Assembly (NCBI GenBank): GCA_015066935.1
Contig: SVNK01000001.1
Location: forward strand, 260,500 to 324,499
From: Ruminococcus sp.
GTDB lineage: Bacteria; Bacillota; Clostridia; Oscillospirales; Ruminococcaceae
Length of the DNA: 64,000 bases
Reading direction: 5' to 3'
Shown here: positions 1 to 64,000 of the stretch, piece after piece
Layout of the letters: every line of letters starts with the position of its first letter
How positions within the stretch are numbered: position 1 is the stretch's first letter
Translations under genes and position numbers: made by a program
The notes under the pieces: generated by a model
What the model was told of the DNA's origin: nothing
The model's database searches: none
What the model saw: the letters and a program-made list of their open reading frames with translations, nothing else

Positions 1-291
1 CACCACGCTGAAGAAGTATTCACCAGCTGGGGTGCCGAGACTCCCAATGCGTACACTGCCGATGAAATCACCGAAGCACTCAGAGCACTTGAAAACGAGG
101 AGCTTTACGGCATGGTGCTCAGAGCAAAGGGAATTGTTGCAGGCAAGGACGGTCAGTGGATACACTTTGATTATGTTCCCGGTGTACCCGATGTGCGTAC
201 AGGCTGTGCAGGCACAATCGGCAGACTGTGCGTAATCGGCTCAAAGCTTAACGAGTCCGCTGTCACCGAACTTTTCCGCATCAAGCAGTAA
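1..291 (+). CDS. CobW-family GTP-binding protein, C-terminal fragment
   Basis: Only the last 96 codons are inside the window; the frame is open at base 1 and stops at 289-291. The residues match the CobW C-terminal domain seen in COG0523 metallochaperone GTPases: a hydrophobic segment around LYGMVLRAKGIV, then GQWIHFDYVPG, and a final IGRLCVIGSKLN strand. The GTPase domain lies upstream of the window. The next gene, another CobW-like protein, starts 11 bases downstream behind its own AAGGAG, so the two are probably co-transcribed. Family knowledge suggests delivery or insertion of a metal such as zinc or cobalt. The substrate cannot be read from this fragment. Confidence 0.75.
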   Translation, partial: HHAEEVFTSWGAETPNAYTADEITEALRALENEELYGMVLRAKGIVAGKDGQWIHFDYVPGVPDVRTGCAGTIGRLCVIGSKLNESAVTELFRIKQ

Positions 292-302
292 GGAGTAATA
301 TT

Positions 303-1256
303 ATGGCTAAGAATCAGGATTTCCCTGTATATCTGTTCCTTGGTTTCCTTGAATCGGGTAAAACGAAGTTCATTCAGGAGACTCTTGAGGACAAACGCTT
401 CAACAACGGCGAAAAGACTCTCCTCCTCATCTGCGAGGAGGGCGTCGAGGAATATGATATGGACAAATTTCCCTCAAAGAACGTCTTTATCCGCACCGTC
501 GAGGACAAAAATGAACTTACCGAAGCAAATCTGCTCCGTTTTGTACATGAAACAGGTGCGACACGTGCCGTTGTGGAGTACAACGGTATGTGGCTCGTCA
601 ACGACCTCATAAACAATATGCCGGAGGACTGGGTCGTTTATCAGGTGATGACCTTTATCGACGCTTCAACTTTCCTCGGCTACAATGCAAACATGAGAAG
701 TCTTGTAGTGGACAAGCTCAATGTTTCCGAACTTGCAGTGTTCAACCGTGCCGAGAAGTCCATGGACGTCACTGAATTCCACAAGATTGTCCGTGGAGTC
801 AGCAGACGTGCCGAAATCGCCTACGAATACACCGACGGTACTGTTGCCTACGACGACATCGAGGACCCTCTCCCGTTTGATATTGAGGCTGACGAAATCG
901 TCATTAACGACGGCGATTACGCTCTTTTCTACCGTGACATCATGGAGGAGCCTGCAAAATACGACGGCAAAACAATTACCTTCAAGGGTACAACAGCACG
1001 CAACCCAAAATTCCCCGACAATACATTTGCTGTCGGCAGAAACGTGATGACCTGCTGTATTGACGATATACAGTTCTGCTGGTTTGTTACGGAAGCTGCC
1101 GACCTCTCAATGGTGAGAAGCAAGGGCTGGGTCATTGTAAAGGCGAAAATCAAGGTCGGCAAGCACAAGTTCTACAGGGGCAAGGGTCCCGTTCTTCATC
1201 TTATCGACATCACCGACGCAGCTCCTCCCGAAAGAGAAGTTGCCACTTTCTATTAA
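303..1256 (+). CDS. CobW-like GTPase fused to a DUF1980/YcgQ-like domain
   Basis: This 317-residue protein starts at ATG 303 behind AAGGAG. Residues 14-21 (GFLESGKT) form a P-loop like that of CobW proteins, but with Glu-Ser where GxxGAGKT is usual. VEYNGMW (91-97) sits where CobW has its E-x-x-G-x switch motif, and NRAE (148-151) replaces NKxD. The usual CxCC metal motif after the P-loop is absent. From about residue 208 the sequence changes to a domain resembling YcgQ/TIGR03943 (DUF1980): DGKTITFKGT, a FPDN-F pattern and the MTCC motif at 249-252. YcgQ partners a permease and is often linked with zinc-responsive genes, so a metal-handling role is inferred. The second domain assignment is from memory of the family. 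Confidence 0.7.
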   Translation: MAKNQDFPVYLFLGFLESGKTKFIQETLEDKRFNNGEKTLLLICEEGVEEYDMDKFPSKNVFIRTVEDKNELTEANLLRFVHETGATRAVVEYNGMWLVNDLINNMPEDWVVYQVMTFIDASTFLGYNANMRSLVVDKLNVSELAVFNRAEKSMDVTEFHKIVRGVSRRAEIAYEYTDGTVAYDDIEDPLPFDIEADEIVINDGDYALFYRDIMEEPAKYDGKTITFKGTTARNPKFPDNTFAVGRNVMTCCIDDIQFCWFVTEAADLSMVRSKGWVIVKAKIKVGKHKFYRGKGPVLHLIDITDAAPPEREVATFY

Positions 1257-1274
1257 TCATAAAGGAGTATCATC

Positions 1275-2714
1275 ATGAGCGGAAACATCAAAAGCTATGA
1301 AAGTCCCTTCTGCACACGCTATGCAAGCGAGGAAATGCAGTATATATTCTCGGCGGACAAGAAGTTCACAACATGGAGAAAGCTCTGGGTTGCACTTGCA
1401 AGAGCTGAAATGAAGCTCGGTCTTCCCGTGACTGAGGAGCAGGTAAAACAGCTTGAGGAGCACGTTTTCGATATTGACTACGACGTTGCTCAGGAACGTG
1501 AGAAAATCTGCCGTCACGACGTTATGGCTCACGTTTTTACCTACGGAAAGGCTTGTCCCGACGCCGCAGGTATCATCCACCTCGGAGCTACTTCGTGCTA
1601 TGTCGGCGACAATACCGACGTTATTATCATGCGTGACGCTCTGACGGTAGTCCGCAGAAAGCTCCTCAACGTAATGAACAATCTGGCGAAATTTGCCGAT
1701 GAATACAAGAATATGCCGTGTCTCGGCTACACTCACCTCCAGCCAGCACAGCTCACAACGGTCGGCAAGAGAGCAACTCTCTGGCTCAACGAGCTTCTCA
1801 TGGACTTCAATGACCTCGAATACAGAATTTCAACACTCAGTCTCCTCGGCTCAAAGGGTACAACAGGTACTCAGGCTTCGTTTATGGAGCTTTTCGAGGG
1901 CGATTCTTCCAAGGTTACCGAGCTTGAACGCATGATTGCACAGGAAATGGGCTTCGATAAGGTCGTTCCCGTTTCCGGTCAGACCTATTCACGCAAAATG
2001 GACTTCGGAGTTCTTTCCGTCCTCAGCTCGATTGCTCAGACAGCAAGCAAGTTCTCTTATGATATGCGTCTGCTCCAGAGCTTCAAGGAAATGGAGGAGC
2101 CTCGTGAAAAGAAGCAGATTGGTTCTTCCGCTATGGCTTACAAGCGTAATCCCATGAGATGTGAGAGAATTACCGCACTTTCACGCTATGTCATGATAGA
2201 CGCTCTTAACCCTGCTTTCACGGCAGGTACTCAGTGGTTTGAGAGAACCCTCGACGATTCCGCAAACAAGCGTATCAGCGTTGCAGAGGCTTTCCTCGGT
2301 GTTGACGCTATCCTCAATGTCATGATGAATGTTACTAACGGCATTGTCGTTTACCCCGAAATCATCCGCCGTCGTGTTATGGCAGAGCTTCCCTTCATGG
2401 CAAGCGAAAATATCATGATGGACGCTGTAAAGAAGGGCGGCGACCGTCAGGAGCTTCACGACAGAATTATGGACTACTCCATGATTGCAGGCGAGCAGGT
2501 GAAGGTCTACGGAAAGGAGAATAACCTCTGCGAGCTTATCCTCAACGACCCTATGTTCAGAATTACCCGCAGTGAGCTTGAAGCAGTCCTCAGACCCGAA
2601 AGCTATACGGGACGTTCTTCTCAGCAGGTTGACGAGTTCCTTTCGGAGTGTATCCGTCCCGTCCTTGAAGCAAATAAGGACATCCTCGGCGAAAGCTTTG
2701 ATATGAAGAATTAA
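1275..2714 (+). CDS. purB: Adenylosuccinate lyase
   Basis: This 479-residue cytosolic enzyme of the fumarase/aspartase superfamily catalyses two steps of purine synthesis: SAICAR to AICAR plus fumarate, and adenylosuccinate to AMP plus fumarate. The lyase signature GSSAMAYKRNPMRCE is intact, with the upstream conserved stretches HLGATSCYVGDN and TGTQASF. Length is normal. The start at 1275 follows AAAGGAG at 1261-1267. It lies 18 bases after the CobW-like gene and so may share its transcript, although it is about 31 kb from the main purine cluster on the other strand. Confidence 0.97.
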   Translation: MSGNIKSYESPFCTRYASEEMQYIFSADKKFTTWRKLWVALARAEMKLGLPVTEEQVKQLEEHVFDIDYDVAQEREKICRHDVMAHVFTYGKACPDAAGIIHLGATSCYVGDNTDVIIMRDALTVVRRKLLNVMNNLAKFADEYKNMPCLGYTHLQPAQLTTVGKRATLWLNELLMDFNDLEYRISTLSLLGSKGTTGTQASFMELFEGDSSKVTELERMIAQEMGFDKVVPVSGQTYSRKMDFGVLSVLSSIAQTASKFSYDMRLLQSFKEMEEPREKKQIGSSAMAYKRNPMRCERITALSRYVMIDALNPAFTAGTQWFERTLDDSANKRISVAEAFLGVDAILNVMMNVTNGIVVYPEIIRRRVMAELPFMASENIMMDAVKKGGDRQELHDRIMDYSMIAGEQVKVYGKENNLCELILNDPMFRITRSELEAVLRPESYTGRSSQQVDEFLSECIRPVLEANKDILGESFDMKN

Positions 2715-2739
2715 CCTGAACCGACCATACATGGCGGAT

Positions 2740-3063
2740 ATGTTCATAAAATTTGTAGGGGACGGCGTCCCGACGTCCCGTTAATACGGAACAATTTCAG
2801 ATGATTACGGACGACCAATGGTCGTCCCTACACGGTGAACATGTCGTGAAATTGTAGGGGCGAACTGTGTTCGCCCGTGAACAATCCGAAACGTCCCGAT
2901 AATTAATACGCATTATATGGATTTCCAATTATTGCGGAAGATTTTCAGATTGCGGACGACCAATGGTCGTCCCTACAATGTGGTTGGTGTCGTGATTGTA
3001 TAATTACGCATTATATGGGACGTCGGTAAGCCGTCCCCTTCAATTCTACGCAGCGTAGAATTG
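2740..3063. repeat. Array of short palindromic intergenic repeats, copy 1
   Basis: The 430 bases between purB and the next gene hold several GC-rich palindromes joined by AT-rich spacers: GGACGACCAATGGTCGTCC twice (about 2810 and 2953), GGGGCGAAC-tgt-GTTCGCCC (about 2858), a GGGACG-type palindrome near 2760, and GGGACGTCGGTAAGCCGTCC near 3017. A 44-base AT-rich unit starting CTACAATGTGGTTGGTGT follows the second GGACGACC palindrome and recurs twice at 3932-4085. The array ends in an 11-bp perfect hairpin (3041-3051 with 3053-3063). I see no gene in it. Confidence 0.8.
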
Positions 3064-3147
3064 GCTGTATATGGTGATTCTACGGTTCATGGGTGTACTT
3101 TCTCCCGATTATGTATTATACTTTTTCTTGAAAGGAGGGCGATGAGA

Positions 3148-3741
3148 ATGAACCAGATCAAAACAGGTAAATTCATCGCACAGATGAGAAAAGAAAAGGG
3201 AATGACTCAGAGACAGCTCGCTGACGAGCTCCTCATAAGCGACAAGACCGTTTCCAAATGGGAGACAGGCAAGGGTATGCCTGAGGTGTCGCTGATGATG
3301 CCTCTCTGCGAAGTTCTCGGCATAAACGTAAACGAGCTACTCACGGGCGAGCGTATCCCCGATGAGAGCTACAAGGAGAAAGCTGAGGAAACTATGATGG
3401 ATTTGATGAGAAACAAAAAAGGCAGAGGTAAAATTATTGCATTGATGATTCTGATATTGCTGCTTATGCTTGCACCTATGATTATCGTGGCTGTACTTAT
3501 AGAAATGTACGACCTTCCCGAAAAACTGGAAATCATTACGTTGATTCCGGCAATTATTGGTGCTGTGGTAATAATTTTCGTGGATTGCAGCGTCGGTTAT
3601 TACCAGTGCGAGGAGTGCGGTGAGAAATTTGTACCGAAATTCGGTGCGAACTACTTCTTTGCCTTTCACAAGCCCGATTCACGTAAAATACGCTGCCCGA
3701 AATGCGGTAAGAACTGCTGGTGTAAGCATAATCTTTATTGA
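3148..3741 (+). CDS. Membrane-anchored XRE-family regulator with zinc ribbon
   Basis: The protein has 197 residues. The N-terminal ~65 residues form an XRE/Cro helix-turn-helix, with core TQRQLADELLISDKTVSKWE and a typical LGINVNELLTGE end. Two hydrophobic segments follow (near residues 95-118 and 125-145), then a C-terminal zinc ribbon with two CxxC pairs (CEEC and CPKC). It is probably a membrane-bound DNA-binding regulator; the target is unknown. An upstream in-frame ATG at 3061 exists, but GGAGG at 3134-3138 is spaced 9 bases from ATG 3148, so that start was chosen. It stands alone between two palindromic repeat arrays. Confidence 0.8.
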   Translation: MNQIKTGKFIAQMRKEKGMTQRQLADELLISDKTVSKWETGKGMPEVSLMMPLCEVLGINVNELLTGERIPDESYKEKAEETMMDLMRNKKGRGKIIALMILILLLMLAPMIIVAVLIEMYDLPEKLEIITLIPAIIGAVVIIFVDCSVGYYQCEECGEKFVPKFGANYFFAFHKPDSRKIRCPKCGKNCWCKHNLY

Positions 3742-3744
3742 ATA

Positions 3745-4086
3745 ACGTCGGGACGACCAGTGGGCGTCCCTGCATTATAATACGCAGAATAGCCGTTTGT
3801 CGTAGGGGCGAACTGTGTTCGCCCGCATGATATATGAATTTTATGGGACGTCGTGGACGCCCACTGGTCGTCCTTGGTCGATGATATGATTACATATCAG
3901 GCAAAACGTTCATCGGACGACCACTGGTCGTCCCTACAATGTGGTTGGTGTAATGATTGTATAATTACGCATTATAGGGGCGTTTTGTTGGATTTTTGTA
4001 TTATTCGGACGGAATTTAACATACGGGCGAACAAAGTTCGCCCCTACAATATGGTTGGTATCATAATTATATAATTACGCATTACA
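3745..4086. repeat. Array of short palindromic intergenic repeats, copy 2
   Basis: The 365 bases between the regulator and rimM contain the same repeat units as the array on the other side of the regulator: GGACGACCA-type palindromes (about 3752, 3857-3873, 3915), GGGGCGAAC-tgt-GTTCGCCC (about 3805) and GGGCGAAC-aaa-GTTCGCCC (about 4025). Two copies of the 44-base AT-rich unit ending TATAATTACGCATTA are at 3932-3976 and 4044-4085. No gene is visible. The last unit ends about 20 bases before the rimM start, so part of it lies in the rimM leader. Confidence 0.8.
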
Positions 4087-4107
4087 AATTAAAAAACGGG
4101 AGGTTAT

Positions 4108-4611
4108 ATGAAAAAACAATATCTTGAAGCAGGAAAAATAGTCACGACCCACGGCATAAAGGGCGAGGTAAAGATAATGCCCTACTGCGATTCGGCGGAG
4201 CTTCTTGCGGAGTTCGACAGGCTGTTTATCGGTAAGAATCACGACGAAATCATCGTGGAGCGTGCAAGGGTTCAGAAGAACATGGTCATTGCGAAGCTTG
4301 AGGGGATAAATACTCCCGAAGAAGCTGAAAAGCTCCGCAATAAAATGCTTTTTATGCACCGTGACGACCTCGAACTCGACGACGACACCTACTTCATCCA
4401 GGACCTCATCGGCATGGAGGTCAAAGACGCCGACTCCGACGTTCTGTACGGTAAAATTGCCGATGTTATGCAGACAGGTGCAAACGACGTCTATGTTGTC
4501 AGAGGTGAGGAGAGGGAGTACCTCGTGCCTGCAATCGCAGATGTTGTCATCTCAACCGACCTCGACAGCAATATAATGACAATTCGTCCGCTTGACGGGC
4601 TTTTTGACTGA
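4108..4611 (+). CDS. rimM: Ribosome maturation factor RimM
   Basis: This 167-residue protein is needed for maturation of the head of the 30S subunit, where it binds ribosomal protein S19. The N-terminal RimM barrel opens with AGKIVTTHGIKGEVKI, a family hallmark. The C-terminal PRC barrel (about 95-165) contains the expected FIQDLIGMEV and YLVPAIADVV patterns. The ATG follows GGGAGG. A lipoprotein gene comes 14 bases later and trmD follows, which is the common rimM-trmD order with an insertion. Confidence 0.96.
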   Translation: MKKQYLEAGKIVTTHGIKGEVKIMPYCDSAELLAEFDRLFIGKNHDEIIVERARVQKNMVIAKLEGINTPEEAEKLRNKMLFMHRDDLELDDDTYFIQDLIGMEVKDADSDVLYGKIADVMQTGANDVYVVRGEEREYLVPAIADVVISTDLDSNIMTIRPLDGLFD

Positions 4612-4625
4612 TAAAGGAGAAAATC

Positions 4626-5186
4626 ATGAGAAAAAACAGGATTTTAAGTGCTTTGCTTGCAGCCGGTATTGCATTCACACTGACAGGCTGCGGAAGCAAA
4701 AGTTCAGATTCATCTGCAAAGGAAGAAAGCTCCGCCGCTTATACTACGGCAGAGCTTGCAGAAAAAATATCCATATGCGGAAAACAGCTGAAAAGTCCGC
4801 TTACTTTTGCGGATTTCGGCGAAGGTTTCACGCTTGATTCCTATGCTCAGGACAGTGCCACGGGTGCTATGATAGACCTTTTCTACAACGGCGAGCTTGT
4901 CTGTGCCCTTGATTATCACTGCTCTCCCGACGAAATTGACGATAATCAGAAAATCGCAGGTATCTACTTTACAGCAAATGATTTCAACAAAGAAAAAATA
5001 TCCCTGAACGGCTTTACCGCAAACGATAAAATTGAAGTTCTTGAGGAAAAACTCGGTGCTCCGACCGCTTCAAACAAGACTGTTTATACATATGATACAA
5101 GCGATAACGGCAAGCTTGAAGTTATCGACATGCCTGACGGTTCTATACATTCTATCGTTTTCATAATGGAGCCTCATGAAAAATAA
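4626..5186 (+). CDS. Putative lipoprotein between rimM and trmD
   Basis: This 186-residue protein of unknown function has a lysine/arginine start, a hydrophobic h-region and the lipobox LTGC at about residues 18-21. It is therefore predicted to be exported and lipid-anchored on the outer face of the membrane. A short Ser/Asp/Lys-rich tether follows, then a ~150-residue domain I do not recognise, with FADFGEGFTLDSY and a C-terminal GKLEVIDMPDGSI strand pair. AAAGGAG precedes the ATG. Its place between two RNA-modification genes suggests shared transcription rather than shared function. Confidence 0.8.
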   Translation: MRKNRILSALLAAGIAFTLTGCGSKSSDSSAKEESSAAYTTAELAEKISICGKQLKSPLTFADFGEGFTLDSYAQDSATGAMIDLFYNGELVCALDYHCSPDEIDDNQKIAGIYFTANDFNKEKISLNGFTANDKIEVLEEKLGAPTASNKTVYTYDTSDNGKLEVIDMPDGSIHSIVFIMEPHEK

Positions 5187-5206
5187 CGTCTGAAACAGGA
5201 GTTACT

Positions 5207-5908
5207 ATGAATATTACAATCGCAACCCTTTTCCCCGAAATGTGCGAGGCTGTACTCGGTGAGAGCATCATCGGCAGAGCACGCAAATCGGGAGCCATTA
5301 CCCTTAACTGCCGCCAGATACGTGAATACACTCAGGACAAGCACCGCCGTGTGGACGATACTCCCTATGGCGGAGGAATGGGCATGGTGATGCAGTGCGA
5401 GCCGATTTACAACTGCTACAAGGCGGTCTGTGACGAGCTTGGTACAAAACCGCATACAATATATATGTCTCCCAAGGGCAAGGTGCTCGACCAGAACAAG
5501 GCTGTTGAGCTTTCGAAAATGGACAATATCCTCATCATATGCGGTCACTACGAGGGCGTTGACCAGCGTATAATCGACAAAATAGTTGACGAGGAAATCT
5601 CCGTCGGGGACTATGTCCTCACAGGCGGCGAGCTTCCTGCGATGGTGCTTGTGGACGCTGTTGCGAGAATGTGCAGAGGAGTCCTCTCGGACGACGTCTG
5701 CTTCACCGACGAGAGCATTTACAGTGGTCTGCTTGAATATCCGCACTACACACGTCCCGAGGTCTGGGAGGGCGAGGCAGTACCTTCGGTACTTCTTTCG
5801 GGTCACCACAAGAACATTGAAAAATGGCGTCTTGAGCAGTCGCTGAAGCTTACAGAGGAGCGTCGTCCCGACCTTCTGGAAAAATACAACTCCGAAAAAA
5901 GTGAATAA
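5207..5908 (+). CDS. trmD: tRNA (guanine37-N1)-methyltransferase
   Basis: This 233-residue SPOUT-class enzyme methylates G37 of tRNAs reading CNN and some other codons, using S-adenosylmethionine, and so prevents frameshifting. The family motifs are intact: DDTPYGGGMGMVMQCEP (50-66), CGHYEGVDQR (111-120) and SVGDYVLTGGELPAM (131-145), the last two forming the trefoil-knot cofactor site. It starts behind CAGGAG and ends the rimM-lipoprotein-trmD run. Confidence 0.97.
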   Translation: MNITIATLFPEMCEAVLGESIIGRARKSGAITLNCRQIREYTQDKHRRVDDTPYGGGMGMVMQCEPIYNCYKAVCDELGTKPHTIYMSPKGKVLDQNKAVELSKMDNILIICGHYEGVDQRIIDKIVDEEISVGDYVLTGGELPAMVLVDAVARMCRGVLSDDVCFTDESIYSGLLEYPHYTRPEVWEGEAVPSVLLSGHHKNIEKWRLEQSLKLTEERRPDLLEKYNSEKSE

Positions 5909-6124
5909 AAGGATTTTTTCCCATAAATTCTCAATATCAACCTGCTTGTTTACTCTCAGTTATAAACATTTAATATAATACAATGTTGAAAGTTGTGAAA
6001 CTTTACCAACGATTATCAACATTTTTTTGTGGTGATAATTCACAAGCAGAGCGAATAAAAGTCGTTCACAATTTATCTAAATGTAGAATTTAGCGAAAAG
6101 TATGAGGAAAAAGCCAAAAATCCG
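5909..6124. other. Gene-free AT-rich region upstream of HPr
   Basis: No coding sequence is visible. At 5984-6025 there are nested inverted repeats: GTTG-AA-AGTT-gtga-AACT-TTAC-CAAC, inside a wider TGTTGA...TCAACA pair. A TATAAT at 5974-5979 lies just upstream without a good -35. This may be an operator or a transcript leader, but the evidence is weak. Confidence 0.35.
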
Positions 6125-6153
6125 TTGACTATGCGGATTTTTGATTGTATAAT
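6125..6153 (+). promoter_or_regulatory. Promoter of the HPr gene
   Basis: TTGACT (6125-6130) and TATAAT (6148-6153) are separated by exactly 17 bases. This fits a housekeeping sigma-A promoter. The predicted leader before the HPr ATG is about 70 bases. Confidence 0.75.
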
Positions 6154-6229
6154 GAGTTATAGCAATTGAATTACTTGCAATAAAGTCGGCAGTAAACTGT
6201 CGATTATAAAGAGAATAGGAGAGTTGTAT

Positions 6230-6502
6230 ATGTTTGTAAGAGAGGTAATGGTTAAGAATCAGGTTGGACTTCACGCAAGACCTGCAACCTTCTTTATTCA
6301 GAAGGCTAATGAGTTCAAGTCATCAATCTGGATTGAGAAAGAGGACCGCAGAGTCAATGCCAAGAGTCTTCTTGGAATCCTTTCACTCGGTATCGTTGGC
6401 GGCACAACTGTAAAGGTTATTGCTGACGGCGCAGACGAGAAGGCTGCAGTTGACGCTCTTATCGAGCTTGTTGACAGCGGTTTCAGCGAGGAAAGCAGAT
6501 AA
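6230..6502 (+). CDS. HPr family phosphocarrier protein
   Basis: This 90-residue protein is a phosphocarrier of the sugar phosphotransferase system and, in Firmicutes, a co-repressor through CcpA. Both control residues are present: His15 in NQVGLHARPA, and Ser46 in NAKSLLGILSLG, the site of HPr kinase. This separates it from Crh, which lacks the histidine. An in-frame TTG at 6224 is possible, but AGGAGAG at 6217-6223 is placed for ATG 6230. It is monocistronic, with its own promoter and terminator. No PTS enzyme I or permease gene is in the window. Confidence 0.92.
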   Translation: MFVREVMVKNQVGLHARPATFFIQKANEFKSSIWIEKEDRRVNAKSLLGILSLGIVGGTTVKVIADGADEKAAVDALIELVDSGFSEESR

Positions 6503-6516
6503 TTACTTTATGTAAA

Positions 6517-6550
6517 GGGCGTTACATTGTAACGCCCCGTTTTGTTTTTA
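6517..6550 (+). terminator. Rho-independent terminator after HPr
   Basis: A perfect 9-bp stem GGGCGTTAC (6517-6525) / GTAACGCCC (6529-6537) with a 3-base loop is followed by a T-rich tract. It lies between the convergent HPr and SpoIVB genes. Confidence 0.85.
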
Positions 6551-6557
6551 CTCACTG

Positions 6558-7778
6558 TCAGCCGTCAAGCGATTCTATCATGTTTTCCGCAAAAATACCG
6601 TATCCCCGTGTAGGGTCGGCTACGAAAACGTGCGTGACGGCTCCGATGAGCTTCCCGTTCTGGATTATGGGACTCCCACTCATCCCCTGTACGATACCGC
6701 CTGTCTCATCAATCAGACGAGGGTCGGTAATCCGTATTACCATGTTTTTGTTGGGACTTTTACTGCTGTAATCAATGCTTTCAATCTCAACAGTGTACCT
6801 TTCGGGCGACTCTCCGTGTACCGTAGACAGAATCTCCGCACTGCCCGTTGTCACATCCTGACGGAACCCCATTCTGTATTGTGTCCCGTGCGTACAGAGC
6901 TCCGTGAGAGCCTCGTCAGAGAGTGTCCCGAAGATACCGCATTCGTTGTTTGTGCAGAGCGTTCCATAGGACTCGCCGTCAATAAAACGTCCCCGAAGCT
7001 CTCCCGGAACACCCTTCATGCCCTTTTTCGCTTCGTTTATCTCGACGGGAACTGCTTCTCCGCTTTGTATGGGGACAAGCTCTCCCGTATCCGAATCGCA
7101 GACAGGATGACCAAGACCTGCAAACTGTCCCGTAGCCTTGTTTACGAAGGTCATCGTGCCGATTCCCGCAATGCTGTCACGTACCCACATTCCGCCACGC
7201 CATTTGCCGCTTGACTTCGATTTCACGGGAATGATTTCCGTTGTAAAGCAGCTGTCGTCACGGTCTACCGAGAGTGTTACGGGTCTGCCGCCGCTTCTGC
7301 CGATTATTTCCTGAAGATGACCGTTGGAAGTGACCTTCTGACCGTCCGCAAGACGAATTACGTCGCCTACTTTTATCCCTGCACTTTTCGCAGGATAGGT
7401 AATTTCTCCGCTTTCCGCATCAATTCCGCCAATCTCGGTGACCATTACCCCCTCCATGACAAGCTTAATGCCGAAGGGACTTCCTCCCGCAACAAGCACA
7501 GGTGCAGGTCTTTCGTGGACTTCAACCGATTTTACGGGGATTGCTCCGAACAGCGACAGTGTCACCCTGCCTTCGGACGTGACCGCCTCCGCAGCCGCAA
7601 ACGGTGAGCCACAGCACCTTATTTCAGGATATTCCGCAATTTTAAGACCGCTTACTGCCTCTGCCGAAACATTTTCGGGCAGAATGTGCGAGTAATATCC
7701 TGCTGTACCGAATACGCCTCCAAAAGCTGCACACAATACAACAGCAACGACTTTTCTGAGCCTTTCCTTAAATTTCAA
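6558..7778 (-). CDS. spoIVB: SpoIVB-type serine peptidase with PDZ domain
   Basis: This 406-residue protein has an N-terminal membrane/signal segment (about 8-30), a PDZ domain (about 105-175) and an S55 peptidase domain. His224 in FAGLGHPVCD and the serines of GMSGSP (365-370) match the catalytic positions of Bacillus SpoIVB, and Asp352 or Asp357 could complete the triad. In Bacillus, SpoIVB is secreted from the forespore and triggers pro-sigma-K processing through SpoIVFA/SpoIVFB. Length and architecture are typical. In Bacillus it sits next to spo0A; here neither neighbour is a sporulation gene. Whether this organism sporulates cannot be told from the window. Confidence 0.92.
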   Translation of the reverse strand: MKFKERLRKVVAVVLCAAFGGVFGTAGYYSHILPENVSAEAVSGLKIAEYPEIRCCGSPFAAAEAVTSEGRVTLSLFGAIPVKSVEVHERPAPVLVAGGSPFGIKLVMEGVMVTEIGGIDAESGEITYPAKSAGIKVGDVIRLADGQKVTSNGHLQEIIGRSGGRPVTLSVDRDDSCFTTEIIPVKSKSSGKWRGGMWVRDSIAGIGTMTFVNKATGQFAGLGHPVCDSDTGELVPIQSGEAVPVEINEAKKGMKGVPGELRGRFIDGESYGTLCTNNECGIFGTLSDEALTELCTHGTQYRMGFRQDVTTGSAEILSTVHGESPERYTVEIESIDYSSKSPNKNMVIRITDPRLIDETGGIVQGMSGSPIIQNGKLIGAVTHVFVADPTRGYGIFAENMIESLDG

Positions 7779-7894
7779 TTTTTCACATCCTTCTATTATA
7801 TTCCCCGAATCCCGATAATATTATTCGTCGAAGCGGATTTATTATAACAGAGAATCCGACGCAGTTTTTTTTCATAAATTTTTAGGAGTATACC

Positions 7895-8380
7895 ATGAAA
7901 ACCAGACAGAATCTTCCGAAAAAAAAGCAGTCTGCCGCTATGACAGCCGCAAAAGTCGTCATGCTTGTCCTGACAGCCGTATATCCGCTTTTTATGACGC
8001 TTATGACGGCGGCAGGTATTCTCACCCATAGAAGTTCGTACGGCTTTTACGTGACGGGTATGGCTGTCCTGCTGATTGTCTCGGGAGTATCCGTGACGAC
8101 AGGTGTGATTCTTGCTCTGCCAAGGAAAAAACTGACGAGTCTTGTTTCACTCTCCCCCACCGTCTGCGGACTCACGCTCTGCCTTGTGACCCTCAGCAGA
8201 CTTTCAGCCTATGCCGACGAACACGGCTGGACTGCCTCGGGAATGTACAGCGGAACCGTCGTGAGCGATATGTATAAATCAAGACTCCTCCCTGTTGTTT
8301 TTCCTGCCGCAATCGCTGTTGTTGTCGCCGTAATTCAGGCGTTTTTCTGCGATTGCAGTAAAAAAAACGTACACTCTTAA
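7895..8380 (+). CDS. Small multi-pass membrane protein, unknown
   Basis: The protein has 161 residues with a basic N-terminus (MKTRQNLPKKKQ) and about four hydrophobic segments (near 18-42, 50-73, 82-100 and 133-152), so an inner-membrane protein is predicted. I recognise no family. AGGAG is well placed before the ATG. It is divergent from spoIVB across about 115 bases. The palindromic element E1 begins immediately after its stop codon. Confidence 0.65.
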   Translation: MKTRQNLPKKKQSAAMTAAKVVMLVLTAVYPLFMTLMTAAGILTHRSSYGFYVTGMAVLLIVSGVSVTTGVILALPRKKLTSLVSLSPTVCGLTLCLVTLSRLSAYADEHGWTASGMYSGTVVSDMYKSRLLPVVFPAAIAVVVAVIQAFFCDCSKKNVHS

Positions 8381-8383
8381 CAG

Positions 8384-8646
8384 TGGTATTCTATCGGAAC
8401 CTTGCGTGCATTATTGAGGAAAACCCTTTTGAAAAAGGGTTCTTCCTCAAACTCCTTTCCTAAAACTTTCAGTATGAAATTTCAGTCGGACAGGGCACAT
8501 ATCATACAAACAAAAATCTGATTATTTTCGGTGTGCCCTGTCTGACTGAAATTTGTATTAAAAGTCTTTGGAAGGGGGTTCGGGGGAGAACCTTTCCTCA
8601 GAAAGGTTTCCCCTGATAATACGTGTAAAGTTCTGATGAAGTATAA
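8384..8646. repeat. Palindromic three-hairpin element E1
   Basis: This ~263-base imperfect palindrome has four parts. The outer arms (about 8385-8413 and 8614-8645) pair with each other. Fixed hairpin 1 (8414-8450) is GAGGAA-AACCCTTTT / AAAAGGGTT-TTCCTC. A long central stem (about 8451-8580) has an inner part, TCGGACAGGGCACA / TGTGCCCTGTCTGA, that is specific to this copy. Fixed hairpin 3 (8582-8613) is GGGGAGAACCTTTC / GAAAGGTTTCCCC. The same fixed hairpins occur at E2-E5. It begins 4 bases after a stop codon, so a terminator-like role is possible. Confidence 0.88.
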
Positions 8647-8705
8647 CTGATAGGAGAATACGTTTATTATACCGCAAACGGAGCAAGAAATACGTCTGAT
8701 TATGG

Positions 8706-8890
8706 CATAAAAAAATAACGCCGATCGGTACCCTCTCATAAATCCGATCGGACGTTATAGGTTGGCAGGTGCGCACCCTCTATACGCAGCTGCAATTTCG
8801 ACAGGTGCAATTCCGAACACTGATGTTACTTTGCCTTTGTCTGGAGTTAGTGAGACTTTGCAGGAACATGGAGTTTTTCATACTTAAACA
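8706..8890 (-). ncRNA. Candidate small RNA, unknown class
   Basis: Reading the minus strand, a TATAAT lies at 8893-8898 with a weak -35 (TGGAGT) 17 bases upstream. About 180 bases later there is a strong terminator: a stem built on the self-complementary CCGATCGG, closed by ATAACG/CGTTAT and followed by seven Ts (8709-8715). The body is comparatively GC-rich for this AT-rich stretch and contains the palindrome GGTGCGCACC. No open reading frame is convincing on either strand. I could not match it to 6S, tmRNA, SRP or a known riboswitch. The assignment rests only on promoter, terminator and composition. Confidence 0.35.
8709..8758 (-). terminator. Terminator of the candidate small RNA
   Basis: CCGATCGG occurs at 8721-8728 and again at 8744-8751, extended by ATAACG and CGTTAT on the outside. 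On the minus strand the stem is followed by a run of seven Ts. Confidence 0.65.
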
Positions 8891-9447
8891 TATTATAGGC
8901 GGAAATGTTCAAGGACTCCATTCTCAGAACGTAGTATTTTTGTGAATCAACGAATCCGGAGGAGTTAGAAACCGGATGGCAAAATATAACTATAATCTGT
9001 CGATATAGGAAAAGGATGCGTTTTTTGACCGTTATTTATGTGTAGTGGACAAATCACGATATACCGTTATTTCCGCATCCAACAATTGTATTATAAGGGA
9101 ATTTCTATTATTATGCAATTGATAATATTGCTTTAAATTATCACTATATTGCTATCCTTAATTAATATATTAATTTTAATATATTGTTAACGGTAGAGAT
9201 ATTTTATCTTATTAATATATTGGAAATCAAATAAAAAAACACGTCATGTCCATCGTGACCACAGGTTATTCTCGCAGGAATCTGACCATATATAGCGGAA
9301 TTCTGCTCCAAGGGCACATTGATAGTCGTGGTTAAAACAATTAATTTGACAATATACGTACTGAAAACGCTTTCGGGTGCGGATTCGTAAAAAGTAAAAA
9401 CAAAATAAAATCCAACGACTTATAAAAAATTTTTATGATAAATGTAT

Positions 9448-9472
9448 AAAAAAAGGGAGCCGAAGCTCCCGT
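9448..9472 (-). terminator. Terminator after the 9477-10190 gene
   Basis: A GGGAGC / GCTCCC stem (9455-9460 with 9465-9470) with a four-base loop is followed by seven Ts on the minus strand, starting about 7 bases after the stop codon. Confidence 0.85.
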
Positions 9473-9476
9473 TTTA

Positions 9477-10190
9477 TCACAATATACCGTTAGAGGCGTC
9501 AATAATACGTTTTTCGTAGTATTTTTTACTCCAGCCGAACTCGAAGTCCTTAAAGAGCTTGAGGCAGCTTACAGCGTTGATTACAGCGCCTTCGAGGTCT
9601 TCCTCGTCGCCCCAGCACGCATAGATATATACCACGGTAATGAAAATCTCAAGGAGCTTTTCATCATTTCTGCCCTGCGGCTTATAGCCGAAATTGAGAA
9701 GCTTCAGAGCCTGCGGATAGTGTTTTGCGGCACAATCGGCAAGTGCAAGAGCGATATACATATCAGCCTGCTGCTGGATACTTTTTTTCTGAGCATAATT
9801 CTGAAGGAAATTGATATGCTCTGTACGGAAGTCCTCTGCGTCACGCCAATGACCGAGTTTGCTTTCATTTTTGATAACCTCGATGCAGTAAGCGAATTTC
9901 TCGTCACCGCTGAGTTTTTTATCGGAAAGCATATCAAGGTAAAAAGCAGCACTTTTATTATCGTGAATCTTGTCGTAGAGAGACGCAATCTGTACAATAT
10001 CTTCAACAGCCGGTTTTTTCACGTCATTGATGAAGTTATCGGCATAAAGCTCACAGAGTTCTTTTGTGTAGCCGTAGTCAACAAAGGATGTATAAACCTC
10101 ATCATATTTTTTTATTTCTGCGGCGTAAGATGGCAGCAGGGATTTTGCGAAATTGTTCTTTTTACGTTCAAGCGGCGAAAGCATAGTCAT
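9477..10190 (-). CDS. Hypothetical helical-repeat (TPR-like) protein
   Basis: The protein has about 237 residues, is predicted soluble, and is almost all alpha-helical. Segments such as IYDKIHDNKSAAFYLDML-type pairs and ADMYIALALADCAAKHYPQALKLLNFG resemble tetratricopeptide repeats. No catalytic motif is visible. There are two candidate starts, ATG 10190 and ATG 10184; GGAGGG at 10195-10200 is 4 or 10 bases away, so neither is excluded. A TTG at 10208 lies upstream of the Shine-Dalgarno and is unlikely. It is monocistronic, with its own terminator. Confidence 0.6.
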   Translation of the reverse strand: MTMLSPLERKKNNFAKSLLPSYAAEIKKYDEVYTSFVDYGYTKELCELYADNFINDVKKPAVEDIVQIASLYDKIHDNKSAAFYLDMLSDKKLSGDEKFAYCIEVIKNESKLGHWRDAEDFRTEHINFLQNYAQKKSIQQQADMYIALALADCAAKHYPQALKLLNFGYKPQGRNDEKLLEIFITVVYIYACWGDEEDLEGAVINAVSCLKLFKDFEFGWSKKYYEKRIIDASNGIL

Positions 10191-10391
10191 TGTCCCTCCC
10201 GAAAGCAATTTTTTATATAAATTACGAAAAAATCATATCCTCGTTTTATAATTCTAACATAAATCTAACACTTAGTCAATATTTATGGGGATGATTTTAT
10301 TAAAACTGTTAATATGCACAAAAAAACATCACTTTTTTTTCTTAATCAAATAAATAAACTACTGAAAAATTAAGCTTTATTCAAGATTTTA

Positions 10392-10400
10392 TGCTATAAT
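10392..10400 (+). promoter_or_regulatory. Extended -10 promoter of the two-component operon
   Basis: TGCTATAAT at 10392-10400 is an extended -10 element. No good -35 is visible, as is usual for such promoters. The response regulator ATG is 33 bases downstream. Bases 10201-10391 are AT-rich and contain no other feature I can name. Confidence 0.5.
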
Positions 10401-10432
10401 AATAGTATGAATGTATCGGAAAGGAAATGTTT

Positions 10433-11101
10433 ATGAAACTTCTTATTGTTGAAGACGAAATCCAGCTTGCGGACGCTCTCAGTGAAATCCTCAAACGCAG
10501 CAGATACAGCGTTGATACGGTCTATAACGGCATAGACGGTCTTGACTGCGCTCTGACAGGCGTATATGACTGCATTGTCCTTGATATAATGCTACCCGGA
10601 ATGAACGGCATCGACGTTCTGAAAAATATCAGAAATGAGAAAATTTCAACGCCCGTAATCCTTCTTACGGCAAGAAGTGAAATCGACGACAAAATAAACG
10701 GTCTCGACTGCGGCGCCGATGACTACCTCACAAAACCCTTCGTTACAGGCGAGCTTCTTGCGAGAATCCGTGCCCTGACAAGACGTAAGGGAGAAATTGT
10801 TGACGACGATAAACTCGATTATAACGGTCTTGAGCTTATCAAGAGCAGTGCCGCTGTAAAGTGGCAGGGAAACGATGTCAAGCTCAGTCTTAAAGAGTAT
10901 CAGATTATGGAGATGCTTATGGCGAATCCACGCCAGATTCTCCCGAAAGAGCGTATAATTGAGAAAATCTGGGGCTACGAAAGCGACGTCGAATATAACA
11001 ACATCGAGGTCTATATATCGTTCCTCAGAAAAAAGCTTGTCAGTATTTCCGCACCCGTTCAGATAAAAACTGCAAGAGGTATCGGGTATTTTCTTGAATA
11101 G
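10433..11101 (+). CDS. OmpR/PhoB-family response regulator
   Basis: The protein has 222 residues. The N-terminal receiver has the acidic pair Glu7-Asp8, phospho-acceptor Asp51 (in IVLDIMLPGMNG) and the conserved Thr/Lys (LLTAR, YLTKPF). The C-terminal winged helix includes LSLKEYQIMEMLM and VEVYISFLRKKL-like patterns (NNIEVYISFLRKKL) and ends in a β-hairpin TARGIGYFLE. It acts as a transcription factor phosphorylated by the adjacent kinase. Start 10433 is preferred over 10427 because AAAGGA then has a 7-base spacing. The kinase gene starts 13 bases after its stop. Confidence 0.93.
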   Translation: MKLLIVEDEIQLADALSEILKRSRYSVDTVYNGIDGLDCALTGVYDCIVLDIMLPGMNGIDVLKNIRNEKISTPVILLTARSEIDDKINGLDCGADDYLTKPFVTGELLARIRALTRRKGEIVDDDKLDYNGLELIKSSAAVKWQGNDVKLSLKEYQIMEMLMANPRQILPKERIIEKIWGYESDVEYNNIEVYISFLRKKLVSISAPVQIKTARGIGYFLE

Positions 11102-11113
11102 GAGGAATAGTTT

Positions 11114-12937
11114 GTGTTCAAAAAGGCTCAGCTGAAGGTTTTTGCCATTATAACGGGAATCCTTATTCTGCTGTTTATAGTGGTACTCGGTTCGATAAAC
11201 CTCATCATGCGTTCCGTTATGCAGAAGCAGTCTGTGAAGATTCTTGAGCAGATTGCCGCAGGCGTTGAGTACGACGACAAAACATCTACTTTCGTTTTTA
11301 TGAGCTCGGAGGACTTCAACGACAAAAAACACGATTTCCATTACGACCCTCCCCTTACAACTGCTTCGACAACAACCTCTGCTGCCACTTCCACAACCGT
11401 TACCACCGTTACTTCAATCGTCACAACTAAAACTACCACCTCCGTTTCTTATTCTCCTGCAACAACGGTCACAACAACATCGACGACGGTAACTTCTACC
11501 GCTGCCACAACGTCCGTCCCGACAACCGTTACGACAACAACTACTGCGTTCTATATACCGCCTGTGACATCTCATCCGTATGAACCTAATCCGAAGCCTC
11601 CCTCAGGAGGAGGAGAGGGAAATCCGTGGGAACAGTGGTACCCGTGGTATCCGTGGAACCCGTGGAATCCGTGGAATCCATGGGCGGATAACGGTCAGCA
11701 GGACTCCTCTCAGCCGAAAGTTGAACAGCAGCGTCCCGTTGACGACGTCCCCGACGCTGAGAAGAATCAAGATAATCCGTCGGACGTCATAACCGACGAA
11801 AAGCCTTCTGCTGAAGAACTGTATGGTTCTCCCGAGCAGCTTGGAAATGTTCTCCGTGACCCTTCAGAACCGCCTCCGCCGCTTCCGGATGAGCCTCGCC
11901 GTGACAACAATCCTCCTCCCGAGGGAGAGCCTGTTCCTAAGGCAATAGGCTCAATAGACTTCTTCGTTGTCATGGCGGATAAGGCGGGACAGTACCTCTC
12001 CGTCCTCAACAACAACGAGCTTGCCGCAGATACCGCACAGAACTACATCGACGCCATTATAAAAGAGGACGATTCAAGCGGTATGCTCAGCAGTCTTCAG
12101 TATTGCAGACTCGAAAAGGATAACGGTACGCTTATCGTTTTCACAGATAAAAGTGCGGAAATTGATATGCTCAACAAGCTCTACCGTACAACTGTTACAA
12201 TAGGCATAGTGAGTCTGCTGTTTCTTTCCGTTGCCGCATATTTCCTCAGCAGAAAGATAATAGAGCCTCTTAAAACTGCCTTCAACAAGCAGAAACAGTT
12301 CATCTCCGACGCAAGCCATGAGTTGAAAACTCCCCTTACCGTTATTTCTGCCAACGCAGACGTGCTTTCGGGAGAAATCGGAGATAATAAGTGGCTTGCC
12401 TACATACGCTCTCAGGCGGACAGAATGAACGTCCTCGTGAACGACCTGCTGAACCTCACACGTCTCGAAAACAATTCAAGCGACTTTGTCCGCAAGGATT
12501 TCGACCTCAGTAAGGCTGTTGTAAGTACCGCACTCCCGTTTGAGTGTCAGGCTTACGAAAGCAATAAGAAATTCGATGTCAGTATCGAAAAAAATATCAT
12601 GATTAACGGCAGCGAAAAACATATCAAGCAGATGATAGCAATTTTCATTGATAACGCTCTGAAATACTCCGATAAGGGCGGAATTATCCGTGTATCGCTG
12701 AAGAAAATGGGAGATAAGCGGATGCTGTCGGTCTATAATACGGGAAGCGGCATAAGTGTTGCGGATAAGGAGAGAATTTTCGAGAGATTCTACAGAAGCG
12801 ACCTCTCAAGAAACCGTTCTACAGGCGGATACGGACTCGGACTTGCAATTGCGAAGTCAATCATAGATAAGCATAAATTCAGGATTCAGGTTGACACAAA
12901 TCCCGGTCAGAGCGTCTGCTTTACTGTTATAATGTAA
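11114..12937 (+). CDS. Sensor histidine kinase with Thr-rich and Trp/Pro-rich extracellular segment
   Basis: The protein has 608 codons and starts at GTG 11114 behind GGAGGA. The order is: transmembrane helix (about 9-33); an extracytoplasmic region containing a Thr/Ser-rich tract (about 80-148) and a tryptophan-proline run of WYPW/WNPW units (about 170-190); an acidic Pro-rich stretch; a second transmembrane helix (about 360-378); a HisKA domain with His402 in SDASHELKTPL; and an HATPase domain with N-box DNALKYS, TGSGI and GYGLGLAIAK. It should autophosphorylate and pass phosphate to the regulator encoded upstream. The signal is unknown. The outer region looks like a wall-spanning linker rather than a PAS or Cache sensor. 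Confidence 0.92.
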   Translation: MFKKAQLKVFAIITGILILLFIVVLGSINLIMRSVMQKQSVKILEQIAAGVEYDDKTSTFVFMSSEDFNDKKHDFHYDPPLTTASTTTSAATSTTVTTVTSIVTTKTTTSVSYSPATTVTTTSTTVTSTAATTSVPTTVTTTTTAFYIPPVTSHPYEPNPKPPSGGGEGNPWEQWYPWYPWNPWNPWNPWADNGQQDSSQPKVEQQRPVDDVPDAEKNQDNPSDVITDEKPSAEELYGSPEQLGNVLRDPSEPPPPLPDEPRRDNNPPPEGEPVPKAIGSIDFFVVMADKAGQYLSVLNNNELAADTAQNYIDAIIKEDDSSGMLSSLQYCRLEKDNGTLIVFTDKSAEIDMLNKLYRTTVTIGIVSLLFLSVAAYFLSRKIIEPLKTAFNKQKQFISDASHELKTPLTVISANADVLSGEIGDNKWLAYIRSQADRMNVLVNDLLNLTRLENNSSDFVRKDFDLSKAVVSTALPFECQAYESNKKFDVSIEKNIMINGSEKHIKQMIAIFIDNALKYSDKGGIIRVSLKKMGDKRMLSVYNTGSGISVADKERIFERFYRSDLSRNRSTGGYGLGLAIAKSIIDKHKFRIQVDTNPGQSVCFTVIM

Positions 12938-12968
12938 TTCGTATTTTACCCCTGCATTTCATGAATAT

Positions 12969-12989
12969 GGGACGACTGCCGGTCGTCCG
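12969..12989. repeat. Single short palindromic repeat
   Basis: GGGACGACTGCCGGTCGTCC is an isolated copy of the GGACGACC palindrome family seen at 2740-4086, lying between convergent genes. Confidence 0.6.
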
Positions 12990-13001
12990 AATATAAAAAA
13001 T

Positions 13002-13031
13002 AACCCCTGTTCCGGATTTGGAACAGGGGTT
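13002..13031. terminator. Bidirectional terminator between kinase and secF
   Basis: A perfect 12-bp stem, AACCCCTGTTCC (13002-13013) / GGAACAGGGGTT (13020-13031), has a 6-base loop, with T-rich tracts on both strands. It lies between convergent genes. Confidence 0.88.
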
Positions 13032-13044
13032 TTAAATTCTGCGA

Positions 13045-14019
13045 TTACTTCTTTTTCTTTGCATCAGCCTTCTTCTTAGCCGACTTAGCACACCACCATG
13101 ACCATGTTACGGGAGCAACAAACAGTGAAGAATATGTTCCCGAAATAAGACCTGCCATAAGCGGAACAGAGAATGTAAGAAGTGAAGTGTAGCCCTGAAC
13201 AAGAGCAACAACTGTGATTACAAGCATTGTAAATACAGTTGTAATTGAAGTTCTGATAGAACGTGTAAGTGACTGTGTACAGCCGATGTTGATAAGCTCA
13301 TTCTGAGAAGCCTTGGGCATGAGAGTGCGGTTTTCTCTGATTCTGTCGTAGATAACGATAGTGTTGTTGATAGAGTAACCGAGGATCGTGAGGATAACTG
13401 CAACAGTGTTTGAGTTGAACTCGAATCCGAAAAGGAATGTAGTTGCAAGAGCTATCACGATGTCATGTACAAGGGCGAAGATGGAGCATAAACCTGCCGA
13501 CCAGCCGCCGATTTTTCTGAATCTTACTGCGATATAGATGATAATCAGGATAGCTGCAAAAAGCATTGCAACAAGACACTTGATGAAGAATTCACGTCCT
13601 GTAGAAGCTGCAACGTCAGTGGACTCAGCGTCCTTGATGTCGTTTGAAGCGAACTTTGTCTTGAGTGCATTTGTGAGAGCAGCCTGCTTATCAACGTTGA
13701 AGCCGTCATTGGAAGTGAACGAAACGATGAACTGCTTGTCACCTGTATTGACGTCCTCACCTGATCTTACGGTGAATTTGTCGTTTACCTGACCCTTTAC
13801 AACGTCCTCGACGTCCTTTATGGAGACATCGCCTGTGTAGGAGTAGGTGAGAAGTGTACCGCCCTTGAACTCAATAGCGAAGTTCACGCCACGGATTATG
13901 ATACCTGCAAGAAGTGCAACTATTGCAGCGATTGCAATAGTAAGAATCATTTTCTTCTTTGCACAGAAATTGTATACCTTTACGGCAGGTGTTGTGTTCT
14001 GAGTATTTTTCTTGCTCAT
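13045..14019 (-). CDS. secF: Protein translocase subunit SecF
   Basis: This 324-residue membrane protein works with SecD to drive late steps of Sec-dependent export using the proton gradient. The first transmembrane helix is at about 24-46, followed by a short extracytoplasmic domain and five helices that contain the conserved LGYSINNTIVIYDRIRENR segment. A lysine-rich C-terminal tail is present. The start overlaps the secD stop by 4 bases, so translational coupling is likely. Confidence 0.96.
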   Translation of the reverse strand: MSKKNTQNTTPAVKVYNFCAKKKMILTIAIAAIVALLAGIIIRGVNFAIEFKGGTLLTYSYTGDVSIKDVEDVVKGQVNDKFTVRSGEDVNTGDKQFIVSFTSNDGFNVDKQAALTNALKTKFASNDIKDAESTDVAASTGREFFIKCLVAMLFAAILIIIYIAVRFRKIGGWSAGLCSIFALVHDIVIALATTFLFGFEFNSNTVAVILTILGYSINNTIVIYDRIRENRTLMPKASQNELINIGCTQSLTRSIRTSITTVFTMLVITVVALVQGYTSLLTFSVPLMAGLISGTYSSLFVAPVTWSWWCAKSAKKKADAKKKK

Positions 14020-15428
14020 TTCTCATTACCTCCGTAAAGCTTTCTGTTCTTGAAGCACTTGAACTTTGAAAGTGAAGTAACCATCAGTCTTGAAGCGAAA
14101 ACGCCCATTACAAAGTTCAGAACTACGCCGGCAAGGAGAGTGAAGCCGAAGGAATATACAAAGCCTTCTGCTGTTGCGCCGAACATGCGGAAAATAGTGT
14201 TATTGAGAATCTTTGAGAAGAAGCTTGAGGGAACTCCGAATGCGCCCATAAGAACTGCTGCGATAAATACGTTAGTGATGTTACCGTCGAGAATAGCGGA
14301 GAAAGCCTTCTTGTAAGCGATTCTGATAGCGGAATCGAGAGACTTGCCTGAACGTACCTCTTCCTTGATTCTTTCGCCTGTGATGATGTTAGCGTCAACA
14401 CCCATACCAACGGCGAGGATGATACCTGCGATACCGGGGATTGTGAGAGTTGAGCCGGGCATGAAGCCAAACCAGCCTGTTACAGCAGCAATACTTCCTG
14501 CAACCTGTCCGCAGAGTGCGATAACAGCAACGAAGCCGGGAAGCTTGTACAGAACAAGCATATAGACTGCAATACAAGCAAAAGCGATTGCAGCGGCAAG
14601 GAGGATAGCCTCCAGAGAGCCTTCACCCATAGTAGGTGAGATTGTATTTGTACTTACTGTATTCATTTTGAAGGGAAGTGCACCGCCGTTGATCTGGTCG
14701 GCAAGCTTCTGAGCTGAATCTGCGTCGAAATCGCCTGTGATGACAGCTTCACCGCCTGTAATAGTGTCGTTAACGGAAGGAGCTGAAATCATGTAGTTGT
14801 CCATCCAGATAGAGATGGGAGTGCTTGAACCTGCAAGCTCAGCAGTAGCAGTAGCGAACTTTGAAGTACCTGTGGAGTTGAGCTTGAGAGTAACGAGATG
14901 CTCGGGAGATGATGTCTCGGACATCTGACGGTAATCGGCTGCGGCAGACTCAATATCAGAGCCTTCGAGCACGATTTCGCCTGAAGGAACTTCCTCGCCG
15001 TCCTCGTTGGTGGTGGTATCTGTACCCTTTCTGAATGTCAGCTTAGCCATTTCGCCAAGCTCCTTTACGGCAGCCTTGGGGTCGAAGTTTTCTTCGCCTG
15101 CCTGCCATGGGAAACGAACGATAATACGATTGCTGTCCTTATCGCTGTAAACTTCGCTGTCGTTGATACCAAGACTGGCAAGTCTTGTCTTGATTACTTC
15201 TGTAGCGGCTTTCAGCTGATCCTCGGAAGCGTCGTAATCGTCGGCAGGCTCAAAGGTAGCGTCAACGCCGCCCTTGATATCAATACCGAGACGAATATCG
15301 TCAACGCCCTTGATATAGGTTTTTGATGTGTCACCGAAAGCGTAATCAATTCCGACTATTGTCGTAAATGAAAACAGAAAAATCAGAGCAACGACAATGA
15401 AGAAAGTTGATTTTCCGATCTTTTTCAC
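14016..15428 (-). CDS. secD: Protein translocase subunit SecD
   Basis: This ~470-residue membrane partner of SecF has a first helix at about 8-28, a large extracytoplasmic P1 domain starting with DIRLGIDIKGGVDATF, and a C-terminal block of five helices with GMGVDANIITGERIKEE. Two starts compete. ATG 15434 has GGAGG only 1 base upstream, which is too close; GTG 15428, two codons in, has a 7-base spacing and is preferred. It is the first gene of a secDF operon with a strong promoter. Confidence 0.95.
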   Translation of the reverse strand: MKKIGKSTFFIVVALIFLFSFTTIVGIDYAFGDTSKTYIKGVDDIRLGIDIKGGVDATFEPADDYDASEDQLKAATEVIKTRLASLGINDSEVYSDKDSNRIIVRFPWQAGEENFDPKAAVKELGEMAKLTFRKGTDTTTNEDGEEVPSGEIVLEGSDIESAAADYRQMSETSSPEHLVTLKLNSTGTSKFATATAELAGSSTPISIWMDNYMISAPSVNDTITGGEAVITGDFDADSAQKLADQINGGALPFKMNTVSTNTISPTMGEGSLEAILLAAAIAFACIAVYMLVLYKLPGFVAVIALCGQVAGSIAAVTGWFGFMPGSTLTIPGIAGIILAVGMGVDANIITGERIKEEVRSGKSLDSAIRIAYKKAFSAILDGNITNVFIAAVLMGAFGVPSSFFSKILNNTIFRMFGATAEGFVYSFGFTLLAGVVLNFVMGVFASRLMVTSLSKFKCFKNRKLYGGNEK

Positions 15429-15470
15429 GGTCATGCCTCCTAAAAAAATAAAATTTTGCCAATTACATTA

Positions 15471-15499
15471 ATTTTACTACATTTTACATAAAATGTCAA
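15471..15499 (-). promoter_or_regulatory. Promoter of secDF
   Basis: On the minus strand, TTGACA (15499-15494) and TAAAAT (15476-15471) are separated by 17 bases. The start codon is about 45 bases downstream of the -10. Confidence 0.75.
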
Positions 15500-15579
15500 G
15501 CATTATATAATTAAAGTTTAATATTTCAAGAATATGCACAATTCAGTGCGTTGAAATTCGGGAATGTGAACATATATCA

Positions 15580-15990
15580 TCAGCGGAAATGCTTCTGTGA
15601 GACCTTCAGACGGTTCATCGCACGGTTGAGAGCAGCCTGAGTCTGGTAATACTCGTGGATGCTCTGCTTCTGACGCAGCTTTTCTTCCGCACGCTGTCTT
15701 GCTTCCTCGGCACGCTTTATGTCGATTTCCTCGGGCAGCTCGCAGTTATCCGCAAGAATTATCGCAGAATCGGGCAGAACCTCTATAAAGCCGTCGGAGA
15801 TGGCAGCGTAGTACCATTTTCCGCTGACCATATATTTCAGCTCACCTGTCGGGAGATTCGTTACCATGGGCTCGTGACCTGCCAGAATTCCGAGCAGACC
15901 GTCCTGAGCCGTTATGACGAGGTGTTCGCACTCTCCCTGATAGAAGATGCGGTCGGTAGCGATAATTTCGAGATGAAAGGTTTTAGCCAT
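15580..15990 (-). CDS. atpC: ATP synthase epsilon subunit
   Basis: This 136-residue central-stalk subunit of F1 couples gamma rotation and can inhibit ATP hydrolysis through its C-terminal helices. The N-terminal beta-sandwich has the family pattern FYQGECEHLVITAQDGLLGILAGHEP, and the C-terminal part is a helical hairpin (IDIKRAEEARQRAEEKL). ATG 15990 is preferred over the in-frame TTG at 15996 because AAGGGGG is then 7 bases upstream. It is the last gene of the atp operon. Confidence 0.95.
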   Translation of the reverse strand: MAKTFHLEIIATDRIFYQGECEHLVITAQDGLLGILAGHEPMVTNLPTGELKYMVSGKWYYAAISDGFIEVLPDSAIILADNCELPEEIDIKRAEEARQRAEEKLRQKQSIHEYYQTQAALNRAMNRLKVSQKHFR

Positions 15991-16002
15991 AATCAAGCCC
16001 CC

Positions 16003-17418
<1,416 letters not shown>

Positions 17419-18330
17419 TTAAACCGTATCAAGGCTTTCCGCACCGCTTATAACCTCGGTGATTTCCTGAGTTATCGACGCCTGACGTGCCCTGTTATAG
17501 AGGAGAGAAAGCTCCTTTATCATGTCTCTTGCGCTTGTGGAAGCAGCGTCCATGGCAGTCATTCTTGCCTGCTGCTCACAACAGAACGCCTCTACCATTG
17601 CTCCGTAGATAAAACCTTTAGCATAGTTCGGGATAAGCTTTGCCATAACCTCCTCGGGTGACGGCAGAAACGATGCCTTGGGAAGCTTTTTCAGAGTACC
17701 GTCGGCAGCTTTTCCGAGGTGGATACGCTCAAACGGGAGAAGCCTTACTGTTTTCGGCTCATACTGATTATTAGCCTCCATGTCGGTGTAGATGAGGTAG
17801 ACCTCGTCAAGCTCACGCTTCTCGAACTTATCAAGTACAAGCTGAGCGATTTCCATAGCTCTGTAGAGTGTGGGATTCTGGGTGGTGTAGAGGAACTCTC
17901 CCTCCACGTAAGCTTTTTTCTCTGATTTGATACGGTTTGTGAAGTAGACTCTGCCGACCTGTCCCATGACGAACAGATAGCAGTTATCTATATTTGCCGC
18001 CTTTTCGAGTTCATGTTCGGTATGGCGGAGGATATTGTGGTTATAGTTTCCGCACAGTCCCTTATCGGCAGTTATGACTATGTAGCCTTTTTTTCTGTTT
18101 TCCTCGTGAATCTGTTCACGGCGGTCGAAATATAGCTGCCTTGTATGCGGAGTATGTTCGAGGATATTCTCAACGGTTTTCGTAAGCTTATCGAAATACG
18201 GACTTGTCTGTTCAAAGGCAGTCCTTGCCTTTTTCAGCTTTGACGACGAGATGAGATACATGGCATTTGTGATTTTGAGGATTTGTCTGATGCTTTCCAT
18301 TCTCTCATGTATTTCCCTGATGTTGGGCAT
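17419..18330 (-). CDS. atpG: ATP synthase gamma subunit
   Basis: This 303-residue subunit is the rotating shaft of F1. The N-terminal coiled-coil helix (IREIHERMESIRQILKITNAM) and the C-terminal helix with TAMDAASTSARDMIKEL are typical, as is the central VITADKGLCGNYN segment. It starts 14 bases after the delta-alpha fusion gene. Confidence 0.97.
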   Translation of the reverse strand: MPNIREIHERMESIRQILKITNAMYLISSSKLKKARTAFEQTSPYFDKLTKTVENILEHTPHTRQLYFDRREQIHEENRKKGYIVITADKGLCGNYNHNILRHTEHELEKAANIDNCYLFVMGQVGRVYFTNRIKSEKKAYVEGEFLYTTQNPTLYRAMEIAQLVLDKFEKRELDEVYLIYTDMEANNQYEPKTVRLLPFERIHLGKAADGTLKKLPKASFLPSPEEVMAKLIPNYAKGFIYGAMVEAFCCEQQARMTAMDAASTSARDMIKELSLLYNRARQASITQEITEVISGAESLDTV

Positions 18331-18343
18331 TTACCTCACCGCC

Positions 18344-20374
18344 TTATTCTTCAAACGCCGTGATGATGCGTCCGATTCTATCCTCAAGATCATCCGTAAG
18401 AACCCTGTTTTCCTCGATTTCCCCGATAATATCCTGACCGTAGCTGTTTATGTAGCTCATAAGCTCGCTTGTATATTCCTTCAGTTCATTTACGGGGATA
18501 TCGTCGAAGAAGCCGTGCTGAGCCGCATAGATCAGGATGACCTGCTGATAGTGCGGATGCGGATTGTAAAGCGGCTGTTTGAGCAGTTCCGTAAGCATAC
18601 GTCCGTGGTTAAGGAGCTTTGCCGTAGTCTCGTCAAGCTCTGACGAGAACTGCGTGAAGATTTCCATTTCCTTGAACTGTGCAAGGTCCACACGCAGATT
18701 TCCCGAAGCCTTCTTCATAGCCTTTGTCTGAGCCGCACCGCCTACACGTGATACGGAAAGTCCGTAGTTCACCGCAGGACGCAGTCCCGAATTGAAAAGC
18801 TCGCTTTCAAGGAAAATCTGACCGTCGGTTATTGAGATGACGTTTGTCGGGATATAGGCGGAGATGTCTCCTGCAAGAGTCTCTATGATAGGAAGTGCCG
18901 TAAGAGAACCGCCGCCGTGCTCGTCGTCAAGACGGCTTGAACGTTCAAGGAGTCTTGAATGGAGGTAGAAGACGTCTCCGGGGTAGGCTTCACGTCCGGG
19001 AGGTCTGTGGAGCAGAAGCGACATTGCACGGTATGCAACGGCGTGTTTTGAAAGGTCGTCGTAGATAATGAGGACGTCCCTGCCCTTTGACATGAAGTAT
19101 TCCGCAACAGCCGTTCCCGAATAGGGAGCTATGTACTGGAACGGAGCAGGTTCGCTTGCCGAAGCCGTCACGACAACGGAATACTCCATTGCACCGTGTT
19201 TTTTCAGGGTATTTACCACCTGTGCGACGGTTGACGATTTCTGTCCGATTGCAACATAAATGCAGATAACGTCCTGTCCCTTCTGATTGATTATCGTATC
19301 GAGTGCGACAGAGGTTTTACCTGTCTGGCGGTCGCCTATGATAAGCTCACGCTGACCTCTGCCTATGGGAAACATCGAATCTATTGCAAGGATTCCCGTC
19401 TGGAGGGGAACGCTTACGGGTTTTCGCTCTATAACTCCCGGAGCTTCACGCTCTATGGGGAAGTAGTCCTCGGCGTGGATGGCACCCTGTCCGTCCACGG
19501 GAGCGCCGAGAGCGTCAACCACACGTCCGAGAAGCTTGTCGCTTACGCCGATTCCCGCACGTTTTCCCGTTCTCACAACGGAAGAGCCTTCCGTTAGACC
19601 GTGGTCGTCGCCGAGAAGAACGACGCCGATTGATTTTTCTTCAATGTTCTGGACGATTCCTCTGATACCGTTTTCAAACTCAACAAGTTCGCCGTACATG
19701 ACGGAGTTCATGCCGTGAACACGTGCGATTCCGTCTCCGAGACTTGTTATGAAGCCTGTTTCGGCAGAACCCGACTTGATTTCAAAGTCCTGCACCTCGG
19801 TCTTGAGGACGGAGATGATGTCGCCTCTGCCCGAGATTGGCTTATTCGGGGTATTTTCCGAATATTCACCGGCTTTTTTGTGCAGACTCTCCTTCATTTT
19901 CCTGAGACCTGCACGATAGCTTCTGTCGTACTCTATATCGCCCGCACTGAGGATAAAACCGCCGATTATATCGGGGTCGTAGCGGTATTCAACGGCAACG
20001 TCCTCCTTGACGAACTTCTCCATGATAAACTGTCTGAGGTCTGCCTGCTGAGCCTCTGTGAGGGGCGTAACGTAGCGGACGATTGCTCTGATGCTGCCTT
20101 GTCTGTCGATAAGCAGTTCAAGGTATTCGTCGAGGATTTCGCCTATACGGTCAACGTATCTTCCCTTGACCGTACTGAGGATGAATTTTCTTATATTTTT
20201 CGGGAAAAGACGCTCAATAACGGCTCTTTTCTCGTCGAATGCGACTATCGGGTTTGCGAGGGTATCGGCAGCGTCGGGACAGGTTTCGAAGATAGTCTTT
20301 GCCTGCTGAGCGTCCTCCTGAGTAACGTCAAGACGGAGCAGTTCCTTTAAGAGTTCCTTATCGTGTTCGTTCAC
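18344..20374 (-). CDS. atpHA: ATP synthase delta-alpha fusion subunit
   Basis: This is one continuous 676-codon frame. Residues 1 to about 172 are a full delta/OSCP subunit, including the C-terminal [14 protein letters not shown] motif. After a ~15-residue hydrophilic linker, residues ~182-676 are a full alpha subunit: [10 protein letters not shown], Walker A GDRQTGKT (347-354), arginine-finger segment SVSRVG (540-545) and the helical C-terminus. The start is GTG 20374 behind GGAGGG, overlapping the atpF stop as GTGA. No stop codon lies at the junction. An in-frame ATG at codon 160 has only a weak upstream AGGAAA. F1 needs one delta but three alphas, so either three delta domains enter the complex or the chain is processed. 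The symbol is descriptive; usual genes are atpH and atpA. Confidence 0.93.
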
Positions 20375-20859
20375 TTGCTTTCACCCTCCTCCGAGAGGAA
20401 TTTATCAACGATACGGCGGTTTTTCTCGTCATCGACGTTTTCGCCGATGATTTTCGAAGCCGCTTCGATAGCGAGGTCGGCAATCTCCGACTGCGCCTGA
20501 CGGAGGACTCTTTTACGCTCGTTTTCGATAGACTTGTTAGCCTCTGCAATGAGCTTATCGGCGTCCTGCTGGGAACGCTGCATGAGAACAGCTTTTTCGG
20601 CAGCGGCGTCGTCCTGAGCCTTCATGACGATACGCCGTGCTTCTTCCCTGGCATTGCTGAGGTCGTCGGTATACTGCTGTTTCAGAGCCTCGGCTTCTTC
20701 TCTGGATTTTTTTGCGGCGTCAATATCGTCCTGAATCTCACGTGTACGCTCGTCCATAAGCCTGTTTATGGGCTTGAACAGGAAGATTCTGAGCAGAATA
20801 TACAGAAGCAGAACATTGAATACCGTCCAGAATATATTCCAGAATTCAAATTTAAGCAT
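20371..20859 (-). CDS. atpF: ATP synthase b subunit
   Basis: This 162-residue peripheral stalk subunit is anchored in the membrane by one N-terminal helix (about 8-28) and followed by a long charged coiled coil rich in Glu, Lys, Arg and Ala. The C-terminal region near [19 protein letters not shown] contacts delta in known enzymes. GGAGG with a 7-base spacing supports the start. The stop overlaps the GTG start of the delta-alpha fusion. Confidence 0.95.
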
Positions 20860-20873
20860 TTAAAGACCTCCGA

Positions 20874-21101
20874 TTATTTTCCACCCAGCATAATGATGAT
20901 GAGAAGTGCGGTAACGAAGCCGTAAATAGCGGTAGCCTCTGCGAGAACGCATCCGAGGAGCATTGTACTTCTGATGTCTTTTTTTGCTTCGGGCTGACGT
21001 GCGATAGCTTCAGCGGCTTTTGCCGTTGCGATACCGATTCCAACGCCTGCACCTACACCTGTGAGAACTGCAATTGCAGCACCTATAGCTACTAATCCCA
21101 T
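20874..21101 (-). CDS. atpE: ATP synthase c subunit
   Basis: This 75-residue rotor-ring subunit has two hydrophobic helices joined by the polar loop ARQPEAKKD. The ion-binding carboxylate is Glu55 in helix 2 (LAEATAIYG). The glutamine that Na+-type rings carry in helix 1 is Ile22 here, and the residue after Glu55 is Ala instead of Ser, so proton coupling is the better inference. An ATG at 21116 lies upstream, but the GGAGGT between 21114 and 21109 is the Shine-Dalgarno for ATG 21101. Confidence 0.95.
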   Translation of the reverse strand: MGLVAIGAAIAVLTGVGAGVGIGIATAKAAEAIARQPEAKKDIRSTMLLGCVLAEATAIYGFVTALLIIIMLGGK

Positions 21102-21121
21102 AATAAAAACCTCCATAGAAA

Positions 21122-21808
21122 TTAATCTTCAATAGCCTCCGCCATGAAAAGCGAAGTAAGGAAAACGAAAACATACGCCTGTATTGCACCGTCGAAGATG
21201 TCGAAATAAAGACTGAACGGCACAGGCACACCTGCAGGTATGCAGATTTTGATAAGCTCCATGACTACGAATGCGCCAAGGACGTTTCCGAAAAGACGCA
21301 TACTCATCGAAAGCGGACGTGTTACAAGCTCCAGAAGATTCATCGGGAGCATTGCGGGCATCGGCTCAACAAAGCTCTTCGCCCAGCGTTTTCCGCCCTT
21401 TTCGATTACAGCCGTTACCTGTATCAGCACCGACGCCATTACTGCAAGTGCAACAGTCACGTTGATGTCCTTGGTTGGCGGTACGAAGCCGAAAATTCCG
21501 ATAATGTTTGAAAAACCTATGTAAATGAGGAATGTTTCAAGTATCGGCAGATATTTTTTTCCGTGGGGACCAATCGTGTCAAGGAAGAAATTGTTCATCC
21601 ATTTGACGGCGATTTCAAGCAGACACTGCTTTCCCTTCGGAACCTTTTTCAGATTGTGAGTGAGGATAATTGACAGAAGCACCACCACGCCTATGATTAT
21701 CCACGATACCAGACACGAATCTGGAACAGGTATTCCGCCGAAAATTGGTATCGTGAACGCAGTGTGGTTTTCAAGCTCCTCCGCAAGCTTTTCGGAGAGA
21801 TTATCCAT
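21122..21808 (-). CDS. atpB: ATP synthase a subunit
   Basis: This 228-residue Fo stator subunit provides the ion half-channels. Five to six hydrophobic segments are visible. The essential arginine is in SMSMRLFGNVLGAF, and IGFSNIIGIFGFVPPTKDINV and the C-terminal AYVFVFLTSLFMAEAIED are family-typical. It is the first gene of the operon; no atpI precedes it. Confidence 0.96.
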   Translation of the reverse strand: MDNLSEKLAEELENHTAFTIPIFGGIPVPDSCLVSWIIIGVVVLLSIILTHNLKKVPKGKQCLLEIAVKWMNNFFLDTIGPHGKKYLPILETFLIYIGFSNIIGIFGFVPPTKDINVTVALAVMASVLIQVTAVIEKGGKRWAKSFVEPMPAMLPMNLLELVTRPLSMSMRLFGNVLGAFVVMELIKICIPAGVPVPFSLYFDIFDGAIQAYVFVFLTSLFMAEAIED

Positions 21809-21849
21809 AACATCACCTTGCTTTCATAGTTTATTCCTGCATCTGCACG

Positions 21850-21876
21850 GGACGGCTTACCCGAAGTCCCGTTGAT
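21850..21876. repeat. Short palindromic repeat in the atp leader
   Basis: GGGACGGCTTACCCGAAGTCCCG is related to the GGGACGTCGGTAAGCCGTCCC unit at about 3017. It lies between the atp promoter and atpB, so it would be in the 5' leader of the atp transcript. Confidence 0.5.
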
Positions 21877-21923
21877 ACAGCATATTTCAGTTTGTTTGCG
21901 GACGGATAATATCCGCCTCTATT

Positions 21924-21952
21924 ATAATACACCAAAACCGTATTTACGTCAA
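21924..21952 (-). promoter_or_regulatory. Promoter of the atp operon
   Basis: On the minus strand, TTGACG (21952-21947) and TATTAT (21929-21924) are separated by 17 bases. The leader to atpB is about 110 bases. Confidence 0.7.
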
Positions 21953-21960
21953 GATTTTTT

Positions 21961-22290
21961 TTATTTGCCGCCGGCAAGATTTATCGCCTTGTCAAGACGT
22001 TCTATGGCACTCGTATTGAGTTTGTCGGACAGTCTGAGACGGTCAAGCTCCTTCCTGAATTCCTTAAGCTCGGAGGCAAGACTCTTCATTACCTCCTCAT
22101 GACGGATACGGTCGTCCTCAAGAGAGCAGACTCTCTTTATGAGGTCGTTCACATTTGCGGCAAGAAGCTCGTTGGCTTCGTTCTGTTTTTCACCGAACTC
22201 GGTAAGCTTTGCGGAAGCCTTGAACGTACCGATTTTCTCGTGACCGTCAAATGTACGCATTTTCTCGTTTGTAAGTTTCATATCAGACAT
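21961..22290 (-). CDS. Small coiled-coil protein, unknown
   Basis: This 109-residue soluble protein is highly charged, with a predicted long coiled coil from about residue 30 to 100 (heptads through ANVNDLIKRVCSLEDDRIRHE and LKEFRKELDRL). No family is recognised. AAAGGAG precedes the ATG. It follows rmd by about 20 bases and is probably the last gene of the glycan operon. The atp promoter starts within 10 bases of its stop codon. Confidence 0.65.
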   Translation of the reverse strand: MSDMKLTNEKMRTFDGHEKIGTFKASAKLTEFGEKQNEANELLAANVNDLIKRVCSLEDDRIRHEEVMKSLASELKEFRKELDRLRLSDKLNTSAIERLDKAINLAGGK

Positions 22291-22311
22291 TCTGTATCTC
22301 CTTTCGCACGT

Positions 22312-23250
22312 TTATTTCAGCTCGTTTCTCCAGTAACCGAGAGTATCAGCGATAGTCTGTTCTACGGAAATCTCCGCCTTCCAGCCCGTATCCTCGTAAA
22401 TCCTTGAAACATCAGGTTCAATCACGGGAATATCGGAAGCTCTCATGCGGCTCATATCGTGCTTCACCTCAATGGGTAGCATCGCAAGACTGAGTGCCGT
22501 ATCGAGGATGTACTGTATCGTCACGGCACTTCCTCGTCCGACGTTGTATGTTTTTCCGCCTGCACCCTTTTCCGCAAGGAGTCTGTAGGCACGGACTATG
22601 TCTCTCACGTCGGTGAAGTCTCTCTGTGCGGACAGATTCCCCACGCATATTTCGGGAGAACGCTCTCCCTTTTCGATTTCAGCGATTTGTTTACAGAAAT
22701 CGGAAATAACGAACATGGGAAGCTGACGTGGTCCCGAGTGATTGAACGCTCTGACGCTGATAATGTCCATTTTATAAGCCTTGGCGTAGATGTCTCCGAG
22801 CATTCCCTGACAAGCCTTTGTTGCGGCATAGACGTTGCCCGGATGCAGAGGCTCATCCTCTGTAAGCGGACACGCTTCGGGACGGATAAAGCCGTATTCC
22901 TCGCCTGAGCCTATCAGAATCAGACGTATATCCTGTTTTTCGGACTCCCTGAGCGCTTCAAGCAGATTAATCGTACCGATTACGTTGATTTCAGCCGTCA
23001 GCTGAGGCTTCTTCCACGAAAGCGAAACGGAACTTTGTGCCGCAAGATGGAAAATCACATCGGGCATGATTTCGTCGATAAGGGGACGGATGCTGTCCCT
23101 GTCGAGTATATTCAGCGTATGACCGATATATCCCTCGGCAAGAGTTTCGCCTTCAAGAGCCGTTCCGTGGACCTCCCAGCCGCAGGTGTTGAGTTCGCTT
23201 ACGAGGTATCCTCCGACAAATCCTGCACCGCCGATTACAAGTGCCTTCAT
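22312..23250 (-). CDS. rmd: GDP-6-deoxy-D-mannose reductase (GDP-D-rhamnose synthesis)
   Basis: This 312-residue short-chain dehydrogenase/epimerase has the NAD(P)-binding GGAGFVGGYL near the N-terminus, IGSGEEYG and the catalytic Tyr/Lys pair in NVYAATK. Segments such as FNHSGPRQLPMFVISDF and SAQRDFTDVRDIVRAY resemble Pseudomonas Rmd more than L-fucose synthase. The predicted reaction reduces GDP-4-keto-6-deoxymannose to GDP-D-rhamnose, using the product of gmd in the same cluster. Other NDP-sugar epimerase functions remain possible. It overlaps the upstream glycosyltransferase gene by 4 bases. Confidence 0.8.
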   Translation of the reverse strand: MKALVIGGAGFVGGYLVSELNTCGWEVHGTALEGETLAEGYIGHTLNILDRDSIRPLIDEIMPDVIFHLAAQSSVSLSWKKPQLTAEINVIGTINLLEALRESEKQDIRLILIGSGEEYGFIRPEACPLTEDEPLHPGNVYAATKACQGMLGDIYAKAYKMDIISVRAFNHSGPRQLPMFVISDFCKQIAEIEKGERSPEICVGNLSAQRDFTDVRDIVRAYRLLAEKGAGGKTYNVGRGSAVTIQYILDTALSLAMLPIEVKHDMSRMRASDIPVIEPDVSRIYEDTGWKAEISVEQTIADTLGYWRNELK

Positions 23251-24389
23251 TTCCGTACCTCCTTTTGTTTATTGCCAGCAAGTACGCTGTATAGTTTCTT
23301 TATGACGTTTTTTTCGTTGAATTCGTTCAGCACCCTCTCCGAAGCCGCTTTTCCGTATTTTTCACGGAGCAGACTGTCAGAAGCAAGGGTATTCACTGCC
23401 GACGCAAGAGCTTTTGCGTCGGATGGCGGGACTGTCAGTCCCGTTTTGCCGTGGACGCTCACGAAGGGGACTCCCGACGGAAGCGACGTGTTGATTACGG
23501 GTTTTCCGCAGACCATCGCTTCAAGCTGAACAATTCCGAAAGCCTCGCTTTTCGCTACCGAGGGCAGTACAAATATGTCGCAGTCGGCATAAGCGGCTTT
23601 GAGGTCATCGTCGGGGAGAAATCCCAGAAAATGCACCTTTTCCTCAAGATTATGCTTTTTTGCATATTCTCTGAGGGAGACTTCAAGTTCGCCCGTACCT
23701 GCGATAAAAAGCTCGCAGCCATTGATGCGTCGGAAAGCTTTCAGGAGCACGTCCACGCCCTTATAGTACACGAGCCGTCCCGTAAAGAACACCTTGACGG
23801 CGTTCTTATCCGAAAGCTTATCCGAGAGAAAGCCGCCGCCGTCGGTACGGAGGTAGTCCTCAACGGTCAGACCGTATGGAACTATGCGGCATTTTTTTCT
23901 GAAACGGGGAAGAAAGTCCGAGCCGTCTATGTGACCCTGTGTGGCGGTCAGAACAGCGTCGGCACGCTTTAACGTCCTGTTGATAAGCGGACGGAAAAAT
24001 GTCATGAGTTTTTTCTGTTTTACGATGTCGCTGTGCCACGAGAGGACGACTCTCCCTCTGAATCCGCTGAGAAGCAGCGCAGCGTCTGCAAGCGGAAACG
24101 GCAGATGAATGTGCACAACATCGGCATCCTTCGCCATTCTGCGGAATTCCGCAATAAACGAAAACGAAAGCGGACACGAAAAATATGTCCCCATACTTCC
24201 CGCACGTGTAAGGTCAACGCCGTTGATTCTCTCACGGACCGTTTTTCCTCTGCCGTCACGGCATACAAGAGTTTTCACCTTAACGCCGTCCAGTTGTCCA
24301 AGCTCCTCGGAGTACTGCTGAACGAGAGTTTCAATCCCTCCCACATGAGGGTAATATGCCTTGTTGACCTCAAGAATCCTGAGCATCAT
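23247..24389 (-). CDS. GT4-family glycosyltransferase
   Basis: This ~380-residue GT-B enzyme has the N-terminal acceptor-domain signature KAYYPHVGGIETLVQQY and the donor-domain motif PSVAKSEAFGIVQLEAMVCGKPV, with the EX7E glutamates. It is predicted to act on the cytoplasmic face, adding a sugar (possibly mannose or rhamnose from GDP donors made here) to a lipid-linked glycan. The frame is open to 24437, but AAGGAG sits 5 bases before ATG 24389, which overlaps the upstream stop as ATGA. Confidence 0.88.
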   Translation of the reverse strand: MMLRILEVNKAYYPHVGGIETLVQQYSEELGQLDGVKVKTLVCRDGRGKTVRERINGVDLTRAGSMGTYFSCPLSFSFIAEFRRMAKDADVVHIHLPFPLADAALLLSGFRGRVVLSWHSDIVKQKKLMTFFRPLINRTLKRADAVLTATQGHIDGSDFLPRFRKKCRIVPYGLTVEDYLRTDGGGFLSDKLSDKNAVKVFFTGRLVYYKGVDVLLKAFRRINGCELFIAGTGELEVSLREYAKKHNLEEKVHFLGFLPDDDLKAAYADCDIFVLPSVAKSEAFGIVQLEAMVCGKPVINTSLPSGVPFVSVHGKTGLTVPPSDAKALASAVNTLASDSLLREKYGKAASERVLNEFNEKNVIKKLYSVLAGNKQKEVRK

Positions 24390-25528
24390 ACCAGCTCCTT
24401 GTATATCTTGTGGAGAGCCTCTGCCGAGCGCTCCCATGTAAACTGTTTTGCACGTTCAAGTCCACGTCTGCTGAGTTCAAGGCGGAGTTTTTCGTCTCTG
24501 CACAGTCTGTAGAGTCCCTCCGCAATGCTTTTCGGCGAATATGCGTCGCAGATTACGGCACAGTCTCCCGTGACCTCAGGCAGTGAAGCCTCTCCCGTTG
24601 TCAGCACGGGAACTCCGCACGCCATTGCTTCAAGCGGAGGCATTCCGAAGCCCTCGTATATGGACGGGAACACAAATGCCAGTGCACCGCACATAAGAGG
24701 ATTCATGTCCTCAGAGGGGACGTATTTCGTGAAAATGACCTTGTCTTCAAGGTGAAGCTCAGTTACCTTTGCGTAAATATCGTCGCAGAGCCATCCCTTT
24801 CCGCCTGCAAGGACGAGCTTCGGAGCGTCGGGGAGCTTCTTTGCAAGGGCATTGTAGGCAAGAATGAGTCGTCCGAGGTTTTTTCTCGGCTCGATTGTCC
24901 CCACGTAGAGGAAGTAGTCGCCCTCTATGCCAAGCGAAGTCTTCACCTGAGAAATACGCTCCATGTCATCGCACGGACGGAATTTCTCCGTATCAACACC
25001 GCACGGTACAACTCTTATTTTGCCCGAATGCTGCGGAAAATATTTCAGAATCTCGGATTTTGAAAACTCCGAATCCGTTACGATTATGTCGGCACGTTTC
25101 ATGGATTTTTTCAGACCCGTATTCAGCATGAATTTAGTTCTGCCCCTGACCGTTTCGGGGAAAGCCTTGTAGACCATGTCGTGGACCGTAACGACCTTTT
25201 TTCCCGAAACAAACGGCGGTACAATATAATTGAAAAAGTGTGTCACGTCGGCTTTTTTGCCGAAGAACGCCGAATAAGGCAGGGGAAGGAAGGTCGAAGC
25301 TGCCCTGTATAGGTATCCCGAAAAGGACGAGCCGTTGAGAGTGATTGCGTCCCCTGCGAATTCCTTCACACGCTCCTCACGTGAACTCTTTCCGCTTGTG
25401 AAGAAGCTGTAGGAATAGGTGTTTTCGGGGTGGATACGAGCCATAGCGGAGGTCTGCCCGATTTCGCACCAGCCGATACCTGTGATGCGGTCATTGATAA
25501 GCGGACCTGCGTCAAATTCTATATGCAT
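24386..25528 (-). CDS. GT4-family glycosyltransferase
   Basis: This 380-residue GT-B enzyme shows VGTIEPRKNLGRLILAY at the start of the donor domain and PSIYEGFGMPPLEAMACGVPVL with the EX7E motif, typical of mannosyl- and rhamnosyltransferases such as MtfB/WbdA-like enzymes. ATG 25528 is chosen over the ORF start at 25549 because AAAGGAG is 6 bases upstream. It is translationally coupled to the next glycosyltransferase. Element E2 separates it from gmd. Confidence 0.88.
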   Translation of the reverse strand: MHIEFDAGPLINDRITGIGWCEIGQTSAMARIHPENTYSYSFFTSGKSSREERVKEFAGDAITLNGSSFSGYLYRAASTFLPLPYSAFFGKKADVTHFFNYIVPPFVSGKKVVTVHDMVYKAFPETVRGRTKFMLNTGLKKSMKRADIIVTDSEFSKSEILKYFPQHSGKIRVVPCGVDTEKFRPCDDMERISQVKTSLGIEGDYFLYVGTIEPRKNLGRLILAYNALAKKLPDAPKLVLAGGKGWLCDDIYAKVTELHLEDKVIFTKYVPSEDMNPLMCGALAFVFPSIYEGFGMPPLEAMACGVPVLTTGEASLPEVTGDCAVICDAYSPKSIAEGLYRLCRDEKLRLELSRRGLERAKQFTWERSAEALHKIYKELV

Positions 25529-25563
25529 GGAAATCTCCTTTCCAGACAAGTACGGGCGTACAT

Positions 25564-25845
25564 AAGGGGACTATCCTTACAGAAGCATTTATGTTAATTG
25601 TTGAGGAAAACCCTTTTGAAAAAGGGTTGTTCCTCAAACTCCTTTCCTAAAACTTTCAGTATGAAATTTCAGCCCTATAGTGTGCACACAGAAACATTAG
25701 AATTTCTATTTATCAGGACGTGCACACTATAAGGCTGAAATTTGTATTAAAAGTCTTTGGAAGGGGGGTCGGGGGGAGAACCTTTCTTCAGAAAGGTTTC
25801 ACCCGAGAAATAAATATAATACTTCTATATGGTTATAGTCCTTTG
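25564..25845. repeat. Palindromic three-hairpin element E2
   Basis: The plan and orientation match E1. Fixed hairpins are at about 25601-25636 and 25772-25804. The central stem is copy-specific (CCCTATAGTGTGCAC / GTGCACACTATAAGG). The outer arms (AGGGGACTAT... near 25566 and ...ATAGTCCTTT near 25835-25844) pair with each other but differ from those of other copies. It lies inside the glycan operon, after gmd and before the first GT4 gene, so it may lower expression of the distal genes. Confidence 0.87.
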
Positions 25846-25882
25846 CCCGCCCTTTTTATGCAGATAAGTGCGGTAAAGTTTG

Positions 25883-28025
<2,143 letters not shown>

Positions 28026-28029
<4 letters not shown>

Positions 28030-29417
28030 TTGTCATTCTCCTTTTTATCTGTATCCGTCATAAGTGCTGCGAGGACGCCTTCTTCCTCCTCGGCATTTGT
28101 TTTACCGGGGAAGAGCATGGTTTTCAGCGTCATGAGGATTATCTGCAGATCCATTCTGACGGAATAATTTTCTATGTACATAAGGTCCATTTTGAGCTTA
28201 TCGTATGGTGATGTGTCGTAGACTCCCGTTACCTGAGCGTATCCCGTAAGTCCTGCCTTTACTTTGAGACGGAACTCAAATTCGGGCATTTCCTTTTTAT
28301 ACTCCTCGGTAAGCTCGGGACGTTCGGGACGTGGTCCCACAACTGACATTTCACCTTTGAGTATGTTGAAAATCTGGGGGAGCTCATCGAGTCTGAATTT
28401 TCTGAGCACCTTTCCGACGGGAGTGATTCTTTCGTCCTCCTCGGAAGCAAGACGTGCAACGCCGTCCTTTTCCGCATCGACTATCATGCTTCTGAACTTG
28501 AATACGTCGAATTCTTTTCCGTCGATAGTCAGACGCTTCTGCCTGTACAGCACGGGACCGCCGTCGTGAAGCTTCACAGCGATTGCCGAAGCGAGCATCA
28601 GAGGGAGTGCGGGGACGAGTGCGATAATGCAGAAGACAATATCGAATAAGCGTTTAATGAGCCGCTGCTCGAAATCAAGACCGTAGTTGCGGCTGAGCAG
28701 CAGAGGTGTATCGAAAAGGCGTATATCGTCGGCACCTCTTATGATAATATCGGAAATTTTCGGAGTTATATACGCTCTTATTGAATTCTCGAAGCAATAT
28801 TTGAGGAAGTCGTTTCGTTGTTCGGCTGGGAGGTCGCAGATGATAACGCCTTCGTACTTCTGCATAAGCTCCTTGATTTTTTCGGTTTTTTCGTCGGCAC
28901 TAACCGACTCGCATATCATGTACTTGTCGATGCGTCTGCTCATTTTGAGCACGAGAGCCGCTGCCTGACGGCTTCCGTAGAGGATGACAAGTTTCCTCGG
29001 CGGATAAAGCAGGAAGAATATCTTTCCCGAAACAAACGTCCAGACCGCTATGAAAGCGAAGTCTGCAAGAGTCATCATGAGTATGGGAAAAACGTTCATG
29101 AAATGTCTGCCGATGAGGGAAATCAGCAGATACGCAACCGTGTTGACGCATATCATCGAAAGCGACTGGGAATACAGCATATCGGTCTTTTTCAGATAAC
29201 CGACCTTGAATCCGCCGTATGCTTTGAAAAAGAGTGCCGTAAGCAGTCCGTAGATGCCGATAAGCACCCAGTTTCCTCGTCTGTAGTAGGGCAGAACGAT
29301 TGCCTCGCTGTAGTATCTGTACCAGAAAAATGCGAAGATTCCCGTGATGACGCCCAGAAGAATTACTGCCGCACCAAAGGTTACGATTCTTTTATACAGG
29401 TCTCTTTTACTGTTCAT
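28026..29417 (-). CDS. Polyprenyl-phosphate sugar phosphotransferase (WcaJ/WbaP type)
   Basis: This 463-residue membrane enzyme has four to five N-terminal helices, a CoA-binding-like central region, one further helix (about 265-290) and a C-terminal bacterial sugar transferase domain with KRLFDIVFC, FKFRSMIVDAE, LRKFRLDELPQIFNILKG and VGPRPERPE. It transfers a sugar-1-phosphate to undecaprenyl phosphate, the first step of a lipid-linked surface glycan. The sugar is not determinable. It is the first gene of the glycan operon. Confidence 0.93.
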
Positions 29418-29501
29418 AATTTTTGTGGGAACCGTTCAGAGGAACAGCTCCGTTGTACTCCTTTTTGGTATTTGTCATACCATATTTCTCCACAATACAA
29501 T

Positions 29502-29530
29502 ATTATAACAAAACATCGCTGCAATGTCAA
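29502..29530 (-). promoter_or_regulatory. Promoter of the glycan operon
   Basis: On the minus strand, TTGACA (29530-29525) and TATAAT (29507-29502), both perfect consensus, are separated by 17 bases. The leader to the start codon is about 80 bases. Confidence 0.85.
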
Positions 29531-29613
29531 GTAAACGGCGGTTCTTTTCACAGACTTTTCAGTAACTGTCCGACATTTTCCGCAAAGACTCCCTTTGCTT
29601 ATGACGGGTTAAT

Positions 29614-29736
29614 GCGGCAGTGCAGCGACGCCCGAACGGGCGTCGGACGGCGTCCGCAGGGAGAGTGTGCAGAAACGTCGAAAAAAACGCAGCGGACGCC
29701 TCGGACTGATGTAAACATCAGTCCCTGCACTGACGC
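29614..29736. repeat. Three-hairpin (cloverleaf-like) intergenic element
   Basis: An outer stem (29614-29625 with 29725-29736, one mismatch) encloses three hairpins: GACGCCCG / CGGGCGTC (29627-29644), GGCGTCCGC / GCGGACGCC (29649-29657 with 29692-29700) and GGACTGATGT / ACATCAGTCC (29703-29724). It has no sequence similarity to E1-E5 but the same branching. It lies between the divergent start regions of the glycan promoter and the SleB terminator. Confidence 0.75.
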
Positions 29737-29743
29737 AACAAAA

Positions 29744-29783
29744 AACGAAACCCGAACTTGTGCGTTCGGGTCTCGTTATATAA
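29744..29783 (-). terminator. Terminator after the SleB-like gene
   Basis: A 14-bp stem with one mismatch (29744-29757 with 29764-29777) is followed on the minus strand by a T-run. It lies about 80 bases past the stop codon at 29861. Confidence 0.75.
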
Positions 29784-29860
29784 AATAGTATTTAATAGTG
29801 TTCAGTGAATCAATTTATTTCCGTCGTGAAACTGTACGCTTCTCCGACGTATTTCATCAA

Positions 29861-30730
29861 TTAGCTGAAGTAGTTTCTGTAGCCGTCTCCGTGGAAGTAT
29901 AAGAATCCCTGGGAGAACTGTGAAGGATCATTGAAGTAAAGTCTTACGGCATTCTTGACACTTTCCGTAACGTGTCTGGAATAAGTACCGAGGTAAACGT
30001 AAGAAGATGATCCTGTGAACTGATAGGGCTGTGTAAGAACGCCGAGGATTGTGTTCGGGAATCTCGGGTCATTCACACGGTTCATGATAACTTCGACTAC
30101 GCAAGCTTTATCGTATTCGCTTATCCAGTTTGAACCAGCCTCGTTGCCTACCGCATTGCAGAGGATAATGAAATCGCTCTCTGAAATGGGGAGACCGTCG
30201 TAATTTCCGTTTGCAGGCACATCAGGTGCCTCTGTGGGAGCAGCTGTAGTTGTTATAGTTGTAACAACGGGAGCAGCTGTAGTAGTTGTAGTAGTTGTAG
30301 TCTGATTTGTTGTCGTAGTAGTTGTTACCGGAGCAGCTGTTGTAGTAGTAACAGGCTGTGTAGTAACGATATTATTCTCCGTAACCGGCTCCTTAGCGTT
30401 AAGCTGAACGCCCTGAAGTGTGATTCCCTCAAAAGTAAGGGACTCACCCGGTACAAATATTTCTGTTGCAGCTTCTTGCATTGTAGTTGTTACAACAGCA
30501 GTAGTAGTAAGTGTTGTTGTAACAGAAGTTGTCTTAATTCTTTCGGTTGTGGTGCTAACAGAAGTTTCAGTAGCAGCGATTGTCAGATGTTCATCACTTG
30601 CGGACTCAGCGATTTCTATATTATCTTTTGAGCTTACATTGGGTGCCGTTGTAAAAGCAACAGCAAGTCCGCCGAACAAACAGGCAGTGACAGTACCAAA
30701 GACAGTCGCTACAAATTTGGCTTCTCTCAT
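29861..30730 (-). CDS. SleB-like cell wall hydrolase with Thr-rich linker
   Basis: The protein has 289 residues. An N-terminal hydrophobic helix (about 7-28) serves as signal or anchor, followed by two Thr/Val-rich stretches (about 50-95 and 120-170). The C-terminal ~115 residues form a Hydrolase_2/SleB domain: LCNAVGNEAG carries the catalytic glutamate, with VIMNRVNDPRFPNTI, a YQFTG motif and a distal YFHGD. Family members are lytic transglycosylases that cut peptidoglycan in spore cortex or vegetative wall. ATG 30730 is preferred over TTG 30733 because AAGGA then has a 7-base spacing. Confidence 0.88.
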   Translation of the reverse strand: MREAKFVATVFGTVTACLFGGLAVAFTTAPNVSSKDNIEIAESASDEHLTIAATETSVSTTTERIKTTSVTTTLTTTAVVTTTMQEAATEIFVPGESLTFEGITLQGVQLNAKEPVTENNIVTTQPVTTTTAAPVTTTTTTNQTTTTTTTTAAPVVTTITTTAAPTEAPDVPANGNYDGLPISESDFIILCNAVGNEAGSNWISEYDKACVVEVIMNRVNDPRFPNTILGVLTQPYQFTGSSSYVYLGTYSRHVTESVKNAVRLYFNDPSQFSQGFLYFHGDGYRNYFS

Positions 30731-31230
30731 CAACTCATCCTTTCGTAATTATTGAAGCTTTGTAAGCGACCCTTTCTTGGGTCGTGCTAATAATAACATA
30801 TTTGAGCAGAAATGGCAATAGCTTTGGGAATTTTTCCATTTTACGTCTAAAAATCGGTCGGGCTTTATGGTGGGTTCGTGTAAAAGAGTACATATTATAT
30901 TTCTGAACTATGTATTATTTGTTAATACAGTGTTAAGAACAACTTTTCTTTTTACTTGAATTTGTTACAAATCGGTTACAAACGGTACAAAATGGTGAAT
31001 AACTTTCGGTATAATTTTTGAAGTCTTTATCCTGCTGTTATATGATTATCAGCCAAAAATAAGCCTCTTTCGGACTCGTAAAAGCCACTGCCGACTTTTA
31101 CCGTCCTGTAAATTTTATTCAGTTTGTAATAAAAAAATGACGCTTCGGTAAAAGTTGTCGGAGAAAACCGTTTGCATATACATTATAATGGTAGTCGGCT
31201 TTTGCATAGCGAAGAAATGTAAAGTTCCTC
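30731..31230. other. Regulatory region between sleB-like gene and glyS
   Basis: This 500-base gene-free stretch lies between divergent genes. It holds a leader hairpin CGACCC/GGGTCG at 30767-30784, minus-strand -10 candidates at 30894-30899 (TATAAT) and 30912-30917 (TAATAC), the TGTAAC direct repeats at 30964-30992, and a plus-strand TATAAT at 31010-31015 just downstream of those repeats. No T-box or known riboswitch was recognised. Confidence 0.5.
30964..30980 (-). promoter_or_regulatory. WalR-type direct repeat
   Basis: On the minus strand this reads TGTAAC-CGATT-TGTAAC, which fits the WalR (YycF) consensus TGTWAH-N5-TGTWAH exactly. A third half-site (TGTACC) lies next to it, to 30989. WalR controls wall hydrolases in Bacillus and relatives, and the gene on this strand is a wall hydrolase. 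The distance to either candidate -10 is longer than typical. Confidence 0.5.
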
Positions 31231-31259
31231 TTGACTTTTTTGCAAATATAACGTACAAT
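31231..31259 (+). promoter_or_regulatory. Promoter of glyS
   Basis: TTGACT (31231-31236) and TACAAT (31254-31259) are separated by 17 bases. The predicted leader is only about 55 bases, too short for a T-box. Confidence 0.75.
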
Positions 31260-31321
31260 ATATATTAATATGGTATTCTGCGGACAGAGTACCGATGACT
31301 TTTGAAAAGAGGTTGCATAAT

Positions 31322-32728
31322 ATGCTGAAAAACAATGAAAAAGCAATGGATAAAATCGTGGAGCTCTGCAAAGGCAAGGGCTTTGTATATCCCGGCTCGG
31401 AAATCTACGGCGGACTCGCCAATACATGGGACTACGGTCCTCTCGGAGTTGAGCTGAAAAACAACATCAAGAAAGCGTGGATGAAGAAATTCGTTCAGGA
31501 AAATAAATACAACGTGGGACTCGACAGTGCTATCCTCATGAACCCTCAGACATGGGTCGCTTCAGGACATATCGGCGGCTTCTCAGACCCCCTCATGGAC
31601 TGTAAGGAGTGTAAGACACGTCACCGTGCAGATAACCTCATCGAGGACTTCGACGGTACTAATGTTGCAGGCTGGTCCAACGAGCAGATGACTTCCTATA
31701 TAAATGAGAAGAATATCTGCTGTCCCAACTGCGGAAAGAATAACTTTACCGACATCCGTCAGTTCAACCTCATGTTCAAGACATTCCAGGGCGTTACCGA
31801 GGACAATAAGAGCGAACTCTACCTCCGTCCCGAGACTGCTCAGGGTATCTTCGTAAACTTCGCAAACATCCAGAGAACTACACGTAAAAAGGTTCCCTTC
31901 GGTGTTGCACAGGTAGGAAAGTCGTTCAGAAACGAGATTACTCCCGGAAACTTCATTTTCCGTGTACGTGAGTTCGAGCAGATGGAGCTTGAGTTCTTCT
32001 GCAAGCCCGGTACAGACCTTGAGTGGTTCGACTACTGGAGAAGCTACTGCAAGAACTTCCTCCTCACAATCGGTCTCAGAGAGGAAAACCTCCGTCTCCG
32101 TGACCACGACCCTGAGGAGCTTTGCTTCTACTCAAAGGCTACCACAGACTTCGAATACCTCTTCCCCTTCGGCTGGGGCGAGCTTTGGGGCGTTGCCGAC
32201 AGAACCGACTACGACCTCACTCAGCATATCAAGACAAGCGGTAAGTCACTTGAATACTTCGACCCCGAAACAAATGAGAAGTATATCCCCTACGTTATCG
32301 AGCCTTCACTCGGCGTAGAGCGTCTCTTCCTCTCTGTCATCACAGAGGCTTACGACGAGGAAACTATCACTTCTACCGACAAGAACGGTAACGAGAAGTC
32401 CGAAACAAGAACTGTTATGCACTTCCACCCCGCACTCGCTCCCTTTAAGTGTGCAGTTCTTCCCCTCGTGAAGAAGCTCACTCCCAAGGCAGAGGAAGTT
32501 TATGAGATGCTCTCAAAGAAGTTTATGGTAGACTTCGACGAGGCAGGTACTATCGGTAAAAGATACCGTCGCCAGGACGAAATCGGTACTCCTTTCTGCA
32601 TCACATATGACTTCGATACACTCGAAAAGGATAACTGCGTGACAGTCCGTGACCGTGATACCATGCAGCAGGAGCGTGTGGCTATCGAGGACCTCGTTGC
32701 TTATATCGAAAAGAAAATCGAACTCTGA
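31322..32728 (+). CDS. glyS: Glycyl-tRNA synthetase (class II, homodimeric type)
   Basis: This ~468-residue enzyme charges tRNA-Gly. The N-terminus has [24 protein letters not shown], the catalytic core has [12 protein letters not shown] and [28 protein letters not shown] (class II motif 2), and motif 3 is [13 protein letters not shown]. The anticodon-binding domain is C-terminal. ATG 31322 (AAGAGG, 9-base spacing) is chosen over the ORF start at 31295, which lies upstream of the ribosome site. Called glyQS in some annotations to separate it from the two-subunit enzyme. Confidence 0.97.
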
Positions 32729-32745
32729 GCCTCCCCATATGACTA

Positions 32746-33055
32746 TAATGGAGTCTTTTAATGGTGGTATTTTTACAGGAACTGTATACGTATTTTATCG
32801 GGGGAAACCTTTCTGAGGAAAGGTTCTCCCCCGTACCCCCTTCCAAAGACTTTTAATACAAATTTCAGCCCCGTAGGGTGCGTCCGAAAAAAGTTTGAAC
32901 ATCATGTTCATCCGGATACGCACCCTACGGGGCTGAAATTTCATACTGAAAGTTTTAGGAAAGGAGTTTGAGGAAGAACCCTTTTTCAAAAGGGTTTTCC
33001 TCAATAAAACATGTACATATTTCTATAAGAGTACCACCATTAAAAGACTCCATTA
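32746..33055. repeat. Palindromic three-hairpin element E3
   Basis: This copy is in the opposite orientation to E1. Its outer arms are a perfect 24-bp inverted repeat (32746-32769 with 33032-33055). Fixed hairpin 3 is at about 32799-32832, the copy-specific central stem is CCCCGTAGGGTGCG / CGCACCCTACGGGG (about 32871-32935), and fixed hairpin 1 is at about 32969-33004. It fills the space between glyS and the convergent gene; the right arm includes that gene's stop codon (33053-33055). Confidence 0.9.
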
Positions 33056-33706
33056 TTTATTATCGGAGTTATTGCCTGTATCGGGTTCTGTTTCAAAGAC
33101 GCCCTTATATTCGGCGACACGGGCAGAGTCGCCGTGGCAGTCTATTTCGATTATATTGCGGTTGAGCATAGAGCGAATCATTGCAAAAAGAATCGTGAAT
33201 GAGATGGCGTTTGCGAGTATTCCGAAATAGATTCTTATATTGAGGATAGTGCCGAACATTCCGCCGAGAATGATACCGATACAGATAATCACGGTACTTT
33301 CAAACGGATGCTTATAGCGGTCGAGGTCGAGGAAGCAGAAGCAGACCGCTGCAGAAAGTACCGAATGAATTATTGCAAGCCAGACCGAATACGGGTCGTA
33401 GAAGCTCAGAACCTTGAACGAATTGAGTTCGCAGTACATCATAACTGCTTCCATGACTATGTAAAGAGAGAAGACTGTTTTCAGCAGTTTTCTCATTCTG
33501 GTTGTGATGATTATGAGAACGTCGGCAGCGGCAAGCATTGCGAATCCTCCGAAAAGGCAGAGATACGCACATACTTCAAGCACCTTTGAGAAGCCGCTTG
33601 CAGGGTCGAATGACTTGTAATAAATATAGCAGACAAGTGCAAATATCACAAAAGTAAGATTCCCGTAGAATCCCAGAGAAAGTCCCAGAGAGAGCTTCTT
33701 ATGCAT
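33053..33706 (-). CDS. Multi-pass membrane protein, unknown
   Basis: The protein has 217 residues with about six hydrophobic segments spread over residues 8-180 and a hydrophilic C-terminal tail (about 185-217) ending in Asn/Asp-rich residues. An inner-membrane location is predicted; no family or motif is recognised. It follows purD by 10 bases and is the last gene of the purine run. Its stop codon lies inside the right arm of element E3. Confidence 0.7.
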   Translation of the reverse strand: MHKKLSLGLSLGFYGNLTFVIFALVCYIYYKSFDPASGFSKVLEVCAYLCLFGGFAMLAAADVLIIITTRMRKLLKTVFSLYIVMEAVMMYCELNSFKVLSFYDPYSVWLAIIHSVLSAAVCFCFLDLDRYKHPFESTVIICIGIILGGMFGTILNIRIYFGILANAISFTILFAMIRSMLNRNIIEIDCHGDSARVAEYKGVFETEPDTGNNSDNK

Positions 33707-33716
33707 GGTTTACTCC

Positions 33717-35003
33717 TTAACTGAGAGCCTTGAGTGCTCTCTGTCCGATATCTTTTCTGTAGTGAGCGCCCTCAAACGAGATTTTTGCAACGCCCTTATA
33801 GGCGTTTTCGAGAGCAGCAGGGAGGTCATCGCCCTTAGCGGTAACGCCGATAACACGTCCGCCGTTTGTAAGGAACTTACCGTCGTCGGAGAGCTTTGTA
33901 CCTGCGTGGTAGACGAAGCAGTCCTCAACCTGTCCCATATCGTTGAAGCCGTTCATTTCGATGCCCTTGGGGTAGCTTTCGGGATAGCCGCCGCTTGCCA
34001 TTACAACACATGCACAGCTTCCGTCGTGCCACTTTATGTCGAGCTTATCGAGTTCGTGGTTTGCGATTGCCTCAAACACCTCATAGAGGTCGGCGTCGAG
34101 CATGGGCAGCACTACCTGAGTTTCGGGGTCACCGAAGCGGCAGTTATACTCAATAACCTTGGGTCCCTTTGGAGTGAGCATAAGTCCGAAGTAGAGACAT
34201 CCCTCAAAAGTTCTGCCCTCAGCGTTCATAGCGTTTACTGTGGGGAGGAAAATCTTCTCCATGCACTCCTTTGCGATTTCATCTGTGTAGTAGGGGTTGG
34301 GCGAGAGTGTACCCATACCGCCTGTATTGAGTCCCATATCGCCGTCAAGAGCACGTTTGTGGTCCATTGAGGAAATCATGGGGACTACAGTTTTGCCGTC
34401 GGTGAAGCTGAGAACAGACACCTCGGGACCTGTGAGGAACTCCTCGATAACGATTCTTGCAGAGCTGTTTCCGAATTTAAGCTCGTCGATCATCTCGTGG
34501 ACAGCCTGAACAGCCTCCTCCTCGTTCTGAGCGATTATAACGCCCTTACCGAGTGCAAGACCGTCTGCCTTGATAACAGCAGGGTAGCTGTTCTGCTCCC
34601 TGAGGTAAGCGATAGCCTTGTCGGACTCTGTGAAAACCTCGTAGAAGGCAGTGGGGATGTTATATTTCTTCATAAGCTCCTTTGAGAAAACCTTGGAGCC
34701 TTCGATAATTGCTGCATTTGCCTTGGGACCGAAGGTCATGAAGCCTTCAGCCTGAAGAGCGTCCACCATTCCGAGAACAAGCGGATCGTCGGGAGCTACT
34801 ACTACCATATCGGGTTTAAGCTCCTTTGCAAGAGCGACAACGCCGTCAATATCGGTTGCTCCGACATTGAAGCACTGTGCATATTTTGAGATGCCTCCGT
34901 TTCCGGGAGTACAGTAAATTTTGTCAACGTGACTGCTCTCGGCAAGCTTCATGATAATAGCATGCTCACGTCCGCCTCCGCCGACTACAAGTATATTTTT
35001 CAT
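33717..35003 (-). CDS. purD: Phosphoribosylamine-glycine ligase
   Basis: This 428-residue ATP-grasp enzyme forms GAR from phosphoribosylamine and glycine. It has the N-terminal VVGGGGREHAI, the central ATP-grasp DGLALGKGVIIA segment, GMGTLSPNPYY and the metal-binding EYNCRFGDPETQ. Length is normal. GGAGG precedes the ATG. It lies in a long minus-strand run with other pur genes. Confidence 0.97.
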   Translation of the reverse strand: MKNILVVGGGGREHAIIMKLAESSHVDKIYCTPGNGGISKYAQCFNVGATDIDGVVALAKELKPDMVVVAPDDPLVLGMVDALQAEGFMTFGPKANAAIIEGSKVFSKELMKKYNIPTAFYEVFTESDKAIAYLREQNSYPAVIKADGLALGKGVIIAQNEEEAVQAVHEMIDELKFGNSSARIVIEEFLTGPEVSVLSFTDGKTVVPMISSMDHKRALDGDMGLNTGGMGTLSPNPYYTDEIAKECMEKIFLPTVNAMNAEGRTFEGCLYFGLMLTPKGPKVIEYNCRFGDPETQVVLPMLDADLYEVFEAIANHELDKLDIKWHDGSCACVVMASGGYPESYPKGIEMNGFNDMGQVEDCFVYHAGTKLSDDGKFLTNGGRVIGVTAKGDDLPAALENAYKGVAKISFEGAHYRKDIGQRALKALS

Positions 35004-35020
35004 TTGGGGGAATACCTCCG

Positions 35021-36133
35021 TTATTTTATTTTGATTCTGCTTATGAGTTCGTTAACGGCATCGTCCATTGAATTATCGCCTTTGTTTTTCCGTATTTCAA
35101 CCGAATAGATTACGCCGTTCTTTTCAAACCAGTACGTCTTCTGTCCGAAAGCAACTCCGGAACCCGGGAATGTACTCGTAAACGAGAGCGTTTCCGCTGA
35201 AAATCCGAGGATTTCTTCCTGACTGCGTTCGACGTCATCAAAGGCGATTTTGTCGTTTTCCTTACTTTCGATATTATTGAGAGTGAGGTCCGCAACGATA
35301 CGTGGACTGCGGTCATTTTTCGGAATTTCGGCTTCAAAAGTGACCTGTATATATTCCTCGGCAAGGCAGTCGGCTTCGGCGATGCTCCATGTAGCCCTGT
35401 AGAGTCTTCCGCAGCCGTCCTCGTCAAGGAGAGGCTTGGTATTTTCGCCCATCTGCCACATGGGGTCGTAGTCCGTAACGGTAAGGTAGTCCGATTCAGC
35501 GGACTGAGGCGTTGTGGGAAGCCTGTAATCAGAGGTATAGACGGCAGATTTTGCAATGTCCTCAAGAATCGGCAGAGCCTTATCCTTGTTTTCACTGCCG
35601 TACTTTGCAACCAGATAAAACTGATTCGTATGAGATGTTATGATGTATTCGCTTCCACACTCATAGCCTTTTCTGTCCTCTGAAAGCTTTTTGTAGTGGA
35701 CCGCACCTATACGGAAATTATCCGTCGGGATAATCTCGTAGGTGACGTCCGAATAAGCTTCGGTATCGTCGCAGATGTCCTTATAGGAAGCCTCCGCAAG
35801 ATAGCCGCCCTCGGTATAGCACGTGTTGTGAGCCTTGATTTCCAGCACTGAAATGATGTCGGACGAAAATACAAACTCCGTTCTGAGCGACTCTTTATCG
35901 TTCTCACTGAAGTTATCGGGTGACTCAAGCAGAAAATCATCGCTCAGCTCCACGCTGTAATTGAGAAGATTGTACTTGATTTTTTCAGAACTCTCATAAA
36001 CGGGAGCTGATTTTTTTATCGGTGAGCCGTCGGGTTTTTCTTTGTCATCACGGTATTCAAGATAGAATCCTGTTGCGACTCCACCGATAAAAACAGCACC
36101 TATTGCAGATATAATTATTGTTTTAAGATTCAT
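35021..36133 (-). CDS. Membrane-anchored extracytoplasmic protein, unknown
   Basis: The protein has 370 residues with one N-terminal hydrophobic helix (about 4-24) and no lipobox cysteine, so it is predicted to be anchored with a large outer domain. The outer part is acidic and appears to contain two related halves, each mixing beta strands with Tyr-rich segments (for example RKGYECGSEYIITSHTNQFY). I recognise no family. It sits between purD and the AICAR transformylase gene with a 17-base gap to purD. Confidence 0.65.
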   Translation of the reverse strand: MNLKTIIISAIGAVFIGGVATGFYLEYRDDKEKPDGSPIKKSAPVYESSEKIKYNLLNYSVELSDDFLLESPDNFSENDKESLRTEFVFSSDIISVLEIKAHNTCYTEGGYLAEASYKDICDDTEAYSDVTYEIIPTDNFRIGAVHYKKLSEDRKGYECGSEYIITSHTNQFYLVAKYGSENKDKALPILEDIAKSAVYTSDYRLPTTPQSAESDYLTVTDYDPMWQMGENTKPLLDEDGCGRLYRATWSIAEADCLAEEYIQVTFEAEIPKNDRSPRIVADLTLNNIESKENDKIAFDDVERSQEEILGFSAETLSFTSTFPGSGVAFGQKTYWFEKNGVIYSVEIRKNKGDNSMDDAVNELISRIKIK

Positions 36134-36174
36134 TTTTACCCCTTATATCATGAATTTTCGAAAAACATTTACGA

Positions 36175-37356
36175 TTAATGGTGGAAAAGTCTGATGCCTG
36201 TGAACGCCATAGCGATACCGTACTTGTTGCAGGTTTCGATAACGTTGTCGTCACGGATAGAACCGCCGGGTTCTGCGATATATGAAACGCCCGACTTCTT
36301 TGCACGCTCGATATTGTCGCCGAACGGGAAGAATGCGTCAGAACCGAGACATACGTCTGTATTCTTTGCAAGCCATGCCTTCTTTTCCTCGGCAGTGAAT
36401 ACAGCAGGCTTTACCTTGAAGATTCTCTGCCACTCGCCTTCACGGAGAACGTCCTCGTACTCGTCGCCGATATAAACGTCGATAGCGTTGTCACGGTCTG
36501 CACGGCGGATGTCGTCAACGAACTGAAGTCCCATAACCTGCGGAGACTGTCTCAGCCACCAGTTGTCAGCCTTCTGACCTGCAAGACGTGTGCAGTGGAT
36601 TCTCGACTGCTGTCCTGCACCGATTCCGATTGCCTGACCGTCCTTAACGTAGCATACGGAGTTGGACTGTGTATATTTGAGTGTAATGAGTGAAATAAGG
36701 AGGTCGTCCTTCTTATCGTCGGGGATGTCCTTATTGTCTGTTACGATGTTTGCAAGAAGCTCACGGTTGATGTCAAGCTCATTGCGTCCCTGCTCGAAGG
36801 AAACGCCGTAAACCTGCTTTGTCTCGATAGGAGCGGGCTTGTAGTTCTCGTCGATTTTGAGTACGCAGTATGTACCCTTTCTCTTTGACTTGAGAATTTC
36901 AAGAGCCTCCTCGTCGTAATCGGGAGCGATAACGCCGTCGGAAACCTCACGCTGAATCATCTTTGCTGTGCATATGTCAACCTTGTCTGAAAGAGCGATG
37001 AAGTCGCCGTATGAGGACATTCTGTCTGCACCTCTTGCTCTTGCGTAAGCTGAAGCAAGGGGAGAAAGCTCGCCGAGGTCGTCAACCCAGTAGATTTTCT
37101 TGAGGTCGTCGGAAAGAGGTCTGCCGATTGCCGCACCTGCGGGAGAAACGTGCTTGAAGGATGTTGCGGCACATACTCCTGTAGCTGCTTTAAGCTCCTT
37201 TACGAGCTGCCAGCCGTTGAAAGCGTCAAGAAGATTGATATATCCGGGCTTTCCGCAGAGAACCTCGATTGGAAGCTCGCTGCCGTCTGCCATGTATACT
37301 CTCGACGGCTTCTGATTGGGGTTGCAACCATATTTTAACTGCATTTCATTTGACAT
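36175..37356 (-). CDS. purH: AICAR formyltransferase, stand-alone (PurH C-terminal type)
   Basis: The protein has 393 residues. It matches the transformylase part of PurH (LKYGCNPNQKPSRVY; SFKHVSPAGAA; GAGQQSRIHCTRLAG; SDAFFPFGDNI) but has no N-terminal IMP cyclohydrolase domain, which would add about 200 residues. It is predicted to transfer formyl from 10-formyl-THF to AICAR, making FAICAR. Ring closure to IMP would need another enzyme, and a PurO-type gene lies two genes upstream. GGAGG is 9 bases before the ATG. Confidence 0.93.
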   Translation of the reverse strand: MSNEMQLKYGCNPNQKPSRVYMADGSELPIEVLCGKPGYINLLDAFNGWQLVKELKAATGVCAATSFKHVSPAGAAIGRPLSDDLKKIYWVDDLGELSPLASAYARARGADRMSSYGDFIALSDKVDICTAKMIQREVSDGVIAPDYDEEALEILKSKRKGTYCVLKIDENYKPAPIETKQVYGVSFEQGRNELDINRELLANIVTDNKDIPDDKKDDLLISLITLKYTQSNSVCYVKDGQAIGIGAGQQSRIHCTRLAGQKADNWWLRQSPQVMGLQFVDDIRRADRDNAIDVYIGDEYEDVLREGEWQRIFKVKPAVFTAEEKKAWLAKNTDVCLGSDAFFPFGDNIERAKKSGVSYIAEPGGSIRDDNVIETCNKYGIAMAFTGIRLFHH

Positions 37357-37479
37357 GATATATGTCCTCCTTATATTTTGGGTTTCTGATGATTTAATGC
37401 ATTTCGTTTGATTTGAAATGCTCTGTTATATAATTGTTGTTAATTTCCGATGAGAGCGGCATGGAGCCTGTTCTCAAGG

Positions 37480-38010
37480 TTATCCAAGCGATTTCGGACT
37501 TGAGTTCAGAACCTTCCAGCCATCATCCACCAGATAAATTGCGCATAATTCACTGGGGATATTTGAGGATTCTCCGTTTATTTCCAGATATGTGGTATAG
37601 TCATAGGAATAGCCTGATAAAATTTCCACGGACTCTCCTGTGAGGGCTTTATAAACTGATTCAGCACCTCTGAGCTGGTTTTCGGTGAGAATACCGGTAC
37701 GCTTGCTGCTGACGTCCGTGATATAGGGGTATGTGGATTCAATGGATTGTTTTGTCATTTCCCACTGACCGCTATCTTTCAGTTTATCAATAAATTCTTC
37801 TGTAAATACATCGCAAAAAACCTCCTCGGCAGGAGCTTTGTTTTTCATTTTTTGCATATATCTGTCCACAAATTCGTCCGCAGCTTCAGAATCCGTTGAT
37901 AAATTAAAACTTTCTGTCTGCGATGACGAATCATCGGATGAGCCTCCGAATGCCGAGCAGCCTGCAAGTGCAAGGGCGCAGAGCAGAGGAGCGATAATCA
38001 TTTTTTTCAT
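37480..38010 (-). CDS. Putative lipoprotein
   Basis: The protein has 176 residues with signal MKKMIIAPLLCALALAGC; the lipobox LAGC predicts lipid anchoring at Cys18. A Ser/Asp-rich tether is followed by a ~130-residue domain with regularly spaced helices (FVDRYMQKMKNKAP; FTEEFIDKLKDSG) and a C-terminal beta pair ending WKVLNSSPKSLG. Function is unknown. It lies between the stand-alone AICAR transformylase and purO. Confidence 0.75.
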   Translation of the reverse strand: MKKMIIAPLLCALALAGCSAFGGSSDDSSSQTESFNLSTDSEAADEFVDRYMQKMKNKAPAEEVFCDVFTEEFIDKLKDSGQWEMTKQSIESTYPYITDVSSKRTGILTENQLRGAESVYKALTGESVEILSGYSYDYTTYLEINGESSNIPSELCAIYLVDDGWKVLNSSPKSLG

Positions 38011-38137
38011 AGAATCATATCCTTTGACAGTTTTTTATAAGCTTGTATGCGGTAATCCGATGAGGCAGCATCTTTTGGGAAAATAATTTTTCCTGTACGG
38101 AAGAGCCTCTGTCGGTTATCGCCATAAAGAGAATCAA

Positions 38138-38851
38138 TTACTTGTTCTTATTGATGATTCTTGTTTCCTCGGAGCCGTCCTCGATATTCACATAGCGAAC
38201 AAAGAGAGAAACCTTGTTATCCTCGTTGAGGTTATTCCAGAGCATATCTGTAAACTCGTCGATATTGCCGCTGATTCCTACGAGCTTAGGCTCGCCCTCG
38301 AAGCTGGGGAGAGGATTTCCGTCGCCCATGTATGTATGGATGAAGTGACCCTCGCCGTTAAGGGGATTTGTGTATGTGAAAGTATGTCTCTGGCAGGATT
38401 CGGGGTTGCCGTTTGCACTTTTGAGGATTGACATAGCGTAGTTGAAGCCGTCGTCCTCGAAACGGAGGATACCCGAAATACGGGGAGTGTAGTTGGGAGC
38501 GTCGTCCTCGAACTCACGTGTACGGAGCGACTGCTCGAAAGTGAACTGCTTATCCATAAGCTCGTAGATAGTATCGGTCTGGTCGCCGTTGGTGACGATG
38601 AGCTTATTGCCGAGAACTCTTACGGGAGCGTAGATAATGAGGTGGGGGTCAGTGAGCTTGGAGGGGTCGAAAGCCTGAGTACGGATTCCTCTGCCTTCCT
38701 CTACGAAAACACGGTTACGGCTGTTTTCGCTTCTGCCCATGATGAAATAACCCGTAACAGCGTACTTTCCGCAATCGGACTTACCGATTACGATACCTCT
38801 GCCGGGGTAAGCGTTTGTACTTAATTCCTTAGCTAAATCCAGTTTAATCAT
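38138..38851 (-). CDS. purO: PurO-type IMP cyclohydrolase
   Basis: This 237-residue protein resembles the archaeal-type IMP cyclohydrolase PurO: YPGRGIVIGKSDCGKYAVTG and MGRSENSRNRVF at the N-terminus, TPRISGIL in the middle and GDGNPLPSFEGEP near the C-terminus. The predicted reaction closes FAICAR to IMP, the last step of de novo purine synthesis. This fits the neighbouring AICAR transformylase, which lacks the cyclohydrolase domain. The assignment is by recalled family motifs. AAGGAG precedes the ATG. Confidence 0.85.
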   Translation of the reverse strand: MIKLDLAKELSTNAYPGRGIVIGKSDCGKYAVTGYFIMGRSENSRNRVFVEEGRGIRTQAFDPSKLTDPHLIIYAPVRVLGNKLIVTNGDQTDTIYELMDKQFTFEQSLRTREFEDDAPNYTPRISGILRFEDDGFNYAMSILKSANGNPESCQRHTFTYTNPLNGEGHFIHTYMGDGNPLPSFEGEPKLVGISGNIDEFTDMLWNNLNEDNKVSLFVRYVNIEDGSEETRIINKNK

Positions 38852-38864
38852 AATAAATTACTCC

Positions 38865-39425
38865 TTACTTTATGATAAAAGTGTATATACAGTCCGCAAG
38901 GACTATGAATGCTGTACACGCTGCAATGATATTGAGCGTCCGTGCGTTTGGTTTTGAAAGCAGCCGGTTGTAGAACGGCTGGACTGCGTAGAGGAAAAGA
39001 ACTCCTCCAAGACCGAATCTCAGGGATGTGCTGAGAGCGATTCTTGCCTGAAAGTTATATTTATAGTCGGCGTAAGTCTGCCATGGCCATGCACCTGTGA
39101 AGAACTCCAGTATGTAGCTTGCGGCAAGCTCGATAAGAGTTGCAACCGCCATGCAGCCGAGGAAAATCAGCAGCGGTTTTACGAATTTAAGCCACGGCGG
39201 AGACTTCTTCTTCATCAGTCCTCCGAAGCAGGCAAGGAATGAGAGTGCACCTACTCCGTATACGGGACAGTACGGTCCGAAAAGGACTCCTCTGTTCGTA
39301 AAGCCCCAGCGGTATATGAAAACTTCAAGGAAAACCTCGTAGCACCAGCCGAGAACAGCGTACATCATAAAACAGAGAAAAAGCTTCTGTATACGCTGAT
39401 TTTCCGTAATAACCGAGAGCTTCAT
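38865..39425 (-). CDS. CmpB-family (PF06541) membrane protein
   Basis: This 186-residue protein has about five hydrophobic segments. The N-terminal pattern MYAVLGWCYEVFLEVFIYRWGFTNRGVLFGP-like (here around residues 21-51) is typical of the family annotated as putative ABC transporter permease/CmpB. No substrate is established for the family and no ABC ATPase is nearby. It is placed between purN and purO with short gaps (3 and 13 bases), so it is co-transcribed. Confidence 0.82.
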   Translation of the reverse strand: MKLSVITENQRIQKLFLCFMMYAVLGWCYEVFLEVFIYRWGFTNRGVLFGPYCPVYGVGALSFLACFGGLMKKKSPPWLKFVKPLLIFLGCMAVATLIELAASYILEFFTGAWPWQTYADYKYNFQARIALSTSLRFGLGGVLFLYAVQPFYNRLLSKPNARTLNIIAACTAFIVLADCIYTFIIK

Positions 39426-39428
39426 GAT

Positions 39429-40055
39429 TTACTCCTTTATGTAAGCCTTGCCGTCGATAATCTCGATTTTGTCCTGACAGAAAAGCGAGGCGGCTTTCGG
39501 GAGAAGCTTCCACTCAACATTCTCCATGATACGTCTCTGGAGCGTTTCGGGAGTATCGTCTCTCTGGACGTCAACGGTACCCTGAAGGATTATCGCACCT
39601 GCGTCGGCTTCCTCGTTGACGAAATGAATCGTTGCTCCGCTTACCTTTACTCCGTATCCGAGAGCAGCCTCGTGGACTCTGAGTCCGTAGAAGCCTTCTC
39701 CGCAGAACGACGGGATAAGTGCGGGGTGGACGTTGATGATTTTATACGCATAAGCCTTTGTAACGCATTCGTCGAGAATTGTCATGAAGCCTGCAAGCAC
39801 CACGAGGTCAGCTTTTTCCTCATTGAGAGCCTCAAGGATAGCCTTGCTGTAGCTCACGCTGTCGGAGTATTCCCTGCGTGGTACAACTCTTGACGGGATT
39901 CCGTTGTCGGCAGCTCTCTGCAGAGCGTATGCGGAAGGATTTGACGATATGACACAGGTGATTTTTCCGCCGATGATTTCACCTGCTTTTTCGGCGTTGA
40001 TAAGTGCCTGAAGGTTGGTTCCGCCGCCCGAAACCAGCACTACTATATTTTTCAT
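39429..40055 (-). CDS. purN: Phosphoribosylglycinamide formyltransferase
   Basis: This 208-residue enzyme formylates GAR to FGAR with 10-formyl-THF. It has the N-terminal VLVSGGGTNLQALI phosphate-binding loop, the catalytic triad region with NVHPALIPSF and the SGATIHFVNEEADAGAIILQG folate loop. Length is normal. GGAGG precedes the ATG. Confidence 0.96.
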   Translation of the reverse strand: MKNIVVLVSGGGTNLQALINAEKAGEIIGGKITCVISSNPSAYALQRAADNGIPSRVVPRREYSDSVSYSKAILEALNEEKADLVVLAGFMTILDECVTKAYAYKIINVHPALIPSFCGEGFYGLRVHEAALGYGVKVSGATIHFVNEEADAGAIILQGTVDVQRDDTPETLQRRIMENVEWKLLPKAASLFCQDKIEIIDGKAYIKE

Positions 40056-40088
40056 TGGAAATTCCTCCGTTGTATCAGTTTCTCGGCA

Positions 40089-40493
40089 TTATCCTATAAA
40101 TTTCACAGCCGCACCAAGTGCCGCAAGAAGGAGTCCCGAAGCAACAAAAGCGATTCCCTCGGTTGAACGTGGGAGCTGCTCGTCGGCAAAATAGAAAACC
40201 TTCGGAGAACTGCGGTTTATGAGAATATTCACCTTATCACCGTCATGACGGTGGTAATTTTTCATTTTTACGTAAGTATAGTATTCAGCTGTCCGTTCCT
40301 TGCCGTACATTGTATATTTCACAACGGGACAGAATATTCTGCTTATTTTACCGCCTGCGCAAACGGTTTTGTCACGCAGTCCGATTATTACGGCAGGAAA
40401 CTGTTCGGCACGTGAAAGCTTTGCTGATTTTATGATGCAGAGGATAATTCCGATACAAAGAATGATTAGTCCTGCGATAAGAAGTATGATCAT
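40089..40493 (-). CDS. DUF3592-like membrane protein
   Basis: The protein has 134 residues with hydrophobic helices at both ends (about 2-24 and 113-131) around a beta-rich middle domain (FCPVVKYTMYGKERTAEYYTY; HDGDKVNILINRSSPKVFYF). This is the layout of DUF3592 proteins, whose function is unknown. It is a paralogue of the next gene upstream. It lies inside the purine run. Confidence 0.75.
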   Translation of the reverse strand: MIILLIAGLIILCIGIILCIIKSAKLSRAEQFPAVIIGLRDKTVCAGGKISRIFCPVVKYTMYGKERTAEYYTYVKMKNYHRHDGDKVNILINRSSPKVFYFADEQLPRSTEGIAFVASGLLLAALGAAVKFIG

Positions 40494-40507
40494 ATTTCAC
40501 CTCGGTA

Positions 40508-40978
40508 TTATGAATGGTCGATAATAAAAAGCGTGACGGCGATAATTCCGCCTATGAAGATAAACATTGAATAATCCTTGGTAAGTTCGTGTTCTTTGCC
40601 TAAGAAATAGAAGAACATGGGGTCTTCGGGAGAATAGCAGATTGTTGCTTCCTCACCGATTTCATATGATTTTTTTCTGCTGCTTACGGTGTAGACCGAT
40701 GTAACCTCACGTCCTGTTTCCGTCTCATATTTAACTATGGGAGCGAAAAGCTTTTTTCCGGTCGGCGACACATAATAATCCGTAACAGTGCAGACTGCGG
40801 CGATACTGCTTTTGAGTCTGCGTCTTACCACATAAATATGGTACGCAAAAAGCAGTGCCATAAGTACATATATCATCAGCAGACCGTTGATAAGCTCGCC
40901 TCGTCTGAATGAGACTCCGACGATTACCATTGAGACTGCCGCCCATATATAGTCGATTTTTTCAACTTTCATAGTCAT
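40508..40978 (-). CDS. DUF3592-like membrane protein
   Basis: The protein has 156 residues and the same plan as its neighbour: hydrophobic N-terminus (two segments within 8-48), a beta-rich domain (FAPIVKYETETGREVTSVYTV; GEEATICYSPEDPMFFYF) and a C-terminal helix (about 136-153). The matching PxVKY and P-x-x-FYF patterns point to tandem duplication. The start overlaps the expansin stop (ATGA), so it is translationally coupled. Function is unknown. Confidence 0.75.
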   Translation of the reverse strand: MTMKVEKIDYIWAAVSMVIVGVSFRRGELINGLLMIYVLMALLFAYHIYVVRRRLKSSIAAVCTVTDYYVSPTGKKLFAPIVKYETETGREVTSVYTVSSRKKSYEIGEEATICYSPEDPMFFYFLGKEHELTKDYSMFIFIGGIIAVTLFIIDHS

Positions 40979-41835
40979 TCGGGAAGCTGTACATGACCCT
41001 GAATTATTTCGGTATCGTCGTATGAGAAGGGGATATTCTCGTCGATAACGACCTGACCGTAGATGTCGGTGATACGGAACGTAAACGGACCCTTGCCCAT
41101 CTTATCGGATTCGAAATAATTATAGCGGCGGCGTTTGATTTCCTGAAAGACGCCGTTTTCGTCAAGGTATTCGAGCTTCGTGATAGGGTAGCGGTGGTTT
41201 CGCACCTGAACTCCGAGCCAGAATTCAGAGCTTCCCTCCTTGTATTTGTATGAAACGGGAGCGTTTTCCGCACTGTCAAGCGGAATAATCTTCCAGCTTA
41301 CGGGGACTCTGCCCTTTTCGGCGGGAGCGATAAGCGGAAAAGCGTCCACATATAGGTCGAGGTCGCCCTTTTTTCCTTCGGGGAGAAGGTCGGTAACGAG
41401 CATATTGATTGTTCCGAGCTCGCCCGTGACCTCAATATAAGCGCCTGCGAGCTGGGCTTCGTTGTAGTCCTCAAGGTTCATTGCAACGATCCAGTAGTCC
41501 GTAGAAACGGGGTCGAGCATGGCGCATCCTCCGACGTAGCCGCCTCCGTAGAAGGTACCCTCGCCCGTGTGGACGGTTCCCTTTGGTTCAAGGATGCAGC
41601 TTTCGTCGATGGTGAAGTTATTTTCGGGAATATACTGTCCCGACATTATGAAGGTGTGCAGACGCCGAAGCTCATTTTCGGGGAGATTCATGCGTCTTGC
41701 GGTCACCATATCGAAGATATTTACTTTGCCGTCGTTATTGTAATCAAGTGGAACAGTCCGTGCGGAATATGCACACAAAGGTACTGCCGCAAGAGCTGCC
41801 GCACTGAGTTTAAGGAATCTGCCTGCAAGCTTCAT
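40975..41835 (-). CDS. Expansin-like protein with a single dockerin repeat
   Basis: The protein has 286 residues. A signal peptide (about 1-25) is followed by one dockerin-type calcium repeat, DYNNDGKVNIFDMVTARR (31-48), then an expansin module. Domain 1 has GEGTFYGGGYVGGCAMLDP and GDLDLY (147-152), which keeps the aspartate equivalent to the essential one in Bacillus EXLX1. Domain 2 has WLGVQVRNHRYPITKLEYL and GPFTFRITDIYG. Expansins loosen cellulose without hydrolysis; the dockerin would tether the protein to a cellulosome cohesin. Only one calcium repeat is visible where type I dockerins usually have two. ATG 41835 follows GAGGTG; an ATG at 41850 lies on the ribosome site itself. Confidence 0.88.
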   Translation of the reverse strand: MKLAGRFLKLSAAALAAVPLCAYSARTVPLDYNNDGKVNIFDMVTARRMNLPENELRRLHTFIMSGQYIPENNFTIDESCILEPKGTVHTGEGTFYGGGYVGGCAMLDPVSTDYWIVAMNLEDYNEAQLAGAYIEVTGELGTINMLVTDLLPEGKKGDLDLYVDAFPLIAPAEKGRVPVSWKIIPLDSAENAPVSYKYKEGSSEFWLGVQVRNHRYPITKLEYLDENGVFQEIKRRRYNYFESDKMGKGPFTFRITDIYGQVVIDENIPFSYDDTEIIQGHVQLPE

Positions 41836-41952
41836 AAAAACACCTCGCATCGGTAAATGAAGGGAATGAATGTGCCTGTAAGGATGTGCAGAGAACTTAA
41901 TTCTGATTGTGCATTGATTCTTGTAACGGATAAAGTGTGATTTTTGCTGTTA

Positions 41953-42990
41953 TCAGCAGATGATAACGCCTTCCTCTGACTCAACGAGTTCGCCGAGGAT
42001 GTAAGCTTCCTCGCCCGAAGCCTTGATTGCTGCAACAGCCTTATCAGCGTCGTTCTTGTCAACGGAGACTATCATGCCGACACCCATGTTGAATGTGTTG
42101 AACATATCACGCTCAGGAATATTGCCTGTACGTGCGATGAGGTCGAAAATGGGGAGAACCTGAACAGCGTTTCTTTCGATTTTAGCGGAAAGTCCCTTGG
42201 GGATAGAACGAGGAATATTCTCGTAGAAGCCGCCGCCTGTGATATGTGAAACAGCCTTCACGTCCACGCTGTTGATGAGGTTCATGATTGCCTTCACGTA
42301 GATTCTTGTGGGAGTGAGGAGAGTTTCACCGAGAGTTGCACCGAGGTCGTCGAAGTGCATGGAGAGGTTTGTCTCGTTCACGTCGAAAACCTTTCTTACG
42401 AGCGAGAAGCCGTTTGAGTGAACTCCGCTTGACTTGATGGCGATAAGTACGTCGCCTGCCTTCTGTGTGTCGGGACGGAGAAGCTTTGCCTTGTCAACAA
42501 CACCTACGGAGAAGCCTGCGAGGTCGTACTCGTCCTCGGGCATAAGACCGGGATGCTCTGCAGTTTCACCGCCGATAAGAGCACATTCAGCCTGAACACA
42601 GCCCTCTGCAACACCTGAAACTATCTGTGCAATCTTTTCGGGAACGTTCTTTCCGCATGCGATATAGTCGAGGAAGAACTGTGGCTTTGCACCGCAGCAG
42701 ATGATGTCGTTCACGCACATTGCAACGCAGTCGATACCAACAGTGTCGTGCTTGTCCATAATGAAAGCGATTTTGATTTTTGTACCAACGCCGTCCGTAC
42801 CCGAAACGAGGACGGGCTTTGTGATACCTGTCATATCAAGCTCAAAGAGACCGCCGAAGCCGCCGATTCCCGAAACACATCCGGGGAGAGTAGTTCTTGC
42901 GATATGCTGTTTCATAAGCTCAACAGCCTTGTAGCCGGCAGTAACGTCAACGCCTGCCTTTTTATAGCTTTCCGAGAAACTGTTATTCAT
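41953..42990 (-). CDS. purM: Phosphoribosylformylglycinamidine cyclo-ligase
   Basis: This 345-residue ATP-dependent enzyme closes FGAM to AIR. It has [14 protein letters not shown], the phosphate-binding [36 protein letters not shown] and [14 protein letters not shown]. Length is normal. AGGAGG precedes the ATG. It follows purF in transcription by about 65 bases. Confidence 0.97.
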
Positions 42991-43057
42991 GATTTTTCCT
43001 CCTGATAAGTCGTAATTTTATGGTGACGGAGAGGCTTGCTCTCCGAATTTATGCGGT

Positions 43058-44482
43058 TTATTCCCTGCCCGACCAGCAGTATGAACAGAGATTGCATTCC
43101 GGAAGACCCACAGCCTTTACCGTACCCTCAAGGGTCTGGAATTCAAGCGATGTAAGCTTGAGACGGCGGCAGATTTCGTCACGGAGACGCTTTCCTCTTT
43201 CCGTATCGGAGCTGCTGTATTCGGAAATATATTTCAGACCGTCAGCACCTTCAAGCTCGTCGATAATCTGACGTGCGATAAGCTCCATTTCCGATGTGCT
43301 TCTTGAGAAGTTGAGGTATTTGCAGCTTCTCATGATAGGCGGACACGCTGAACGCATATGAACCTCTTTTGCACCGTGCTCGTAGAGGAATTCGACGGTT
43401 TCACGCATCTGTGTACCTCTTACGATGCTGTCGTCAACGAAAAGCAGACGCTTTCCTGCGATAAGCTCGTGAACGGGAATGAGTTTCATTTTTGCGACCT
43501 GATTTCTGAGACTCTGACTTGACGGCATGAAACTTCTTGGCCAGGTGGGAGTATACTTGATAAGAGGTCTTGCAAAGGGTATGCCGCTTTTATTGGCATA
43601 GCCGATTGCGTGCGGAGTACCCGAATCGGGGATACCGCAGATATAGTCAACATCGGGGAGTCTGCCTGCCTTCATATCGTTTTCCGCCATGATTTCGCCG
43701 TTTCTGGTTCTCATGGTCTCAACGGTAACGCCCTCGTAAACGGCGTTGGGGTAGCCGTAGTAGGTCCACATGAAGGTACACATTTTCATTTTTGAAGCAT
43801 CGCCCTCGCTGAGGGTCTCGCAGCCGTCGGCAGTAATTCTGACGATTTCGCCTGCAATCATCTCACGATAGATGTCGTATCCGAGCTTCTGGAATGCGAA
43901 TGACTCGGTTGAAAGACAGAAGCCGTCGCTTCTTTTTCCGATTACGATGGGGAGTTTTCCCGTATTGTCACGTGCAGCGATGATGCTGTCCTTGGTGAGG
44001 ATGATGAGAGACATAGTGCCGTCGATTCTGCTCTGTGCATAGCGGATGCCTTCAACGAAGGAATCCTTCTGAGCGATGAGAGCACCGATGAGGTCGCCCG
44101 AATTGATAGCACCGCTGCTCATTGCCTCGAAGTTTGAGCAGCCCTTTTCAAGGAGCTCCTGAACAAGCTCCTCGGAATTTCTTATGATACCGACAGAGCA
44201 TATTGCATAGAGTCCGAGCTTGGAACGAACGAGGATAGGCTGGGGGTCGGTATCGCTGATACAGCCGATACAGAGTCTGCCTCTCATTTTGTCAACATCG
44301 CTGTCGAACTTTGTTCTGAAAGGTGAATTTTCGATACTGTGGATATTTCTCTGGAAGCCGAGTTCCTCAGAATAAGAAGTCATACCGCCTCGGCGAGTAC
44401 CGAGATGTGAGTGATAGTCTGTGCCGAAGAAAACGTCGGTCACACAGTCGTTTGTTGAAGCTGCGCCAAAAAATCCGCCCAT
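43058..44482 (-). CDS. purF: Amidophosphoribosyltransferase lacking the N-terminal Cys
   Basis: The protein has 474 residues. The phosphoribosyltransferase half is intact (PRPP loop LLFVDDSIVRGTQ; IPDSGTPHAIGYA), and the C-terminus is Cys-rich (CNLCSYC), as in Fe-S type PurF. The N-terminus reads MGGFFGAAS, so the Ntn nucleophile Cys (normally residue 1 after Met removal, MCG) is Gly. The start codon is fixed by CAGGAG, leaving no room for a Cys. Glutaminase activity should be absent and ammonia would be needed directly, unless another subunit supplies it. I recall PurF-like proteins with MGGFFG in other anaerobes, so this may be an established subfamily. Confidence 0.88.
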   Translation of the reverse strand: MGGFFGAASTNDCVTDVFFGTDYHSHLGTRRGGMTSYSEELGFQRNIHSIENSPFRTKFDSDVDKMRGRLCIGCISDTDPQPILVRSKLGLYAICSVGIIRNSEELVQELLEKGCSNFEAMSSGAINSGDLIGALIAQKDSFVEGIRYAQSRIDGTMSLIILTKDSIIAARDNTGKLPIVIGKRSDGFCLSTESFAFQKLGYDIYREMIAGEIVRITADGCETLSEGDASKMKMCTFMWTYYGYPNAVYEGVTVETMRTRNGEIMAENDMKAGRLPDVDYICGIPDSGTPHAIGYANKSGIPFARPLIKYTPTWPRSFMPSSQSLRNQVAKMKLIPVHELIAGKRLLFVDDSIVRGTQMRETVEFLYEHGAKEVHMRSACPPIMRSCKYLNFSRSTSEMELIARQIIDELEGADGLKYISEYSSSDTERGKRLRDEICRRLKLTSLEFQTLEGTVKAVGLPECNLCSYCWSGRE

Positions 44483-44514
44483 ATTACACTCCTGATAAAA
44501 TTATTTTGCAATGA

Positions 44515-45015
44515 TTAAAGCTTTTCGATTTCAGCCTGAAGAGCCTTATCCTTTTCGATAACGCCCTCAGCCATTTTCTTTTTCTCGTCTGCGAGTTTTG
44601 CAGCGAGCTCGTCGTCGGAAACTGCGAGCATCTGGACTGCAAGAACAGCGGCGTTCTTTGCGCCGTTGATTCCGACTGTTGCGACGGGTACTCCCGGAGG
44701 CATCATAACAGTTGCCAGCAGAGCGTCCATGCCCTCAAGAGCAGCGGACTTCATGGGAATACCGATAACGGGAAGGGTTGTATGACCGGCAATAACGCCT
44801 GCGAGGTGAGCAGCCATACCTGCGGCACAGATAATAACACCGAAGCCTTCTGCCTTTGCATTTGAAGCGAATTCGGCAGCCTCTGCGGGGGTACGGTGAG
44901 CGCTCATTACACGGCATACTGTTTCAACGCCGTATTTTTTCAGTTCTGAAACAGCTGATTTTACAACGGGGAAATCGCTGTCAGAACCCATAATTACTGC
45001 AACTTTTTTTGACAT
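44515..45015 (-). CDS. purE: N5-carboxyaminoimidazole ribonucleotide mutase
   Basis: This 166-residue class I PurE converts N5-CAIR to CAIR. The signature GSDSDFPVVKSAVSELKKYG and the catalytic VMSAHRTPAEAAEFA are present, as is AAGMAAHLAGVIAGHTTLPVIGIP. Class I enzymes normally act with PurK, which is not in this window. Confidence 0.96.
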   Translation of the reverse strand: MSKKVAVIMGSDSDFPVVKSAVSELKKYGVETVCRVMSAHRTPAEAAEFASNAKAEGFGVIICAAGMAAHLAGVIAGHTTLPVIGIPMKSAALEGMDALLATVMMPPGVPVATVGINGAKNAAVLAVQMLAVSDDELAAKLADEKKKMAEGVIEKDKALQAEIEKL

Positions 45016-45046
45016 TTCAATTCTCCTGACAAATAAATTTTATTGA

Positions 45047-46126
45047 TTAACGCAGACTCTTTTCGGGTCCGACGTCATTTTCGTTTTCTGAAGGGGGAAT
45101 TTCCTCTTCGGGGTACGGAAGCTTGCTTGGTGTAAAGGAAGCCGAAAGAGCACGGATACTGTTTTCGGTATTTCCGCTGAGTTCTATTGAAGCATTACAG
45201 CTGACGTCCATGGTACGGCCTGCACCGTTCAGACTTTTATAAGTTATCATGGCGTCGGCACTCAGCGAAAGGATGAAATGCTGTTCCTGACCCGAACCTG
45301 TAGTTGAATACAGGAATATATCGGTAATCCGCAGAAGTTTTCTATCGGTGATTCTCTCATCTGTCGGGAACAGTGCGGAGAGGCTTCCGCTTGCTTTTAT
45401 GCCTGAAAGGGTGGAATTATCGCCCGTAAAGGCGAACCGGATATATTTTTCGGCAATGGTCGAAACTGATTCGATAAGTCTTGGGTAGAGCTTGTCGAGC
45501 AGGGTTCTGCTGTCCACATTGAGAGTGAAATCGCATCCGAGCGTATTGCCCTTGACCATGGCTGAAGTGAATGTCATGCCGTTTTTATCGACTGAGTAAA
45601 CGAATCTGCCTTTATCGTCGGTGAGCGTGAGGGTTTTCTCGCTGAACTCACAGCTTTTCCACGAATTGGCAAAGCAGGGGTTGAGGTTTGAATCGTAGAC
45701 GACCCACGACCTGTCCGAATCGGTCTGTGCCGTATAGAAAACCAGACCGTCGGCGGAATGGCGGATGATATTCCTGTAGATAAGAGGGACGATGATATTT
45801 CCCTCGTAGTCGATACAGCCGCTGAGGGTCACATTTCTGATTTCGGACTTTGCAATGCAGAAGCCGTTGTCGCAGAAACGCAGGTCGTTCCATTCGGGAG
45901 CAGCGGTAATTCTGTCGCTGCTGTCGATGATACCGAACAATCCCTCGCCGTTTTCGAAGATTCTGTATCCCAAGCCGTCGGTATAGTGGATTTTTTCGAT
46001 TTCGTTCTGAGACGAACCGTCATAGGGGGTTTTTGTTGTATCGGAGTAGAAGCGTGATATTGCAGCTGCGAGGATGATTATCACGATAAACAGTACCGAT
46101 ACAATCAGCTTCATATGTTTGGTCAA
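45047..46126 (-). CDS. Membrane-anchored WG-repeat-like protein
   Basis: The protein has 359 residues with one N-terminal helix (about 6-26) and an outer domain. Segments such as GEGLFGIIDSSDRITAAPEW and SGCIDYEGNIIVPLIYRNI resemble WG (KWG) repeats in an irregular form. The second half is unassigned and ends in a Pro/Glu-rich tail. The frame begins with TTG 46126, which has GGGGAGGG about 9 bases upstream; the internal ATG 46114 is too far from that site. It is probably co-transcribed with the GT2 gene before it and purE after it. Confidence 0.65.
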   Translation of the reverse strand: MTKHMKLIVSVLFIVIIILAAAISRFYSDTTKTPYDGSSQNEIEKIHYTDGLGYRIFENGEGLFGIIDSSDRITAAPEWNDLRFCDNGFCIAKSEIRNVTLSGCIDYEGNIIVPLIYRNIIRHSADGLVFYTAQTDSDRSWVVYDSNLNPCFANSWKSCEFSEKTLTLTDDKGRFVYSVDKNGMTFTSAMVKGNTLGCDFTLNVDSRTLLDKLYPRLIESVSTIAEKYIRFAFTGDNSTLSGIKASGSLSALFPTDERITDRKLLRITDIFLYSTTGSGQEQHFILSLSADAMITYKSLNGAGRTMDVSCNASIELSGNTENSIRALSASFTPSKLPYPEEEIPPSENENDVGPEKSLR

Positions 46127-46147
46127 TGGCTGATTCCCTCCCCGAGG

Positions 46148-47131
46148 TCAGTTTTCTGCGGAATCGTCTGAATTTTTCTTCCGGCGGTAGAGCTCGTCCG
46201 TTTCCTTTGCGATATAGATGGGACGGCGCTTTGTTTCGAGGTATGTTTTGGAGAGGTACTGTCCGAGGATTCCCGTACAGAAAAGCTGGAGTCCGCTGAG
46301 AAGGAAGATAACGCAGATTGTGGTCGGGTAGCCGGCGACGTCCTCACCGAATGCGAGGGTCTTGATTATGGTGACTATCATCAGTATGAAGGCAATTGCA
46401 CAGCTTATGATTCCGAGCAGCGAAGAAATTGCAAGGGGAGCCGTTGAGAACGCCATGATGCCTTCAAGTGAGTATTTGAACAGTCCCCAGAACGACCATG
46501 AGGAAGTACCTGCGGGACGTTCCACGTTCTCGTACTCGATATAACGCACGTTGAAGCCTACCCAGCTGAAAATGCCTTTTGAGAAGCGGTTGTATTCCGA
46601 CATATCGAGGATAGCGTCAACCATCTGTCTTGACATGAAGCGGAAGTCCTGAGCGCCGTCAACGATTTCGGTCTGTGAGATTTTATTCATGATTTTGTAG
46701 AATTGTCTTGCAAACCATGAACGTATTTTTGATTCGCCCTTACGGCTTACACGTCTTGTAGTGGCACAGTCGTACTCACCGTCACGGACGTAGCTGTACA
46801 TCTGAGGCAGGAACGAAGGCGGATGCTGCAAATCGGCGTCCATAACAACAACGTAATCGCCCTTTGCGTTTTTAAGACCGGCATACATACCTGATTCCTT
46901 ACCGAAATTTCTTGAAAACGAAATGTATCTTACTCTCTCGTCCTTATCGGCGAGAGAACGCAGTATTTCAAGAGTCTTGTCCTTTGAACCGTCGTTTATG
47001 AAAAGGAACTCGAAAGCGAGTTCGGGGTATTCTTCCGACATCTGAGCTGAAATCTTTGTTATTTCCTCGTAGAACATCGGCAGAACTTCCTGTTCGTTAT
47101 AACACGGAACAACGACTGAAACGAGTTTCAC
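46148..47131 (-). CDS. GT2-family polyprenyl-phosphate glycosyltransferase
   Basis: The protein has 328 residues. The N-terminal GT-A domain shows VSVVVPCYNEQEVLPMFYEE, DGSKDKTLEIL, VVMDADLQHPP with the metal-binding Asp-x-Asp, and DFRFMSRQMVDAI. Two C-terminal helices (about 235-258 and 268-292) match the GtrB/DPM-like group, which loads a sugar onto polyprenyl phosphate. GTG 47131 is chosen because GGAGGAGGG lies 5 bases before it. The longer frame to 47254 has no ribosome site and unrelated N-terminal residues. Confidence 0.9.
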   Translation of the reverse strand: MKLVSVVVPCYNEQEVLPMFYEEITKISAQMSEEYPELAFEFLFINDGSKDKTLEILRSLADKDERVRYISFSRNFGKESGMYAGLKNAKGDYVVVMDADLQHPPSFLPQMYSYVRDGEYDCATTRRVSRKGESKIRSWFARQFYKIMNKISQTEIVDGAQDFRFMSRQMVDAILDMSEYNRFSKGIFSWVGFNVRYIEYENVERPAGTSSWSFWGLFKYSLEGIMAFSTAPLAISSLLGIISCAIAFILMIVTIIKTLAFGEDVAGYPTTICVIFLLSGLQLFCTGILGQYLSKTYLETKRRPIYIAKETDELYRRKKNSDDSAEN

Positions 47132-47450
47132 AAAATCCCTCCTCCGGCATCTCACATCTGAGAGCCTGAATATATTTGGATGATAAGTAAAGCGGAGCAT
47201 TTCTCCGTTTACCAATACACTATTAATAATACTACAAATCTTTGCATTTTGCAATAGATTTTCAAAAAAAATTCACTTATTATGACTCCCGTGCAGGACA
47301 GACGGATAATATTAAAAGATAAATCTTTAATTCCACAGAATCTTTGAAAAGCCGTAGGAACATTTTGACAAAAAAATCAATAACATTTTGTTGTTTTCTC
47401 CAAAAAAATTGAATTGGGTATAATTTTCGCTCTGAATTTTTAAGAAAGTG
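47132..47450. other. AT-rich divergent intergenic region
   Basis: There is no gene in this 319-base stretch between the divergent GT2 gene and the repeat-rich protein gene. It is strongly AT-biased from about 47220. No clear minus-strand promoter was found; the plus-strand promoter follows at 47451. Confidence 0.5.
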
Positions 47451-47479
47451 TTGATTTTTTTTGCGGTATACGCTATAAT
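47451..47479 (+). promoter_or_regulatory. Promoter of the repeat-rich protein gene
   Basis: TTGATT (47451-47456) and TATAAT (47474-47479) are separated by 17 bases. A ~137-base leader follows. Confidence 0.8.
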
Positions 47480-47485
47480 GTAATT

Positions 47486-47623
47486 GTATGATTTACCCTT
47501 TCCCCGAACGATTCCTCAATCGTCGGGAACAGCTTTAATAAGCGGAACGGGCTCTGTGAAATCGGCTTGTCTCTGCCGTAAAGGGACGAAGGCGTACCTT
47601 TCAGCGCCGGATTGGAGATTGTT
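47486..47623 (+). other. Long, possibly structured 5' leader
   Basis: The 138-base leader is more GC-rich than the flanking DNA. It contains a hairpin, CGACGATT-like, formed by CGAACGATT (about 47503) and AATCGTCG (about 47518), plus a second GC-rich section with CCGTAAAGGG and GGCG/CGCC pairs. I could not match it to a known riboswitch. Confidence 0.3.
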
Positions 47624-50107
47624 ATGGATATAACTCTTGTTACATCTACGTACAACGATGATGTCCACGGAACCGATAACGATAAAAGAACGGGATGCGG
47701 CATAAGCCTTTTCAAACCCGAAAATATCACAAGATTCCGTCGTGGTGATGTAATGACGGACCTTAAAGAAATTACCTGTGAGAAATGTAAGGCTGCCCTT
47801 GCAAAGAAAATTATCAAATCAGATAAAAAGGAAATGAGCCGCATTATCAAGGAAGAAAAACTGAGAGCAAAAAAAGGTATCGAGGACGAAGGTATTGTCC
47901 CTCTCGGAAATACTACAGCAAGAATTACAGGTCAGCCACGTGCGGCTTCGGAGCCGGTAAGACAGCCGGTTCAGACACCTCCGCCCGTACAGCCTGCGTA
48001 TAATCAGCCTGCATATAATCAGCCGGTGATGAATGCTCCCGAACCCGAAACAGTTCCACAGCCTGCTATTCTTCCGAAGAATATAACAGGTACAAATGTA
48101 CCGATAGACAGCAGTCTTGCTCAGTTTGCAATCAATGTCCCCAAGGAGGAAGACCCCGTTCAGGAGGACGATTTCCTCGCTCAGTTCGCTATCCAGAAGC
48201 CTGAGGAGGAAGAGGAGACGGTCGAGACTGTTGAGAACACTGTTCCCCAGAACGATTTCCTCGCTCAGTTTGCCATTCCGTCACCTGCCGTACAGCAGCT
48301 TGCGGAAGTCTATGCACCTGAGAGTGCCGTTCCCGAAAACAGCGGAATGGACGACATCACCTTCAATGAGCCTGCCCCCGACGTTGACGTTGTTGAGCAG
48401 CAGTACGGTGAAAGCCGCTACCAGAACGACGATTCCATCATTGATATAGAGGAAAACGAGGTTTCGGCTGTTGAACCTGACGATAATCTCGGCACTGAGG
48501 ATGATGACGCCGAAGTTGACCTTACAAGTGTTTCCGAATGGAATATAGTTGCAAATCAGATTTTCGGATTCGAAGGCGCAGAGGAACTCAATCCCGATTC
48601 CGATGCGGAAATGGAGGGAATTCCTGCACCCGTACAGCAGACAGCTCCCGTAATTGAGGACATTCCTGCACCCGTACAGCAGACTGCTCCCGTAATCGAG
48701 GACATTCCTGCACCCGTACAGCAGACAGCTCCCGTAATTGATGATATTGCCGCAGCCGCAGAAGCTGCAGCTTCCTCATTCAACAGATTCACAGCACCTG
48801 TACAGCCTGTCGGTGTACCGGTTTATCCCACACAGCAGACAGCTCCTGTAATCGAGGACATTCCTGCACCCGTACAGCAGACAGTTCCCGTAATCGAGGA
48901 CATTCCTGCACCCGTACAGCAGACAGTTCCCGTAATCGAGGACATTCCTGCACCCGTACAGCAGACAGCTCCCGTAATCGAGGACATTCCTGCACCCGTA
49001 CAGCAGACTGCTCCTGTAATCGAGGACATTCCTGCACCCGTACAGCAGACTGCTCCTGTAATCGAGGACATTTCTGAACCCGTACAGCAGACAGCTCCCG
49101 TAATTGATGATATTGCCGCAGCCGCTGCAGCCGCAGCTGCTTCGTTCAACAGATTTACAGCACCTGTACAGCCTGTCGGTGTACCGGTTTATCCCACAAA
49201 GCAGACTGCTCCCGTAATCGAGGACATTCCTGCACCCGTACAGCAGACTGCTCCCGTAATTGAAGATATTCCTGCACCTGCACCTGTTCCGACCCCTGCA
49301 CCTGTTCCTGCACAGAATGATAACGAAAGAGGGATGAATATGCATATTTACAGCTCAGGAGATATTACAACCGCACCTGCTCAGCCTGCACCGTCAGTTC
49401 AGCAGACAGCACCTGTTCAGCCTGCACCCGCAGTCCAGAAGCCTGCCGCAGTACAGCCGCAGATAGTGAATGTTCCCCAGTTTACGGGAATGGACGCAAA
49501 CGGTCAGCCTGTGTATACATACATTCAGATGCAGATGACAGGCTATGATGCAAGCGGAAAGCCGATTCTTGCACCGCTTCCGGGTCAGCCTGCACCTCAG
49601 CAGATGCCTCAGACGGCAGCTCCTCAGACAGCGGCTCCTCAGACACCAACAGCTGCTTCAACAGGTTATACCGTTCCCACAGCAAATATCTCAAAGATAG
49701 CCGTAAATCAGCATACAAAGCCCACTTCAAGAGCTTTCGTACAGGCAATTGCAAATTCCAAGGGATATGCAAACAAGAATCTTATCGAGACTCAGGGTAT
49801 GCAGGTAAATGCTCCGATGCTCACTTCCATTGAGGACGTTCTTTCACAGATTGATACAGGCTCCGCAGCAAGAGCACAGTCAGGACAGCCTGCTGCTGCT
49901 CCCAAGAAGGCAGCTCCCGTGTACAACGAGTACAAGGCAAATGCACAGCCTGCTTCGAGAATGCCTGCGTCTGCAAGACCTGCACCTCAGCAGCGTCACG
50001 TCGAGGACGATTACCGCTTTATGACAAAGGCTGAAATCAAAGCCAAGAAAAAGCAGGATAAGATTGACGCAAAGTTCAGAAAAGATATGGGCAAGAGAGG
50101 TCTCTGA
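47624..50107 (+). CDS. Repeat-rich, largely disordered protein with N-terminal Cys motif
   Basis: The protein has 827 residues. Residues 1-95 look folded, with a possible metal site (His15, Cys25, Cys52, Cys55) and a Lys-rich helix. Three short motifs follow, each LAQFAI preceded by an acidic residue (about residues 165-230). The middle (bases 48607-49280) is built of 14-residue units of the type APVIEDIPAPVQQT, about 12 copies, broken twice by a unit with an Ala-rich run and FNRFTAPVQPVGVPVYPT. The rest is Pro/Gln/Ala-rich, with a basic C-terminus (KAEIKAKKKQDKIDAKFRK). There is no signal peptide or membrane helix, so it is probably cytoplasmic. Function is unknown; the form suggests a scaffold or linker. 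ATG 47624 has GGAG 6 bases upstream. Confidence 0.8.
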   Translation: MDITLVTSTYNDDVHGTDNDKRTGCGISLFKPENITRFRRGDVMTDLKEITCEKCKAALAKKIIKSDKKEMSRIIKEEKLRAKKGIEDEGIVPLGNTTARITGQPRAASEPVRQPVQTPPPVQPAYNQPAYNQPVMNAPEPETVPQPAILPKNITGTNVPIDSSLAQFAINVPKEEDPVQEDDFLAQFAIQKPEEEEETVETVENTVPQNDFLAQFAIPSPAVQQLAEVYAPESAVPENSGMDDITFNEPAPDVDVVEQQYGESRYQNDDSIIDIEENEVSAVEPDDNLGTEDDDAEVDLTSVSEWNIVANQIFGFEGAEELNPDSDAEMEGIPAPVQQTAPVIEDIPAPVQQTAPVIEDIPAPVQQTAPVIDDIAAAAEAAASSFNRFTAPVQPVGVPVYPTQQTAPVIEDIPAPVQQTVPVIEDIPAPVQQTVPVIEDIPAPVQQTAPVIEDIPAPVQQTAPVIEDIPAPVQQTAPVIEDISEPVQQTAPVIDDIAAAAAAAAASFNRFTAPVQPVGVPVYPTKQTAPVIEDIPAPVQQTAPVIEDIPAPAPVPTPAPVPAQNDNERGMNMHIYSSGDITTAPAQPAPSVQQTAPVQPAPAVQKPAAVQPQIVNVPQFTGMDANGQPVYTYIQMQMTGYDASGKPILAPLPGQPAPQQMPQTAAPQTAAPQTPTAASTGYTVPTANISKIAVNQHTKPTSRAFVQAIANSKGYANKNLIETQGMQVNAPMLTSIEDVLSQIDTGSAARAQSGQPAAAPKKAAPVYNEYKANAQPASRMPASARPAPQQRHVEDDYRFMTKAEIKAKKKQDKIDAKFRKDMGKRGL
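48607..49280 (+). repeat. 42-bp in-frame tandem repeat within the disordered protein
   Basis: About 12 units of roughly 42 bp encode APVIEDIPAPVQQT variants. Two longer units (near 48730-48835 and 49090-49200) are close copies of each other, so the block seems to have grown by duplication at two scales. The number of units may vary between strains. Confidence 0.9.
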
Positions 50108-50126
50108 TTCATAAAAACAAAAAACG

Positions 50127-50155
50127 GCACCGTGCAGAAATGTACGGTGCTGCTT
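50127..50155 (+). terminator. Hairpin between the repeat-rich and TPR-like genes
   Basis: A GCACCGT / ACGGTGC stem (50127-50133 with 50144-50150) is followed by a weak T-tract. It may be an attenuating or processing hairpin rather than a full stop. Confidence 0.5.
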
Positions 50156-50183
50156 CAAAATAAACAGAAATGAGGAAAACATA

Positions 50184-51272
50184 ATGACATACAATGAAAT
50201 ACTTGACGAGCTCAGAGCTAAGCTCGGAGATTCTGCCGAAGAAAACAATAAGATTCTCCGTGAGGAGGCTGTACGCTACGCAGAGGAAGGCAACCTCGAC
50301 GGCGTTAAGGCTACAGGTGAGCTTATGCTTGAAAATATGACTCCCGAACAAAAAGCCGAAGTTGAACGTCTTACCCATGTTGACGGCGTAAGACTCGATG
50401 AGCTTAACAACAAGATAAACAAGATGCTGAACGAAAAGAAAGTTCTTGAAGCAAAGCCTCTCGCTGAGAGACTCTACAAGAAGATTATCGTCGATTTCAA
50501 GGAGACTGAAAAGGAAAAGTATGTATCGCTCAGAAATCCCTTCGAGGACAACCTCTGTCAGCTCTACTATAAGTACGACAAGACACTTACACGTACTCCC
50601 TTCGATTTTGCTGCATATATCACAACGTATGCGTACATTCTTACTGAGACAGGTTCTCCGCTTGACGCAATTCCCGTGCTTGAAAAGGCGATTGACTACA
50701 ATCCCGTGGACTGCGGTCCGAGATTTGAGCTTGCCGAGGTTTTCAAGCTTCTCGGAAACCGTAAGAGACTCCTTGAGGTGACAAGGGAGACTCTGAAGAT
50801 ATGTTCATCACCTGCCGCTATCGCACGCTGCTATGCAAACGTGGGATACGCTCTTGTCGATGCCGGCGAGTATGAGGACGCTATAACATTCTATACCGCA
50901 AGTGTAATGTTCTATCCGAACCCTGCTATTCCTCAGGAAATCCGTCATGCTTCGGAACTCTGGGGCAAGCCTGCTGTTCGTCCGAGTCACGAGAAAATCG
51001 TTGAGACTATGAAAAAGTGGGACATTGAATTCGGTCCGAATCAGGACGTTATTTCCGTTTCGGCACAGCTTGCGGCTGACTGCCTCAGCAAAAACGACAT
51101 CCAGAACGCTGTTCAGGCTATGAAGATTACATACAACCTCACTCTCGACGAGGAAATCAAGAACCTCATCCTCAAGTACGACCCTAATGCACAGAGAATA
51201 ATCCCCAAAACAAATGCCGATATAGACGCTGTTACGGGAAGAAATTCCAAGGCTCCCGAAAATAACAATTGA
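50184..51272 (+). CDS. TPR-like helical repeat protein, unknown
   Basis: The protein has 362 residues, acidic, soluble and almost entirely helical. Paired helices such as GSPLDAIPVLEKAIDYNPVD and AIARCYANVGYALVDAGEYEDAITFYTAS match tetratricopeptide repeats. No catalytic motif is visible, so a protein-binding role is inferred. It starts 77 bases after the repeat-rich gene, with AATGAGGAAAAC upstream as a modest ribosome site. The neighbour is a likely partner. Confidence 0.75.
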   Translation: MTYNEILDELRAKLGDSAEENNKILREEAVRYAEEGNLDGVKATGELMLENMTPEQKAEVERLTHVDGVRLDELNNKINKMLNEKKVLEAKPLAERLYKKIIVDFKETEKEKYVSLRNPFEDNLCQLYYKYDKTLTRTPFDFAAYITTYAYILTETGSPLDAIPVLEKAIDYNPVDCGPRFELAEVFKLLGNRKRLLEVTRETLKICSSPAAIARCYANVGYALVDAGEYEDAITFYTASVMFYPNPAIPQEIRHASELWGKPAVRPSHEKIVETMKKWDIEFGPNQDVISVSAQLAADCLSKNDIQNAVQAMKITYNLTLDEEIKNLILKYDPNAQRIIPKTNADIDAVTGRNSKAPENNN

Positions 51273-51281
51273 TTTTTAAAG

Positions 51282-51314
51282 ACGCCGTTCCGCAAAAATG
51301 GGACGGCGTTTTGA
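51282..51314 (+). terminator. Terminator after the TPR-like gene
   Basis: A stem ACGCCGT (51282-51288) / ACGGCGT (51303-51309), extended by TCC/GGG pairs inside, is followed by TTTTGATT. Confidence 0.8.
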
Positions 51315-51335
51315 TTATAATTCATGCATTGATGT

Positions 51336-51469
51336 CCTGCTCATTTTGCCCTATAGGGCAAAACAAAGTGCAAGAAAAATTATCAATTCCTTTATTTTTT
51401 CTTGCACTTTGTCAACTTAAAATTGGCTTTAAAAAGCTATATTAAGCCAATTTTAAGTTGATGAGCAGG
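51336..51469. repeat. Three-hairpin (cloverleaf-like) intergenic element
   Basis: The outer stem CCTGCTCAT / ATGAGCAGG (51336-51344 with 51461-51469) encloses three perfect hairpins: a 20-base palindrome TTTTGCCC-TATA-GGGCAAAA (51344-51363), a 16-bp stem (51364-51379 with 51396-51411) and a 17-bp stem (51413-51429 with 51444-51460). Almost every base is paired. The plan is the same as that of E1-E5 and the element at 29614-29736, without sequence identity. Confidence 0.88.
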
Positions 51470-51625
51470 CATTAATTCGTAATGCGTAATTGTATAATCG
51501 GGACGTCGGACATTTGCAGGGGACGGTGTACCCCAAGGGCACTTCCGTTGGGCGTCCTCGACGTCCCACAAAATATATGTGCGGTGCGGGCGAACGCAGT
51601 TCGCCCCTACAGGGTGATGTGTCCG
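51470..51625. repeat. Short palindromic intergenic repeats upstream of nadB
   Basis: This contains the AT-rich unit in reverse (TAATGCGTAATTGTATAATC at 51479-51498), GGGACGTC... with ...GACGTCCC enclosing about 60 bases (51499-51565), and GGGCGAAC-gca-GTTCGCCC at about 51588. These units match the arrays at 2740-4086. No gene is visible. Confidence 0.7.
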
Positions 51626-51671
51626 TAATTCTGTAAAACATTCACCGCAAATGGCAAATTTGAAAAAAATA

Positions 51672-51700
51672 GTGACAATCCTGCATTTATGTGGTATAAT
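51672..51700 (+). promoter_or_regulatory. Promoter of nadBC
   Basis: GTGACA (51672-51677) and TATAAT (51695-51700) are separated by 17 bases. The longer nadB frame would begin at 51689, inside this promoter, which supports the start at 51734. Confidence 0.75.
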
Positions 51701-51733
51701 ATAATTATCTATATTATAAAGGACGTGTTGAAT

Positions 51734-53191
51734 ATGTCTCGAAATTATGATGTCATTATTGCAGGCTGCGGAGCCGCAGGTCTTTATGCAGCCATTAATC
51801 TTCCGAGCAGTCTCAGAGTGCTTATTCTCTGTAAAAAGGAGCTGAGTCTGTGCAATTCATCCCTTGCACAGGGCGGTATTGCCGGAGTGTATAACTCTCC
51901 CACGGACAATATACAGTACCACCAGAATGATACCCTCATCGCAGGAAGTTTCAAGAACAATGTCAGTGCGGTTCAGATTCTTGTGAGCGAGGCTGCACAG
52001 GATATTGAACGTATTATAGAACTTGGCGTGGATTTCGACAAGAACCCTGACGGCGAATACCACCGTACCCTCGAAGGCGGTCACAGTCACCACCGTATTT
52101 TCCACCACGCCGACGCTACAGGCAGGGAAATTACATCAAAGCTTCTTGAAACAGTCCGGAAGCTCGAAAATGTTGAAATCCTTGAAAATACAATCATGTG
52201 CGACGTGAAAAAGACGGAAACAGGCTATTCGGCGTTCCTGAAAATGTCTGACGGCGGCTATGAGACCTGCAACTGTCACTTCATGATTCTTGCAACGGGC
52301 GGTATCGGACGTGTCTACAAGTTCACTACGAATTCGGCAATCGCAACAGGCGACGGAATCACTTTTGCATATGAAATGGGTGCGAAAATCAAGAACCTCA
52401 GCTATGTTCAGTTCCATCCGACAGCCTTCAATAACCGTACAACACGTGAGTGCTTCCTCATTTCGGAGGCTGTAAGAGGAGAGGGTGCACATCTTCTCAA
52501 CTGCCACAAGGAACGCTTTATGCACAACTACGATAAGCGTCTTGAGCTTGCTCCGAGAGACGTTGTTTCGCATGCAATTGTCCACGAGTCACGCAAGCAG
52601 AATTCCACCGACTTCTATCTCGATATAAGCTACAAGGACGGCGATTTCCTCAGAAAACGCTTCCCGATGATTTACAATAATCTCCTCGAACAGGGCTTTG
52701 ACCTCACTAAGGAGCCTGTTCCGATTTACCCCTGTCAGCACTACCTCATGGGCGGTATCGACGTTGACAGCAACTCCGAGACAACTCTCCCGAACCTTTA
52801 TGCCTGCGGAGAATGTTCTCACACGGGAGTACACGGAAGCAACCGTCTTGCAAGCAATTCGCTCCTTGAGGCACTCGTATTCTCACGTCGTGCGGCAGAG
52901 AATATCGCTTCAAAGCTCGACAGCGTTTCCGATACGTTTGCAGAGGCAGAGTTCGACCCGCATACGGAAAATCCCCACATCCCCAAGGGTTACCGTACTG
53001 CTACAAGAAATATCATGCAGGAGGCATGCTTTGTAATGCCTGATAAGGCTGCCGCAGCAGAGGGACTCGAAAGAGTAAAGAAAATGCGTGAGGACCTCAT
53101 CAGCGGAAATTACTACGTTGACGCCGATTACGTACTTGCAAAGTCAATCGTGACAATTGCGTATATCATCCTCGGCGAGATTCTTCAATAA
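51734..53191 (+). CDS. nadB: L-aspartate oxidase
   Basis: This 485-residue flavoenzyme oxidises aspartate to iminoaspartate, the first step of de novo NAD synthesis. FAD binding is shown by YDVIIAGCGAAGLYAA at the N-terminus, and further family motifs are SLAQGGIAG, EGGHSHHRIFHHADATGREI and HGSNRLASNSLLEALVF. It belongs to the succinate dehydrogenase/fumarate reductase flavoprotein superfamily. It is slightly short compared with the ~530-residue E. coli protein. nadA, the usual partner, is not adjacent. Confidence 0.95.
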   Translation: MSRNYDVIIAGCGAAGLYAAINLPSSLRVLILCKKELSLCNSSLAQGGIAGVYNSPTDNIQYHQNDTLIAGSFKNNVSAVQILVSEAAQDIERIIELGVDFDKNPDGEYHRTLEGGHSHHRIFHHADATGREITSKLLETVRKLENVEILENTIMCDVKKTETGYSAFLKMSDGGYETCNCHFMILATGGIGRVYKFTTNSAIATGDGITFAYEMGAKIKNLSYVQFHPTAFNNRTTRECFLISEAVRGEGAHLLNCHKERFMHNYDKRLELAPRDVVSHAIVHESRKQNSTDFYLDISYKDGDFLRKRFPMIYNNLLEQGFDLTKEPVPIYPCQHYLMGGIDVDSNSETTLPNLYACGECSHTGVHGSNRLASNSLLEALVFSRRAAENIASKLDSVSDTFAEAEFDPHTENPHIPKGYRTATRNIMQEACFVMPDKAAAAEGLERVKKMREDLISGNYYVDADYVLAKSIVTIAYIILGEILQ

Positions 53192-53211
53192 ATTACGAAA
53201 GGAAGATTATT

Positions 53212-54057
53212 ATGAAGCTTCTTCAGTGCTATATTGACAATATCATTACTACTGCCCTCATGGAGGACATCAATTATACCGACGCCGCTGCCGATAACCT
53301 CATCCCCGAGGATCACCGCAGCAGTGCGTATTACGTCGCAAAGGACACGGGAGTTGTCTGCGGAATCGAAATCGCAAAGCGTGTTTTCGAGCTTGCAGGC
53401 GGCGATGTGGATTTCAGGATTCTCCTCAGCGACGGCGCAAAGGTTCAGAAAGGCGACATTATTGCCGAACTGGAGGGAAGTACGCTTACTCTGCTCAAGG
53501 GCGAGAGAACGGCTCTGAATATTCTCCAGCATATGTCGGGAATTGCTACGGCGACCAATAAGTGTGTGGAGCTTGTAAAGGGGACGAAGGCTTCCGTTAC
53601 CGATACGAGAAAGACCCTCCCCGGACTTCGTGCGCTCCAGAAATACGCCGTAACTGTCGGCGGAGGCAAGAATCACCGCTTCAATCTTTCCGACGCCGCT
53701 ATGCTCAAGGACAACCATATCGACGCTTACGGCGGAATTACTGCGGCTGTATCGGCTCTCAGGGAGAAAATCGGTCATACCGTGAAGATTGAGGTTGAGG
53801 TACGTACACTCGACGAGCTGAAAGAAGCTCTTGAAAACAATGTCGAAATCATTATGCTCGACAACATGAGCTGCGAGGAAATGGCTGAGGCTGTGAAAAT
53901 CACCGACGGCAATGCACTTCTCGAAGCTTCGGGAAATGTCACGGCTGAGAATATCCACGCAATTGCCGAAACAGGCGTTGACATCATATCCCTCGGAGCT
54001 TTGACTCACTCCGTAAAATGCTTCGACGTCTCAATGAAGATAAGGAGCAGTAAATGA
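53212..54057 (+). CDS. nadC: Nicotinate-nucleotide pyrophosphorylase (carboxylating)
   Basis: This 281-residue quinolinate phosphoribosyltransferase makes nicotinate mononucleotide from quinolinate and PRPP. The family motifs are present: GERTALNILQHMSGIAT, DTRKTLPGLRALQKYAVTVGGG with N/HR following, DNHIDAYGG, EVEVRTLDEL and MLDNMS. It starts 20 bases after nadB. Its stop overlaps the next start by 4 bases (ATGA). Confidence 0.96.
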   Translation: MKLLQCYIDNIITTALMEDINYTDAAADNLIPEDHRSSAYYVAKDTGVVCGIEIAKRVFELAGGDVDFRILLSDGAKVQKGDIIAELEGSTLTLLKGERTALNILQHMSGIATATNKCVELVKGTKASVTDTRKTLPGLRALQKYAVTVGGGKNHRFNLSDAAMLKDNHIDAYGGITAAVSALREKIGHTVKIEVEVRTLDELKEALENNVEIIMLDNMSCEEMAEAVKITDGNALLEASGNVTAENIHAIAETGVDIISLGALTHSVKCFDVSMKIRSSK

Positions 54058-54659
54058 AACTTGACAGTAAAAAGATAAAATACATTATTTCTGCAATTGT
54101 GTTTATAATTGCGATAATCGGTGCGATTACAGGTAAAGACCTCCTTTCGGGAAGCAACAACGACAACGACGACAATAATAAGTCAACTGCCACTGCTGTC
54201 GTTACACAGGCTGAAACCGAGAAGTCCACCACCTCCGCAAAGACTTCCTCAAAGGTGACAACCTCCGCTGAAAAGTCTGCTGCCAAGGTCACGACCTCCG
54301 CAAAAACCACAACTGCCGAAAAAACAACTTCAGCCAAGGTCACAACAACGGCAAAGCCTACGGAGGCTCCCGCAGCGCAGGAGTACCATTTCCGCAGAAA
54401 ATCCGACCTGACGTCTCATTTCGATAAGCACGGAAAAGAGTTCAGGGGCGATTTCAATTACAAGACAGCAGCGGATTACGAAAAGGGAGCAAGCGACGTT
54501 ATAAATAACCCCGACGCTCTCTATAAAACCGAAAAAGAGGACGGCGACCACGTTTACTATATCGAGGAAACAAACGAATTTGTCGTGCTTTCAAGAGACG
54601 GCTATATCCGTACCTATTTCCGTCCGACCAGAGGAATAGACTACTTCCACGACCAGTAA
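54054..54659 (+). CDS. Membrane-anchored protein with Thr-rich linker and nuclease-like C-terminal domain
   Basis: The protein has 201 residues: one N-terminal helix (about 9-27), a Thr/Ser/Lys-rich linker (about 44-105) and a C-terminal domain (about 110-201). The domain has HFDKHGKEF (122-130), a central GDHVYYIEETNEFVVLS and a terminal GYIRTYFRP. This H-x-x-K-H-G ... F-V-V ... G-x-I-x-T-x-F-x-P layout resembles the Barnase-EndoU-ColicinD-RelE (BECR) group of RNase toxin domains. That assignment is from pattern memory. It should face outside the cell. No adjacent immunity gene is seen; it is translationally coupled to nadC and followed by uvrC. Confidence 0.65.
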   Translation: MKLDSKKIKYIISAIVFIIAIIGAITGKDLLSGSNNDNDDNNKSTATAVVTQAETEKSTTSAKTSSKVTTSAEKSAAKVTTSAKTTTAEKTTSAKVTTTAKPTEAPAAQEYHFRRKSDLTSHFDKHGKEFRGDFNYKTAADYEKGASDVINNPDALYKTEKEDGDHVYYIEETNEFVVLSRDGYIRTYFRPTRGIDYFHDQ

Positions 54660-54681
54660 TCCGGACGCCGAAAGGATTTAT

Positions 54682-56508
54682 ATGAACCGCAGATTACCGT
54701 ATTTACGTGAAAAAACAGCAATGCTCACCTCCTCACCCGGAGTCTATATCATGCGTAATCATGAGAACGCCATAATATATATCGGTAAGGCAAAGAATCT
54801 GCGAAACCGTGTGAGCAGCTATTTCCGTGAAAATCCCGACCATACCCCCAAAGTTGCGGCAATGGTCTCAAACGTCCACGATTACGATTTTATCGTCACT
54901 GACAGCGAATATGAAGCACTTCTGCTGGAGTGCAGTCTCATAAAGCAGCATAAGCCCAAGTATAATATTCTGCTAAAGGACGACAAGGGCTACCACTACA
55001 TCCGTATCTCCGACGGCGAATTTCCTCGCATTACGGCAGAGAAAAATACGCTGAAGGACGGAAAATACCTCGGTCCGTATACAAGCGGATTCATCGCAAA
55101 GGAAGCCGTAAACGAGGCAAACCGTGTGTTCATGCTTCCGACCTGCAACAGGAAATTTCCGCAGGATATGGGCAAAAGCCGTCCCTGTCTGAACTTCCAC
55201 ATCAAGAACTGCATGGGAGTCTGCCGAGGAAAAATCAGTGGCGAGGACTACCGCAGAACCGTTGAGCAGGCAGTCGATTTCATCAGAAACGGCAGTGCGC
55301 AGTCGGTTGAACGCATGGAAGCCGAAATGAACGACGCCGCCGAAAACCTCGATTTCGAAAAGGCAGCTATGCTCCGTGACCGCATAAATGCCGTCAGAAA
55401 GGCTGCCGAGAAGCAGAAAATCATCAACAGCAGCGTTGAATCGGCAGACGTAATTGCGTCGGCTGAGTTCTATGAGGGAGTATATATATCCGTGCTGATG
55501 TACCGTGGGAACCGTCTGTACGACAAGGCTGTGTTTACTTTCGGGCAGGCTGAAAAGGGCGAGGACATCCTCGGAGACTTTCTGGGACAGTTCTACCACG
55601 GCAGAAGTGATATTCCGAAAACGGTAGTCATCGACAGTCTGCCGCAGGAAGCCGGGCTTATAGAGGAGCTTCTTTCGTCTCAGGCAGGACGGAAAGTGAA
55701 GCTCCATGTGCCGCAGAAGGGCGTTCAGCTCGAACTGCTCAGACTTGCAAAAAATAACAGCGCAGAGTACGCCGCACTCGAAAACAACAGGACGGGAAAA
55801 GAAGTAATCGCACTCGAAAAGCTCGGTCAGAGTCTCGGACTTGCAAAGCCTCCACGTTATATAGAGGCTTACGATATATCGAATCTGTCGTCTGAATCAA
55901 TGGTTGCGGGGATGGTCGTCTTTGAGGACGGCAGACCCCTTAAAAAGGCTTACAAGCGTTTTACCGTGAAGGAACAGGAACTCCAGAATGACTACGGCAG
56001 TATGCGTGAGGTGCTGAAAAGACGTCTTATGCACATCGTTGAACAGGAGGGAGATGAGTTCTTCCGCAGAAAGCCCGATCTGATTCTCCTTGACGGCGGA
56101 AAGGGTCACGTGAATGCCGTTGAACCGCTTATGCGTGAGCTTGGACTTGATATACCGCTTTTCGGAATGGTCAAGGACAACAGACACCGTACCCGTGCAA
56201 TAGCGTCGGGAGGGCGTGAGATACAGATCAACAGCATGAGATCGGTTTTCGACCTCATCACCCGCATACAGGACGAGGTTCACCGCTATTCGGTGAGCTT
56301 CATGCACAAAAAACATAAGAAAAAAACCTACAGCTCGGAGCTTCTCTCGGTAAAGGGCATCGGAGAGAAAAAAGCTGCAAAGCTTATGATGCAATTCAGG
56401 ACACGTGAAAACCTGAAAAAAGCCTCCGCCGAGGAGCTTGCAAAAACGGCAGGCGTAAGCATCGAAATTGCAAGGGAGCTTCGTGAGGTTATCAATACGC
56501 TGAAATAG
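54682..56508 (+). CDS. uvrC: Excinuclease ABC subunit C
   Basis: This 608-residue nuclease makes both incisions in nucleotide excision repair. Order: GIY-YIG domain (PGVYIMRNHENAIIYIGKAKN), a Cys-containing region, the UVR/UvrB-binding helix pair (LDFEKAAMLRDRINAVR), the RNase H-like C-terminal endonuclease with YDISNLSSESMVAGMVVFEDG and LILLDGGKGHVN, and a helix-hairpin-helix pair (SVKGIGEKKAAKLM). Length is normal. It starts 22 bases after the preceding gene. Confidence 0.97.
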   Translation: MNRRLPYLREKTAMLTSSPGVYIMRNHENAIIYIGKAKNLRNRVSSYFRENPDHTPKVAAMVSNVHDYDFIVTDSEYEALLLECSLIKQHKPKYNILLKDDKGYHYIRISDGEFPRITAEKNTLKDGKYLGPYTSGFIAKEAVNEANRVFMLPTCNRKFPQDMGKSRPCLNFHIKNCMGVCRGKISGEDYRRTVEQAVDFIRNGSAQSVERMEAEMNDAAENLDFEKAAMLRDRINAVRKAAEKQKIINSSVESADVIASAEFYEGVYISVLMYRGNRLYDKAVFTFGQAEKGEDILGDFLGQFYHGRSDIPKTVVIDSLPQEAGLIEELLSSQAGRKVKLHVPQKGVQLELLRLAKNNSAEYAALENNRTGKEVIALEKLGQSLGLAKPPRYIEAYDISNLSSESMVAGMVVFEDGRPLKKAYKRFTVKEQELQNDYGSMREVLKRRLMHIVEQEGDEFFRRKPDLILLDGGKGHVNAVEPLMRELGLDIPLFGMVKDNRHRTRAIASGGREIQINSMRSVFDLITRIQDEVHRYSVSFMHKKHKKKTYSSELLSVKGIGEKKAAKLMMQFRTRENLKKASAEELAKTAGVSIEIARELREVINTLK

Positions 56509-56518
56509 GAGGAAGTTT

Positions 56519-57238
56519 ATGTGCAGCAGAGTGCTTCTCAGTTCAGACGGCTCGCCTTTTGTAAAATCAGTTGCGTCATGTCTCAGGAAACTGTCTTTTG
56601 AGACTGAAGGCTGCGGATGGTCGTCGCAGAAGATATTGGATGCTCTTGAAAAAGTGAGCTGCGATCTTGTATGTATCCTCACTATTGACGATTACGACGA
56701 ACTGCGAAGACTCGTCGGAATAATCCACGAAAAATACAGCAGCATAAAAATACTCGTTACAATATCTACCGAAAGTGACAGCGTGGCGGAAATGCTCAGA
56801 ATCTCAGAGCGTGTAAAATGTGCCGTTCTTCCGCAGTCTCCCGACCGCATCGCTGAACTTGTCCGTCGTATTCTTGAGGAAAAAAGCGGAAGCATGTATT
56901 CGTATATTGCCGATTATATGTATTTTCTCGGACTGCGGAAAAAATACGACGGCTTCAGGTACCTCTGTTCGGCTGTAGAGCTTTGCGTTGAAGACAGCTC
57001 AAGACTGCAATCCATTGTAAAAGTATATGCAGAGGTCGGGGAAATCCACGGTGTCAGCGGCGCAGTTGTTGAACGTACCCTGAGATACCTCTCAAAGGCA
57101 GTCAACGAGGACGGTGCGGCTCTCAGAATCACCCACGGGAAGTCTGACAAAAAAATGACCAGTTCCTCACTTATATGCGCCGTTTATGAAGGCTTTATCA
57201 CCCGAAGAATGAGAGTTTGCGGAAAAGAAAGCGTGTGA
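56519..57238 (+). CDS. Spo0A-like protein with degenerate receiver domain
   Basis: The protein has 239 residues. The C-terminal half (about 125-239) resembles the Spo0A DNA-binding domain: KYDGFRYLCSAVELCVEDSS, then IVKVYAEVGEIHGVSGAVVERTLRYLSKAV, the recognition-helix region. The N-terminal ~118 residues have the size and hydrophobic pattern of a receiver but lack its chemistry: Ser8-Ser9-Asp10 replaces the acidic pair, and Leu54 lies where the phospho-Asp is expected. It may therefore act without phosphorylation. Target genes are unknown. AGGAGG precedes the ATG 10 bases after uvrC. Confidence 0.75.
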   Translation: MCSRVLLSSDGSPFVKSVASCLRKLSFETEGCGWSSQKILDALEKVSCDLVCILTIDDYDELRRLVGIIHEKYSSIKILVTISTESDSVAEMLRISERVKCAVLPQSPDRIAELVRRILEEKSGSMYSYIADYMYFLGLRKKYDGFRYLCSAVELCVEDSSRLQSIVKVYAEVGEIHGVSGAVVERTLRYLSKAVNEDGAALRITHGKSDKKMTSSSLICAVYEGFITRRMRVCGKESV

Positions 57239-57247
57239 AATTGGGTA

Positions 57248-57276
57248 TTGCATTAATCCGTAACTTGTGATATAAT
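57248..57276 (+). promoter_or_regulatory. Promoter of prfB
   Basis: TTGCAT (57248-57253), a 17-base spacer ending in TGA, and TATAAT (57271-57276) give both a -35 and an extended -10. The prfB ATG is 33 bases downstream of the -10. Confidence 0.8.
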
Positions 57277-57308
57277 GAAAAAAGTGCATAACGAAAGGAT
57301 TTGAATTT

Positions 57309-58427
57309 ATGATTATTCTCGACGAACTCAGAGTCGAAATGACGGGATACCGCAAGGAAATGACAGAGCTTGCCGATGTTCTGAACATTAAGGGCGCCAA
57401 GGAAAGAGTAGAGGTTCTTGCGGCTGAAACTGCAAAGGACGGCTTCTGGGATGACCTTGAAAATTCTCAGAATGTGCTCAAGGAACAGAAGGCACTTGAA
57501 AAGAAAATCGAAAAATACAATAAGCTCAACGAAAGTCTTGAGGACCTCATTACCCTCATAGAACTTTCAATCGAGGAGGACGACGAAAGCTCCATTGATG
57601 AAATCAAGGCGGAGTCCGATGCGTTCAAAACCAAGCTTGAGGACGAAAAACTTTCAACCCTCCTCAACGGCGAGTACGACGCTTCAAATGCTATCCTCAC
57701 TTTCCATGCAGGTGCAGGCGGTACAGAGGCTCAGGACTGGGCTGAAATGCTCTACCGTATGTATAACCACTGGGCTGAGCGTCACGACTATAAGGTTACT
57801 CTCCTCGATTACCTCGACGGCGACGATGCAGGTATGAAGTCCGCTTCAATTCTCATCGAGGGCGATAATGCGTATGGATATATGAAATCGGAATCAGGAG
57901 TTCACCGTCTTGTAAGAGTGTCTCCCTTCGATTCTTCGGGAAGACGTCATACATCGTTTGCCGCACTCGAAGTAATGCCCGAAATCGACGACTCCATTGA
58001 AGTTGACATCCGTCCCGAGGATATTGAAATGGAGGTTTACCGTTCAAGCGGTGCAGGCGGTCAGAAGGTTAATAAGACCAGTTCCGCTGTACGTCTTATC
58101 CATAAGCCGACAGGAATTGTAGTTTCATGTCAGACCCAGCGAAGCCAGTACCAGAATAAGGACTACGCTATGAAGATGCTCCGTTCCAAGCTCATCGAAA
58201 TCAAGGAGCGTGAACACCTCGAAAAAATCGACGACATCAAGGGTGTCCAGAACCAGATTGCGTGGGGTTCACAGATACGTTCATACGTCTTCATGCCGTA
58301 TACCCTCGTTAAGGACCACCGTACTTCCTTCGAAAACGGTAACATTCAGGCTGTTATGGACGGCGAAATCGACGGCTTTATCAACGCTTATCTTAAATCG
58401 CTCTCCCACGGCACCCTCGAAAAATAA
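57309..58427 (+). CDS. prfB: Peptide chain release factor 2
   Basis: This 372-residue protein ends translation at UGA and UAA codons. It has the SPF codon-recognition tripeptide in VRVSPFDSSGRRHTSF and the GGQ peptidyl-release motif in SSGAGGQKVNKTSSAVR. The full N-terminal helical domain is encoded in one frame from ATG 57309, so the programmed +1 frameshift (CTTTGAC) used by most bacteria for self-control is absent. AAAGGA precedes the start. Confidence 0.96.
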   Translation: MIILDELRVEMTGYRKEMTELADVLNIKGAKERVEVLAAETAKDGFWDDLENSQNVLKEQKALEKKIEKYNKLNESLEDLITLIELSIEEDDESSIDEIKAESDAFKTKLEDEKLSTLLNGEYDASNAILTFHAGAGGTEAQDWAEMLYRMYNHWAERHDYKVTLLDYLDGDDAGMKSASILIEGDNAYGYMKSESGVHRLVRVSPFDSSGRRHTSFAALEVMPEIDDSIEVDIRPEDIEMEVYRSSGAGGQKVNKTSSAVRLIHKPTGIVVSCQTQRSQYQNKDYAMKMLRSKLIEIKEREHLEKIDDIKGVQNQIAWGSQIRSYVFMPYTLVKDHRTSFENGNIQAVMDGEIDGFINAYLKSLSHGTLEK

Positions 58428-58437
58428 CCTCCACGTC

Positions 58438-58782
58438 TTTAAGAGAAATGATTATATAGAAATGTTATATGGGCTTATCGGGGGAAACCTTTCTGAGGAA
58501 AGGTTCTCCCCCATACCCCCTTCCAAAGACTTTTAATACAAATTTCAGCCCCATAGAGTGCATACAGAAAATTCTGAACATCGTGTTCATTCGGGATATG
58601 CACTCTATGGGGCTGAAATTTCATACTGAAAGTTTTAGGAAAGGAGTTTGAGGATGACTCCCCACAGTGTGGGGAGATGTCCGAAGGACAGAGGGGACAG
58701 GCTCCCGTTGGGGGAACCCTTTTTCAAAAGGGTTTTCCTCAATAAGCACGTATATATTCCTGTACAGTCATTCCTTTACCGA
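58438..58782. repeat. Palindromic three-hairpin element E4, with insertion
   Basis: This copy has the E3 orientation. Outer arms (about 58438-58480 and 58741-58781) pair imperfectly. Fixed hairpin 3 is at 58480-58512, the central copy-specific stem is CCCCATAGAGTGCAT / ATGCACTCTATGGGG (58550-58615), and fixed hairpin 1 (about 58650-58742) is interrupted by a ~58-base insertion at about 58655-58712. The insertion holds its own palindrome (TCCCCACA / TGTGGGGA). E4 starts about 10 bases after prfB. Confidence 0.86.
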
Positions 58783-58897
58783 CGGCGTGGTTGCCTGCGG
58801 CAGGATTTCGATATATTATAACTGTCCTCCGGTGGAGTACAAGCGTATTCACCAAAAACACACGGTCAATGCTGTAAAAATTCTCATTTTACAGCAA
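58783..58897. other. lysC upstream region with inverted repeat
   Basis: GCTGTAAAA (58871-58879) and TTTTACAGC (58887-58895) form a 9-bp inverted repeat that ends 3 bases before the lysC -35. It could be an operator or a weak terminator. The rest contains nothing I recognise; no lysine riboswitch is visible. Confidence 0.45.
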
Positions 58898-58926
58898 TTG
58901 ATTTTTCGGCAGAAATGGAATATAAT
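58898..58926 (+). promoter_or_regulatory. Promoter of lysC
   Basis: TTGATT (58898-58903) and TATAAT (58921-58926) are separated by 17 bases. The lysC ATG is 41 bases after the -10. Confidence 0.8.
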
Positions 58927-58966
58927 GTATATTGTGAAAATATATCAGTAAGGAATGATTTGAATA

Positions 58967-60301
58967 ATGGCTAATAAAGTTGTAAAATTCGGTGGAAGCA
59001 GTCTTGCTGACGCTAATCAGTTCAGAAAGGTTGCAGACATAATCAAGAGCGATTCCAAGCGTATTTACGTGGTTCCGTCGGCTCCCGGAAAGCGTTTTTC
59101 GGACGACATCAAGATTACAGACATGCTTTATAAGTGCTGTGAGCTTGCAGGAAGCGGCGTCGATTTTTCTGAGGACTTTCAGATAATCAAGGACAGATAT
59201 AACGGTATTATTTCCGACCTCGGCATTGATATGTCTCTTGAGGACGAGTTCAATGCAATTGCTGCCGAGCTTAAAAGCCGTCCCGCTAAGGACTTCGCCG
59301 CAAGCCGTGGAGAGTACCTCAACGGAAAAATTCTTGCAAAGTATCTCGGCTACAATTTTGTTGACGCTGCCGATGTTATTATCTTTGATACAAAGGGTTC
59401 GCTTCTCCTTGAGGACACTGTAAAGGCTGTCCGTGAGAAGCTTGACGGTCTTGAAAACGCAGTTATCCCCGGTTTCTACGGAAAGACTACTGAGGGCTGC
59501 ATCAAGACATTCTCAAGAGGCGGTTCAGATGTTACAGGTTCGATTATCGCAAACGCTGTAAGAGCCGAAATCTACGAGAACTGGACAGACGTTTCAGGCT
59601 TCCTCGTTGCAGACCCCAGAATAGTAGAAAATCCCGACGTTATCGAAACAATTACTTACCGTGAGCTTCGTGAGCTTGCATATATGGGTGCTTCCGTTCT
59701 CCACGAGGACGCTATCTTCCCCGTGCGTTCAGCAGGTATTCCCATTAATATCAGAAATACAAACCGTCCGCAGGACGCAGGTACAATGATTGTCGCTAAT
59801 GACTACGATTTCAGTAAGGAGAGTCTCTGCCACACCATCACAGGTATCGCAGGCAGAAAGGGCTTCAGTACAATCAATATCGAAAAGGCTATGATGAACA
59901 GCGAAACAGGCTTCGGCATGAAGGTTCTCAAGGTGCTTTTCGACCACGGAATCTCCTTTGAGCATATGCCCTCGGGAATCGACACAATGAGCATTACCGT
60001 TGACAGCTCAAAGCTTGACCCCGTCCGTGAAGAGGTCCTTGCCGACATCAGAAAGGCTGTTAACCCCGACCACCTCGAAATTGAGGACGGAATCGCAATT
60101 CTTGCCGTTGTGGGACGTCGTATGAAAAATACAAGAGGTACTGTTGCACGTATTTTCGCTGCAATGGCTCATGCACGTATCAACGTCAAGATGATCGACC
60201 AGGGTTCCAGTGAGCTTAACGTCATCATCGGCGTCAGCGAGCACGACCTCCCCGAAGCTATCAGACGTATCTACGATATGTTTATCAATTCCGAAAAGTA
60301 A
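58967..60301 (+). CDS. lysC: Aspartate kinase
   Basis: This 444-residue monofunctional aspartokinase catalyses the first step of lysine, threonine and methionine synthesis. The kinase domain opens with VVKFGGSSLADANQF and includes SRGGSDVTGSIIANAV and NWTDVSGFLVADPRI. Two C-terminal ACT domains follow (around GFSTINIEKAMMN and ARINVKMIDQGSSELNVIIGV), implying feedback control by an amino acid. There is no fused homoserine dehydrogenase. It has its own promoter; element E5 follows the stop codon. Confidence 0.95.
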   Translation: MANKVVKFGGSSLADANQFRKVADIIKSDSKRIYVVPSAPGKRFSDDIKITDMLYKCCELAGSGVDFSEDFQIIKDRYNGIISDLGIDMSLEDEFNAIAAELKSRPAKDFAASRGEYLNGKILAKYLGYNFVDAADVIIFDTKGSLLLEDTVKAVREKLDGLENAVIPGFYGKTTEGCIKTFSRGGSDVTGSIIANAVRAEIYENWTDVSGFLVADPRIVENPDVIETITYRELRELAYMGASVLHEDAIFPVRSAGIPINIRNTNRPQDAGTMIVANDYDFSKESLCHTITGIAGRKGFSTINIEKAMMNSETGFGMKVLKVLFDHGISFEHMPSGIDTMSITVDSSKLDPVREEVLADIRKAVNPDHLEIEDGIAILAVVGRRMKNTRGTVARIFAAMAHARINVKMIDQGSSELNVIIGVSEHDLPEAIRRIYDMFINSEK

Positions 60302-60314
60302 CCCCCATAACAGT

Positions 60315-60613
60315 AAAGCTCCCCTTTGCTGTAGCTTTTATTGGGATTTATACATGGTCTATTGAGGAAAACCCTTTTGAAAAAGGGTTCTTCCTCAAAC
60401 TCCTTTCCTAAAACTTTCAGTATGAAATTTCAGCCCGACAGGGTGCATATTCCATATGAACACAAAGTTCAGAAATTATTGGATGCACCCTGTCGGGCTG
60501 AAATTTGTATTAAAAGTCTTTGGAAGGGGGTACGGGGGAGAACCTTTCCTCAGAAAGGTTTCCCCCGATAAACCCATATAAGTTCAATAAAAACTACAGT
60601 TAAGAGGAGCTTG
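60315..60613. repeat. Palindromic three-hairpin element E5
   Basis: This copy has the E1 orientation. Outer arms AAGCTCC...CTGTAG.TTTTATTG (60316-60342) and CAATAAAA.CTACAG...GGAGCTT (60585-60612) pair over most of their length. Fixed hairpins are at about 60361-60397 and 60532-60566, and the central copy-specific stem is CCCGACAGGGTGCAT / ATGCACCCTGTCGGG (60434-60500). It lies between the convergent lysC and lipoprotein genes; the right arm contains the lipoprotein stop codon (60600-60602). Confidence 0.89.
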
Positions 60614-61319
60614 TTTTATTGTTATCAAGAAGCGGAAGAGATTTGCCTGATTCGTCGTAGAAGACGATATTATCGACGTAGAGGTTTGAGGCATTTTCGC
60701 AGCCCCATCTCATAATAAGGAAGTTGGCGGCGTCCATATCCTCTGACCAGCAAACGTCGCTTGCAGCAAGGAGAAATTTGAATTCTCCGTGGACCGCACC
60801 GGACATATCGAAGTTATACTCACCGCCCTCAAAGCCTTCGAAGTCGTACCAGACATTTTCGTTATTGCTGTTTTTTTTGGCGGTAACGGTACCTCCGCCG
60901 CAGGAAATTGTGCCGGGAACCTTGACATTTTTGCCGTCCTGATTTACATACGAGTCATCAAGAGCGTCGGCATAGACGTCGAACTGAATACTGCGTACCT
61001 TTGCGAGGTTTTCCGGAGACAGCAGAGCAGCAGCAGAAATGCTGAGTTTCTGGACTTTTCCTTCAAGAGGGATGGAGTGGTCGTCATTGAATCTGAGCAT
61101 TTTATTACCCTGAACCTCAACAACGGAGAGAGTGCCTTCAGCGGACTGTTTATCATCGCAGATTATCTCGACGAAATCGAAAATACCGTCGTCGAAGCTG
61201 ACCGTATTGGGGTCGGAGGCTTCCACGGGCTTTGGAGGTGTTGGTTTATCTTTTGAGCAGCCGATGCTGCACATCATCAGGCATCCTATAATGCCTGCGG
61301 CAATAATTCTGTATATCAT
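60600..61319 (-). CDS. Putative lipoprotein with beta-rich, possibly carbohydrate-binding domain
   Basis: The protein has 239 residues. The signal ends in the lipobox-like SIGC at about residues 18-21, predicting lipid anchoring. The ~200-residue outer domain is beta-rich, with a jelly-roll-like spread of aromatic residues: VRSIQFDVYADALDDS, WYDFEGFEGGEYNFDM, then FLIMRWGCENASNLYVDNIVFYDE. The YVDNIVFYD ending is common in carbohydrate-binding modules, so sugar binding is a tentative inference. Its tail overlaps the right arm of E5. Confidence 0.7.
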   Translation of the reverse strand: MIYRIIAAGIIGCLMMCSIGCSKDKPTPPKPVEASDPNTVSFDDGIFDFVEIICDDKQSAEGTLSVVEVQGNKMLRFNDDHSIPLEGKVQKLSISAAALLSPENLAKVRSIQFDVYADALDDSYVNQDGKNVKVPGTISCGGGTVTAKKNSNNENVWYDFEGFEGGEYNFDMSGAVHGEFKFLLAASDVCWSEDMDAANFLIMRWGCENASNLYVDNIVFYDESGKSLPLLDNNKTSSS

Positions 61320-61405
61320 TTGTAATCATATCCCCTCGATTATACTGATATATACGTTAATTCTATCATAAAAAGATATGAATGTCCAGTAGCAATTTGC
61401 ACAAA

Positions 61406-64000
61406 TTATGTTTCGTCACGGTGATTATATATAATCTCTACGACATCCTTCATCATATCGAAGGGTTTTACTTTGGGAGAGATTTTCACTGATACATACG
61501 ACCTTCCCGAACCGTTGAACGTGATTCTGCCCTTGTAGGAGGCAGAGAGTCCTGCAATCTGATTTGTACCGAGGTACTCCGTGTAGAAGTACATGGCAGC
61601 ATTTCGCTGAGAGATTTCGGTGATTCCGAGACGTGCCGCCTTGTTTCTGAGCAGCGACACTTCAAGGAGTCCCATAACGGACTTCGGAGGTTCGCCATAG
61701 CGGTCGATAAGTTCGTCGATGAGGTCAGTTTTATCCTCGTCCTCGTTGATGAGCATAATTTTTCGATAGATGTCGATACGCTGGTTGAGGCTGGAGATAT
61801 AGTTTTCGGGGATGTGGGCGTCGATTTGTATATCGACGAGACATTCCGCAATTTTCTCAGGTTTTTCGCCCTTTTCCTCGGCAATTGCCTCGGACAGCAG
61901 ACGGATGTACATATCATAGCCGACAGCTTCCATATGTCCGTGCTGACGTCCTCCGAGAATACTTCCCGCACCTCTGATTTCAAGGTCACGCAGAGCAATA
62001 CGGAAGCCGCTTCCGAACTGTGTGAACTCCTTCATTGCGTTAAGACGTTTTGTTGCGATTTCGGTGAGGACCTTGTCACGCTTATACGTGAAAAAGGCGT
62101 AGCCACGGCGGTTTGAGCGTCCCACACGTCCCCTGAGCTGATAGAGCTGAGAGAGTCCGAAGCGGTCGGCGTCCTCGATGATGAGTGTGTTCACGTTGGG
62201 GACGTCAACACCGGTCTCGATGATAGTCGTGCAGACGAGGATGTCGATTTCGTGTTCGACAAGCATCTCCCAGATGGAGGACATCTCCTCCTCGCTCATC
62301 TGACCGTGTGCAACGGCAATACGAGCGTCGGGCAGGAATTCCTGAAGCTTTGAAGCGCAGGCTCTTATGGTCTCGACACGGTTGTGGATGTAGTAGACCT
62401 GACCGCCCCTGCGAAGCTCACGGACAATCGCCTGAACGAGAGTACCGATATTGTATTCGGTGACGTAGGTCTGGACGGGGTATCTGTCCTGAGGAGGCTC
62501 CTCGATAACGGACATATCACGGATTCCGCTCATTGCCATATTGAGTGTTCTCGGAATGGGAGTCGCCGACAGCATAAGCACGTCAACGCCCGAAAAGTTC
62601 TCCTTGAACTTCTCCTTGTGTGCAACGCCGAAACGCTGTTCCTCGTCGATTATAGCAAGACCGAGGTCCTTGAAAACGACGCTTTTCTGAATGATTTTAT
62701 GTGTACCGATGAGGATGTCCACCCTGCCCTGCTTCAGTTTTTTTATAATTTCGTCCTGCTGTTTCGGAGAACGGAATCTTGAAAGAAGCTCGATATTGAC
62801 GGGGAAATGTTCAAAACGGCGGAGAGCCGTCTGATAGTGCTGCCACGCAAGGACGGTAGTCGGAGCAAGTATCGCACACTGCTTCCCTGCAAGCACGCAT
62901 TTCATTGCCGCACGCAGAGCAACTTCGGTTTTGCCGAAGCCTACGTCTCCGCACAGCAGACGCTCCATAGGACGGCTCCGTTCCATATCAGCCTTGATTT
63001 CGGCGATTGAACGCAGCTGGTCGTCTGTTTCAACGTAGGGGAAGCGGTTTTCGAAATCGTGCTGGATTTCGTCGTCGGGGAAGAAAGCGAAGCCCTCACT
63101 TTTTTCACGTTTTGCGTAAAGCTCGATAAGCTCGTGAGCCATGTCCTTGACGGCACGCTTTACGTTGTTTCGTGTTTTCTGCCACTCTCCCGACGAAAGC
63201 TTGCTCAGACGCACTCCCGAATCGTCACGGGGACCGATATACTTCGAAACCATATCAAGCTGTGTTACGGGAATGTAGAGCTTATCCGTACCTGCATACT
63301 GAATGGTGATATAGTCCTTGGTAACGCCCTCCATTTCGAGCTTGCGGATTCCTACGAAGCGTCCGATTCCGTGACCCGAATGAACGATGAGGTCGCCCTC
63401 GCTTATGTCTGCGAGACTTCTGATAGCCTCGGCACTGTTTTTCTTTTTGCGTGATTTTTTTCGGGACGAGTCCATAGCCCTGCCCTGAGTTATGAGGACC
63501 GTTTTGTTTTCGGGGTACTCAAATCCCCCTCCGAAGCTCCCCGACATCAGACATACACGTCCGTTTTCGGGCGAAATACCGTCGGAAACGAGGTCACACG
63601 GGATACCCTCGTCAATTAAATCCTGCTGTATAACGGGGAGGGTCTTTTCGCTTCCTGCCGCAAGGATTATGCGGTATTTACGTGAAACGTAGTCGCCGAG
63701 GTCCTCGGTAAGCTGTTTCATTTCACCACTCCAAGGAGCAGTCTGGAGTGCCTCGAAGCTTACGAGTCTGCGGAAGTCTATACGCTCACCACTCTGGAGA
63801 AACGAGCTGACGTACAGACAGACACGTTTTGCGGCAAGGGTCTGAACCTGAGACAGGTCAAGGAGATTGTCGTACAGACCCTTGCAGAGCTGACCGTCCT
63901 CCATGAGGATTTTCACGTCCTCCGCATAGCGTGACGAAATGCCCGAAGCGGAGTCCATAACAGCCGAATAATCGCTGAAAACGACGGTTCCGTCGATATA
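61406..64000 (-). CDS. mfd: Transcription-repair coupling factor, N-terminally cut by window edge
   Basis: The frame is open through base 64000; the 5' end lies outside. At least 864 codons are present. Seen in order: end of the UvrB-homology region; the CarD-like RNA polymerase interaction domain (EGDLIVHSGHGIGRFVGI; QYAGTDKLYIPV); the translocase motor with Walker A GDVGFGKTEVALRAA and box DEEQRFGV; LSATPIPRTLNMA; the TRG region QLYQLRGRVGRSNRRGYAF; and the C-terminal regulatory domain. Mfd removes stalled RNA polymerase and recruits UvrA to template-strand lesions. uvrC lies 5 kb away. Confidence 0.97.
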   Translation of the reverse strand, partial: YIDGTVVFSDYSAVMDSASGISSRYAEDVKILMEDGQLCKGLYDNLLDLSQVQTLAAKRVCLYVSSFLQSGERIDFRRLVSFEALQTAPWSGEMKQLTEDLGDYVSRKYRIILAAGSEKTLPVIQQDLIDEGIPCDLVSDGISPENGRVCLMSGSFGGGFEYPENKTVLITQGRAMDSSRKKSRKKKNSAEAIRSLADISEGDLIVHSGHGIGRFVGIRKLEMEGVTKDYITIQYAGTDKLYIPVTQLDMVSKYIGPRDDSGVRLSKLSSGEWQKTRNNVKRAVKDMAHELIELYAKREKSEGFAFFPDDEIQHDFENRFPYVETDDQLRSIAEIKADMERSRPMERLLCGDVGFGKTEVALRAAMKCVLAGKQCAILAPTTVLAWQHYQTALRRFEHFPVNIELLSRFRSPKQQDEIIKKLKQGRVDILIGTHKIIQKSVVFKDLGLAIIDEEQRFGVAHKEKFKENFSGVDVLMLSATPIPRTLNMAMSGIRDMSVIEEPPQDRYPVQTYVTEYNIGTLVQAIVRELRRGGQVYYIHNRVETIRACASKLQEFLPDARIAVAHGQMSEEEMSSIWEMLVEHEIDILVCTTIIETGVDVPNVNTLIIEDADRFGLSQLYQLRGRVGRSNRRGYAFFTYKRDKVLTEIATKRLNAMKEFTQFGSGFRIALRDLEIRGAGSILGGRQHGHMEAVGYDMYIRLLSEAIAEEKGEKPEKIAECLVDIQIDAHIPENYISSLNQRIDIYRKIMLINEDEDKTDLIDELIDRYGEPPKSVMGLLEVSLLRNKAARLGITEISQRNAAMYFYTEYLGTNQIAGLSASYKGRITFNGSGRSYVSVKISPKVKPFDMMKDVVEIIYNHRDET

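Follow-up and report, generated by a model that had tools for sequence, protein, structure and literature searches.

Five palindromic elements in the window analysed here, a 64,000-nt stretch of a Ruminococcus sp. genome, belong to a dispersed intergenic family, present in dozens of copies in rumen-type Ruminococcus, whose central arms differ between copies yet remain paired within each copy. We favour, with moderate confidence, the interpretation that the family is a non-autonomous, near-palindromic foldback DNA element residing in bidirectional terminators, that template switching renews the pairing of its arms, and that its cores are exchanged. The pattern of change suggests that the match between the two halves is maintained by DNA copying and not by selection on the shape of an RNA. 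A functional RNA is usually proved by covariation, and this family shows intense covariation together with mutational marks at the DNA level. It is a natural test case for a question posed in the available text of PMC8794818, namely how much covariation template switching produces. Relative to the first-pass annotation of the window, the points added below are the setting in terminators, the inversion of loops and cores, and the nested modules.

Anatomy and distribution of the family

The first-pass annotation had placed five elements, E1 to E5, in the window, and all five were present where it had put them, each between open reading frames (ORFs). E1, E2 and E5 run on the plus strand and, as a correction to that annotation, E3 and E4 are inverted relative to these. 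E1 (8384-8646) lies 3' of an ORF ending at 8380 and comprises outer arms (8384-8413 and 8617-8646), the fixed hairpins A (8414-8450) and B (8581-8616), and a tip whose left arm TCGGACAGGGCAC (8486-8498) and right arm GTGCCCTGTCTGA (8533-8545) show one G-T mismatch. E2 (25564-25845), flanked by two minus-strand ORFs, has hairpin A at 25601-25637, tip arms at 25673-25685 and 25722-25734 with one C-A mismatch, and hairpin B at 25770-25806. The corresponding parts of E5 (60315-60613), which is flanked by convergent ORFs and lies 3' of an amino-acid-kinase/ACT gene ending at 60301, are hairpin A (60362-60398), the left and right tip arms (60434-60446 and 60485-60497) and hairpin B (60533-60568). 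On the minus strand, E3 (32746-33055) is flanked by convergent ORFs at 31295-32728 (plus) and 33053-33706 (minus) and contains hairpin B (32798-32833), tip arms that read CCCCGTAGGGTGC (32869-32881) and GCACCCTACGGGG (32920-32932) on the plus strand, and hairpin A (32968-33004). E4 (58438-58782, also minus), 3' of a release-factor gene with PCRF and RF-1 domains that ends at 58427, contains hairpin B (58478-58513), tip arms reading CCCCATAGAGTGC (58549-58561) and GCACTCTATGGGG (58600-58612) on the plus strand, and a hairpin A (58648-58742) interrupted by a nested hairpin module of ~60 nt (58655-58714, approximate boundaries). With up to three mismatches allowed, hairpin A occurred five times in the window against 0.00 expected, and relative to shuffled sequence the fold z-scores were -12.5 for E1 (RNA parameters) and -10.6 for E4 (DNA parameters).

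Each element measures ~260-350 nt, outer arms counted in. Read from the outside inwards, an A-tract is followed by ~10 locus-specific nucleotides, a common arm of ~38 nt, hairpin A and the central stem, after which come hairpin B, the mirrored arms and a terminal T-tract, so that three hairpins are enclosed by an outer stem. The claim that the outer arms differ in every copy appears to hold for the outermost ~10 nt; the ~38 nt beside the hairpins instead follow a common consensus, TAAGGGTAATGTCCGTACAGAAGTATATACGTTACTTA, with 50-84% agreement at most positions. The central stem is fixed in its lower part and variable in its upper part, and carries a loop of ~34-41 nt. All 33 copies in the genome that contains the window include the 13-mer TATGAAATTTCAG, and the unpaired strands of the lower stem, CCTAAAACTTTC and AAAGTCTTTGG, are kept in these copies and, with few substitutions, in copies from relatives among the matches listed. 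Between copies, the sequences of hairpins A and B vary little. They had been described as fixed in all five elements, which needs correction for E4, whose hairpin A carries the second module of ~60 nt. Such modules were recognised by eye in seven of the 33 copies (five in hairpin A, two in B), and twice a module was present in one and absent from the other of two otherwise near-identical orthologous copies (L069/L348 and L076/L347).

Three side observations concern these parts. The ~60-nt module sits at fixed points in hairpins A or B, at 58655-58714 in the window and at loci L027, L028, L347 and L348. Locus L034 (G000 C2:5073-5117) is a deletion derivative or degenerate copy that keeps the terminator and outer arms and has, where the core should be, one small hybrid hairpin assembled from a piece of B and a piece of A. 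A second hairpin-B-like piece lies ~100 nt past a full copy at L038 (G000 C16:8191-8232).

A search of the whole genome and its relatives, for which a covariance model had been proposed, was run with BLAST. The family of five proved correct for the window, and the genome (G000; 2.1 Mb in 18 contigs) holds 33 full copies, of which a few more may have been missed, 40 of 45 candidates having been scored; the E5 query matched copies in reverse orientation at 68-79% identity. Matches were present in 34 of 80 genomes searched (at most ten candidates scored per genome), comprising the own genome, 32 of 47 others of the same genus and one genome outside it, where the match was marginal (E = 3.9e-5). 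A pattern scan of named genomes found at least 118 stretches, and the titles among the matches listed were Ruminococcus (many of them R. flavefaciens) or Oscillospiraceae/Clostridiales assemblies. Within G000, the dnaA-bearing contig C7 (dnaA at 236758) carries 19 of the 33 copies on 18.8% of the bases (p = 8.9e-7), an excess that was seen first and tested afterwards. The core of E5 had no blastn match in a phage or a plasmid collection, and a phage or plasmid origin was rejected.

Coverage by a known Rfam family, one of the outcomes named beforehand as contrary, was not seen, with zero matches at gathering scores over the window. By E-value, E5 gave nine sub-threshold matches, seven of them of microRNA type and the best at E 7.4e-6 with 36 of 100 bits; we read these as hairpin similarity and rejected a known RNA family. 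Our search of the open-licence literature found no published description of the family.

Terminator setting of the elements

The flanks suggest that the elements are seated within bidirectional intrinsic terminators of Ruminococcus. By simple ORF calling, 22 of the 33 copies are flanked by convergent ORFs. On contig C7, 12 of the 18 junctions that bear an element are convergent, compared with 20 of the 160 that lack one and span at least 40 nt (Fisher p = 1.4e-6; the copy at 366925 was not assigned to a junction). An A-run was found on the left of 27 of 32 copies (the opposite letter in one) and a T-run on the right of 24 of 32 (the opposite letter in three), with both present in 19 of 32. When the element was removed in silico from ten copies of two relatives, the joined flanks formed compact terminator-like hairpins with A/T tracts in at least seven, as judged by eye.

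Like intrinsic (Rho-independent) terminators, the elements combine an A-tract, a stem and a T-tract 3' of stop codons in an arrangement usable both ways, and a stem followed by a T-run was indeed found just 3' of genes. Unlike them, they hold a structured core of ~240 nt and largely fixed sequence in the position of the loop. The outer arms resemble the stem of a two-way terminator, and their pairing is probably also held by that job.

The flanks are themselves complementary, terminator-like arms; no direct target duplication was seen by eye, and no clean empty site that would define the junction was found. Orthologous gene ends that lack the element exist, with terminator stems of different sequence. 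In a close species pair this comparison rested on five alignments, of which L067/L344 and L065/L345 were poor on at least one side; clean insertion into an identical pre-existing terminator was not supported, the element-free sites of the pair having different terminator stems. The family suggests a role for gene terminators as long-term sites at which foldback DNA is exchanged, and transcription between convergent genes may be affected.

Change in the paired arms, loops and cores

The first-pass annotation held that every variable half matches its own partner, and the arm pairs that it quoted for E1, E3 and E4 were exact. Copy-specific pairing extended to the genome as a whole: the mean duplex energy was -41.8 for outer arms of the same copy compared with -23.7 for arms swapped between copies, and -28.5 compared with -18.9 for tip arms (32 of 33 copies each; L025, in which the start of hairpin A was not recognisable, was left out of the pairing, arm-consensus and A/T-run counts). 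These own means lie ~15 (outer) and ~9 (tip) permutation standard deviations from the permuted means, whose standard deviations were 1.15 and 1.03, respectively. Own and swapped energies were -13.5 and -6.2 for the outermost ~20 nt of the outer arms and -25.2 and -17.5 for the inner 38 nt.

The statistical test of covariation that had been proposed was made on the upper central stem of 26 of the 33 copies, the seven nested-module copies (L025 among them) being left out. Pairing was seen in 99.2% of 520 cells compared with 89.4% after shuffling, and none of 500 shuffles scored as high. Ten of the 20 pairs showed two-sided changes; by cell, where copies and not events are counted, there were 50 two-sided, one one-sided standard and four unpaired. 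The signal was lost when the partner was slid by one to three columns. One of five measures, the number of further pair types, was not unusual (16 against 13.8, with 65 of 500 shuffles as high). Arms drifting independently with loss of pairing, the outcome named beforehand as contrary, were not seen.

The course of change was followed in 203 distinct copies from the fetched loci, with 188 distinct central segments. These copies were picked by two fixed-stem anchors with at most one substitution each, and because they were picked in this way the constancy of the anchors is partly by choice. After central segments below 75 nt were dropped, 173 of 188 were kept for the link and inversion counts; 126 of the 173 had a close enough neighbour, giving a graph of 102 links, with 76 closest links at a score/length of at least 0.80 and 29 at 0.94 or above. 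Along the 76 links, two-sided arm changes numbered 32 where the loop rate predicts 6.9, and one-sided changes 45 where it predicts 226. Transversions made up 21 of the 32 two-sided changes (11 transitions) and 69 of 138 loop changes (69 transitions), and five of the 23 links having any two-sided change had more than one. At the 29 closest links, one-sided changes outnumbered two-sided ones 16 to 1, from which we conclude that double changes arise in two steps; coupling of the arms in one step was rejected as unsupported at these shortest distances.

Mismatches standing in the tip comprised 37 G-T, 43 A-C and 119 others among 3428 cells, and those in the outer arms (149 of the 203 distinct copies) comprised 456 G-T, 464 A-C and 472 others among 6815 cells, as counted from local alignment of the two halves with no credit for wobble. 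One-sided changes on the links touched G-T 21 times and A-C ten times in energy-folded stems, a count biased toward G-T since such stems admit G-T and not A-C in the reference; for this reason we relied on the standing mismatches. In a single-stranded RNA under selection, G-U would be expected to exceed A-C on the sense strand and transitions to prevail where both sides change; neither was seen in the standing-mismatch and two-sided counts.

Within species, the loop was found either way round, and the fixed stem did not turn with it. Inversions of the loop were seen in 23 of the 76 closest links, among near-identical copies, with a median alignment gain of 33 compared with a mean of -0.1 (s.d. 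5.6) in 1491 unrelated pairs, 156 of which also passed the gain threshold of 6. The loops of G011 L346 and G041 L412, at different loci in two species, are exact reverse complements, and the loop is likewise inverted between copies L112 and L113 of G037.

Whole cores are also inverted between G011 and G041, a close species pair. Eight sites common to the two genomes were compared, five matched by both flanks and three by one flank or contig-end pieces (L420 had no usable core). Three sites keep core and orientation (L392/L042, L411/L414 and L419/L399). At four, the core differs and is turned the other way, beside flanks that are 89-99% identical: L401/L396 and L417/L402 have both flanks inside contigs, and L400/L410 and L415/L416 were judged at contig ends. 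At the two firm sites, identity is almost complete up to the change, both across the flanks and along the outer halves of the outer arms. The eighth site is ambiguous, L409 sharing its core with L404 and L406 in contradictory orientations at two contig ends. In this one pair of species, then, cores have been exchanged and inverted at fixed genomic sites, firmly so at two of them.

These observations can be joined in the following scheme. Each element would consist of two fixed, asymmetric half-sites, hairpin A with strand CCTAAAACTTTC and strand AAAGTCTTTGG with hairpin B, whose sequence and mismatches persist in nearly all copies seen and which are probably held by selection and bound by a putative protein. 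Between them the upper stem and loop would change freely, with changes in one arm tending to reach the other. When the hairpin is replicated, a template switch may copy a mutated arm onto its partner or, alternatively, copy the loop in reverse and so invert it; two-sided arm changes and loop inversions would then need no selection for RNA shape. The core between the outer arms would be exchanged and inverted at fixed sites by transposition or by recombination between copies. Mismatches persist in the fixed lower stem, where arm copying should have mended them; this counts against the scheme unless selection holds that stem or copying stops there.

We infer template switching because homogenisation of arms together with inversion of the spacer is its signature at inverted repeats, as stated in the available text of PMC8604942. 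Compensatory changes and loop inversions are likewise ascribed to it in RNA genes in the accessible portion of PMC8794818. Of the patterns compared there, only multiple compensatory changes and loop inversion by itself are enriched; compensatory change combined with loop inversion is not, which counts against the present reading. As far as the available parts of PMC8794818, PMC8604942 and PMC7202029 describe quasipalindrome template-switch mutation, the likeness lies in arm homogenisation, multi-base compensatory changes and spacer inversion, and the difference in that those cases were RNA genes, coding sequences and reporters, whereas here the process would have acted repeatedly on one dispersed family. 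The first-pass annotation had left two options, a selected fold or the copying of one arm from the other; for the tip, the transversion-rich two-sided changes, the lack of a wobble preference and the loop inversions favour copying. Selection on pairing at the DNA level could give the same two-step coupling, and this, or RNA selection on both strands together, is possible.

A more speculative extension, which we hold only tentatively, is that the shape itself is the heritable unit: the fold would be inherited while the arms are rewritten from their partners and loops and cores flip and move between terminator docking sites. If so, the strong 'covariation' seen here would be a by-product of DNA copying, and a mobile cassette would continually rebuild terminators of its host.

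Competing explanations and known repeat systems

A structured RNA, such as a giant bidirectional terminator or a 3'-UTR RNA whose selected fold makes the arms covary by compensatory mutation, would account for the position of the elements directly 3' of stop codons, for the strong covariation of the upper stem and for the three hairpins within an outer stem. The outer arms, where 920 of 1392 mismatches are G-T or A-C, are compatible with a two-way terminator, the biased link count leans toward G-T, and transcription of both strands, with selection on both RNAs, would likewise yield equal numbers of G-T and A-C. We nevertheless judge this explanation unlikely, given the near-equal G-T and A-C counts in the tip, two-sided changes with no excess of transitions, the frequency of loop inversion, the different and oppositely oriented cores at half of the shared sites, the small sequence variation of hairpins A and B, and the lack of an Rfam match at gathering scores. 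The suggestion of a new RNA class thus keeps its novelty with respect to Rfam and, in its plain form, is disfavoured by the mismatch spectrum and the loop inversions. Much less probable still is that the inverted loops and swapped cores are repeat misassemblies. Many of the genomes, G011 and G041 included, were assembled from metagenomes, contig ends hold several of the copies, and one G041 site is contradictory at two such ends. Against this, loops are inverted between the two G037 copies, and for two core swaps both flanks are contained within contigs. The ambiguity of L409 and the two of four swaps judged at contig ends add to the probability that we assign to artefact and reduce our confidence in foldback DNA renewed by template switching. 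The conflict between L404 and L406, at the ends of G041 contigs C37 and C18, may reflect misassembly or a population in which the two orientations coexist.

Two further explanations concern how the copies spread. A substantial minority probability goes to homologous recombination or gene conversion as the only process, acting among old, vertically inherited copies of a family not mobile at present. G000 L006 and L009 (= E3) adjoin genes whose relatives in G011 and G041 also carry an element, the cores at these loci and their counterparts bear species-specific signatures, and, where the core differs, the outer portion of the outer arms is still orthologous. Conversely, none of 29 relatives carries a full element after the amino-acid-kinase gene, as judged by eye (L168 has a hairpin-B-like remnant), from which it follows that sites are gained or lost, and 33 copies in 2.1 Mb imply that the family was amplified at some point. 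Somewhat doubtful, in our view, is mobilisation of a MITE in trans by a transposase that binds the fixed hairpins, with selection for a transposition-competent hairpin keeping the tip paired, as in relatives of REP/RAYT or IS200/IS605. The multiple copies with near-identical ends, the modules present or absent at orthologous copies and the swapped cores fit it, and a gene like those of REP-associated tyrosine transposases (RAYT) had a match in 23 of the 33 genomes of the genus that carry the element and in none of the 15 that do not. On the other side, ten element-bearing genomes had no match and ancestry confounds the co-occurrence. We found no mobilising enzyme and, in the fetched loci, no autonomous copy with the same ends, 0 of 313 paired half-sites being more than 200 nt apart (overlapping loci were counted repeatedly, and 40 left half-sites with no partner in the locus were set aside). 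Nor did the 19 copies on the dnaA contig show strand bias of the IS200/IS605 type (ten plus and nine minus; six plus and five minus on the right replichore, four and four on the left), and a target duplication was not recognised by eye.

We file the family as an intergenic palindromic repeat that behaves like a MITE-type foldback repeat. It shares with prokaryotic MITEs short, non-coding, near-palindromic, multi-copy (33) and probably non-autonomous elements with terminal inverted repeats, here the imperfect outer arms, and it differs in that central arms change between copies yet stay paired and that neither an autonomous partner (in the fetched loci) nor a target duplication or a clean empty site came to light. 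The earlier label of MITE-like is supported by copy number and core swapping and not by a transposase partner, a target-site duplication or a clean empty site. YPAL and other Yersinia intergenic stem-loop families, as described in the available part of PMC2267715 (YPAL-type models of 168 and 136 nt from 101 and 26 sequences), are likewise palindromic intergenic repeats with predicted structure; compared by description, the present family differs in its two fixed hairpins, covarying tip, loop inversion, core exchange and two-way terminator seating. The GTAG-tagged REP/BIME repeats associated with RAYT (PMC3733652 and PMC2817692, in their accessible text) are similarly palindromic and extragenic, and the genome contains a RAYT-like gene; the repeat of that RAYT is the short GTAGGGGCG palindrome (compare the window repeats D4), and the present elements are ~10 times longer.

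The RAYT-like gene lies at L305:2145-2672 (G000 C7:362145-362672) and also at L312, and so was found in two species. Its coding region contains its own GTAGGGGCG...CGCCCCTAC palindromes, which are its likely substrate, and no hairpin A or B adjoins it on C7, although a repeat beside the gene is what marks REP/RAYT systems. On account of these palindromes and the confounding by ancestry, RAYT was rejected as the mobiliser. In both species the gene is directly 5' of one that we take to resemble thrS, and the region 5' of the RAYT-like gene looks T-box-like, but Rfam gave no match there at gathering scores. Within the window, a short palindromic family of three copies (2918-3013, 3879-3974 and 3989-4084; for example GGACGACC...GGTCGTCCCTACAATG) perhaps represents RAYT-type REPs. 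Elsewhere in the window, repeats spaced by 42 nt occupy 48568-49275 within a large ORF at 47612-50107.
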